This document shows, in pieces, positions 1-37,992 of a DNA stretch of 37,992 nucleotides; the first letter of the stretch is position 1; each line of letters starts with the position of its first letter. Position numbers and translations under genes: made by a program. The stretch comes from Deltaproteobacteria bacterium (GTDB lineage: Bacteria > Desulfobacterota > Desulfomonilia > UBA1062): contig JAKPDW010000085.1 of the NCBI GenBank assembly GCA_029552245.1, forward strand, positions 1 to 37,992, written 5' to 3'. Under the pieces are notes generated by a model, which was not told where the DNA came from, did not search any database, and was given only the letters and a program-made list of their open reading frames with translations.

Positions 1-1425
1 GTCTACATGCAGTTCGGCCTCGGCATGATAGGCGCGGTGCTCGTCACGGTGAACACGAACTACAAGTCCAACGAGCTCGAATACATCCTCGGCCAGTCCG
101 ACTCCACCACGCTCGTGCTCATGGAAGGCTACCGAGACACCAACTACTACGAGATAACGAGGCAGGTCATACCCGAACTCGACCGGTGCGCCCCCGGCAC
201 GCTCGCGTGCGAGAGGCTGCCCCACCTGAAGAACGTGGTCTACATAGGGTCCAGGCAGGACACCCCGGGCATGTTCACCTTCGAAGAGGTCATCCGCGCG
301 GGCGGCAAGGTCACCGACGAGGAACTGGCAGCCAGAGAGCGGGAGGTCCACTTCCACGACGTCGTGAACATGCAGTACACCTCGGGGACCACGGGCTTCC
401 CCAAGGGCGTGATGCTCACCCACTACAACATCATCAACAACGCCAGGATGGTGGGGGACGTCATGGGCATGACCCCTTCCGACCGGCTGCTCATCCAGGT
501 GCCGCTGTTCCACTGCTTCGGGTGCGTGATGAGCACGCTGAACTGCGTGGTTCACGGCTCCACCATGGTCATCGTCGAGGCCTTCGACCCGCTGAAGGCG
601 CTCAAGTACATCGAGCAGGAGAAGTGCACGGCGGTAAACGGCGTCCCCACCATGTTCATAGCGATACTCAGCCACGAGGACTTCGCCAAATACTCGACGA
701 AGTCGCTGAGGACCGGCATCATGGCCGGCGCGCCCTGCCCCGTGGACACCATGAACCAGGTGCGCGAGGTCATGCACTGCCCAGAGATCGTGATCGCCTT
801 CGGCCAGACCGAGTGCTCCCCCGTCATGACCATGACCCGCCGCGACGACCCGGTCGAGCTCAGGGTGTCAACCGTGGGTAGGCTGCTGCCCGGGATCGAG
901 GGCAAGATCGTGGACCCGTCCACGGGAGAGGAGCTCCCGCCGGATGTCCAGGGCGAGATCGTCACCAGGAGCCCGTGCGTCATGAAGGGCTACTACAAGA
1001 TGCCCGAGGAGACGGCCAAGGCCATCGACAAGGACGGCTGGCTGCACACGGGCGACCTCGGCACCGTCGACGCCAACGGCTACTTCAAGGTCACGGGCCG
1101 CATCAAGGAAATGATCATCAGGGGCGGGGAGAACATCTACCCGCGGGAGATCGAGGAGTTCCTCCGCAAGAACCCGAAGGTCAAGGACGTCTACGTCGTG
1201 GGGATCCCGGACAAGAAGTACGGGGAGCAGGTGCTCGCGGCGGTGATGCTCAAGCCCGGAGAAAGGGCCACCGCCGAGGAGTTCACCGCGTTCTGCCAGG
1301 GCAGGATCGCCCGCCACAAGATCCCCAGGTACTGGGAGTTCGTGGATTCCGTGCCCATGACGGCAAGTGGCAAGGTGCAGAAGTACAAGATGGTGGAGGA
1401 GTACTCGAAGAAGTACGCCGCCTGA
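1..1425 (+). CDS. AMP-forming acyl-CoA synthetase, 5' end missing
   Basis: This is a member of the adenylate-forming (AMP-binding) superfamily. It would activate a carboxylic acid, probably a fatty acid, to its CoA thioester through an acyl-adenylate. The frame is open from base 1, so the N-terminus lies outside the window; about 474 residues are present. The phosphate-binding loop YTSGTTGFPKG is at about 375-410. Later come the adenine motif FGQTE, the GWLHTGDLG region, the hinge GRIKEMIIRGGENIYP, and the C-terminal catalytic lysine region ASGKVQK. All core motifs are intact, so the enzyme should be active. The GGENIYPREIE hinge is typical of medium/long-chain and FadD13-like ligases; the exact substrate cannot be read. 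A second, different ligase lies at the other end of the window (36839 onward). Confidence 0.93.
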   Translation, partial: VYMQFGLGMIGAVLVTVNTNYKSNELEYILGQSDSTTLVLMEGYRDTNYYEITRQVIPELDRCAPGTLACERLPHLKNVVYIGSRQDTPGMFTFEEVIRAGGKVTDEELAAREREVHFHDVVNMQYTSGTTGFPKGVMLTHYNIINNARMVGDVMGMTPSDRLLIQVPLFHCFGCVMSTLNCVVHGSTMVIVEAFDPLKALKYIEQEKCTAVNGVPTMFIAILSHEDFAKYSTKSLRTGIMAGAPCPVDTMNQVREVMHCPEIVIAFGQTECSPVMTMTRRDDPVELRVSTVGRLLPGIEGKIVDPSTGEELPPDVQGEIVTRSPCVMKGYYKMPEETAKAIDKDGWLHTGDLGTVDANGYFKVTGRIKEMIIRGGENIYPREIEEFLRKNPKVKDVYVVGIPDKKYGEQVLAAVMLKPGERATAEEFTAFCQGRIARHKIPRYWEFVDSVPMTASGKVQKYKMVEEYSKKYAA

Positions 1426-1906
1426 TCGCTCGAGCGCACCGGGGGCTGCAGTCCCTCCAGGCCGCCCGAGCCCGCCGCGGCAGGCCGCCCTCGCGGCCGC
1501 TCGCCGCGGCGCCCGCCCTGGGGCTTGTGTGCAGGAGCCTTGCCCTGCCTCGGTCCTCACCCACCCCGAATCGGGGTTGCCCCACAGCCCCATGCCCCGG
1601 GCGACTCGGCAGATGGCGACCCCCTGCCTAGGCGGATAGCCCTTTCCTGTCCCTAGAGGCCCTCATGACCGTCGTGACGGCTTCCGCCGGTCTGGAACCT
1701 TGCCGGCCGCCAAACGCCCCACACGGGGTGCACGCGCATACAGGCGCGGGAAAGCCGAGGGAGATTCCCTTCAGCCGGCGGGCGTCCCGTGGGAGAGGCT
1801 CGAGCTGTACAGTTGGTCTCCTGCTTGCCGCCCGAGAGCCCCCTTCGACAGGCGGGCGTCCGGCACAAGCGCGCGCGAGCGGGATCAGGCGCACAGAAGC
1901 GTACGG
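1426..1906. other. Gene-free spacer between convergent genes
   Basis: About 480 GC-rich bases separate the acyl-CoA synthetase from the convergent hotdog-fold gene. The ten-base palindrome CGCTCGAGCG begins two bases after the stop codon, at 1427-1436. A short CCCCGA/TCGGGG inverted repeat lies near 1563-1578. Neither is followed by a T-run, so no classical terminator is seen. No frame here reads as a convincing protein. Confidence 0.5.
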
Positions 1907-2368
1907 CTAGAATCTCCTCAGCTGCCAGGTGCCTTTCACCTGGCAGCAGGTCTTTCCCTGGGTGTCCTTGATGTCCAGGTCCATGACCCAGTCCTGCTTG
2001 CCGTTCATATCGGCGAGCGACTGGATACGGCCCACCTCCTCCTCGGACAGGCTCGCCTCGAGGAAACAGTCCGTGAGCGCAGGCGCCCTGTAGCGGATGT
2101 TCACCTCCTTGACGATGGGGTAGAACCTCGAGTGGTCAAAAGAGACGTAATAGATCACACCGCCCGAGAACTCCGCGAGGATGAAGAGCGAGCCGCCGTA
2201 CATCGTCCCGATGTGGTTCACGTTCGGTTCGAAGGGAAGCATGATCCTCGCGTAGCGCTCCCTCAAGGAGACGATCCTGATGCCTGTCTTGGCGATGATG
2301 CCCACGGCCTGTTCCAGAAAACGCGCCCCTTCTCGAAACCTCTCCTCGATATCAACGTCGTAGGTCAT
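1907..2368 (-). CDS. Hotdog-fold thioesterase-like protein (PaaI/YiiD-C/DUF4442 type)
   Basis: This 153-residue protein resembles single-domain hotdog-fold thioesterases of the DUF4442/YiiD C-terminal type. The central helix region HIGTMYGGSLFILAEFSGG (about residues 51-69) matches the hotdog helix that packs in the dimer tunnel. The later segment VKEVNIRYRAPALTD fits the strand that lines the acyl pocket. Such enzymes hydrolyse acyl-CoA thioesters, but the substrate is unknown and some family members have no proven activity. The start has a GAGGGGG ribosome site seven bases upstream. The gene is convergent with the acyl-CoA synthetase, so a functional pairing in acyl-CoA turnover is possible but is inference. 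Its last codons form an 11-bp perfect hairpin (see 1921-1947). Confidence 0.8.
   Translation of the reverse strand: MTYDVDIEERFREGARFLEQAVGIIAKTGIRIVSLRERYARIMLPFEPNVNHIGTMYGGSLFILAEFSGGVIYYVSFDHSRFYPIVKEVNIRYRAPALTDCFLEASLSEEEVGRIQSLADMNGKQDWVMDLDIKDTQGKTCCQVKGTWQLRRF
1921..1947. terminator. Perfect 11-bp hairpin inside the 3' end of the thioesterase gene
   Basis: GCTGCCAGGTG at 1921-1931 pairs perfectly with CACCTGGCAGC at 1937-1947 around a five-base loop. It covers the last codons of the minus-strand gene (residues QVKGTWQL) and points into a convergent spacer. There is no uridine tract on either strand, so an intrinsic terminator is not proven. A pause, RNA-stabilising or Rho-assisted 3' end is plausible. 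Confidence 0.4.
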
Positions 2369-2720
2369 CGTGAGGCCCCCTCATGAGATACCCGTAGCAT
2401 AACCCATGGCGGGAGCCGGCACAACACCTCCAAACAGGCAGGAAAGACGATCCCTGGCGGTCGATGTGGCTGCCTGTACCTGCGAGGTACACGGGTACAT
2501 CTTCCATCCGTAGGCCGCCTGGCGGTCGGGGGTCTTTCTGTACCCCGCATGTGTCGTGACCGACGCCTGAGGTGTGGCGTGAAGGCCGTGGGGGCAAAGG
2601 AGCCCTGTGTGCGGGTTCGGCGAGAAAGGCGCGACGAGCCGGCCTATGCTTAACGGCGGCCATGCTTGCTCGGGCGCTTGGCAGTAACAGCGTGAGAATG
2701 GCGCTTCGAGCCGGCGTACG
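2369..2720. other. Spacer between two minus-strand genes
   Basis: About 350 bases without a credible gene. It holds a promoter candidate at 2396-2424 for the downstream thioesterase gene. It also holds a small perfect hairpin at 2475-2491: TGTACCT, a three-base loop, AGGTACA. No T-run follows the hairpin. Confidence 0.45.
2396..2424 (-). promoter_or_regulatory. Sigma-70-like promoter candidate for the thioesterase gene
   Basis: Read on the minus strand, TTGTGC (2424-2419) and TATGCT (2401-2396) are separated by 17 bases. The -10 matches four of six consensus bases and the -35 matches three. It sits about 30 bases before the start codon. Confidence 0.35.
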
Positions 2721-3731
2721 CTAGACGACGAGGTCGAGTTGCTGGAGCGTGCCGACTGCGCCGTTCTCCGCGATGTACAAGCCGGTCGCCCTCACGCGGC
2801 CGTGGCGCTCGCCGGTGACAGGGTCCTTCATGTCGAAGGGGGTCGGGAGCGACCCGGTCGACAGGGCGCCCACGCCCACGTCCGCAAGGCTGCTCACCAC
2901 CCTGGCGCCCGAGCCGTCGAAGCTCATGACCCTCAACATCCCGAACGCCTTGTCGGCCTCGTCGATCCACCCGTTCTTGTCTTCGTCCAGGGCTGACAAC
3001 TCGGAGAACCCGTCCCCGGTGGACGGGCCGAAGAGCTCCCTCCCGTCGTCGATCACGCCGTTCGCGTCGAGGTCCAGCGCGAGGTACCCCTTGCCCGGCG
3101 CAAGACCGGGGATCGACTCCTCCACACCGTCCCCGTCGAGGTCGAAGGCGTACCTCGACCCCGCAAGACTCACGGCGGACCCGTCGAGGTTGATGACCAG
3201 CGGGTCCTTCAGGGCGTCGCCGACGCGTATGCGCACCTCGCTCCTCTCCACGTACTCCCTGTCCATCTCCAGGTGGAGCGTGAAGGCGAGCCGTCTCCCG
3301 TCAGAGGTCGTGACCACCCCGCGCGCGTCGAAGGTGACCGTCTCCCTCTCCGCGTACTCCTCGGTGTGCGAGTAGTCGAGGCCCCACCCCTGTGATGCGC
3401 TGGGGCCGCCGTCCAAGTCGCCCGCATCACCCGGCGCCGCATCCGGGTTGTCGCCGCGAAGCTCCTCGAGGCGCAGCACCCGTATCTTTTTCCCCGAGAG
3501 CACCTCGGTGATCAGCCGTTCGATGGTCACGGCGGGTTCGCATTCGTCGCCGAGTGCACCCTCCTCTTCCCGCCCCGGGGGACACGCGTACGCCTCGGCC
3601 GATATGTTCACCCTGTCCTGCGTCTGAATGCTCGGCCGGTCCACCCAGAACCTGAACTCGGTACGCTGATGGTGGTATTCGGAATAGGAACGCGCGGCAT
3701 CAGCCGTGACGATCGAGTCCGTGATCTTCAT
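2721..3731 (-). CDS. Protein with RTX-type/EF-hand-like aspartate-rich calcium-binding region
   Basis: This 336-residue protein of unknown role has no signal peptide or membrane segment. Its C-terminal half carries acidic calcium-loop sequences: DLDGDGVEE, then DLDANGVIDDGRELFG, then DEDKNGWIDEADKAFG. This is the arrangement found near the ends of RTX-type proteins and in a conserved family of uncharacterised proteobacterial proteins. It ends in GTLQQLDLVV, which I associate with that family. The N-terminal part (MKITDS, then SYSEYHHQRTEFRFWVDRP) is also characteristic. The start at 3731 is preceded by a GAGGAG ribosome site five bases away; a longer frame reaching 3890 lacks one. Calcium binding is inferred from the motifs; function is unknown. 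Confidence 0.85.
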   Translation of the reverse strand: MKITDSIVTADAARSYSEYHHQRTEFRFWVDRPSIQTQDRVNISAEAYACPPGREEEGALGDECEPAVTIERLITEVLSGKKIRVLRLEELRGDNPDAAPGDAGDLDGGPSASQGWGLDYSHTEEYAERETVTFDARGVVTTSDGRRLAFTLHLEMDREYVERSEVRIRVGDALKDPLVINLDGSAVSLAGSRYAFDLDGDGVEESIPGLAPGKGYLALDLDANGVIDDGRELFGPSTGDGFSELSALDEDKNGWIDEADKAFGMLRVMSFDGSGARVVSSLADVGVGALSTGSLPTPFDMKDPVTGERHGRVRATGLYIAENGAVGTLQQLDLVV

Positions 3732-4082
3732 GCAAGCTCCTCGTCCCTGAAAAGCCTTACCTTCCTTCTCGGCACAAAGCGGAAAAACCTGAAGCGTCCG
3801 CGTCCCGCAAAGAACGAGAGGCACCTGCCGCCTCCCTTGCGGCTTCAGGGGATGAATACCCTGGAACATCCGGCGGGCACACCCCTGCACCTAAACGCTG
3901 CACCCGGTGCATGCACACAAGAGCGCGAAGGCCTCGAGCGCATGACGAGAGGGGTGCGGCCGGGGCGCACTTCTAGGACTTCAGCAGGTTGACACGGCCG
4001 GCTGTATGCATGCATACCTACGTCACGGGCACCGGCTCTTCGGGTGATGCCGTGCCGGAGTCTTCACGGGAGGTGGTCCTGC
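3732..4082. other. Divergent intergenic region with palindromes
   Basis: About 350 bases lie between the divergent calcium-binding-type gene and the cyclophilin-like gene, so regulators of both should be here. Visible elements are a perfect TTGACA hexamer at 3989-3994, a 14-bp palindrome at 4004-4017, and a second palindrome, GTGCATGCAC, at 3907-3916. No gene is visible. Confidence 0.5.
3989..4018 (+). promoter_or_regulatory. Promoter candidate with overlapping palindromic operator
   Basis: A perfect TTGACA -35 at 3989-3994 is followed, after 18 bases, by a weak -10 candidate CATACC (4013-4018). The perfect palindrome GTATGCATGCATAC (4004-4017) fills the spacer and overlaps the -10, the usual place for a repressor operator. 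It would drive the cyclophilin-like and cutA pair. The -10 is poor, so it may need an activator or be misassigned. Confidence 0.4.
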
Positions 4083-4457
4083 ATGGAGAAGGTGGTCATC
4101 AGATGCGGTGGTATCCGGGTCGAGGCAGGGCTCACAGAGGGGCCCACCGCCCGGAAGGTGGCATCCCTCCTCCCCATCGAGGGCAGAGCCCGGCGATGGG
4201 GCGACGAGATCTATTTCACCGTCCCCATTGATGCGGGCCTGGAACCCGGGGCCACATCCGACGTCGAGGCGGGGGACATCGCCTACTGGCCGGACGGACC
4301 CGCCCTCTGCATCTTCTTCGGGCCCACGCCTTCCAGCACGGGCGAGAAGCCCCGGGCCTACAGCCCGGTGACCGTGATAGGCCGGGCACAAGGCGACCCG
4401 ACGGTCTTCAGGACCGTCAGGGACGGGGACACCATCACGATCGAGAGAGGGGAGTGA
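4083..4457 (+). CDS. Cyclophilin-like-fold protein (Cyclophil_like/DUF369 type)
   Basis: This 124-residue protein matches small single-domain proteins with a cyclophilin-like barrel, the TM1367 type. Typical features are RWGDEIYFTVPI near residue 38, the acidic stretch leading to GDIAYWPDGPALCIFFGPTP, and SPVTVIGRA near the end. Whether these proteins have prolyl isomerase activity is not established; most lack the catalytic arginine of true cyclophilins. The start at 4083 follows a GGGAGG site nine bases upstream. cutA begins ten bases after the stop, so the two are probably cotranscribed from the promoter near 3989. Confidence 0.82.
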   Translation: MEKVVIRCGGIRVEAGLTEGPTARKVASLLPIEGRARRWGDEIYFTVPIDAGLEPGATSDVEAGDIAYWPDGPALCIFFGPTPSSTGEKPRAYSPVTVIGRAQGDPTVFRTVRDGDTITIERGE

Positions 4458-4467
4458 GGGGGATGCC

Positions 4468-4791
4468 ATGGACACCGGCGTGACGTACTGCATGGCCCTC
4501 TGCACGAGCCCGAGCGAGGCGCACGCGCTCGAGCTCGCCCGCGGCCTCGTGGATCACAGGCTCGCCGCGTGCGTCCAGGTCCTGCCGATCAGGAGCGTGT
4601 ACCGGTGGGAGGGGAAGAGAGAAGAGGAGGAGGAACGCCTCATCCTCGCAAAGACCAGGGTCGACCTGTTCGACAGGCTCGTCGAGTTCGTCAGGAAAGG
4701 CCACCCCTACCAGGTGCCCGAGATCGTGAGGCTGGACATCGCGGGTGGCCTGGACGCCTATCTCTCGTGGGTAGGCGAGTCGACCGGTTGA
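4468..4791 (+). CDS. cutA: Divalent-cation tolerance protein CutA
   Basis: At 107 residues this is the usual size for CutA1, a trimeric ferredoxin-like protein. CutA was linked to copper tolerance in E. coli, but its molecular role is still unclear. Recognisable family features are the N-terminal TSPSEAHALELARGLVDHRLAACVQ, the YRWEGKREEEEE turn, the LILAKT strand, and the HPYQVPEIV motif near residue 78. A GAGGGGG ribosome site lies in the short gap after the cyclophilin-like gene. The stop codon is embedded in TTGAGGAGG, which could itself act as a ribosome site for a downstream frame (see the relic at 4801). Confidence 0.93.
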   Translation: MDTGVTYCMALCTSPSEAHALELARGLVDHRLAACVQVLPIRSVYRWEGKREEEEERLILAKTRVDLFDRLVEFVRKGHPYQVPEIVRLDIAGGLDAYLSWVGESTG

Positions 4792-4800
4792 GGAGGCTGC

Positions 4801-4965
4801 ATACGGCAAAGCAGGCGTATCCTTCCCGTGGTCGAGACGCCCCTGACCCGCGGGATCGCATGGGAGGCCATACCGCACCTCACGGACATGGGCGTCACCC
4901 CTGAACGCTTGAAAGAAGCGGCGACCACGGCTTTCTCGGCCGCACCCGGGAAGCGGCACCCCTGA
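4801..4965 (+). pseudogene. Possible small gene or gene remnant downstream of cutA
   Basis: A short frame in the same phase as cutA encodes a protein-like sequence. It includes ILPVVETPLTRGIAWEAI and then HLTDMGVTPERLKEAA, ending with TGA at 4963-4965. The codon after the AGGAGG site at the cutA stop is ATA (4801), not ATG, so the start may have been lost by one base change. The next possible start is GTG at 4828, which has no clear ribosome site and would give 45 residues. I do not recognise the family. It could be a decayed gene, a small gene with a rare start, or chance. Confidence 0.3.
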
Positions 4966-5401
4966 AAGCTTGGGAGACGCCGCGTTCTCGGGTTGACGAA
5001 GCCAATAAAAGGTCGAGGAGACGCTTTCCCGGTGGTCTCGCCTTGGGTCACGGGGGCGGTGAGCGCTTGCCGGCAGGACAGTCCCAGGCCCGACCGCTCA
5101 GGAGCGATGGGCCGTCTCGACTCGGCGCATACACCCCTTTCCACGCACCTCCGATGGCCCATCCCCGGCGCTCATGCGTTCCCGTGCCGCGATCCCCACC
5201 CATCCCCTCGGCAAGCCCGCCCGGGCCTCGAGGCATGCGGCACGCATGCAGGCACGAAGCGGTGCGGTCACCCTTTCCCAGACCGGCCCCGGCGTCTTAG
5301 GTGCCGGGTGCGGCTGGTTTCCCCATGAGTGCTTCCTGCGTATTCCCGTGCCCTTCCCCGTTCCCGTCACGGGCATGCGCCGGCCGGGATCACCAGCGGC
5401 A

Positions 5402-5430
5402 TTGTGTTTTCGACGCGCACTTGTTATAAG
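5402..5430 (+). promoter_or_regulatory. Promoter candidate for the prc operon
   Basis: TTGTGT (5402-5407) and TATAAG (5425-5430) are separated by 17 bases. The -10 matches five of six consensus bases and lies in a clear AT-rich patch of a GC-rich spacer. The start codon is 33 bases downstream of the -10. Confidence 0.5.
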
Positions 5431-5462
5431 GGCAAGACACCGGGAGGGCACGCACACGACCG

Positions 5463-7589
5463 ATGAACGCCTCGATACGACTCATACGGATCCTGTTGCT
5501 CGCATGCCTGCTCGGGTTCTCCATGGGTCCCAGCTCGTACGCGGCCTCCGAGACCGCCGCGGTGCTGGATGGGGAGAGTACGATCAGGCCCCTGCCCGAG
5601 CACGGCAGGGTCGCGGTCGAGATCATCCGGGACCTCAAGGGCAACCACTACAGGAAGCTGCTCATAGACGACGACCTCTCCTCGAAGGTGTTTGACCGCC
5701 TGCTCGAGGATATCGACCCGTCGCGGATGTACTTCACCAGGGCGGATCTCGGCCAGTTCGAGCGGTACCGGTACCGCATCGACGACAGCCTGCTCAGGGG
5801 GGACGTCTCCATCCCGTTCAAGCTCTTCAACCGCTACCAGAAGAGGCTCACCGGGAGGCTCTCGTTCTGCCTGGGCCTGCTGGAGAAGGGCATCGCAACC
5901 ATCGACCTCGAGAAAGACGAGCACTTCGAGACGGACCGTGAGAAGGCCCGGTGGCCCGAGGACGAGAAGGAACTCGAAGACCTCTGGCGAAAGTCCCTCA
6001 AGAACGAGGTGATCTCCATGATGCTCGAGGGCAAGAGCGCGCCGGAGGTCCAGAAGGACCTTTCCAAGCGCTACTCGAGCCAGCTCAAGAGGGTCGAGCA
6101 GACCACGAGCGAAGATGCCTTCCAGATCGCCATGAACGCCCTCACCTCGTGCTTCGACCCGCACACCACCTACATGTCGCCGCGCTCCTCGGAGAACTTT
6201 TCCATCAACATGAGCCTTTCCCTCGAGGGCATCGGCGCCATGCTCACCTCGGAGAACGAGTACACGAAGGTGGTCAGGCTCGTGCCCGGCGGCCCTGCGG
6301 AGAAGTCTGGCCAGCTCCGGCCGAACGACAGGATCGTGGGCGTCGGGCAGGGCGCCGAGGGGGAGATCGTGGATGTCGTGGGGTGGAGGCTCGACGACGT
6401 GGTCGACCTCATCAGGGGGCCCAAGGGGACGCCCGTGAGGCTCAAGATCATACCTGCGTCCGCCACGGACGAGCACCAGACGAGGATCGTCAAGATCATG
6501 AGAAACACGGTGAGCCTCGAGGACCAGGCCGCGAGCAAGGACATCATCGAGATCGACCGGGACGGGAGGAAGTACCGCATCGGTGTCGTACGCGTGCCCA
6601 CCTTCTACCTCGACGTGAAGGCCATGCAGTCGCACCTCGACGACTTCAAGAGCTCAACCCGCGACGTGAGGCGGCTCCTCGAGGAGCTCCAGAAGCAGGG
6701 CGTCGACGGCGTCGTCGTGGACCTGAGGAACAACGGCGGGGGGCTGCTCCACGAGGCCAACACCCTCACGGGGCTGTTCATCAAGACCGGCCCCACCGTG
6801 CAGGTCAGGTCCGCGGACGGCTATACCGAGACCCTCTACGACCGCGACCCCACGATCGTCTACCAGGGCCCGCTGGCCATCGCCATAAACCGCTTGAGCG
6901 CCTCCGCATCCGAGATCATGGCCGGCGCGATCCAGGACTACGGAAGGGGCGTGGTCATCGGCGAGACCAGCTTCGGCAAGGGCACCGTGCAGACCTTGCT
7001 CAACCTCTCCAGGGGCCAGATCAAGGTCACCACATCGAAGTTCTACAGGATCTCGGGAGAGAGCACCCAGCACAAGGGGGTCGTCCCAGACCTCGCCTAC
7101 CCCGCCGTCACGAGCTCCGACGACATCGGCGAGAGCTCCCTCAAGGACCCTCTGCCGTGGGACAAGATCGACCCGGTCCCCCACACCCTCTACGGCGACA
7201 TCCAGCGGTACAGGGACAGGCTCGAGAGCTTGCACCGCACGCGAACCGCCTCGGACCCCGACTACGCGTACGTGACCGAGATGAACGACTATCTCAAGAA
7301 GGCCCGCGAAAAGACGAACGTGTCCCTCAAGCTCTCGACGAGGATCGAGGAGAAGAAGCGCTCGGAGCAGGAAAGGATCGCCATAGAGAACAGGCTCAGG
7401 AAGGCCAAGGGGCTCGAGCCGCTCGCGAGCGCCTCCGAGATCGATCTCGACGATGACAAGAACGACGAGAAGCCGCCGAAGCCCGCATCCGAGGACGCCG
7501 AGCTCGTCGAGTGCGCCCAGGTGGTTGCGGACATGATAGAGCTGGCAGGCAAGGGGCCTGTCCAGGCCGGCGGCAACAAGGCGCCGTGA
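5463..7589 (+). CDS. prc: Tail-specific (C-terminal processing) protease Prc
   Basis: This is a 708-residue periplasmic S41 serine peptidase that degrades proteins and trims C-termini. A signal peptide ends near ALA-27 (SSYA). An N-terminal Prc-type helical domain follows (about 40-230), then a PDZ domain (about 250-335, with [24 protein letters not shown]). The peptidase domain and an [12 protein letters not shown]-type C-terminal domain (about 600-690) complete it. The catalytic serine is Ser481 in RLSASASEI and the lysine is Lys506 in SFGKGTVQ. Their 25-residue spacing equals that of the E. coli Ser-Lys dyad. Length and domain order match E. coli Prc rather than the short CtpA type. galE starts 25 bases after the stop. 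Confidence 0.95.
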
Positions 7590-7614
7590 AGGCTTCCATC
7601 GAGAGAGGTCGCCC

Positions 7615-8622
7615 ATGAGGATCGTGGTCACGGGGGGAGCCGGGTACATCGGCAGCCACACGTGTGTCGAACTCCTCGAGGCGGGGCATGACCTCGTCGT
7701 CATAGACAACCTCGTGAACTCCAAGGAGGAATCCCTCAGGCGCGTGGGGAAGATCACCGGCCGGTCCCTCGAGTTCCACAGGGCCGACCTGCTGGACAAG
7801 GACGCGATCGAGGCCGCGTTCTCGAGAGGCCGCATCGACGCGGTGATACACTTCGCGGGGCTCAAGGCGGTGGGCGAGTCCGTGACGGTCCCGCTCAGGT
7901 ACTACCACAACAACATCACCGGCACCGTGACGCTCCTCGAGGTCATGGCCAATAACGGCGTCAAGACCTTCATCTTCAGCTCGTCGGCGACGGTCTACGG
8001 CGAACCGGACAGCGTCCCCATCAGCGAGGACTTCCCCACGAGGCCCACCAACCCCTACGGCCGAACCAAGAGGATGATCGAGGAGATCCTCGAGGACCTT
8101 CACGCCTCGGACCCTTCGTGGACTGTCGTCCTGCTCAGGTACTTCAACCCCATCGGCGCGCACCCGAGCGGTCTCATCGGGGAGGACCCCCTGGGGATAC
8201 CGAACAACCTGCTTCCCTACATCGCACAGGTGGCGATCGGGCGCCTCGACGAGCTCAAGGTCTTCGGGAACGACTACCCCACCCCGGACGGGACCGGGGT
8301 ACGCGACTACATCCACGTGGTGGACCTGGCGAGAGGGCACCTGGCCGCTCTCGAGCGGCTCGCGGGCAAGCCCGGCGTGCACACGTACAACCTCGGCACC
8401 GGGAGGGGGTACAGTGTCCTCGAGGTCGTGGGGGCGTTCGAGCGGGCGAGCCGACGGCGCATCCCTTACCGCGTGGTCGAGCGGAGGCCAGGCGACATCG
8501 CCGTGTGCTACGCGGACCCGGCGCGGGCGAACCGCGAACTGGGCTGGACAGCCGCATACGGCATAGACGAGATGTGCGCCCACACGTGGAAGTGGCAGTC
8601 CATGAACCCCACCGGTTACTGA
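7615..8622 (+). CDS. galE: UDP-glucose 4-epimerase
   Basis: This 335-residue extended short-chain dehydrogenase interconverts UDP-glucose and UDP-galactose with tightly bound NAD. It supplies galactose for polysaccharide or LPS. The NAD-binding GGAGYIGS is at the N-terminus and the SSSATVYG segment holds the catalytic serine/threonine. The YxxxK pair is Tyr148 and Lys152 in [19 protein letters not shown] and [14 protein letters not shown] are standard GalE signatures. A GAGAGG ribosome site precedes the ATG, 25 bases after prc, so it is probably in the prc transcript. A 116-residue gene follows after 12 bases. Confidence 0.95.
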
Positions 8623-8634
8623 GAGGCGGCGGCC

Positions 8635-8985
8635 GTGGGCCTGGTGGAAGGCATCGTGACGGGGATCAGGCAGGAGGCCCTCTCGGCGGCCATACGGCTC
8701 ATCGCAGACAGACGCCTCAGGGGCTACGGCTCCCTGGGGGACGTACACGTAGACGTCAAGCGGAGATCGCTCGCGGTCAGCGTGATCCTTGATGGCGAGA
8801 CCGAGCCCATCACCCTTGCGGCCGAGCGCTACGAGATCGTGTGCAGGGAGGGTTCGCACGGGATCATCGTGCACGGCGTGACCGCCTCCAGGAAATGGGT
8901 CGAGAACCTGGCGCGCACTTTCCTCGAAGGCAGGTTCATCGCCCTGCCGGAGGCCGCCGCGAAGGCCCTCAAGTGCCTCGCATGA
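8635..8985 (+). CDS. Unrecognised 116-residue conserved-looking protein
   Basis: I do not recognise this family. It is a soluble protein without a signal peptide or membrane helix, starting at GTG with a GAGAGG ribosome site eight bases upstream. The predicted layout is an N-terminal helix (about residues 5-28, GIRQEALSAAIRLIADRRL) and several strands (VHVDVKRRSLAVSVIL, then EPITLAAERYEIVCREG, then GIIVHGVTA). A C-terminal helix follows (RKWVENLARTFLEG). A short strand-rich body flanked by helices suggests a compact lipid- or ligand-handling fold, but that is a guess. Its tight link to galE (12-base gap) suggests cotranslation. The coding pattern and ribosome site make it a real gene. Confidence 0.75.
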   Translation: MGLVEGIVTGIRQEALSAAIRLIADRRLRGYGSLGDVHVDVKRRSLAVSVILDGETEPITLAAERYEIVCREGSHGIIVHGVTASRKWVENLARTFLEGRFIALPEAAAKALKCLA

Positions 8986-8993
8986 GGCCGCCC

Positions 8994-9022
8994 TTGCACA
9001 ACATGCCTGTTTTTCGTAGGAT
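8994..9022 (+). promoter_or_regulatory. Promoter candidate for metF
   Basis: TTGCAC (8994-8999) and TAGGAT (9017-9022) are 17 bases apart, about 40 bases before the metF start. The matches are three and four of six. It would let metF be expressed apart from the galE run. Confidence 0.35.
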
Positions 9023-9062
9023 GTGAACCCTATGGCATCCGTCGTCGGAGGTTTCGGTCTAT

Positions 9063-9944
9063 ATGTTGATCCGTGACATTCTCAAGGCGTCCACCCCCAC
9101 CTTCAGCTTCGAGTTCTTCCCGCCCAAGACCGATGCAGGCTGGGAGCACCTCTTCCACACCATCGCGGATCTCATGCCCTTGAGGCCCTCATGGGTGAGC
9201 GTCACCTACGGGGCCGGGGGCTCTACGAGGGAGAACACCCACCGCCTCGTGGTACGCCTGAACAGCCAGACCGACCTCACCGTGGTCTCTCACCTGACCT
9301 GCGTCGAGTCCACGGACAAGGACATCATGGCCATCCTCGAGCGCTACCATGCAAGCGGCATCGAGAACATCCTCGCCTTGAGGGGGGACCCTCCCGCGGG
9401 CCACGCCCGGTGGGACCCCGCGCCTGGCGGGTTCGCACACGCGATCGACCTGGTGGGCTTCATCAAGAGGCGCTTCCCCGGCATGTGCGTGGGGGTGGCC
9501 GGGTTCCCCGAGGGGCATCCCGAGACGCCGAACAGGCTCAGGGAGATAGCCTACCTCAAGGCCAAGGTCGATGCCGGGGCAGACTACATCATCACCCAGC
9601 TCTTCTTCGACAACAGGGACTTCTATGACTTCTGCGAGAGGTGCGAGCTTGCGGGCATCCACGTGCCCATCGTGGCGGGCGTCATGCCCATCGTGAGCGT
9701 GAGCTCCATGGAGCGCATGGCCGAACTGGCGGCCCACGCGAGGTTCCCGGCCCCGCTTTTGCGCGCGGTGTACTCGGCCCCGTCGCCTGAAGCGGTGGAA
9801 CACGCGGGAGTGACGTGGGCCATCGACCAGGTGAGGGACCTCGTCTCCCACGGCGTCAAGGGCGTGCACTTCTATACCCTCAACAACGCCCGCGCCACGC
9901 TGAGGATCTACAAGGAACTGGGCCTCGGCCCCAAAAGCCCCTGA
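9063..9944 (+). CDS. metF: Methylenetetrahydrofolate reductase
   Basis: This 293-residue TIM-barrel flavoenzyme reduces 5,10-methylenetetrahydrofolate to 5-methyltetrahydrofolate, feeding methionine synthesis or, in acetogenic and sulfate-reducing lineages, the Wood-Ljungdahl methyl branch. Signatures are FSFEFFPPKTDAGW (with the catalytic glutamate), SVTYGAGGSTRENT, HLTCV, ILALRGDPP, ADYIITQLFFDN, and the late HFYTLN motif. Length equals that of bacterial MetF, with no eukaryotic regulatory tail. A GGAGG site lies upstream. There is no neighbouring zinc-finger MetV or methyltransferase gene here, so which pathway it serves is open. Confidence 0.95.
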   Translation: MLIRDILKASTPTFSFEFFPPKTDAGWEHLFHTIADLMPLRPSWVSVTYGAGGSTRENTHRLVVRLNSQTDLTVVSHLTCVESTDKDIMAILERYHASGIENILALRGDPPAGHARWDPAPGGFAHAIDLVGFIKRRFPGMCVGVAGFPEGHPETPNRLREIAYLKAKVDAGADYIITQLFFDNRDFYDFCERCELAGIHVPIVAGVMPIVSVSSMERMAELAAHARFPAPLLRAVYSAPSPEAVEHAGVTWAIDQVRDLVSHGVKGVHFYTLNNARATLRIYKELGLGPKSP

Positions 9945-9994
9945 TCCTCGCGACGAGCTTCCCCCGCCTGCAGGAGACGCCCCTCTTTTCCGTC

Positions 9995-10023
9995 TTGATT
10001 CGGGGGATGGGAGAGGGTAGTAT
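9995..10023 (+). promoter_or_regulatory. Promoter candidate for the chalcone-isomerase-like gene
   Basis: TTGATT (9995-10000) and TAGTAT (10018-10023) are separated by 17 bases, each with four of six consensus matches. The start codon is about 57 bases downstream, and a terminator follows the gene, so it looks like a single-gene unit. Confidence 0.45.
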
Positions 10024-10079
10024 CGTTCGGGTGACATCCTTCAACTTTCTTCACACCATAACATAGAGAGGAGGGTACT

Positions 10080-10643
10080 ATGGTTCTCAAGAGAGCAGGT
10101 TTTCTCGCTGTGGCCCTTGTCTTCCTGGCGACATCGGCGTTCGCGGTCGACATCGTGGGTGTCGACATGCCCGACACCCTCAAGGCAGGGGATACCAGCC
10201 TTGTCCTCAACGGCGGTGGGAAGAGGACCAAGTTCGGGATGAAGGTCTACGTGGCGGCCCTCTACCTCAAGCAGAAGAGCGCTGATGCCAACGCCATCAT
10301 CAACGCCGACGAGCCCATGGCCATCAGGCTCCAGATAACGTCCGGCCTCGTGACCCCCGACAAGATGAAGGCGGCCATCGACGAAGGGTTCGAGAAGTCC
10401 ACGGGCGGCAACGTGGCCCCGCTGAAGGCGAAGATCGACGCCTTCACCGCGTGCTTCAGGGGCCTCGCCAAGGACGACGTCTACGACTTCGTCTACCAGC
10501 CCGGCAAGGGCATCGAGATCATGAAGGCCGGCAAGCTCGTCTCGGTCATCCATGGCCTCGACTTCAAGAAGGCGCTCTTCGGCATCTGGCTGGGCAAGGA
10601 GCCCGCTCAGGACTCCCTCAAGGAGAACATGCTGGGCAAGTGA
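10080..10643 (+). CDS. Secreted chalcone isomerase-like protein
   Basis: This 187-residue protein of the bacterial chalcone-isomerase-like family (Chalcone_3 type) has a signal peptide ending near SAFA (about residue 22). It includes VGVDMPDTLKAGDTSLVLNGGGKRTKFGMKVYVAALYL, cut here by family-typical turns, and a C-terminal GIWLGKEPAQDSLKENMLGK-like ending. Bacterial members keep the open-faced sandwich fold but usually lack flavonoid isomerase residues, and their role in the periplasm is not established. A strong GAGAGGAGG ribosome site precedes the ATG. It has its own promoter candidate and downstream terminator, consistent with independent expression. Confidence 0.88.
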   Translation: MVLKRAGFLAVALVFLATSAFAVDIVGVDMPDTLKAGDTSLVLNGGGKRTKFGMKVYVAALYLKQKSADANAIINADEPMAIRLQITSGLVTPDKMKAAIDEGFEKSTGGNVAPLKAKIDAFTACFRGLAKDDVYDFVYQPGKGIEIMKAGKLVSVIHGLDFKKALFGIWLGKEPAQDSLKENMLGK

Positions 10644-10661
10644 TGCCTGACGACAACGTCC

Positions 10662-10696
10662 GGGCCCGCCCCACAAAAGGGAGCGGGCCCTTCCTT
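10662..10696 (+). terminator. Rho-independent terminator candidate
   Basis: GGGCCCGC (10662-10669) pairs perfectly with GCGGGCCC (10683-10690), followed by TTCCTT. It lies 19 bases after the chalcone-isomerase-like stop codon. The T tract is short for a classical terminator. Confidence 0.6.
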
Positions 10697-10734
10697 ACCC
10701 CCCTCCCCCCGACCTGCACCCAGACCTCGAAGCG

Positions 10735-11805
10735 ATGAAACACGTCCTCAGAAGGTGGCTCAGGCGCTACTTCTCGGACCCCCAGGTCCTGATCCTGATC
10801 CTGATCCTCGTCGCAGGCTTCGTCGTCTTCTCCCTGTTCTCGAGGATGCTCGCACCGGTGCTCGTGGCCGTCGTGCTCTCCGTCCTCCTGGACAGCCTCA
10901 TCACCTGGCTCATGCGCTTCAACGTCAGGAGGGAGACCCTCGTGTACCTGGTCTTCCTCCTGTTCGTGTTCGTGTTCGTGGATCTCCTCCTCATCGTGCT
11001 GCCGCTCGTCTGGAGACAGGTGTCCGAACTCATCAGGGACCTGCCGGGCATGGTCTCGACGATCAAGGCCACGGTGTCGACCCTGCCCCAGAAATACCCG
11101 GGGGTGATCACCGAGGAGACGGTCGACAGGGCGCTCGCGATCCTGAGCGAGGAGATCGAAGGGATAGGCGGCGGCATCGTGAAGCTGTCGGTCGTCTCGG
11201 CCAAGGGCGTGGTGGAGATCGTCGTCTACCTCGTGCTCGTGCCGTTCTTGGTCTTCTTCATGCTCAAGGACAAGAAGCTCATCCTGGACTGGCTGTCCGG
11301 CTTCATACCGGAGGAACGCGGCCTGGCCGTACTCGTGTGGGACGAGGTCTACGACCAGTTCTTCAACTACCTCAGGGGCAAGGTCCTCGAGATCATGTTC
11401 GTGTGGGCGATCAATTACGCGGCCTTCGCCGCGCTGGGCCTCAAGTACTCGGTCATCCTCTCGATGCTCGTGGGTTTGGCCGTGCTGGTGCCCTACATCG
11501 GCGCGGCGGTCATGTTCGTGCCCGTCGTCCTCGTGGCCTTCTTCCAGTGGGGCTTGGGCGCGCACACGACGTGGACGGTGATCGCGTACCTCGCGCTCCA
11601 CGCCCTCGACGGGAACCTCGTCGCACCCCTGCTCCTGTCGCGGGTGGTGAGGATCCACCCCGTCGCGATCATCGTGGCGATCCTCGTCTGCGGCGGCCTG
11701 TGGGGCTTCTGGGGCCTGGTGTTCGCCATCCCGCTCGCCACCCTCATGCATGCGGTCCTGAGGGCATGGAAGGGGACCGCCGAGGCGACGGCGGAACAGG
11801 CGTGA
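10735..11805 (+). CDS. AI-2E family (PerM-like) membrane transporter
   Basis: This is a 356-residue inner-membrane protein of the AI-2E transporter/PerM family. Members include the autoinducer-2 exporter TqsA and Na+/H+ antiporters, so the substrate cannot be assigned. About eight membrane segments are visible. Two hydrophobic N-terminal pairs (residues about 18-50 and 65-95) are followed by a soluble stretch with SEEIEGIGGGIVKLS. The C-terminal membrane core has ILSMLVGLAVLVPYIGAAVMFVPV and ends with WGFWGLVFAIPLATLMHAVLRAW. The conserved VPYIG motif and PLAT ending are typical. It begins 39 bases after the terminator of the previous gene. Confidence 0.92.
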   Translation: MKHVLRRWLRRYFSDPQVLILILILVAGFVVFSLFSRMLAPVLVAVVLSVLLDSLITWLMRFNVRRETLVYLVFLLFVFVFVDLLLIVLPLVWRQVSELIRDLPGMVSTIKATVSTLPQKYPGVITEETVDRALAILSEEIEGIGGGIVKLSVVSAKGVVEIVVYLVLVPFLVFFMLKDKKLILDWLSGFIPEERGLAVLVWDEVYDQFFNYLRGKVLEIMFVWAINYAAFAALGLKYSVILSMLVGLAVLVPYIGAAVMFVPVVLVAFFQWGLGAHTTWTVIAYLALHALDGNLVAPLLLSRVVRIHPVAIIVAILVCGGLWGFWGLVFAIPLATLMHAVLRAWKGTAEATAEQA

Positions 11806-12230
11806 GCCGCTCCGGCAGCGTTTCGCCGCCTGGGTGCACGCCTGGATGGAGGCAGGTGCCTCTCCGCCCGGCAGGGGGGAACCACGGCCCTTGCATCTGG
11901 ACGAACAGAGCCCGAAGTGGTTTCGCCGTCACAGAGCGCAAGGATCGGGTGTCGCCAAGGGGACCGGCCGCCCGTCGACCTTGCAGCGCAGGGCTTTCGG
12001 GGTGACCACCCTCGGGGACCACCGCGTGGCATCGGGGCGCCCCCCGAGCCTGCCGCTTTCTCGGCCGCGAACCCGGGTGGGCATCTCGGCACGCCTCTGC
12101 GGTGGCCTACGGATTCCGGGTAGGTGCCGCACAGCACGGTCCTTCATGAAAACGCCCCTGTTACCGATACGGGATGTATGAACATGGTGTTGGGATACCC
12201 TCGTCAACGTACCGACGCCGAGAGGCCGGG
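11806..12230. other. Gene-free spacer before the HD-GYP gene
   Basis: About 425 bases without a convincing gene. A 14-base inverted repeat, GAGGCA, two bases, TGCCTC, lies at 11849-11862. The 14-base word GAGAGGCACCTGCC overlapping it on the minus strand also occurs at 3816-3829 in another spacer. The end of the spacer is AT-richer and may hold the promoter of the response regulator. Confidence 0.4.
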
Positions 12231-13766
12231 ATGCGCATCGAACCGAGTCGTCCAGACATGACCGCCGGGACGAACCGAGCCGTGGACATCCCCTTCGGAC
12301 TCAGGATCCTCGTCGCGGACGCGAGCCTGGTGCTCAGGAGCGTCCTGTCGTGGTCGCTCGAGCGCCACGGCGCGAGGATATGGCACGCCGAGAGCTCGAG
12401 CCAGGCCCTCGACAAGATCGGCGCCATGGACTTCGACTACGTGATCGCGGACGCGGAGCTGCCCGACTCGGGCGGGACAGAGCTCTGCAGGGCGATCAAG
12501 TCCGACCGGAGGACCCAGCATATCCCGGTGATCATCCTCGACTCGCGCGACTCTGAGGATGTCCAGAAGGCCGCCTACCAGGCGGGCGCCAGCGCCTGCA
12601 TCTCCAAGAACCAGACCAAGAACGGGATACTGGAAGACCTCCTGCACACCATGAAGCAGACGGCGATCAAGCACAACCGCCTCGTGCTCGTGGTCGACGA
12701 CTCCTTGACGGTGCGGTCTCTCGTGAGCAAGGGCCTCAAGGAAGCGGGCTTCAGGGTTGTCGAGGCCGAAAACGGCAGGGCCGCCCTCGACGTCCTCAGG
12801 GATGTGAAGCCGGACATCATCCTGAGCGACATCGACATGCCGGAGATGAACGGCGAGGGCTTCTGCAGGGCGGTTCACGAGGACCCCGTCTACGCCTCCA
12901 TCCCGTTCGTGGTCATGAGCACCCACAGCGAGCGCCTGGTCATGAGGCGGATGCTCCAGATAGGCGCTGACGCGTACCTCGTCAAGCCCTTCAACGTCGA
13001 GCAGCTCGTCATCACGCTGGAGAAACTCCTCTCCGACCAGCTGTTGCTCCTCCAGAAGGAGAAGGAGCGGCTCGAGTCAGAGCAGAAGCTCATGGTGGCG
13101 AGCATCACGAGTCTGTGCGCCGCCCTGGAGGCTCGTGACTCCTACACGAGGGGGCACTCGGAGGCGGTCAGCACCTTCGCATCGAGGATCGCCCGGGAGA
13201 TGGGCCTCTCCGAGGAGGAGGTGGAACTGGTGAGGCTCGGGGGCAGGCTCCACGACATCGGCAAGATAGGCGTCCCGGATCATATCCTGCTGAAACCGGG
13301 CAGGCTCTCGGAGGAAGAGTTCTCCATCATCAAGAAGCACCCGGTGATAGGGGGTGAAATACTCAGGCCGGTACCATCGCTGGCGGCCGTCCTGCCGATC
13401 GTCATCCACCACCACGAACGCCTCGACGGGAAAGGGTACCCGGAAGGGTTGCACGGTTCCTCGATCCCCCTGTGGGCCCGGATCACGGCCGTCTGCGACA
13501 CCTTCCACGCGCTCACGAGCGACAGGCCCTACCGCAACGGCATGCCGAAAGACAAGGCCGTCGAGATCATCCAGCAGGTCAAGGGCACCCAACTCTGCCC
13601 CGACTGCGTGGACGCCTTCATCAAGACGTGCATCTGGGAGGCCGGCGTCCCCGGCACCCAGGCCGACGAACCCGAGGACGACCAACGGGAAGGGTCCAAT
13701 ACCCACCGGTTCTCCCATCACCCTCCCCGGGTGACCGAAACAGGCCATACCACGGAGCACGCCTGA
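12231..13766 (+). CDS. Response regulator with two REC domains and an HD-GYP domain
   Basis: This 511-residue protein probably hydrolyses cyclic di-GMP under control of phosphorelay input. The first receiver (about residues 24-140) has phosphoacceptor Asp74 in VIADAELPD. The second (about 148-265) has DD at its start, Asp200 in SDIDMPEMNG, a serine/threonine switch and the KPF lysine. A coiled-coil linker (LLLLQKEKERLESEQKL) leads to HD-GYP, with His341-Asp342 in LHDIGKIG, the HHH cluster, and Gly402-Tyr403-Pro404. All catalytic motifs look intact. The start at 12231 has GAGAGG upstream; an in-frame ATG at 12174 lacks one. No histidine kinase is encoded beside it, so the partner is unknown. 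Confidence 0.93.
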   Translation: MRIEPSRPDMTAGTNRAVDIPFGLRILVADASLVLRSVLSWSLERHGARIWHAESSSQALDKIGAMDFDYVIADAELPDSGGTELCRAIKSDRRTQHIPVIILDSRDSEDVQKAAYQAGASACISKNQTKNGILEDLLHTMKQTAIKHNRLVLVVDDSLTVRSLVSKGLKEAGFRVVEAENGRAALDVLRDVKPDIILSDIDMPEMNGEGFCRAVHEDPVYASIPFVVMSTHSERLVMRRMLQIGADAYLVKPFNVEQLVITLEKLLSDQLLLLQKEKERLESEQKLMVASITSLCAALEARDSYTRGHSEAVSTFASRIAREMGLSEEEVELVRLGGRLHDIGKIGVPDHILLKPGRLSEEEFSIIKKHPVIGGEILRPVPSLAAVLPIVIHHHERLDGKGYPEGLHGSSIPLWARITAVCDTFHALTSDRPYRNGMPKDKAVEIIQQVKGTQLCPDCVDAFIKTCIWEAGVPGTQADEPEDDQREGSNTHRFSHHPPRVTETGHTTEHA

Positions 13767-13789
13767 GGCCTGAACCCTCAAGAATCGCA

Positions 13790-13818
13790 TTGCATTCGGC
13801 CGATGTTTTGTTTATCTT
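13790..13818 (+). promoter_or_regulatory. Promoter candidate for the aminotransferase operon
   Basis: TTGCAT (13790-13795) and TATCTT (13813-13818) are 17 bases apart in the only AT-rich patch between the response regulator and the aminotransferase. Matches are three and four of six. Confidence 0.35.
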
Positions 13819-13879
13819 CCCAGCAAACGAGGGACGTGCGGGACGCCCGCACAGGCCTCAAGGAGCGTGGCAGGATACC

Positions 13880-15211
13880 ATGAGAAGGAACATCGTTCAC
13901 GAGGGTGCCGAGCAGCTCACCTACGAGATCAGGCAGATCGTGGCCGTGGCCGAGGATCTCCAGCGTCTCGGCGTCGAGATCACCTGGGAGAACATCGGCG
14001 ATCCCATAGCGAAGGGCGAGAAACTCCCCACCTGGATGAAAGAGATCATCGTCTCTCTCGTCCACGACGACAGGACCTACGGGTACGTCGCCACCCAGGG
14101 CGTCGCCCACGCGAGGCAGTTCCTGGCCGACATGGTGAACAAAAGGGGTGGTTACCAGGTCACCAAGGACGACATCATCTTCTTCGACGGCATCGGCGAC
14201 GCCATCGCGAAGATATTCGGTTACCTCAAGCGCGAGGCCAGGGTGATCGGGCCGTCACCGGCCTACTCCACCCACTCTTCCGCAGAGGCGGCGCACTCTG
14301 GCTACGACCACCTCACCTACGAGCTCGACCCGACCAACAACTGGATGCCCGACCTCGACGACCTCGAAAAGAAGATCAAGTACAACGACTCCATAGCGGG
14401 CATCCTCATCATCAACCCGGACAACCCCACGGGCGCCGTCTACCCGCGCGACCTGTTGGTCGAGATGGTCAACATCGCCAGGCGATACAAGGTCTTCATG
14501 ATCTGCGACGAGACCTACATGAGGCTCGTCTACGGCGGCGTGGAGACGGCCCACCTGAGCGAGGTCATCAAGGACGTGCCCGGCATCGCGCTCAGGGGCA
14601 TATCCAAGGAATACCCATGGCCCGGCGCTCGCTGCGGCTGGATAGAGGTCTTCAACCAGGACAAGCTCAACTTCAAGCGCTACATCAAGAGCCTCGTGAA
14701 CGCGAAGATGCTCGAGGTCTGTTCCACGAGCCTTCCCCAGTACTCCATCCTCCTCATCATGTCCGACCCGCGGTACGAGGAACACCTGGCATCGAGGCGC
14801 GCCATGTACGAGAAGAGGGCGCAGGAGGCCTACGAGATCTTCTCGAAGGTGGAGGGCATCCACGTGAACAAGCCGCAGGGAGCCTTCTACCTGTCGGTCG
14901 TGTTCGAGGACGGCGTGCTCAACAACAGGCAGACGCTGCCCATCGACAATCCCCGGGCCCTCGAGTACGTCGAGAACAAGGTCAGGGGCGTGGAGGTGGA
15001 CAAGCGCTTCGTGTACTACCTCCTCGGCTCGAAGGGCATCTGCGTCGTGCCGCTTACCGGCTTCTGCTGTTCGCGCAAGGGTTTCAGGATCACCCTGCTC
15101 GAGTGCGACGACGAAAAACGCAGGTGGACGTTCACGACCATAGCCGAGGCCATCAGGGACTACATCGCCTCGACCGCCCAGGGCTCCATCCAGTCGAGCA
15201 CGGCCTTGTGA
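13880..15211 (+). CDS. PLP-dependent aminotransferase, class I/II
   Basis: This 443-residue fold-type I aminotransferase resembles the aspartate/alanine aminotransferase group. The PLP lysine is Lys243 in GISKEYPWPGARCGW. Other landmarks are ILIINPDNPTGAVYP with the PLP-ring asparagine, MICDETYMRLVYGG with the PLP aspartate and tyrosine, and a C-terminal RITLLE holding the substrate-carboxylate arginine. The SKEYPWPGAR signature differs from the usual SKxYxxxGxR, marking a subgroup whose substrate I cannot name. It starts a run of four plus-strand genes (hydrolase, ygiQ, darP). No clear ribosome site other than GGAT is seen before the ATG. Confidence 0.9.
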   Translation: MRRNIVHEGAEQLTYEIRQIVAVAEDLQRLGVEITWENIGDPIAKGEKLPTWMKEIIVSLVHDDRTYGYVATQGVAHARQFLADMVNKRGGYQVTKDDIIFFDGIGDAIAKIFGYLKREARVIGPSPAYSTHSSAEAAHSGYDHLTYELDPTNNWMPDLDDLEKKIKYNDSIAGILIINPDNPTGAVYPRDLLVEMVNIARRYKVFMICDETYMRLVYGGVETAHLSEVIKDVPGIALRGISKEYPWPGARCGWIEVFNQDKLNFKRYIKSLVNAKMLEVCSTSLPQYSILLIMSDPRYEEHLASRRAMYEKRAQEAYEIFSKVEGIHVNKPQGAFYLSVVFEDGVLNNRQTLPIDNPRALEYVENKVRGVEVDKRFVYYLLGSKGICVVPLTGFCCSRKGFRITLLECDDEKRRWTFTTIAEAIRDYIASTAQGSIQSSTAL

Positions 15212-15258
15212 ACACGGCCGGGCGGGGATGTCTCGGTGGGCGGACGGACCCCGGGGGC

Positions 15259-16119
15259 ATGGTGAGCGAGGCGGTCACGTTCATCTCGAGGTCGGAGGTC
15301 ATCAGAGGCACCCTCGTCGTTCCCCGGAGCTCCAGGCCGTGTCCCGCCCTCATCCTCTGCCACGGCGCCCTCGATTTCAAGGAGAGCTTCGACGAGCTCG
15401 CCCAGTTCCTCGCATCACGGGGCGTGGCCTCGCTCGCGATCGACATGCACGGCCACGGTGCGAGCGGCGGCCCCCGATACCACGTCGATATCGGCGACTG
15501 GGTCGAGGACGTCAGGCAGGGGGTCACGTACCTCGAGTCCCTCCCCCGGATCAAGAAGGGCGCCGTCGGCGCGCTCGGCTTCTCCTCTGGGGGGACGGCC
15601 GTCCTCGAGGCGGCGGTCCTGGACGAACGGATCTCCTGCCTCGTCACCCTGGGGGCGACCGTGTGCACCTCCCTGGGGTTCCTCGACGCGGTGGCGGTAA
15701 GGGCACTCGGTGTCATCGGCACCCTGGCGGGCCTCCTCACCGGGAAAGGGCTGAGGCTCGACATGCAAAGCGAGTTCGCGAAGGTCCCCGCCACCGTGGA
15801 CAGCGCCTTCAACAGGAGGTGGCGGGAAGACCCGAGGGTGATCGCCATGTGGTCGGATGTGCCCTTCCCCGGGATCGTGAGCGCCTTCGTGGTGGACACC
15901 CTCTCGAGGGTCGGCCGCATCCGCGCGCCCACCCTCGTCATCCACGGCGAGGAAGACCGGGTCGACCCCCCGACGTCGGCCCTCAAGCTCATGGCGGCCC
16001 TTCGCTGCCCCAAGGAACTCTTCCTGGTGCCCAAGAGCGGCCACATGGTCCACCGAGACGCCCTCAGGCATGAGGTCTTCGAGCGCGTGTGCCTGTGGGC
16101 GAGGGCGCACCCCGTTTGA
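15259..16119 (+). CDS. Alpha/beta hydrolase (serine aminopeptidase/acyl-hydrolase type)
   Basis: This is a 286-residue alpha/beta-hydrolase with a complete catalytic triad. Ser109 sits in the GFSSGG nucleophile elbow, Asp233 in HGEEDRVDPP, and His262 in SGHMVHRD. The oxyanion-region motif LCHGALDFKESFDELAQFL and DMHGHGASGG are typical of the S33/monoglyceride-lipase-like group. The substrate is not predictable. The ATG at 15259 has a purine-rich GGGGG just upstream. A GTG at 15208 overlaps the aminotransferase stop codon (GTGA), is in frame and would add 17 residues; it lacks a ribosome site. ygiQ begins 34 bases downstream. Confidence 0.88.
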   Translation: MVSEAVTFISRSEVIRGTLVVPRSSRPCPALILCHGALDFKESFDELAQFLASRGVASLAIDMHGHGASGGPRYHVDIGDWVEDVRQGVTYLESLPRIKKGAVGALGFSSGGTAVLEAAVLDERISCLVTLGATVCTSLGFLDAVAVRALGVIGTLAGLLTGKGLRLDMQSEFAKVPATVDSAFNRRWREDPRVIAMWSDVPFPGIVSAFVVDTLSRVGRIRAPTLVIHGEEDRVDPPTSALKLMAALRCPKELFLVPKSGHMVHRDALRHEVFERVCLWARAHPV

Positions 16120-16153
16120 GAAGGCGCGGAAGCTGTGCTATGCTCGAGGGGCC

Positions 16154-17887
16154 ATGTTCCTGCCTGAAACCCCAGAGGAGATGAAGGCCCTCGGGTGGGA
16201 CGCCCTCGACGTCATCCTGGTGACCGGCGACGCCTACATCGACAGCCCCCACATCGGGGTGGCTCTCGTCGGCAAGACCCTCGTGGATGCAGGCTTCAGG
16301 GTGGGCGTGATAGCCCAGCCGGACACGTCATCGGGCACGGACATCCTCAGGCTCGGCGAACCGAGGCTGTTCTGGGGCGTCACCGCGGGGAGCGTCGATT
16401 CCATGGTGGCCAACTACACCCCCCTCAAGAAGAGGAGGAGGTCGGACGACTACACGCCGGGCGGCCTCAACACGAAGAGGCCGGACAGGGCGACCATCGT
16501 CTACTCCAACCTCATCAGGCGGTTCTCCTCTTCAGGCGCACCGATCGTGCTGGGCGGCATCGAGGCGAGCCTGCGCCGGGTGGCGCACTACGACTACTGG
16601 TCCGACTCCATCAGGCGCAGCGTGCTCTTCGACGCCAAGGCGGACGCCCTGGTCTACGGCATGGGCGAGTACACCGCGCTCGAGATCGCGCGCAGGCTTG
16701 CCTCGGGTCTCGACATCTCGCAGACGGCCGGTACGTGCACGATCTCGAAGACGAGACCGGAAGGTGCAACCGAGCTTCCTCCCTTCGAGCTGGTGCAAGA
16801 CGACAAGGAGGCGTTCACGGACATGTTCCTCGCCTTCTCCGAGCTCGGTCGTCCCGGGTCGAAGACCACGCTCTGCCAGAGGCACGGCGACCGCTTCCTC
16901 GTCCACAACCCACCCCCCTCGGCGCCGACCACGAGCGGTCTCGACCGCGTCTACGGGCTCGGCTACGAGCGCGAGGTGCACCCGAGAGACCGCTTGTTGG
17001 GGGAGGTCAGGGCGATCGAGACCATCCGCTTTTCCATAACCACGCACAGGGGGTGTGCGGGCAGGTGCTCGTTCTGCTCGATCTCGGTGCACGAGGGGCC
17101 TGTCGTGGTGTCACGCAGCCAGGCCTCCATCCTCGAGGAGGCCTCGGGCATGACCCGCCACCCGCTCTTCAAGGGCATCATCCAGGACGTGGGCGGGCCC
17201 ACGGCGAACATGTACGGCATGGGCTGCAAAAAGGGCGCGATCGGCGGCTGCACCGCCAGGAGATGCCTGTACCCCGAGCCCTGCCCGGCACTGCGGTTCG
17301 GGCACGGGGCCCAGATCGAGCTGCTCCGGAGGCTCCGCCGCATCGAGGGGGTCAGGAAGGTCTTCGTCGCATCGGGCATCAGGCACGACCTCGTCGTCGC
17401 GGACGAGGGAAACGGCATGCGCTACCTGGAGGAGCTGGCGGCGCACCACGTCTCGGGCCAGCTCAAGCTCGCGCCCGAGCACTGCCGGAAAGAGGTGCTC
17501 AGGCTCATGGCCAAGCCCGGCACCCTGCATCTGCTCGAGTTCAGGGACCGCTTCCGCGCCCTGTCCGAGAAGGCGCACAAGAGGCAGTTCCTCACCTACT
17601 ACTTCCTTGCGGCGCACCCGGGCTGCACCAGGGAAGACATGGAGGCCCTCCGGGCATACACCGAGTCGAAACTCTTTCTTGTCCCCGAGCAGGTCCAGAT
17701 CTTCACGCCCACGCCAAGCACCCTCTCGACGCTCATGTATTACACGCGGCGTGACCCGTTCTCGGGCGCGGAGATCTTCGTCGAGAGGGATGCGAGGCGC
17801 AAGCGGGTCCAGAAAGACATCCTCACCTCCAAAGGAGGACAGCCAGACCGTGCGGCGGGATCCAGGAAAAGACCCCGAGGCGGCTGA
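16154..17887 (+). CDS. ygiQ: YgiQ family radical SAM protein
   Basis: This 577-residue protein belongs to the YgiQ (UPF0313) radical SAM family, whose reaction is unknown. The N-terminal part resembles a cobalamin-type Rossmann region (DVILVTGDAYIDSPHIG). The 4Fe-4S cluster cysteines are Cys301, Cys305 and Cys308 in HRGCAGRCSFCS. The SISVHEGPVVVSRSQASI stretch that follows and KLAPEHC near residue 440 are family hallmarks, as is the tail YTRRDPFSGAEIFVERD. A GAGGGG ribosome site precedes the ATG. Its last 38 bases overlap the start of darP. Confidence 0.94.
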   Translation: MFLPETPEEMKALGWDALDVILVTGDAYIDSPHIGVALVGKTLVDAGFRVGVIAQPDTSSGTDILRLGEPRLFWGVTAGSVDSMVANYTPLKKRRRSDDYTPGGLNTKRPDRATIVYSNLIRRFSSSGAPIVLGGIEASLRRVAHYDYWSDSIRRSVLFDAKADALVYGMGEYTALEIARRLASGLDISQTAGTCTISKTRPEGATELPPFELVQDDKEAFTDMFLAFSELGRPGSKTTLCQRHGDRFLVHNPPPSAPTTSGLDRVYGLGYEREVHPRDRLLGEVRAIETIRFSITTHRGCAGRCSFCSISVHEGPVVVSRSQASILEEASGMTRHPLFKGIIQDVGGPTANMYGMGCKKGAIGGCTARRCLYPEPCPALRFGHGAQIELLRRLRRIEGVRKVFVASGIRHDLVVADEGNGMRYLEELAAHHVSGQLKLAPEHCRKEVLRLMAKPGTLHLLEFRDRFRALSEKAHKRQFLTYYFLAAHPGCTREDMEALRAYTESKLFLVPEQVQIFTPTPSTLSTLMYYTRRDPFSGAEIFVERDARRKRVQKDILTSKGGQPDRAAGSRKRPRGG

Positions 17888-18152
17888 GGCCCCCGGGGAA
17901 GTCAAGAGCAAGACGCGGCGGAAGAAGGAGATGCTCGCCCTCCAGAAGCTCGGGGTGCGCCTGGTCGGGCTGCCCGAAGCGTACCTGAAGACGTGCGGCA
18001 TCCCCGGGGAACTCCTCGACGCCGTCCTCGCGGCCAAGAGGATCCGATCGTTTCAGGCCAGAAGACGCCAGATGCAGTACATCGGCGTCGTCATGCGCGG
18101 GGTGGACGCGGACCTCGTCGCCAGGGTCATCGAGCGATTCGAGAAAAGGTAG
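17850..18152 (+). CDS. darP: Ribosome-associated protein DarP (YjgA/DUF615 family)
   Basis: This 100-residue protein matches the DUF615 family, in which E. coli DarP helps late assembly of the 50S ribosomal subunit. Typical segments are SKTRRKKEMLALQKLGVRL, VGLPEAYL and AAKRIRSFQARRRQMQYIG. It is shorter than the E. coli protein (about 180 residues) and keeps the N-terminal core. The start is GTG at 17850, with AAAGGAGG 11 bases upstream inside the end of ygiQ. The genes therefore overlap by 38 bases and are likely coupled. A run of eight T begins two bases after the stop codon without a convincing hairpin. Confidence 0.85.
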   Translation: MRRDPGKDPEAAEAPGEVKSKTRRKKEMLALQKLGVRLVGLPEAYLKTCGIPGELLDAVLAAKRIRSFQARRRQMQYIGVVMRGVDADLVARVIERFEKR

Positions 18153-18239
18153 CGTTTTTTTTGCTGGTCCCCCGAAGATCCGGCCTCGGTCTCCAAGCCG
18201 ACGAAGAGACGTTCATCATCAAGGGTTCAGCGTCAACGC

Positions 18240-18256
18240 CACGCATGCATGGGACG
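18240..18256. repeat. 17-bp direct repeat, copy 1
   Basis: CACGCATGCATGGGACG occurs here and identically at 18299-18315. The start-to-start distance is 59 bases. The core carries overlapping GCATGC, ATGCAT and CATGCATG palindromes. Confidence 0.7.
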
Positions 18257-18298
18257 TATGCCTGAAGCACGAGAGCTGGTAAAGCTCAAGCGGTACGT

Positions 18299-18315
18299 CA
18301 CGCATGCATGGGACG
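18299..18315. repeat. 17-bp direct repeat, copy 2
   Basis: Second exact copy of CACGCATGCATGGGACG. Both copies are preceded by GTCA-like sequence (CGTCAACGC and CGTCA). Confidence 0.7.
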
Positions 18316-18899
18316 CAGGCCTCCTTCGCCCCCTTGAAGGACGGGGCGGCACGCAGAACCGGAACACGACGAGACCGACCGGGACCGCCGCCCTTAAGTG
18401 ACGGCGAGGATGGGTCGCGGCCTTGGGCGGCCGAGGGGAGCGAGCCTGACGGGCCCGCGCCGAACGACACCAAGGTGAAGCCCCTGGTTGCGGCCCGTGG
18501 TGGCGCATCGCGTACGGCGAGACGCGACCCCACACCGGCCTCCATGAACGGGGCGGGACTTCCTCCTGGACATGGCGGCCTGACCTCCCCATGGAGCCAC
18601 GATGGGCTCACGCACGGGCGCACACGCGCCGCACTGCGAGCTTCCTTTTCGAACCGCCTCACGCAACGGCGCATGCACGTGAGGGGGAAACCGAACGCAT
18701 GCGGGAGGGCACACGCGTCATCGCGGGCGGCATTTCCCGAGCGCCCCTGCGCCACCTCCCAAGGTGCCCATGCCGCTTGCGGACGATGGGATCCCGTGTC
18801 GTCAAGAGGGGTTGCACGAGTTCGCGACGAGGGTGTCATGTTCTCGGCCGCCCGTGTCGATGAGTCTCCTCGAGAGAGCGTGACAACGAGGTACCCCCC

Positions 18900-19685
18900 A
18901 TGAGGAAACTGCTCATCCTTGCCCTTGCAAGCCTGTCGGCCGTGCTGTGGGCGTACGGTTGCGGCGGAGGGGGATCCGGCGGCGGGTCGTCGGGAAGCGG
19001 GGACGGGGATGCCATCGAGGCCCTGGCCTACCTCACCAGGGACACATCGAGGACGTACACGTTCACCGAGCGGGTCGAGGCGTCGTGGGACGACCAACGG
19101 GCGAGCGAGGAACACGAGAAGACCTTCTCGTACGAGACCGTGGACGCGATACCCGGTGTGTACGGGGACTTCAGCGCGTACCAGGGGCCCTTCACGAAGG
19201 AGACCGTGCGCATCGACGGCGTGGAGACCATGGTCACCTACACCGACGGCTCGGGCAACGTGATCGTGAGCGACGACTTCAGCGTCTTCACGAGCATAAC
19301 GGGCAGCACGTCCTCAGGCACGCTCCCCACGAGCATGGTGCCTGGCACGGCCTACACGACCACGCTCCGCGAGCTCCTCTACAACTCGGACGCCTCGGCA
19401 GGCGCCTTCGGCGTGAACACGGGGTCGAGCGTCACGACGACAACGTTCACCCCTGTCGCCGTCGGCACCATCACGCTGGGGGGCACCCCGTACCGGGCGC
19501 TCGAGGCGAAGATCAGCCTGGTGGTGAGCATAAACGGTACCGTGACGACCACGACCGAGTACACGGGACGGCAATGGTTCGGCGAGGGGCTCGGCCTCAT
19601 AAAGGCCGTGCTCTCCTACGAGGTACAGCAATCGGGAATCACGGTGGAGTACACGGTGACGGACGAGCTCGTATCCGTGGAGTGA
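18900..19685 (+). CDS. Predicted lipoprotein of unknown function
   Basis: I do not recognise the family. The 261-residue product starts with a lipoprotein signal (MRKLLILALASLSAVLWAYG, then Cys21) and a glycine/serine-rich linker (GGGGSGGGSSGSG) typical of outer-membrane or surface lipoproteins. The rest is rich in threonine, serine and aromatic residues in alternating patterns, suggesting a beta-sheet domain. Segments such as TYTFTERVEASWDDQ and TTTTEYTGRQWFGEGLGLIKAVLSYEVQQSG support this. The late WFGEGLGLIK segment recalls surface-lipoprotein families of unknown role. A short GAGG site lies about eight bases before the ATG. A second lipoprotein follows in the same direction. Confidence 0.8.
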   Translation: MRKLLILALASLSAVLWAYGCGGGGSGGGSSGSGDGDAIEALAYLTRDTSRTYTFTERVEASWDDQRASEEHEKTFSYETVDAIPGVYGDFSAYQGPFTKETVRIDGVETMVTYTDGSGNVIVSDDFSVFTSITGSTSSGTLPTSMVPGTAYTTTLRELLYNSDASAGAFGVNTGSSVTTTTFTPVAVGTITLGGTPYRALEAKISLVVSINGTVTTTTEYTGRQWFGEGLGLIKAVLSYEVQQSGITVEYTVTDELVSVE

Positions 19686-19776
19686 GCGAGGCGCCGCACG
19701 CCTCACCCGTGATCACCGGGACCGTGCCGGCCCCGGGCGGCTGCGTCGGACGACAGGCGCGTGAGAAAAAACGACC

Positions 19777-19805
19777 ATGCATGGCAACCGAAAAGGGTGT
19801 ATAAT
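19777..19805 (+). promoter_or_regulatory. Promoter candidate with perfect TATAAT and a palindrome at the -35
   Basis: TATAAT lies at 19800-19805. The place of the -35 is occupied by the perfect ten-base palindrome CCATGCATGG (19775-19784) rather than a consensus hexamer, which suggests an activator- or repressor-bound promoter. It precedes the Ig-like lipoprotein gene by about 58 bases. Confidence 0.45.
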
Positions 19806-19862
19806 CCAGGGATGCACCGATGATCGGCCATGTCATGTCCTGCTGAACGGAGGAACCAGAGA

Positions 19863-20315
19863 ATGATGTCGAAGACGAACATCCATCGCGCGGCCACGGT
19901 CGCGGCCTTCATGGCCCTCGCCCTCGTGTGCTCGTCATGCCTCGACGTGGGCGATGACAGCGACACCCCGCCCTTCTGCATCCACAGCACGCTGCCCGAC
20001 GACGGGGAAGAGAACGTCCCCCTGAACTACCCCGCGATCGTGGTCACGTTCGAGACGGACGTGGACCCGGCGAGCGTCACCGACTCGAGGCTCGTCGTGC
20101 GCGATGCGTCCGGCGCCGTCGTCGACGGCGACGTCTCGGCATCCGGGGTCACCGCCGAGTTCAGGCTCCCGAGCAAGGTCTACTTCTCGCCCATGACCAC
20201 GTACACGGTCACGGTGAAAGGCGACATCACCGACATACGGGGCAGGCCCCTCAGCAGGTGCATGAACGGCGACTACGAGTTCACCTTCACCACCGGTACC
20301 GAGATGTCCGACTGA
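19863..20315 (+). CDS. Lipoprotein with a bacterial Ig-like domain (Big_5/SbsA type)
   Basis: This 150-residue protein has a lipoprotein signal with lipobox CSSC (lipid-bearing cysteine near residue 26). A single SbsA-type Ig-like domain follows. Signature parts are PDDGEENVPLNYPAIVVTFE, SRLVVRDASGAVVDGDVSA, and SPMTTYTVTVKGDITDIRGRPL near the C-terminus. Such domains usually mediate adhesion or serve as spacers in larger surface proteins; a protein that is only one domain plus a lipid anchor is unusual but known. A GGAGG site lies nine bases before the first of two adjacent ATG codons. Its own TATAAT element lies upstream. Confidence 0.85.
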   Translation: MMSKTNIHRAATVAAFMALALVCSSCLDVGDDSDTPPFCIHSTLPDDGEENVPLNYPAIVVTFETDVDPASVTDSRLVVRDASGAVVDGDVSASGVTAEFRLPSKVYFSPMTTYTVTVKGDITDIRGRPLSRCMNGDYEFTFTTGTEMSD

Positions 20316-20699
20316 CCCACGGCTCGACGACCCGCAGGCGACGTGCGCCTTCGTTCGGGGGCGAATCGGGGAGTCAGGGTCTTTCCGCAGGTCGAGGAAG
20401 GCCATGCATGCCCATGGCCTGCCCCCTGCCTCGTTCGGGCGTGGAACCCTGGTCGTTTTGATGCGGGCCTGACGCACGATGCATGGCGCGTACGGGCCGA
20501 TGGCCGAGGACTCGGCATCCTGTGGCCCGAGCTATCGCGGAAGGCACGGCAGGCCCATGCCGACGGCAAGCGATGCCTCCCGCGCCTATCCCGTTGGGCA
20601 CGAGGGGTTTTTCACGGACACCGGCCCGGAGACCAACGACGCACATCGCCAAGGTACACGGGGAGAGGGATGCCCTCGAGCCGCACAGGCGCAGGTCCC
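20316..20699. other. Convergent spacer with a bulged long hairpin
   Basis: About 385 bases between the Ig-like lipoprotein and the convergent EamA gene. It contains two ATGCAT sites (near 20406 and 20480) and the imperfect stem at 20494-20528. No gene is visible. Confidence 0.45.
20494..20528. terminator. Long bulged hairpin, possible bidirectional transcript end
   Basis: GGGCC, GAT and GCCGAG pair in turn with CTCGGC, ATC and GGCCC, giving about 14 base pairs with small bulges. It sits between convergent genes. There is no T-run on either side, so Rho-independent termination is doubtful. Confidence 0.3.
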
Positions 20700-21605
20700 T
20701 CAGCCCTTGCCCGCGCGAGAGGACCCGCCCTGCATGGACTCCTGGCTCATGAGCACGCCCGAGACCACCATGAACGAGGCGAGGTACTGGAGCGCGGTCA
20801 GCCGCTCGCCCAGGAACATGCGGCCGAAGAGCACGGTGAGCACCGGGATGAGGTTCACGAAGGCTGAGGCCTGGCTGGCCTTCACCCTGCTCAGGGAGTA
20901 GTTGTACAGCCCGTACGCCCCCATGGTCACGAAGAGGCCGAGGTAGACCACGCTGGCCGTGGCCCCGAGGTGGAAGCTCTCGGGCCAGGTGGTGGAAGGC
21001 AGGAAGAGGAAGGGCAGGAAGAAGAGGCTCCCGGCGCACGCCTGCAGGGCCGTGAGAAAGAGCGGGCGGTATCTCTCGGTGAGCCGCTTGAGGGCGATCG
21101 TGTACCCTGTCGCGCACAGCATGGCGCAGAACTCGAAGAAGTTGCCGAGTGCGGGGTTCGGGGACGACCGGCCGGAGCCGGCCCCCAGGCTGAGCAGAGT
21201 CGCGCCCGCAATGGCGAGACCGAATCCCGCGTACGTCCTTGCGCCCACCTTCTCGCCGAGGAAGAAGCCTGCGCCCACGGCCACCATGAGCGGGAGCATG
21301 GCGGTGATCATGCCCGCCTGGGAGGCCGAGGTGTTCACGAGGGCGGCCGCCTCGAAGAGGAAATACAGGCACGGCTCGCAGGCGAGCATGAACAGGATGA
21401 GCGGTACATCGCCGGGCCTGGGGACGTTCGGCCCCATCCTCGATGCAAGGGGCACGAACCCGAGAGATGCGATGGCCATCCTCAGGAAGATCACGAGCAT
21501 GGGGTCGTAGGCGAAGAACGCTATCTTGAGCGCGATGAAAGATCCCGCCCAGAGTACCATGGCGGCGAACAGGGCGAGCATCGGCAAGATGGTGTGAGCG
21601 CGCAC
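20700..21605 (-). CDS. EamA family (DMT superfamily) exporter
   Basis: This 301-residue inner-membrane protein of the drug/metabolite transporter superfamily consists of two EamA repeats of about five membrane helices each. The first repeat runs from LFAAMVLWAGSFIALKIAF to GFGLAIAGATLLSL. The second includes NFFEFCAMLCATGYTIALKRL and ends with SAFVNLIPVLTVLFGRMFLGE and ALQYLASFMVVSGVLM. Family members export amino acids or other metabolites; the substrate is unknown. The start is GTG at 21605, chosen because GGGAGGGGAGG lies about ten bases upstream; upstream in-frame ATG codons lack a comparable site. The gene stands alone on the minus strand. Confidence 0.9.
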   Translation of the reverse strand: MRAHTILPMLALFAAMVLWAGSFIALKIAFFAYDPMLVIFLRMAIASLGFVPLASRMGPNVPRPGDVPLILFMLACEPCLYFLFEAAALVNTSASQAGMITAMLPLMVAVGAGFFLGEKVGARTYAGFGLAIAGATLLSLGAGSGRSSPNPALGNFFEFCAMLCATGYTIALKRLTERYRPLFLTALQACAGSLFFLPFLFLPSTTWPESFHLGATASVVYLGLFVTMGAYGLYNYSLSRVKASQASAFVNLIPVLTVLFGRMFLGERLTALQYLASFMVVSGVLMSQESMQGGSSRAGKG

Positions 21606-22344
21606 TGCGTCTTGGCCTCCCCTCCCGTGATCATCGGCTGGTGTCCCCTCGGGATAGCACATGAGACCAGCCCGGGAGAACCCCCATTCACACGCAGGCG
21701 CACTGGGGGTGCATCCTTGCGTGATCAGGGGGAAAACCCCTTGCCCGGTTGTCGAGGGAAACCCGGGGAGCCAGGGGCCGCGCCAGGGCCCTGAAACCGG
21801 CCACGCCGGCATCGCGGAACCCAGGCACCCCATCGCTTCAGCGCGCACACCGGGAAAGGCCTTCCACGCTTGGATGCACACCCACACAAGGACCATGCAC
21901 CGCGCGTCCCGCACGGGCTGAGCTCCAGGCGGCACCGCTAAACCGCCGCGCTCACGGCAGCCCCTGCGCAGGTACCGACCTCGTGGCCGCACCCGGCGGC
22001 ACATCGTCCACATCGAGGAGCCTGGTTCTCACCGCCGCATCCCTAGGGCCCGCCCTGGGACACCTTGGGCCGGCAGAGATGTCGGGGCGCATCGAGGGGC
22101 TTCTCGGCCCAAGCGTGCCCTGTCTCCATGTGCTTCGTCTTCTTGCCGGTCTTGCCCGCAAGAGGCGGCGAACACGACCCGCCCGCAGCCGGCAGCGGCT
22201 GGCGTATCTCTTGGAGCAGAGGCTGTGCGGCCTCCGTGGGATCCACACCGGGCAAGACGCCGTTGCCCACCGGAGAAGACAGGGTGTATAGAGACGGTTC
22301 ATGGACCCCCTGATGAAAGCGCACGCCGCCCGGGAAGGCACGCC
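21606..22344. other. Long gene-free spacer between divergent genes
   Basis: About 740 GC-rich bases between the EamA gene and the broken Nudix gene. Small inverted repeats are visible (AGGGG/CCCCT near 21727, TCTTG/CAAGA near 22150), none strong. No promoter with good hexamers was found. No frame reads as a protein. Confidence 0.45.
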
Positions 22345-22830
22345 ATGCAGATGACCTTCTGCCCCCTCTGCAAAGGCCGCCTCGCCGTGAAGACCGTGGA
22401 CGGGAGACAACGCCTGTGCTGTTCGAGCCGGACATGTTCTTACGTGTTCTGGGACAACCCGGTACCGGTGGTGGCCGCCTTGGTGGAGGACGGCGCCGGG
22501 GTCGTGCTCGTGCGCAACAAGGCCTGACCCGAGAAGATGTTCGGGCTCGTGACCGGGTTTCTGGAAAGGGGGGAGACCCCAGAGGACGCGGTGCTTCGCG
22601 AGGTCGAGGAGGAGCTGGGGCTGAAGGGCGAACTCATAGGCCTCATAGGTCACTACAGCTTCTTCGAGATGAACCAGCTCATCCTCGCCTTTCATGTCCG
22701 CGTCGAGGGTGAACCCCGCCTGGGAGGCGAGCTCGCCGAGTACAGGCGTGTCAGCCCCGAGAAACTCAGGCCGTGGCCCTTCGGTACCGGGTACGCGGTG
22801 AGGGATTGGCTGGAGATGAGAAGGCGATGA
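22345..22830 (+). pseudogene. Zinc-ribbon Nudix hydrolase interrupted by an in-frame TGA
   Basis: The frame encodes a Nudix hydrolase of the zinc-ribbon type found in NADH pyrophosphatase-like proteins. The N-terminal ribbon has CPLC, then CSSRTC followed by SYVFWDNPVPVVAALVE. After NKA the frame meets TGA (22525-22527), then continues in the same frame with PEKMFGLVTGFLERG and a complete Nudix box, GFLERGETPEDAVLREVEEELG. It closes normally at 22830. Relatives have tryptophan (TGG) at this point, in AAWPEGMF-like sequence, so a single G-to-A change explains it. Neighbouring genes end normally in TGA, so the code is not altered. A ribosome site for restarting at the ATG at 22537 is not evident. 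It may be a recent pseudogene, a read error, or read-through. Confidence 0.82.
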
Positions 22831-22900
22831 GGCCCGTGGTGGGTGCGTCTTCTGGCCTGTGGAGACGTACAAGACCTTCACGGCCCTTGGAGGTGAGACG

Positions 22901-23584
22901 ATGAGACCTGGAACGAAACCCGACCCGATTTTGCGTGCAGGTAGAGAGGCACACGCTGCAGCCCGCACAGGGAAAGGAGTCTACGTCATGACGTTACTGG
23001 TTTTCCTGCTGGGTGTGTGCGCACCCCCGGCCGAGGCGGCCCGCAACCCGAGGGTCATCCTGAAGACGACGAAGGGTGACATCACCATCGAGCTCTTCGA
23101 GGACAAGGCGCCCAAGACGGTGAGGAATTTCCTCGAGTACGTGGACAAGGGGTTCTACGACGGCACCATCTTCCACCGGGTCATCAGGGGGTTCATGATC
23201 CAGGGCGGCCAGATGAGGCCGGACATGGGCGAGAAGCCCGCCGGCGCGCCCATACAGAACGAGGCGGACAACGGGCTGAAGAACCTTCGGGGCACCGTCG
23301 CCATGGCGAGGACCCCGCACCCCCACTCGGCATGCGTCCAGTTCTTCATAAACACGAAGGACAACCCGTTCCTCGACTTTCGCTCCCCCACCTTCGAGGG
23401 GTACGGCTACTGCGTGTTCGGCCGGGTGATCAAGGGCATGGACGTGGTGGACGCGATCGAACGGGTGCCCACGACGACGAGGGGCTTTCACCAGGACGTG
23501 CCTGTGGAAAGCGTGATCATCGAGAAGGCGACGAGGGTCGCCCCCGCCGACCCGAAGGCTGACACGGGCAAGCCCGCCCAGTAG
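22901..23584 (+). CDS. Peptidyl-prolyl cis-trans isomerase, cyclophilin type, probably periplasmic
   Basis: This cyclophilin speeds proline isomerisation during protein folding. The domain begins at [22 protein letters not shown] and contains the catalytic-arginine segment [13 protein letters not shown], then [20 protein letters not shown] and [18 protein letters not shown] hydrophobic segment ([18 protein letters not shown]) looks like a signal peptide ending at AEA. Two starts have good ribosome sites: ATG 22901 (GGAGG seven bases upstream) and ATG 22988 (AAAGGAG eight bases upstream). I chose 22901 because it gives the signal peptide arginine and lysine before its core; 22988 would give 198 residues and an uncharged n-region. 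The UMF1-type gene starts three bases after the stop. Confidence 0.9.
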
Positions 23585-23587
23585 GAC

Positions 23588-24919
23588 ATGCAGCCCGGCC
23601 CGATGCAGCCGCATCGCGAGACGGAGGGGAAGCCCCGGCGACAGGTGCTTGCGTGGGCGTTCTACGACTGGGGGAACTCCGCTTTCGCCACCACGGTCAT
23701 GGCCGGGTTCTTTCCCATCGTCTTCAAGGAATACTTCAGCGCCGGAGTGGAGGCGGCCCAGAGCACGGCAAGGCTGGGGTTCGCGAACTCAGCGGCGGGT
23801 CTCGCCGTCGCCGTTGCAGCGCCCTTTCTGGGCGCCGTCGCGGACAGGGCCTCGTCGAAGAAGCTCTTCCTGGCATGCTTCGCCGCCACGGGCGTCCTCT
23901 CGACCGTGGGGCTGTCGCTCGTCGGCATGGGGTCCTGGGTCCTCGCATGCACCCTCTACGGGCTGGGGCTCGCGGGGTTTCTCGGCGGGAACGTGTTCTA
24001 CGACTCTCTCCTGAAGCGCATCTGCTCAGAGGGCGAGACGGACCGCGTCTCGTCCTTGGGCTACGGGCTCGGCTACCTGGGAGGAGGTCTCCTCTTTGCG
24101 CTGAACGTGTGGATGCTCAGCAGCCCTTCATCCTTCCGCATGGCAGGGGCCCTGGATGCGGCCCGCTTCTCCTTCGTGGCCGTGGGCGTGTGGTGGGCCG
24201 TCTTCACCGTGCCCCTCCTGGCGTTCGTGAGGGAACCGGCACTGCCCGGCGTGAGAATCTCCGACGCGATCACGGGCGGTCTCGCCATGCTCCGTTCCAC
24301 CATGAGGGAAATCGCCCGCCTCAGGACGCTTCTGCTCTTCCTGACAGCATACTGGCTCTACATAGACGCCGTGGACACCATCATCGTGATGGCCGTGGAC
24401 TACGGCCTCTCGCTGGGTTTCGACCGCACGGACCTCGTCTCCGCCCTGCTCCTCGTCCAGTTCATAGGCTTCCCCTGCGCCATAGCCTTCGGCAGGCTCG
24501 GCGGGGTCGTCGGCACGAAGAGGGCGATCATCCTCGCGCTGTGCGTCTACCTGTTCGTGACACTCTGGGGCGCGTTCATCGAGACAAGAGGCGAGTTCTA
24601 CCTCATGGCGGCCCTCATCGGCACGGTGCAGGGGGGCGTGCAGGCGCTCTCGCGCTCTTTCTACGCGAGGCTCGTGCCAACGGGGAAGGAAGCCGAGTTC
24701 TTCGGTTTCTACAACATGATTGGAAAGTTCGCTTCCATCGTGGGCCCGGCCCTCGTGGCGCTCACCGTTCTCCTGGCCAGGGCGGCGGGGGCGCCGGGGC
24801 ACACGGCGCCTAGGTTCAGCATCGCGTCCATAGCCTTGCTCTTCATCGCGGGCGGCGCGGTGCTGCTGCTGGTGGACGAGGAGAGGGGCTCTCGGGAGAG
24901 GGGGATCCTGGAGGCCTGA
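23588..24919 (+). CDS. MFS transporter, UMF1 (Atg22-like) family
   Basis: This 443-residue inner-membrane protein has about 11-12 predicted helices. The N-terminal signature AWAFYDWGNSAFATTVMAGFFP is diagnostic for the UMF1/Atg22-like branch of the major facilitator superfamily. Further landmarks are APFLGAVADRASSKK (loop 2-3 motif), GNVFYDSLLKRI, and a late QALSRSFYARLVPTGKEAEFFGFY segment. Eukaryotic Atg22 releases amino acids from vacuoles; the bacterial substrate is not established. It follows the cyclophilin by three bases and is probably cotranscribed with it. No terminator is visible after it. Confidence 0.92.
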   Translation: MQPGPMQPHRETEGKPRRQVLAWAFYDWGNSAFATTVMAGFFPIVFKEYFSAGVEAAQSTARLGFANSAAGLAVAVAAPFLGAVADRASSKKLFLACFAATGVLSTVGLSLVGMGSWVLACTLYGLGLAGFLGGNVFYDSLLKRICSEGETDRVSSLGYGLGYLGGGLLFALNVWMLSSPSSFRMAGALDAARFSFVAVGVWWAVFTVPLLAFVREPALPGVRISDAITGGLAMLRSTMREIARLRTLLLFLTAYWLYIDAVDTIIVMAVDYGLSLGFDRTDLVSALLLVQFIGFPCAIAFGRLGGVVGTKRAIILALCVYLFVTLWGAFIETRGEFYLMAALIGTVQGGVQALSRSFYARLVPTGKEAEFFGFYNMIGKFASIVGPALVALTVLLARAAGAPGHTAPRFSIASIALLFIAGGAVLLLVDEERGSRERGILEA

Positions 24920-25281
24920 ACCTTTCAACCCGCTCGGCGTGTCCTGCCCGACGATCGTCCCCAAGATCCCCGGTACCGCCCGCGGCACGGGCAGGTTCGG
25001 GGCCAGGCTCCGTGTGCCCCCCGACGATCGTTGCCCGAGAACGGGCCCGCACGACGGTGACCAGCTCGACCTGGATCGGCTCCTCGATCCCTCTTCGACC
25101 GGCATGAAGCCTCCTATCCCTTCCGGGCAGCCCTCATGCGTACCGAAGAGCGAGCAATACCGGCCTTCAACCTCGCCCCTTCGCATCGCGCTCTCGAGAC
25201 CGAAGCCGGACCGAGAGATCTCGTGGCTTTCCATGCACACGCACAAGGGCTATGATACAGGGAAACACCGGGAGGTGCGGT
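24920..25281. other. Spacer with paired ACGATCGT palindromic repeats
   Basis: About 360 bases before the TRL-like lipoprotein. CCGACGATCGT occurs at about 24948-24958 and again at 25021-25031; each holds the palindrome ACGATCGT. A promoter candidate lies at 25228-25256. No gene is visible. Confidence 0.45.
25228..25256 (+). promoter_or_regulatory. Promoter candidate for the TRL-like lipoprotein
   Basis: TTTCCA (25228-25233) and TATGAT (25251-25256) are 17 bases apart, with four and five of six consensus matches. The start codon is 26 bases after the -10. Confidence 0.5.
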
Positions 25282-25593
25282 ATGAGAAAACGGGCTCTCA
25301 TCCTCATGCTGGCCGCATCCGTGTGCCTGACGGCCACAGGTTGCGCCATCCTGTACAACGATTTCAGGACACCCCTTCCCTCCCTCAACGTGCAGCCGGG
25401 GACGGAGGCCAGGATCCACGTGGGCTCGTCTTCCTGCACGTCCTACGTGTGGATGGTCACGGTGGGGGACTGCAGCGTGGAAGCGGCGATGAAGAACGGG
25501 AACATCTCCAAGATCCACCACGTGGACGCCGACATTAAGAGCTACTTCCTCGGCATCTACACGAAGTTCACCACCGTGGTCTACGGGGAGTGA
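25282..25593 (+). CDS. TRL-like family lipoprotein
   Basis: This 103-residue lipoprotein starts MRKRALILMLAASVCLTATG, with the lipidated cysteine in the ATGC box near residue 21. The mature part, with GSSSCTSYVWMVTVGDCSVEAAMKNGNISKIHHVD and a C-terminal YTKFTTVVYGE, matches the TRL-like family. That family was first noted near tRNA loci and its function is unknown. The two cysteines of SSSC and GDC could form a disulfide. GGGAGG lies six bases before the ATG. The gene is monocistronic, with its own promoter and a convergent neighbour. Confidence 0.85.
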   Translation: MRKRALILMLAASVCLTATGCAILYNDFRTPLPSLNVQPGTEARIHVGSSSCTSYVWMVTVGDCSVEAAMKNGNISKIHHVDADIKSYFLGIYTKFTTVVYGE

Positions 25594-25804
25594 GGGGGAG
25601 TCTTCCCGGGGGCGCATGCCCGCCGGCAGGCCCTCGGTGACCGTCGAACCCGGCCGACCGGCATGCACGGGCGCCGGGATCGGGGGACCGCACACGGCCC
25701 CCTGCCTCGGCGCCTGGGCATGGATCGCGAGGCTTGCCGGCACTCGTGGCTGGGTCAAGCAACGGAGGCGGCGTGGCCGGGGCCCCAGAGAAGCCGCACC
25801 CTCG

Positions 25805-25821
25805 CGCCCCGGCATGGGGCG
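25805..25821. terminator. Short GC hairpin between convergent genes
   Basis: CGCCCC (25805-25810) and GGGGCG (25816-25821) pair perfectly around five bases. It lies just past the phosphofructokinase stop codon on the minus strand. On the plus strand it is followed by TCTTA. It is a weak candidate for a transcript end. Confidence 0.3.
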
Positions 25822-25833
25822 TCTTAGCGTGAG

Positions 25834-26931
25834 CTACAGGATGGTGCGCTTGCCGTTGTAGCGCTCCACGTCGTAGTACTTGTCCACGTCGACGAGCCTG
25901 AGGCGGTCTATGACCTCCTTCATGGGCACCGTGGTGATCTCGCCGTGGAGGAAGCTCACCATCCTGCCGAAGTCCTCGTTCACGATCATGTCGACAGCGG
26001 CGATCCCGAACCAGCGTGCCATGAGCCTGTCCCTCGCCGAAGGCGAACCGCCCCTCTGCAGGTGGCTCAGGTTCACGTACCTAGACTCGAGACCGGTCCT
26101 CTTCTGGATCTCGTCGGAGATGTAGGCCGCGATCCCCCCCAAGGAGCGGTGGCCGAACTCGTCCACCCTGTCGTCCTTGTAGAACTCCTGGGTTCCACCC
26201 ACCTTGGCCCCCTCCGAGACCACGATGATGCTGTACTGGACCTCCCTGCCCCTCCGTTCCTGCAGGAGCTCGCATATGCGTTCCATGGTGAAGGGCACCT
26301 CAGGGATGAGGATGATGTATGCGCCGCTGCACTCCCCGCCGTGAAGCGCGAGCCACCCCGCATGCCTGCCCATGGTCTCCACCACGAAGATCCTGTTGTG
26401 GGAGCCGGCCGTTGTCCTGAGCCTGTCTATCTCCTCCATGATCACGTTCACCGCCGAGTCGAACCCGAGGGAGTACTCGGTCCCCACGAGGTCGCCGTCG
26501 ATGGTCTTGGGTATACCGACCGTCCTGACGCCGCGGCGGTGGAGCTTGTAGGCCACGCCGAGGGTGTCCTCGCCACCGATGGCGACGATCACGTCTATGC
26601 CGAGCTTCCTGATGTTCTCGATGACCTGGTCCGAGCGGTCCTTCTGGGGGTTGAACGGGTTGGTCCTCGACGTGCCCAGGTTGGTGCCGCCGTAACGGTC
26701 CCAGGTGCGGACGACCTCCTCGTCGAGGTGCATGGTGTGCCTGGCAACGCTCTCCGGGTCGTCGGGGTCTACGTACACGAGACCCTTCCACCCTTCCCTG
26801 ATGCCCACCACCTCGCACTTGAACCCCCTCTTCTTCTCGAGCACAGGGTCAAGCGCGGTCTTCGTCACCCACTTGATCGCCCCGTTCAGCCCGGGGCAGT
26901 CTCCGCCTCCCGTCAAAACCGCTATCCTCAT
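25834..26931 (-). CDS. 6-phosphofructokinase, pyrophosphate-dependent type by key residues
   Basis: This 365-residue enzyme phosphorylates fructose 6-phosphate at carbon 1. The N-terminal LTGGGDCPGLN is the family nucleotide/phosphate motif. The residues that set the phosphoryl donor are Asp122 (GGEDT) and Lys142 (IPKTIDGDL). These correspond to E. coli Gly104 and Gly124, with the same 20-residue spacing. Aspartate plus lysine is the pattern of PPi-dependent enzymes, which are reversible and spare ATP. GGEDTLGVA also matches the actinobacterial PPi-type clade. TIDGD replaces the usual TIDND. The start at 26931 follows GGAGGG by nine bases. It shares a divergent control region with the deacetylase-fold gene. 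Confidence 0.9.
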   Translation of the reverse strand: MRIAVLTGGGDCPGLNGAIKWVTKTALDPVLEKKRGFKCEVVGIREGWKGLVYVDPDDPESVARHTMHLDEEVVRTWDRYGGTNLGTSRTNPFNPQKDRSDQVIENIRKLGIDVIVAIGGEDTLGVAYKLHRRGVRTVGIPKTIDGDLVGTEYSLGFDSAVNVIMEEIDRLRTTAGSHNRIFVVETMGRHAGWLALHGGECSGAYIILIPEVPFTMERICELLQERRGREVQYSIIVVSEGAKVGGTQEFYKDDRVDEFGHRSLGGIAAYISDEIQKRTGLESRYVNLSHLQRGGSPSARDRLMARWFGIAAVDMIVNEDFGRMVSFLHGEITTVPMKEVIDRLRLVDVDKYYDVERYNGKRTIL

Positions 26932-26974
26932 GGTAAGGTTCCCTCCGATCGGAGTGATGTGTCGGCATCCAGGC

Positions 26975-27003
26975 TTCACAGCCTCCCGTGCGACCATTAT
27001 AAT
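26975..27003 (+). promoter_or_regulatory. Strong promoter for the deacetylase-fold gene, sharing a symmetric -10
   Basis: TTCACA (26975-26980) and TATAAT (26998-27003) are 17 bases apart: five and six of six consensus matches. This is among the best promoters in the window. The -10 lies inside the palindrome ATTATAAT (26996-27003), which serves as -10 on both strands. Confidence 0.65.
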
Positions 27004-27023
27004 CTCACTGAACATCTCGGCAA
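26996..27023 (-). promoter_or_regulatory. Divergent promoter for phosphofructokinase
   Basis: On the minus strand, TTGCCG (27023-27018) and TATAAT (27001-26996) are 16 bases apart. The -10 overlaps the plus-strand -10 in the palindrome ATTATAAT. The start codon of the phosphofructokinase gene is about 65 bases downstream. Confidence 0.5.
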
Positions 27024-27105
27024 GTCGCTTGTGGAAATTGAGCGCCGGGCGCGGGCGGTCCAGGTCTGGACGACATCAGCCCGCGCACAGGGACGGGGGG
27101 ATCTC

Positions 27106-27861
27106 ATGAAGGTGGTGTTCCACGAGGATTTCTACCGGCACTACACATCCGACCCTGCGGCCGAGCCGGGGAGGCTCGAGGCGGTGATGGAGGCGATCGC
27201 CGGCAGGGTCGAGCTCATCGAACCGGAGCCTGCGGCCCTGGAAGACATCCAGGCCGTCCACACCGAGGCCCACATCCAGCACATCAAGCGCATAGGGCTC
27301 CACGAGATCGCCTCGCTGGCGGCAGGGGGTGCGATCAAGGCCGCGGTCACGGGCATGGAGGAACCCTGCTTCGCCCTCATCCGTCCGCCCGGCCACCATG
27401 CATCGGCGAACACGGCGTGGGGGTTCTGCTTCTACAACAACATGGCTGTGGCCATCGAGCGCCTCAGGCGCGAGGGGAAGATAGAACGGGCGCACATCCT
27501 CGACTTCGACCTCCACTTCGGGGACGGCACGGTGAACATCCTGGGCAGGAAGGGCTACGTGACCATCCACAACCCCGAATCCCACGAGAGGGCGTCCTAT
27601 CTCAAGGAAGTGGAGGAGCGCCTTGCAGTCGCCGAGGCCGACGTGTTCGCCGTCTCCGCGGGCTTCGACAACCACGAGCAGGACTGGGGGGGCCTCCTCG
27701 CCACGGACGACTACCGGGTGATGGGCGCCATGGTGAGGGAGGCGGCGCTCAAGAGGGGCGCCGGGCTCTTCGCCATCCTGGAAGGAGGCTACAACCACCG
27801 GGTGCTCGGCTCGAACGTGCTCGCGCTCATCGAGGGCATGGAGCTCGGGGGACAGGGCTGA
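27106..27861 (+). CDS. Histone-deacetylase-fold family protein (small form)
   Basis: This 251-residue member of the arginase/deacetylase-fold family is predicted to remove acetyl groups from small amines or proteins using zinc. Visible are the RPPGHHAS histidine pair (His97-His98), zinc ligands Asp135 and His137 in DFDLHFGDGT, the third ligand Asp188 in SAGFDNHEQD, and catalytic Tyr229 in LEGGYN. The second histidine of the usual DVHHGNGT is Phe here. At 251 residues it is shorter than typical bacterial deacetylases (300-370) and has a compact N-terminus. The start follows GACGGGGGG. It is divergent from phosphofructokinase, so the two may be co-regulated. Confidence 0.88.
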   Translation: MKVVFHEDFYRHYTSDPAAEPGRLEAVMEAIAGRVELIEPEPAALEDIQAVHTEAHIQHIKRIGLHEIASLAAGGAIKAAVTGMEEPCFALIRPPGHHASANTAWGFCFYNNMAVAIERLRREGKIERAHILDFDLHFGDGTVNILGRKGYVTIHNPESHERASYLKEVEERLAVAEADVFAVSAGFDNHEQDWGGLLATDDYRVMGAMVREAALKRGAGLFAILEGGYNHRVLGSNVLALIEGMELGGQG

Positions 27862-28308
27862 CGCAGGGTTCGAGCACGCAGCGACGGCCAAGGGCGCCTG
27901 GATCCGTGCGAGCCGGCCCCGCGTCCCGTCCCCGAGAGGGCTCGGGCCTCGCGGAACGCCCGGGGTTGGATGCGGTGCAGGAGATCCAGGCCTTCTCGGG
28001 CGGTGGGGCGCGCCGTTGTCGGCCGGCAGCCTCGACAGGCCGCCCACGCACCGGCCCTCCACGGCGATCCAGGCTCTCGAGCGTGCCGTTGCATCGAGGG
28101 CGCCGGCCGTGCACTTCGTGTTTGCATTCGGGCGAGTCCTGCCCCATAACTACTCTCACCGGTACGACCGGGCTCAAGAAGAGCCCGCTAAAGGCATATC
28201 AGCCGGAGGGGCCGACACGTCGTACCGGGGGTACGGGCGGGGACGAGAAGAAAGCCGGGCGGCCCATACGCCCGACGAAATCCATGGTGTTGTAAGGGGA
28301 GGAGTTCC
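27862..28308. other. Spacer with promoter and hairpin-rich leader before nnr
   Basis: About 450 bases without a gene. The promoter candidate at 28122-28150 would start RNA near 28157. The roughly 150-base leader then contains three hairpins: 28169-28187, 28221-28235 and about 28257-28277. The first half of the spacer shows nothing recognisable. Confidence 0.45.
28122..28150 (+). promoter_or_regulatory. Promoter candidate for nnr
   Basis: TTGCAT (28122-28127) and CATAAC (28145-28150) are 17 bases apart, with three and four of six matches. It lies in an AT-rich patch and implies a long structured leader. Confidence 0.4.
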
Positions 28309-29871
28309 ATGAAGGTGAGCACCGTCGCCGAGATGAGGGCCATGGACAGGCAGGCGCAGGAACGCTACGGCATACCGGAGACGATCCTCATGGAGAACGC
28401 CGGGAGCGCGTCCTTCGAGGCCATGAGAAGAGCATACGGCGTTCGGGGGAAGAACGTGCTGGTGGTGGCCGGGCCCGGCAACAACGGAGGGGACGGCTTC
28501 GTCGTCGCGCGGAGGGTCGTCTCGGCGGGCGGAGAGGCCCGCGTGCTGGTCGTGGGCGACCCCCAGAGGTACCAGGGCTCGGCCAAACTCAACCTCGACA
28601 TACTCAGAAAGACCGGCGTCGCCGTGTCCGTGTGCGGCAGCGCGGCAACCGTGCTCGAGGAAGCGGGGGCCTGCGGCGTTATCGTGGATGCCCTGTTCGG
28701 GACGGGGCTGGCGAGGCCCGTGGAGGGTCTCCACCGGGAGGTGATCGATGCGGTGAACGAGTGCGGGAAACCGGTGGTGAGCCTGGACATCCCCTCGGGT
28801 ATCAACGGCGACACGGGCCAGGTCATGGGAAGGGCCGTCAGGGCATCCATCACCGTGACCTTCGGCCTGCCCAAGCCAGGCAACCTCCTCATGCCGGGCG
28901 CGGCATGGTGCGGGCGCCTGGTCGTCTCCCACATATCCTTTCCGCCGGAACTCTACGACGACCCGAGGATCCCCATTTCCATAAACGAGCCGTTGCTGCC
29001 GCCCGTTCGCGACCCCGACGGGCACAAGGGCGACTTCGGCGAGGCGCTCTTCATCGCCGGCGCCAAGGGGTACTACGGTGCGCCGTGCTTCGCCGCGCTG
29101 TCTTTCATGAAGGCAGGGGGCGGCTACGCAAGGCTCGCCGCACCCTCGTCCGTGATCCCCTTCATCGCGACCGTCTCGCCCGAGATCGTGTTCCACCCCA
29201 TGGCCGAGACCGACTCCTCGAGCATCTCGGCAAGGAACAAGACGAGGCTGCTGGAGCTGGCCGAGCGGGCCGACTTCGTGGTCATGGGCCCCGGCGTATC
29301 CCTCGACGAGGAGACCGCCTCGCTCGTGAGAGAGCTGGCGGGCCGCATGAGGAAGCCCCTCCTGATAGACGGGGACGGCATCACCGCCGTGTGCGGCGAC
29401 ACCAGTTGCATCTCGGGCCGCACCTCGCCGACCGTCATCACCCCTCACCTCGGCGAGATGTCGAGGCTCACCGGGAAGCCGGTGGAACAGATAGAGAGGG
29501 ACAGGATTGCGGCTCTCAGAGAGGCTGCGGGGTCCCTGAAGGCCACGATCGTGCTCAAGGGCGCCCACAGTCTCATCGGGCACCCGGACGGTCGGGTCGT
29601 GGTCAACCTGAGCGGCAACCCGGGCATGGCGACGGCGGGCAGCGGGGACGTCCTCACCGGGACGATCGCGGCCATGTTCGGGCTCGGGCTTCTCTTCGAC
29701 GACGCGGTTCACGCAGGGGTCTTCCTCCACGGCGCAGCCGGGGACCTCGCCGCATCGTCCAAGGGGCAGGACGGGATCACCGCGAGGGACATCATGGAGG
29801 CGCTGCCCGAGGCCGTGAGACTTCACCGGGGAGGCGACCTGGCGAGCCGCTACCTGCCCGAGGTCATCTGA
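28309..29871 (+). CDS. nnr: Bifunctional NAD(P)H-hydrate repair enzyme (epimerase plus dehydratase)
   Basis: This 520-residue fusion repairs hydrated NADH and NADPH. The N-terminal epimerase domain (about 1-210, NnrE/YjeF-N) shows MDRQAQERYGIPETILMENAG, GPGNNGGDGFVVAR and DIPSGINGDTG. The C-terminal dehydratase domain (about 225-515, NnrD, ribokinase-like fold) shows GHKGDFGEALFIAGAKGYYGA, a VTPHLGEMSRLTG-like segment (VITPHLGEMSRLTG), and NPGMATAGSGDVLTG with the catalytic aspartate. Length and order match the E. coli protein. GGGGAGGAG lies six bases before the ATG. It has no close partner gene. Confidence 0.95.
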   Translation: MKVSTVAEMRAMDRQAQERYGIPETILMENAGSASFEAMRRAYGVRGKNVLVVAGPGNNGGDGFVVARRVVSAGGEARVLVVGDPQRYQGSAKLNLDILRKTGVAVSVCGSAATVLEEAGACGVIVDALFGTGLARPVEGLHREVIDAVNECGKPVVSLDIPSGINGDTGQVMGRAVRASITVTFGLPKPGNLLMPGAAWCGRLVVSHISFPPELYDDPRIPISINEPLLPPVRDPDGHKGDFGEALFIAGAKGYYGAPCFAALSFMKAGGGYARLAAPSSVIPFIATVSPEIVFHPMAETDSSSISARNKTRLLELAERADFVVMGPGVSLDEETASLVRELAGRMRKPLLIDGDGITAVCGDTSCISGRTSPTVITPHLGEMSRLTGKPVEQIERDRIAALREAAGSLKATIVLKGAHSLIGHPDGRVVVNLSGNPGMATAGSGDVLTGTIAAMFGLGLLFDDAVHAGVFLHGAAGDLAASSKGQDGITARDIMEALPEAVRLHRGGDLASRYLPEVI

Positions 29872-30185
29872 GCGGCCGGCGGGGCGCTGCTTCCGCCGGG
29901 CGTAACCCCTCAGCGCAGATCGAGGACTTCTGAACCGGGGCCCGCCTCGACGAGGCATGCCGTGTCCCTTCGGCAAAGGGGCCCATCCCGGCCCGCACCC
30001 CCTGTGGGATGAACGGGCGAGGAGCGCTCGCCCAAGGCCGCGGCGGAGACCTTCACGGCCGGTGCACGAGGTCGTCCCCGGCTCCTCGTGTGCACGACGG
30101 ACGAACGGTCAACATGGACTGAACGGGGCGTCTCAGACCACCGGCGGGAAGTCGCGCCGCCCTTTTCGGCCAGGGGTGTTAAGTA

Positions 30186-30213
30186 TTCCCACGGTCATGC
30201 CGATAGGTATATC
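30186..30213 (+). promoter_or_regulatory. Promoter candidate for a putative small RNA
   Basis: TTCCCA (30186-30191) and TATATC (30208-30213) are 16 bases apart, each with four of six matches. RNA would start near 30220, directly before two hairpins. Confidence 0.35.
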
Positions 30214-30219
30214 AGCCAG

Positions 30220-30275
30220 ACAGAGTCAACACTCTCTTCGTAACCGCCAGGCGACGACAGCTTGGCTTTTTTTTT
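30220..30275 (+). ncRNA. Candidate small RNA of about 55 bases
   Basis: The predicted transcript begins with the perfect hairpin AGAGT, CAAC, ACTCT (30222-30235). After a ten-base linker it ends in the intrinsic terminator at 30246-30275. There is no coding frame of note. It stands alone, 350 bases after nnr and almost 500 bases before the next gene, so the terminator is not explained by a neighbouring gene. No homology to a known RNA was recognised. Confidence 0.35.
30246..30275 (+). terminator. Rho-independent terminator
   Basis: GCCAGGC (30246-30252) pairs with GCTTGGC (30260-30266), seven pairs with one G-U, around a seven-base loop. It is followed at once by nine T (30267-30275). This is the only textbook intrinsic terminator in the window. 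Confidence 0.75.
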
Positions 30276-30764
30276 ACCGAGACACAGGCGTTGTCCCGTT
30301 CAAGAACGAGCGCACCCTGACCTTTACGGATGGCCGCGGCAAGGCCGGGTTTCAACCACCGTGGGCGAGAGAACCCCTGTGACGCGCGGCAGAGACGCAC
30401 ACCTCGAGGGAGGGGCCTCCCCCTCGGGTCACCCCGGAGGCATGGAATTGCCGTTTCTGTGACCGGGCACATCCCCGAGGGAGGGCTCAGCCCGGCTGCG
30501 GCCCACGAGGAATGCCGTGTTTACGCCCATGACCGGCCGCCTTTTCAGGCTGGGGATGCCGCCACCTTCCCGGAAGGGAAGACACCTCGCGCACCCTTGC
30601 TGCCGCACCGGTTTCTCTGTACGGAGAGACCCCTGCCTTGCAGCAGCCGGTGTCCCTGGCCAAAAAGTGTTGCACTGGAGATACGTGATGTATTAATAGG
30701 GTTTCCAGATGGAAATGAGCCCTGCAGCGAGTGCAGAGTGGTTTTTCTTCGAGGGGGTTGAGGC

Positions 30765-30989
30765 TTGAAGGGCACACCGAGCCCAGGCCTGCATCGGGGC
30801 CTCCTCTCTCGAGGCCTCCTGTCGAGTTCCTTGCTGATGCTCGCCTTCGTCCTGGTACCCGGTTCGGCGCTCTTCGTCGCGTACGTGAGGGCTCATGAGG
30901 CAGGGATCAAGAGACCCGTCACGGTAGGGATCGCCGCCGCGGCCTTGATTCTGGCATTCCTGTTCTTTTCCCTGGGTCTTGTGTACTGA
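30765..30989 (+). CDS. Small two-helix membrane protein of unknown function
   Basis: This is a 74-residue protein with two predicted membrane helices, SSLLMLAFVLVPGSALFVAYV (cut by one residue class at its ends) and VTVGIAAAALILAFLFFSLGL. They are joined by the short charged loop RAHEAGIKRP. I do not recognise the family. The start is TTG at 30765, with GAGGGGG seven bases upstream and an AT-rich possible promoter about 70 bases before. The alternative ATG near residue 25 would cut the first helix. The clear helix-loop-helix pattern and ribosome site argue that it is real, despite the rare start codon. It stands 345 bases before the Liv operon and may be independent of it. Confidence 0.55.
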   Translation: MKGTPSPGLHRGLLSRGLLSSSLLMLAFVLVPGSALFVAYVRAHEAGIKRPVTVGIAAAALILAFLFFSLGLVY

Positions 30990-31333
30990 GGAGCGAGTGT
31001 GGACGTCCCGGTCTCTCTTCCCCGCGTGCATGCCATCCCTGATCCCTTGGCGTGTTCGTGCGCACCTAAAGCCGGCCCCCCTGGTTCACTTGACAGGGCT
31101 CCGGCAGGGATTATTATGAAAAGCGTGGAGATCACAGGCGGCGTGAACGACATCAATGAAAGGTACCCCATCCTCGGAGAGACGCCTTGCCCACCCGGCA
31201 CGACCGCTGCCGCCGTAGAGCGGCGATGCCGGACTCGATGCGCAACGAAGTAGGATCGTGAACGAAGGGAGCCCGCTGTCCGGCCGGAACCGGCCTGACC
31301 GGGCGGCCCCGAGCCGTGCAAGAGGGTGATGCC
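30990..31333. other. Spacer carrying the Liv operon promoter and leader
   Basis: About 345 bases. A near-consensus promoter at 31090-31117 would give a leader of about 210 bases. The leader includes a GCCGC/GCGGC hairpin near 31210 and the perfect palindrome GGCCGG, AA, CCGGCC at 31282-31295, which ends about 38 bases before livM. A short frame beginning at 31116 overlaps the -10 and is unlikely to be translated from this promoter. Confidence 0.5.
31090..31117 (+). promoter_or_regulatory. Strong promoter of the Liv/acyl-CoA synthetase operon
   Basis: A perfect TTGACA (31090-31095) is followed after 16 bases by TATTAT (31112-31117), five of six matches. It is the strongest plus-strand promoter upstream of livM and the only good one before 37992. 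Confidence 0.6.
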
Positions 31334-32404
31334 ATGGACATGAAGCGTGACTACTACGAGGACATCGAGCTCTTCCAGAGCAACACCGTGTTTTTCTGGA
31401 CCGTGGTGCTCATGGCCTGCCTCTTCACCCTGCCCCTGTACGTAGAGTCGTACAACATCTACCTCGTGAACATCATCCTCGTGCACGTGATCATGGCAGT
31501 GGGGCTCAACATCCTGGTGGGGTACACGGGCCAGATATCGCTCGGGCACGCCGGGTTCTTCGCCATAGGCGCCTACGGGACCGCGCTCATCTCGATGCAC
31601 CTCCACATGCCGTTCGTGGTCTCGCTCATCGCCTCGGGCCTGATCGCGGCCTTCTTCGGGTTCATCCTGGGTCTTCCCGCGCTCCGACTCGAGGGGCCTT
31701 ACCTCGCCATCGCGACGCTCGGCTTCGGGCTCACCATCATGCACGTCATCGGGCGGTGGGAGGTCTTCGGTGGCAGGATGGGCATCACGGTGCCGCCGCT
31801 GGATATGGGGGTGCCGGGCACGCCGCTCAGTTTCGTCATCGAGGGCGACGTCAAGATCTACTACCTGATACTCGTGATAACCATCTTGATGGTCATCTGC
31901 GCCCGCAACCTCATGAAGACCCGCCTGGGCAGGGCATTCGTGGCGATCAGGGACGACGACGTCGCGGCGGAGGTCATGGGCGTCAACCTCACCGTCTACA
32001 AGACCCTCTCTTTCGCCGTCAGCGCGTTCTACGCGGGTATCGCGGGCGGCCTGTACGGCTACGTGGTGAGCTTCTTCGACCCCTTCACCTTCAACCTCAT
32101 CCTCTCCATCATCTTCCTCGTCATGGTGGTGGTGGGCGGGCTGGGATCCATCCTGGGTTCGGTGCTCGGCGCCTCGCTCATAACGTATCTCCAGTTCGAC
32201 CTCTTGAAGAACGTGGAAGAACTCCCCTACCTGGGGGACCTCCTCGTCCTCGTGTCGCGCAAGTGGCTGACCGTGATCGGGCTCGCCAACTTCAGCAGCA
32301 TAGCGCTCGGCGTGATCATGATCTGCATCGTCATCTTCGAACCCCTGGGGATGTTCGGAATCTGGATCAGGATAAAGAAGTACTGGAAGACGTGGCCGTT
32401 CTGA
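31334..32404 (+). CDS. livM: Branched-chain amino acid-type ABC transporter permease LivM
   Basis: This 356-residue inner-membrane permease is one half of the channel of a HAAT-type ABC importer. About ten hydrophobic helices are present. The conserved segment GYTGQISLGHAGFFAIGAYG (about residues 64-83) is the family hallmark, followed by LRLEGPYLAIATLGFG. The cytoplasmic coupling loop LGRAFVAIRDDDVAAEVMGV contacts the ATPases. VVVGGLGSILGSVLGA follows it. The start at 31334 has AGAGGG seven bases upstream; GTG 31316 and ATG 31340 are alternatives. LivM comes before LivH here, the reverse of the common order. The substrate may not be a branched-chain amino acid, given the ligase in the operon. 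Confidence 0.93.
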   Translation: MDMKRDYYEDIELFQSNTVFFWTVVLMACLFTLPLYVESYNIYLVNIILVHVIMAVGLNILVGYTGQISLGHAGFFAIGAYGTALISMHLHMPFVVSLIASGLIAAFFGFILGLPALRLEGPYLAIATLGFGLTIMHVIGRWEVFGGRMGITVPPLDMGVPGTPLSFVIEGDVKIYYLILVITILMVICARNLMKTRLGRAFVAIRDDDVAAEVMGVNLTVYKTLSFAVSAFYAGIAGGLYGYVVSFFDPFTFNLILSIIFLVMVVVGGLGSILGSVLGASLITYLQFDLLKNVEELPYLGDLLVLVSRKWLTVIGLANFSSIALGVIMICIVIFEPLGMFGIWIRIKKYWKTWPF

Positions 32405-32422
32405 GGGAAAGGCGGAAACGAG

Positions 32423-33295
32423 ATGATCGAACAACTCGTCGTCGAGGGGCTGGCGATAGGCGCCTGCTACGGGCTCTTCGGGATCGCCGTGGCCATCATC
32501 TACAAGACCTCGGAGGTCGTGAACTTCGCGCAGGGCGAGATGGGCATGGTGGCGACCTTCGTGGCCTTCCACATCCTCACCGTCTACCACGTCCCCTTCT
32601 GGCTCGCGTTCGTCCTCACCCTGCTCTTCGCCGCCGCCCTGGGAGCGCTCATCCAGACGTGCTTCCTGAGGCCGGCCAAGGACCCCACGGTCCTCGGTCT
32701 CATCATCATCACCCTCGGCGCGGAGATGCTCCTCATGGGGCTCGCCGGGTGGAAGTGGGGGGCGGAGCAGAAGGACTTCCCGTTCATCCTCTCCGTTCAG
32801 AAGACGAGGGAGATCGCCCCGGGCCTCGAGCTGAACGAGTGGTCCATGGGCGTGTTCGTGCTCTCGGCGGTGATCATGCTGATCCTCTTCTTGTTCTTCA
32901 GGTACTCGAGGCTCGGCATCGCGATGCGGGCGACCCAGCAGAACGTGAACGCCGCCAAGGTGATGGGGATCAAGGTCGAGCGGGTTTTCGCGATCACGTG
33001 GGCCATGAGCTCGGTCATCGGTGCGGTGGCCGCCATGTTCTTCGCGGCCAGGAGCGTCCTCGACCCCAACTTCATGATGGAGCCCTTCATGCGTGCCTTC
33101 GCTGCGGCCGTGCTCGGGGGCCTCACCAGCATCCCCGGGGTCGTTGCAGGGGGCCTCATCATGGGCATCGTGGAGAACGTCTTCGGCTACAGGTGGCCCG
33201 AGTGGAAACCGATCGTGGCCTTCGTGGTCATCGTGCTCATCCTGACGCTCAAGCCGAGCGGGCTGTTCGCCAAACACTTCGTGAAAAAGGTGTGA
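32423..33295 (+). CDS. livH: Branched-chain amino acid-type ABC transporter permease LivH
   Basis: This 290-residue permease pairs with LivM. It begins IEQLVVEGLAIGACYGLFGIAVAIIYKTSEVVNFAQGEMG, the LivH signature, of which the key part is NFAQGEMGM. About eight helices follow. The coupling loop is SRLGIAMRATQQNVNAAKVMGI, around residues 155-175. Near the end AAAVLGGLTSIPGVVAGGLIMG matches the family. It lies 18 bases after livM and four bases before the next small gene, consistent with one transcript. Confidence 0.94.
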   Translation: MIEQLVVEGLAIGACYGLFGIAVAIIYKTSEVVNFAQGEMGMVATFVAFHILTVYHVPFWLAFVLTLLFAAALGALIQTCFLRPAKDPTVLGLIIITLGAEMLLMGLAGWKWGAEQKDFPFILSVQKTREIAPGLELNEWSMGVFVLSAVIMLILFLFFRYSRLGIAMRATQQNVNAAKVMGIKVERVFAITWAMSSVIGAVAAMFFAARSVLDPNFMMEPFMRAFAAAVLGGLTSIPGVVAGGLIMGIVENVFGYRWPEWKPIVAFVVIVLILTLKPSGLFAKHFVKKV

Positions 33296-33298
33296 GAC

Positions 33299-33769
33299 GT
33301 GGGTGCATTCCTTCCCATGGGCAGGGCAAAGACCGCGGCCGTCCTCGCGGTCATGGCTTCCTGCACCGCGGTGCTCGTCGCGTGGGACTCCCCGCGCATG
33401 CGCATCGAGCTGATCCTCGAGAGGCCCTCCATCGAGCGCGCCGCCCTCGAGTACCTCGAGGCGGAGATGAGCGGGGACCACGCGAAGGTCTACTCGATGC
33501 TCGCCCCCTCGTCCGCATACGTGCGCAGCCACACCTACGGGCAGTACCTCGAGGAGGCATCCGGCTCCACCGTGAAGGTCAGGGGATACCGCATCGTGGA
33601 CATATACCGCCTGAGGCCGAACCACGACCCGAATTCCTTCCCGGGGGTCGAGAGGTTCGTCCAGGTGGAGGTCGAGGTGGACGTGGGGTTCGACGACATG
33701 GAGACCACGACCACCTGCAACTACTGCTTCACGTTCCTCAAGGAGAAAGGCCGCTGGTACAAGGGGTGA
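33299..33769 (+). CDS. Unrecognised membrane-anchored or secreted small protein inside the Liv operon
   Basis: I do not recognise this 156-residue protein. An N-terminal hydrophobic segment (AKTAAVLAVMASCTAVLVAW, about residues 10-29) is a signal anchor or signal peptide. The rest looks like a compact mixed alpha/beta domain. RAALEYLEAEMSGDHAKVYSML resembles the first helix of an NTF2-like/DUF4878-type fold. TTTTCNYCFTFLKEKGRWYKG forms closing strands with two cysteines. The start is GTG at 33299, next to an AAGGTG site and four bases after livH. Its position between the permease and the binding protein suggests an envelope accessory role in transport, which is inference. Confidence 0.72.
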   Translation: MGAFLPMGRAKTAAVLAVMASCTAVLVAWDSPRMRIELILERPSIERAALEYLEAEMSGDHAKVYSMLAPSSAYVRSHTYGQYLEEASGSTVKVRGYRIVDIYRLRPNHDPNSFPGVERFVQVEVEVDVGFDDMETTTTCNYCFTFLKEKGRWYKG

Positions 33770-33933
33770 ACGAGCACCAGGGCGGCGGGGGGTCGCGGGC
33801 GCGGGCCGGATGAGCGCGCCCGGCCGGGAAGAAAGGGGCTGTCGGGCCGAACCCCGGCACGGGATACGGGGCAAAGGGCGCCGCATCCATCGTGGTCGAC
33901 GAGGGCTGAACGCCAGGGGTACCGGCTGAAGCG

Positions 33934-33960
33934 GCAGCGGCCTGCGGGTACGGCCGCTGC
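33934..33960 (+). promoter_or_regulatory. Strong RNA hairpin upstream of livK
   Basis: GCAGCGGCC (33934-33942) and GGCCGCTGC (33952-33960) form nine perfect pairs around a nine-base loop. It ends 30 bases before the livK start and is not followed by T. It is likely an mRNA processing or stability element rather than a terminator. Confidence 0.55.
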
Positions 33961-33990
33961 ACGGTACAACCTGAACAGGAAGGAGGACGT

Positions 33991-35184
33991 ATGAGGAGAA
34001 CAGTGCTCGGCATGTTCGTGTTCGCGGTCGCATGTGCGATCCTGGCTTCATGGCCGGCCCATGCGGCAAGGCCAGGTTTCGACGCAAAGGAGATACGCAT
34101 CGCCCAGTGGGGCCCGCAGACGGGGCCTGCGGCACCCTGGGGTGCGGTGGCCAGGGGGAGCGCCCTGCTCTTCAACATGGTCAACGACTCCGGCGGCATC
34201 CACGGGAGGAAGATCAAGTATTTCATCCGCGACGATCAGTACAACCCGGCGCAGACGAAGGCCGTGGTCAAGGAGCTCGTGGAACGCGAGGGCATCTTCG
34301 CCTTCGTGGGCGGGGTGGGCGCCGCCTGCGGCATGGCGGTGAAGGACTACCTGGCCCAGAACAAGGTCATCTGGGTGAGCCCGTCGACCGCCATCGACGA
34401 ATACGTGTTCCCGGTGAATCCCTACCTCTTCGCCGTGTACCCCCTGTACGACGACGAGGCGAGCATCCTGACGAAGTACATCGTGGAGAAGCTCGGCGCG
34501 AAGAAGATCGCCTTCTTCTACCAGAACGACGCCTACGGCAAGAGCGGCCTCGACGGGTGCAAGACCCGCATGGATGCGCTCAAGATGAAGCTCGTGGAAG
34601 AGATCCCGGTGGAGCCCGGCGAGAAGGACCTCTCGTCGCAGATGCTCAGGCTCAAGAACTCGGGGGCTGAAGTGGTCATCATGTGGGTGAACCCCACCAC
34701 CGCCGCCATCGCCCTCAAGACGAGCCAGACCATCGGCTTCAAGCCGCAGTGGGTATCCTCCAACACCCTGTCCGACTACCCGCTCATGAACAAGATCACG
34801 GGCGGCCTCTGGGAAGGGGTCATCACGGGCGCCTTCGGCGTCCCGCCGACTGCGGACCACCCGCTCATGAACAAGTATCGGGAGGCGGCCAAGAAGTACG
34901 CGCCCGAGGAGCGCTTCGGCACCTTCTACCTGGCGGGCGTGCTCTTCGCCGAGCCGCTGGTGGAGGCCCTCAAGAGGACAGGCCCCAACCTGAGCACCGA
35001 TGCGTGCCTGAAGCAGCTCAACTCCATACGGAACTTCCAGGGGATCGGCCCGGTGATCAACTGGTCGCCGACCGTCCACCAGGGAACGGACTCGATCCAG
35101 ATCCAGAAGTGCGGGCCCGACTCGAGCTACATCCTGCTGCAGGACTGGACGAGCAACGACCTGGCCAGGTGGAAGAAGAAGTGA
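33991..35184 (+). CDS. livK: Periplasmic substrate-binding protein of the Liv transporter
   Basis: This 397-residue binding protein (Peripla_BP_6 type) captures the ligand in the periplasm and delivers it to LivHM. A signal peptide ends at PAHA (about residue 25). IRIAQWGPQTGPAAPWGAVARG matches the first strand and ligand loop. VNDSGGIHGRKIKYFIRDDQYNP is the family hallmark. AFVGGVGAACGMAVKDYLAQ and KKIAFFYQNDAYGKSG follow. The ligand is not predictable; relatives bind amino acids, amides, urea or aromatic acids. An excellent GGAAGGAGG site precedes the start. The gene is set apart by 221 bases upstream and 111 downstream, each with a strong hairpin. Confidence 0.93.
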   Translation: MRRTVLGMFVFAVACAILASWPAHAARPGFDAKEIRIAQWGPQTGPAAPWGAVARGSALLFNMVNDSGGIHGRKIKYFIRDDQYNPAQTKAVVKELVEREGIFAFVGGVGAACGMAVKDYLAQNKVIWVSPSTAIDEYVFPVNPYLFAVYPLYDDEASILTKYIVEKLGAKKIAFFYQNDAYGKSGLDGCKTRMDALKMKLVEEIPVEPGEKDLSSQMLRLKNSGAEVVIMWVNPTTAAIALKTSQTIGFKPQWVSSNTLSDYPLMNKITGGLWEGVITGAFGVPPTADHPLMNKYREAAKKYAPEERFGTFYLAGVLFAEPLVEALKRTGPNLSTDACLKQLNSIRNFQGIGPVINWSPTVHQGTDSIQIQKCGPDSSYILLQDWTSNDLARWKKK

Positions 35185-35192
35185 TCCTTCAA

Positions 35193-35213
35193 GGGGCGGG
35201 CCCCGCCCGCCCC
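35193..35213 (+). promoter_or_regulatory. Strong RNA hairpin downstream of livK
   Basis: GGGGCGGG (35193-35200) pairs perfectly with CCCGCCCC (35206-35213) around five bases, starting eight bases after the livK stop codon. No T-run follows. It could protect the livK message from 3' exonucleases while allowing some read-through to livG. Confidence 0.55.
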
Positions 35214-35295
35214 CGGTTCGCACAGGGGGCGCACACCCGCGGGTGGGCCGATACCGTGTCGGGCGAGAGACGGACCGCTTGAGAGGCATGCGAGC

Positions 35296-36069
35296 ATGGC
35301 GCACGTACGTGTCGAGAACTTGAGCATCAGCTTCGGCGGCATCAAGGCCGTGGACGACGTGAGCTTCGAGGTGGAGGACAACACGATCTTCTCCATCATC
35401 GGGCCCAACGGCAGCGGCAAGACCACCATCTTCAACATGATCAGCGGCATCTACAGGCCTGACTCCGGCAGGGTGACGCTCGACGGCGAGGATCTCGTGG
35501 GCAAAAGGCCGGACAAGATCGCGAAGAAGGGCATCGCCAGGACGTTCCAGAACATCCAGCTCTTCACCAACGCCACGGTCATGGACAACATCATGCTCGG
35601 CAGGCACATCCACATGAAGACCGGCGTGCTCGGCGGCGCCTTCATGTGGGGCAGGAGCTCGCCCACCGCGAAGGAAGAGGTGAAGAACCGCGAGATCGTG
35701 GAGCACATCATCGACTTTTTGGACCTCCAGTCCGTGCGCGACCAGTTCGTGGGCAACCTCCCCTACGGAAAGAGGAAGCTCGTCGAGCTCGGCAGGGCGC
35801 TCGCGCTCGAGCCGAAGGTGCTGCTCTTGGACGAGCCCTCCGCGGGCATGAACACCGAGGAAAAGGACGACCTGCGCATCTGGATCAAGGACATCCAGGA
35901 GGACTACCGGGTGACCATCCTGCTCATCGAACACGACATGAACATGGTCATGGGGATCTCGGACAGGATCCTCGCCATCAACCAGGGCGTGAAGATCGTC
36001 GAGGGGAAGCCGTCCGAGGTCCAGAAACACCCCGAAGTCATAGCCGCATACCTGGGCGAGGAGGATTGA
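35296..36069 (+). CDS. livG: Liv transporter ATP-binding protein LivG
   Basis: This 257-residue ATPase powers the importer from the cytoplasm. Walker A is GPNGSGKTT at residues 36-44. The Q-loop region contains ARTFQNIQLF. The signature motif is an unusual LPYGKRKLVELGRAL. Walker B is LLLDEPSAGMN, starting at residue 176, with the switch histidine in IEHDMNMVM. The C-terminal HPEVIAAYLGEED is typical of the LivG family. The stop codon overlaps the livF start (TGATG). Confidence 0.95.
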   Translation: MAHVRVENLSISFGGIKAVDDVSFEVEDNTIFSIIGPNGSGKTTIFNMISGIYRPDSGRVTLDGEDLVGKRPDKIAKKGIARTFQNIQLFTNATVMDNIMLGRHIHMKTGVLGGAFMWGRSSPTAKEEVKNREIVEHIIDFLDLQSVRDQFVGNLPYGKRKLVELGRALALEPKVLLLDEPSAGMNTEEKDDLRIWIKDIQEDYRVTILLIEHDMNMVMGISDRILAINQGVKIVEGKPSEVQKHPEVIAAYLGEED

Positions 36070-36839
36070 TGCTCTCGGTCAAGAACATCGAGACGTGGTA
36101 CGACCTCATCAGGGCCCTGCACGGCATCTCGTTCGAGATCAAGGAGGGGGCCATCGTGGCCCTGCTCGGGAGCAACGGAGCGGGCAAGTCCACGACGCTC
36201 AAGACCATCATGCGTCTCCTCGACGACGACCAGCCCGAAAAGGGGACCATCGAGTTCATGGGCAGGCGCATCGACAGGCTGGATACCGAAGAGATCGTGC
36301 GCATGGGTATCAGCTACGTGCCCGAGGGACGCGAGGTGTTCCCGGAGCTGACGGTCATGGAGAACATCCTCATGGGTGCGTACACGCGAAGGGACAGAAA
36401 GGGCGTCCAGGAGGACATCGAGACCGTGTTCGGCCACTTCCCCATCCTCAAGCAACGCGCAGGGCAGCAGGCGGGCCACCTGAGCGGCGGCGAGCAGCAG
36501 ATGCTGGCCATCGGCAGGGCGCTCATGAGCAGGCCGAAGCTCCTCATGCTCGACGAACCGTCTCTCGGCCTCTCCCCGCTCTTGACCAGGGAGATCTTCT
36601 CCATCATCAGGGACATCAACGAGCGGGGGGTGACCATCCTGCTCGTGGAGCAGAACGTGAACATGGCGCTCAAGTACTCCACCTTCGCATACCTCATGGA
36701 AAACGGCCGCATCGTCAGGGCGGACAAGCCGGAGGTGCTCAGGGAGGACGAGGACGTCAAGGAGTTCTACCTCGGGGTTGCCACGGAGCAGTCGGTCAAG
36801 GGCTACAAGAGATACAGGAGAAAGGTGAGGTTCAGGTGA
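36069..36839 (+). CDS. livF: Liv transporter ATP-binding protein LivF
   Basis: This 256-residue second ATPase forms the nucleotide-binding pair with LivG. It starts LSVKNIETWYDLIRALHGIS, with Walker A GSNGAGKSTT at residues 34-43. YVPEGREVFPELTVMENI is the LivF hallmark. The signature is LSGGEQQMLAIGRAL and Walker B is LLMLDEPSLGLSP. The C-terminus, EFYLGVATEQSVKGYKRYRR and a few more basic residues, runs beyond the usual YLG end. Both ends overlap neighbours by one base (livG stop, ligase start), indicating translational coupling of all three. Confidence 0.95.
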   Translation: MLSVKNIETWYDLIRALHGISFEIKEGAIVALLGSNGAGKSTTLKTIMRLLDDDQPEKGTIEFMGRRIDRLDTEEIVRMGISYVPEGREVFPELTVMENILMGAYTRRDRKGVQEDIETVFGHFPILKQRAGQQAGHLSGGEQQMLAIGRALMSRPKLLMLDEPSLGLSPLLTREIFSIIRDINERGVTILLVEQNVNMALKYSTFAYLMENGRIVRADKPEVLREDEDVKEFYLGVATEQSVKGYKRYRRKVRFR

Positions 36840-37992
36840 TGCGGCACGGGAAAACTCCGGATATCGGCATCCTCGACGACCCGTCTGTGAAGACACTGCC
36901 CCAGGCGCTCAGGGCGATCGTCAGGAGGCAACCTGATCGCGTGGCCATGCGCATGAAGGAGTACGGCATATGGCACGACATCACCTGGCGGCAATACTAC
37001 GAGAACGTGAAGAAGACCGCCATGGGCCTGTACGCGCTCGGGGTCAGACGGGGAGACAAGGTCGCCATCGTGGGGGAGAACAAGCCGGAGTGGCTCTACA
37101 GCGCGCTCGGCGTCATGTCCGTGGGTGCGACCTTCGTGGGGGTGTATACCACCAACCCCGCCCCCGAGTGCGAGTACGTGGTGGGACACTCCGAGAGCGT
37201 GGTCTTCTTCTGCGAGGACGAGGAACAGTTCGACAAGGCCCTGACGTTCAAGGACAGGACGCCGAGTCTCAGGAAGGCGGTCGTCTGGGACATGGAGGGG
37301 CTCCGCCACTTCGACGACCCCATTCTCATGAGCTTCGACGACCTGCTGGCCCTCGGTGAGGCCACGAACGCCGAGAACCCCGACCTCTTCGAGCTCCTCG
37401 TGGACGACGGCGAGGCCGGCGACATCGCGTCCATCATCTACACCTCGGGGACCACGGGCCCGCCCAAGGGGGCCATGATCGCCCACGAGAACTACCTCTG
37501 GATCGCGAGGCAGACGAGGAAGATCACCCGCATGTCGGCAGAGGACGAGACCATATCGTTCCTCCCGCTGAACCACGTCTACGAGCAGATCTTCGACCTC
37601 ATGATGCACTTGAGCGTCGGCCACATCGTGAACTTCACCGAGAACACGGACACGGTCATGAACGACCTCAGGGACGTCTCCCCCACCCTCTTCCACGCGG
37701 TCCCGAGGATCTGGGAGAAGTACCACTCGGGGATCGTGCTCAAGATGGCGGACGCCACGTGGTTCAAGCGCACGGTCTTCAACCTCGCCTACACCATAGG
37801 CAGACGGTACAACGATCACCGCCTCGCGAAGAAGCCCATCCCCTTCTTTCTGAACATCGCGTACTGGCTCGCCTACCTGGCCGTGTTCCGCAAGCTCAAG
37901 GAACGCCTGGGCTTCGACCGCGTCAGGCTGGGGTTCTCGGGCGCCGCCCCCATCTCGCACGAGGTGCTCAAGTTCTTCCAGTCCATAGGCAT
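36839..37992 (+). CDS. Long-chain acyl-CoA synthetase (AMP-forming), 3' end outside the window
   Basis: The first 384 codons of an adenylate-forming ligase of the long-chain type are present. The N-terminus TLPQALRAIVRRQPDRVAMRM and WHDITWRQYYENV is typical of FadD15/ACSL-like enzymes. The phosphate loop IIYTSGTTGPPKGAMIAHEN lies near residue 200, then FLPLNHVYEQ and the FHAVPRIWEK motif. RLGFSGAAPIS is the next conserved block. The catalytic C-terminal domain lies past the window edge. Its ATG overlaps the livF TGA by one base, so it belongs to the transporter operon and probably activates the imported substrate or a product of it. It is not closely similar to the ligase at the start of the window. 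Confidence 0.93.
   Translation, partial: MRHGKTPDIGILDDPSVKTLPQALRAIVRRQPDRVAMRMKEYGIWHDITWRQYYENVKKTAMGLYALGVRRGDKVAIVGENKPEWLYSALGVMSVGATFVGVYTTNPAPECEYVVGHSESVVFFCEDEEQFDKALTFKDRTPSLRKAVVWDMEGLRHFDDPILMSFDDLLALGEATNAENPDLFELLVDDGEAGDIASIIYTSGTTGPPKGAMIAHENYLWIARQTRKITRMSAEDETISFLPLNHVYEQIFDLMMHLSVGHIVNFTENTDTVMNDLRDVSPTLFHAVPRIWEKYHSGIVLKMADATWFKRTVFNLAYTIGRRYNDHRLAKKPIPFFLNIAYWLAYLAVFRKLKERLGFDRVRLGFSGAAPISHEVLKFFQSIG

Follow-up and report, generated by a model that had tools for sequence, protein, structure and literature searches.

A candidate bidirectional promoter with a shared -10 region between divergent phosphofructokinase and deacetylase genes of an uncultured deltaproteobacterial lineage

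The divergent gene pair and its neighbourhood

Two genes diverge from a 174-bp intergenic spacer within the window, the whole 37,992-nucleotide stretch of DNA that was analysed (65% G+C), and such a spacer between divergent genes is the usual setting of chromosomal bidirectional promoters. An initial annotation had named the pair as a phosphofructokinase and a deacetylase-fold protein, which matches to PF00365 and PF00850 confirm. The features considered below are as follows.

25834-26931, minus strand: phosphofructokinase, 365 aa, with donor motifs GGEDT and PKTID (PF00365, E 7.5e-95; ATG at 26931)
26975-26980, plus strand: TTCACA, putative -35 of the deacetylase-directed promoter, 17-bp spacer (promoter scan; same TTCACA-17-TATAAT in relatives G002 and G004)
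26996-27003, no strand assigned: palindrome ATTATAAT, putative shared -10 region, plus-strand box 26998-27003 and minus-strand box 27001-26996 (scans and conservation in 16 spacers)
27016-27023, minus strand: TTGCCGAG, comprising TTGCCG, putative -35 of the phosphofructokinase-directed promoter, and an invariant AG (TTRCCGAG in 16 of 16 spacers)
27033-27041, minus strand: A+T-rich block upstream of the minus-strand -35 (about -53 to -45), presumably acting like an UP element (columns -18 to -10 are conserved in the anchored alignment)
27106-27861, plus strand: compact zinc-dependent deacetylase, 251 aa, histone-deacetylase fold (PF00850, E 3.1e-38; ATG at 27106)

The phosphofructokinase shares GGEDTLG and PKTID with its close orthologues of the order. 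PPi-dependent members of the family are marked by Asp in the GGDD/GGED motif and by the Lys of PKTxD, and these phosphoryl-donor motifs, GGEDT and PKTID, support the PPi type that had been proposed for the enzyme. Its closest NCBIfam model, PFK_mixed (TIGR02483), scored 384.6 bits and stayed below the cut-off of 430.55, while the general model PRK03202, named ATP-dependent, was passed (339 vs 253). A perfect palindrome, CTCCGATCGGAG (26943-26954), overlaps the ribosome-binding site of this gene and was not seen in the relatives' spacers.

The predicted deacetylase, compared by alignment to HDAC6 and one bacterial HDAC, retains RPPGHHA, D-x-H (DFDLH), SAGFD and GGY (EGGY), with the metal ligands and the catalytic HH pair of a zinc-dependent histone-deacetylase fold intact. 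Few residues separate DxH and SAGFD compared with known HDACs, and none of the NCBIfam models matches the 251-aa protein. Inspection of the spacers led us to reject the idea that the deacetylase leader encodes a conserved peptide, as such a peptide was seen in part of genus g4 only.

Counting the window's own genome, 16 of 24 genomes of the order retain the divergent pair. Eighteen genomes have an orthologue of the phosphofructokinase; in G008 the two genes lie on different contigs, and G005 has no deacetylase. A same-genus genome that is 98% complete (G001) is without orthologues of both genes, possibly through joint loss. Outside the order, 80 related loci held no divergent pair, and in L103, the sole one among them with both genes, the two converge. 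Where the contig of a relative reaches, the pair is found together with its neighbours, an Atg22-like transporter and an NAD(P)HX repair enzyme (transporter, phosphofructokinase, deacetylase, repair enzyme; 23588-29871 in the window), and in some relatives insertions separate the deacetylase from the repair enzyme. Because the pair sits in this longer block, all four genes of which are conserved, we rejected its conservation as proof of co-regulation, and the joint control suggested by the initial annotation is weakened and not established.

The octamer and its two putative promoters

The octamer ATTATAAT carries TATAAT on both strands at precisely the bases first assigned to it, and the two boxes overlap by 4 bp within it. 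It is found a single time in the window, where dinucleotide shuffles lead one to expect 0.02 copies, and seven times in the whole genome (3.27 Mb), against one copy of a backward-read control. Its symmetry is cheaper than it looks: because TATAAT is nearly self-complementary, a perfect minus-strand box already gives four of six matches on the plus strand, and two extra bases suffice. Another copy, around position 2001 of locus L008 (G000:C32:57843), has a same-strand TTATAAT roughly 17 bp upstream and plus-strand open frames downstream. No RNA family of Rfam was matched, and no plasmid relatives were found.

A scan for the sigma-70 consensus between 25500 and 28500 returned exactly two sites, where 0.3 were expected. 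These are TTCACA(26975)-17-TATAAT on the plus strand, with 11 of 12 consensus matches, and TTGCCG(27023)-16-TATAAT on the minus strand, with 10 of 12, so that both hexamers and spacings of the initial annotation were found again. When both strands were required at one octamer, the spacer exceeded all 300 of 300 dinucleotide shuffles (p 0.003). A two-sided score that allows any overlap of the two boxes gave 12.7 here and at most 10.0 in 21 other divergent spacers, all taken from 400 kb sampled from this genome. The sampled spacers do not include the window's own, since the crude gene finder was misled here by a spurious long ORF; a 638-aa open frame (25945-27861, plus strand) that crosses the phosphofructokinase gene in antisense and continues in frame into that of the deacetylase is a trap for simple gene finders.

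As computed from the sequence, transcripts would start at 26989 on the minus strand (A) and at 27010 on the plus strand (G), the positions given in the initial annotation, 21 bp apart and with a box offset of -2. Two upstream in-frame ATGs of the phosphofructokinase, at 27015 and 26997, were rejected as starts because, placed within the promoter or upstream of it, they could not be part of an mRNA that begins at 26989.

Conservation in the spacers of the order

We aligned the spacers of 16 pair-bearing genomes, anchored on TTRCCGAG, which as relatives are non-independent samples. Across the order, the spacers retain the promoter directed at the phosphofructokinase (TTRCCGAG, about 14 bp, TATAAT); TTGCCG-16-TATAAT facing left, either as such or with one mismatch in the -10, occurs in 13 of the 16 spacers (TATAAT, TATTAT or TATCAT). 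The exact palindrome is present in only six (G000, G002, G004, G011, G016 and G018). It is degenerate throughout genus g4 (ATTATATT, ATGATATT) and is lost in same-genus G003 (ATAATAAT), where the pair is still present. The “perfectly symmetric” octamer of the initial annotation is therefore not the conserved entity. That annotation had held that loss of the palindrome from close relatives keeping the pair would count against it; G003 shows such a loss, yet a shared -10 region persists in degenerate form.

The most informative column is T27003, position 6 of the rightward -10 and outside the leftward box, which is T in 15 of the 16 spacers (1.8 bits; the background mean is 0.48). Its neighbour, likewise outside the minus-strand box, drifts (0.54 bits). 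The conservation of T27003 is the best evidence that selection may act on the rightward box too. In G008, one case of a phosphofructokinase without an adjacent deacetylase, the conserved A that pairs with T27003 likewise occurs upstream of the phosphofructokinase, and given this the column may serve the left-facing promoter.

The rightward -35 is less constant. TTCACA at 17 bp is limited to three of the four genus members, G003 being the exception, and rightward sites elsewhere take other forms, such as TTTACA-18-TATAAT in G011 and TCAACA-16-TATAAT in G018. Two-sided sites exceed 300 of 300 shuffles in G000, G002, G004, G011 and G018 (two genera; p 0.003 each), and the last four of these have the site where the window has it, 20 bp away from the conserved CTCGG. 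For most members of genus g4, the score of the right-facing promoter does not rise above that of shuffles.

These observations bear on what we regard as the foremost alternative, though an unlikely one, in which only the phosphofructokinase-directed promoter is used. The plus-strand TATAAT would then simply follow from TATAAT being nearly symmetric, rightward RNA would be incidental, and the deacetylase would depend on a weaker, nearer promoter. This would suit a left-facing promoter that is order-wide beside a right-facing -35 that is unconserved, an invariant TTRCCGAG on the left-facing side, and the presence in G003 (TTGCAC-16-TATTAT) and G012 of another promoter-like site nearer the deacetylase. 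It sits poorly with the optimal 17-bp spacing of TTCACA in three members of the genus, with T27003 in 15 of 16 spacers and with the recurrence of strong two-sided sites in genus g8, and the window's own spacer has no good alternative plus-strand promoter.

TTRCCGAG itself is invariant in all 16 spacers and runs two bases past the -35 hexamer, and it is unlike TTGACA, the prevailing -35 of the genome in a small sample. The element goes with the phosphofructokinase promoter: deacetylase orthologues located away from this phosphofructokinase all lack CTCGGYAA and its complement in the upstream stretch examined, which reaches up to 300 bp in nearly every case, and a related motif, TTACCG...TGATCAAA, is retained upstream of the unlinked phosphofructokinase of G008. 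A role as a deacetylase leader element was rejected on the first of these grounds. A TTRCCGAG regulon was also rejected after pattern searches of the window's own genome and the 24 genomes of the order, in which matches to TTRCCGAGNTGATC elsewhere lie almost all in coding frames. G017 has one intergenic sequence that resembles the element (TTGCCGAGATGTTCATATGATTATAAT, L214), and none of its neighbours is shared.

It is conceivable, if improbable, that the region is mainly an operator, where a transcription factor on TTRCCGAG and its flanks picks the orientation of the polymerase and so switches the two genes in opposite senses. The invariance of the element, extending past the hexamer and in spite of the genome's preference for TTGACA, speaks for this reading. 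Against this, no second promoter copy was found in the genome and no regulon, a neighbouring regulator gene is absent, and TTRCCGAG is without dyad symmetry. Still more speculative, and a shade less probable again, is a regulator dedicated to this single target, which would bind TTRCCGAG, set the orientation of the polymerase and so switch PPi-dependent glycolysis/gluconeogenesis against protein or amine (de)acylation lineage-wide. That the octamer is a chance AT-rich string with no promoter function can be dismissed as extremely improbable: TATAAT-like boxes can occur randomly, but the expectation for the window is far below one copy and the footprint is conserved at exactly these columns across the order.

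A proposed polymerase site facing both ways

We directly observe the sequence elements, their excess over chance, the conservation of the left-facing promoter and that of the final T of the rightward box. The reading that we consider likely is a shared-(-10) bidirectional housekeeping promoter of the sigma-70 type between the two genes. T27003 in 15 of 16 spacers and the strong both-strand promoters recurring in two genera make it the best one, and the claim of the initial annotation that one -10 region may serve promoters both ways is supported by the same T27003 conservation and by the two-sided sites that outscore shuffles. The lack of a conserved right-facing -35 beyond three genus members speaks against it. 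With a spacer of only 174 bp, the deacetylase promoter should itself lie within the spacer.

We propose a model where RNA polymerase takes one and the same -10 region from both sides. When oriented leftward, it would use TTGCCG, the A+T-rich upstream block and TATAAT (27001-26996) to make phosphofructokinase mRNA from about 26989; facing right, it would use TTCACA and TATAAT (26998-27003) to make deacetylase mRNA from about 27010. We infer actual transcription, these start positions, exclusion and any regulation. The two orientations would be physically exclusive, and the effect on output would depend on how strongly each side is used.

Bacterial bidirectional promoters with a shared -10 element were reportedly described by Warman et al. 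2021 in Nat Microbiol (cited in PMC10268837). Promoters of this kind with overlapping -10 elements, which the initial annotation called known in bacteria, are well documented between divergent genes (PMC12825309, PMC10268837). Such promoters are defined by opposite-strand starts 7-25 bp apart (PMC10268837), with preferred distances of 18 bp, the commonest (reciprocal -7/-11), and of 10 and 23 bp, with small variations (PMC12825309). The present site resembles them in having one -10 region for both strands between divergent genes, which by the overlap of its boxes would admit polymerase in one orientation only, and in a predicted start distance of 21 bp, which falls inside 7-25 bp and is like the 10-23 bp of E. 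coli divergent pairs (PMC12825309). It differs from the commonest form, in which -7 and -11 coincide at 18 bp, having full TATAAT boxes on both strands instead. Both -35 elements are recognisable here, with 11 of 12 and 10 of 12 matches over both boxes, and the lineage is an uncultured deltaproteobacterial one. Several of the E. coli pairs encode their own regulator (PMC12825309), whereas neither gene of the window pair does and none is adjacent.

Expression in competition, as first suggested for the two genes, does not follow from a shared -10 region. In five E. coli cases, at basal activity, output in one direction did not rise when the other was lost, and interference was seen only once one direction had been made strong or activated (PMC12825309). 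Because both promoters here are close to consensus, interference would be more plausible than at weak promoters.

UBA1062 is a family name in class Desulfomonilia, whose members are predicted to be syntrophic degraders of butyrate and long-chain fatty acids (PMC13248872), and the window's family is presumably this one. Syntrophs have abundant metabolite-driven acyl-lysine, and the deacylases discussed so far are sirtuins (PMC9676460). A zinc-dependent deacylase would fit such a setting; nothing ties it to the phosphofructokinase, and the pairing of the two enzymes matters only if joint control is true.

Beyond the enzymes themselves, the site is a well-supported candidate of an already known bacterial promoter type, with support from its evolution, and would offer a clean two-sided example of a shared -10 region outside model bacteria that is evolutionarily traceable. 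As T27003 serves the rightward box only and A26996 the leftward only, each direction could be disabled separately and competition tested directly. The comparison also illustrates the evolution of such a promoter in this order, with the leftward half fixed across it and the rightward -35 turning over.
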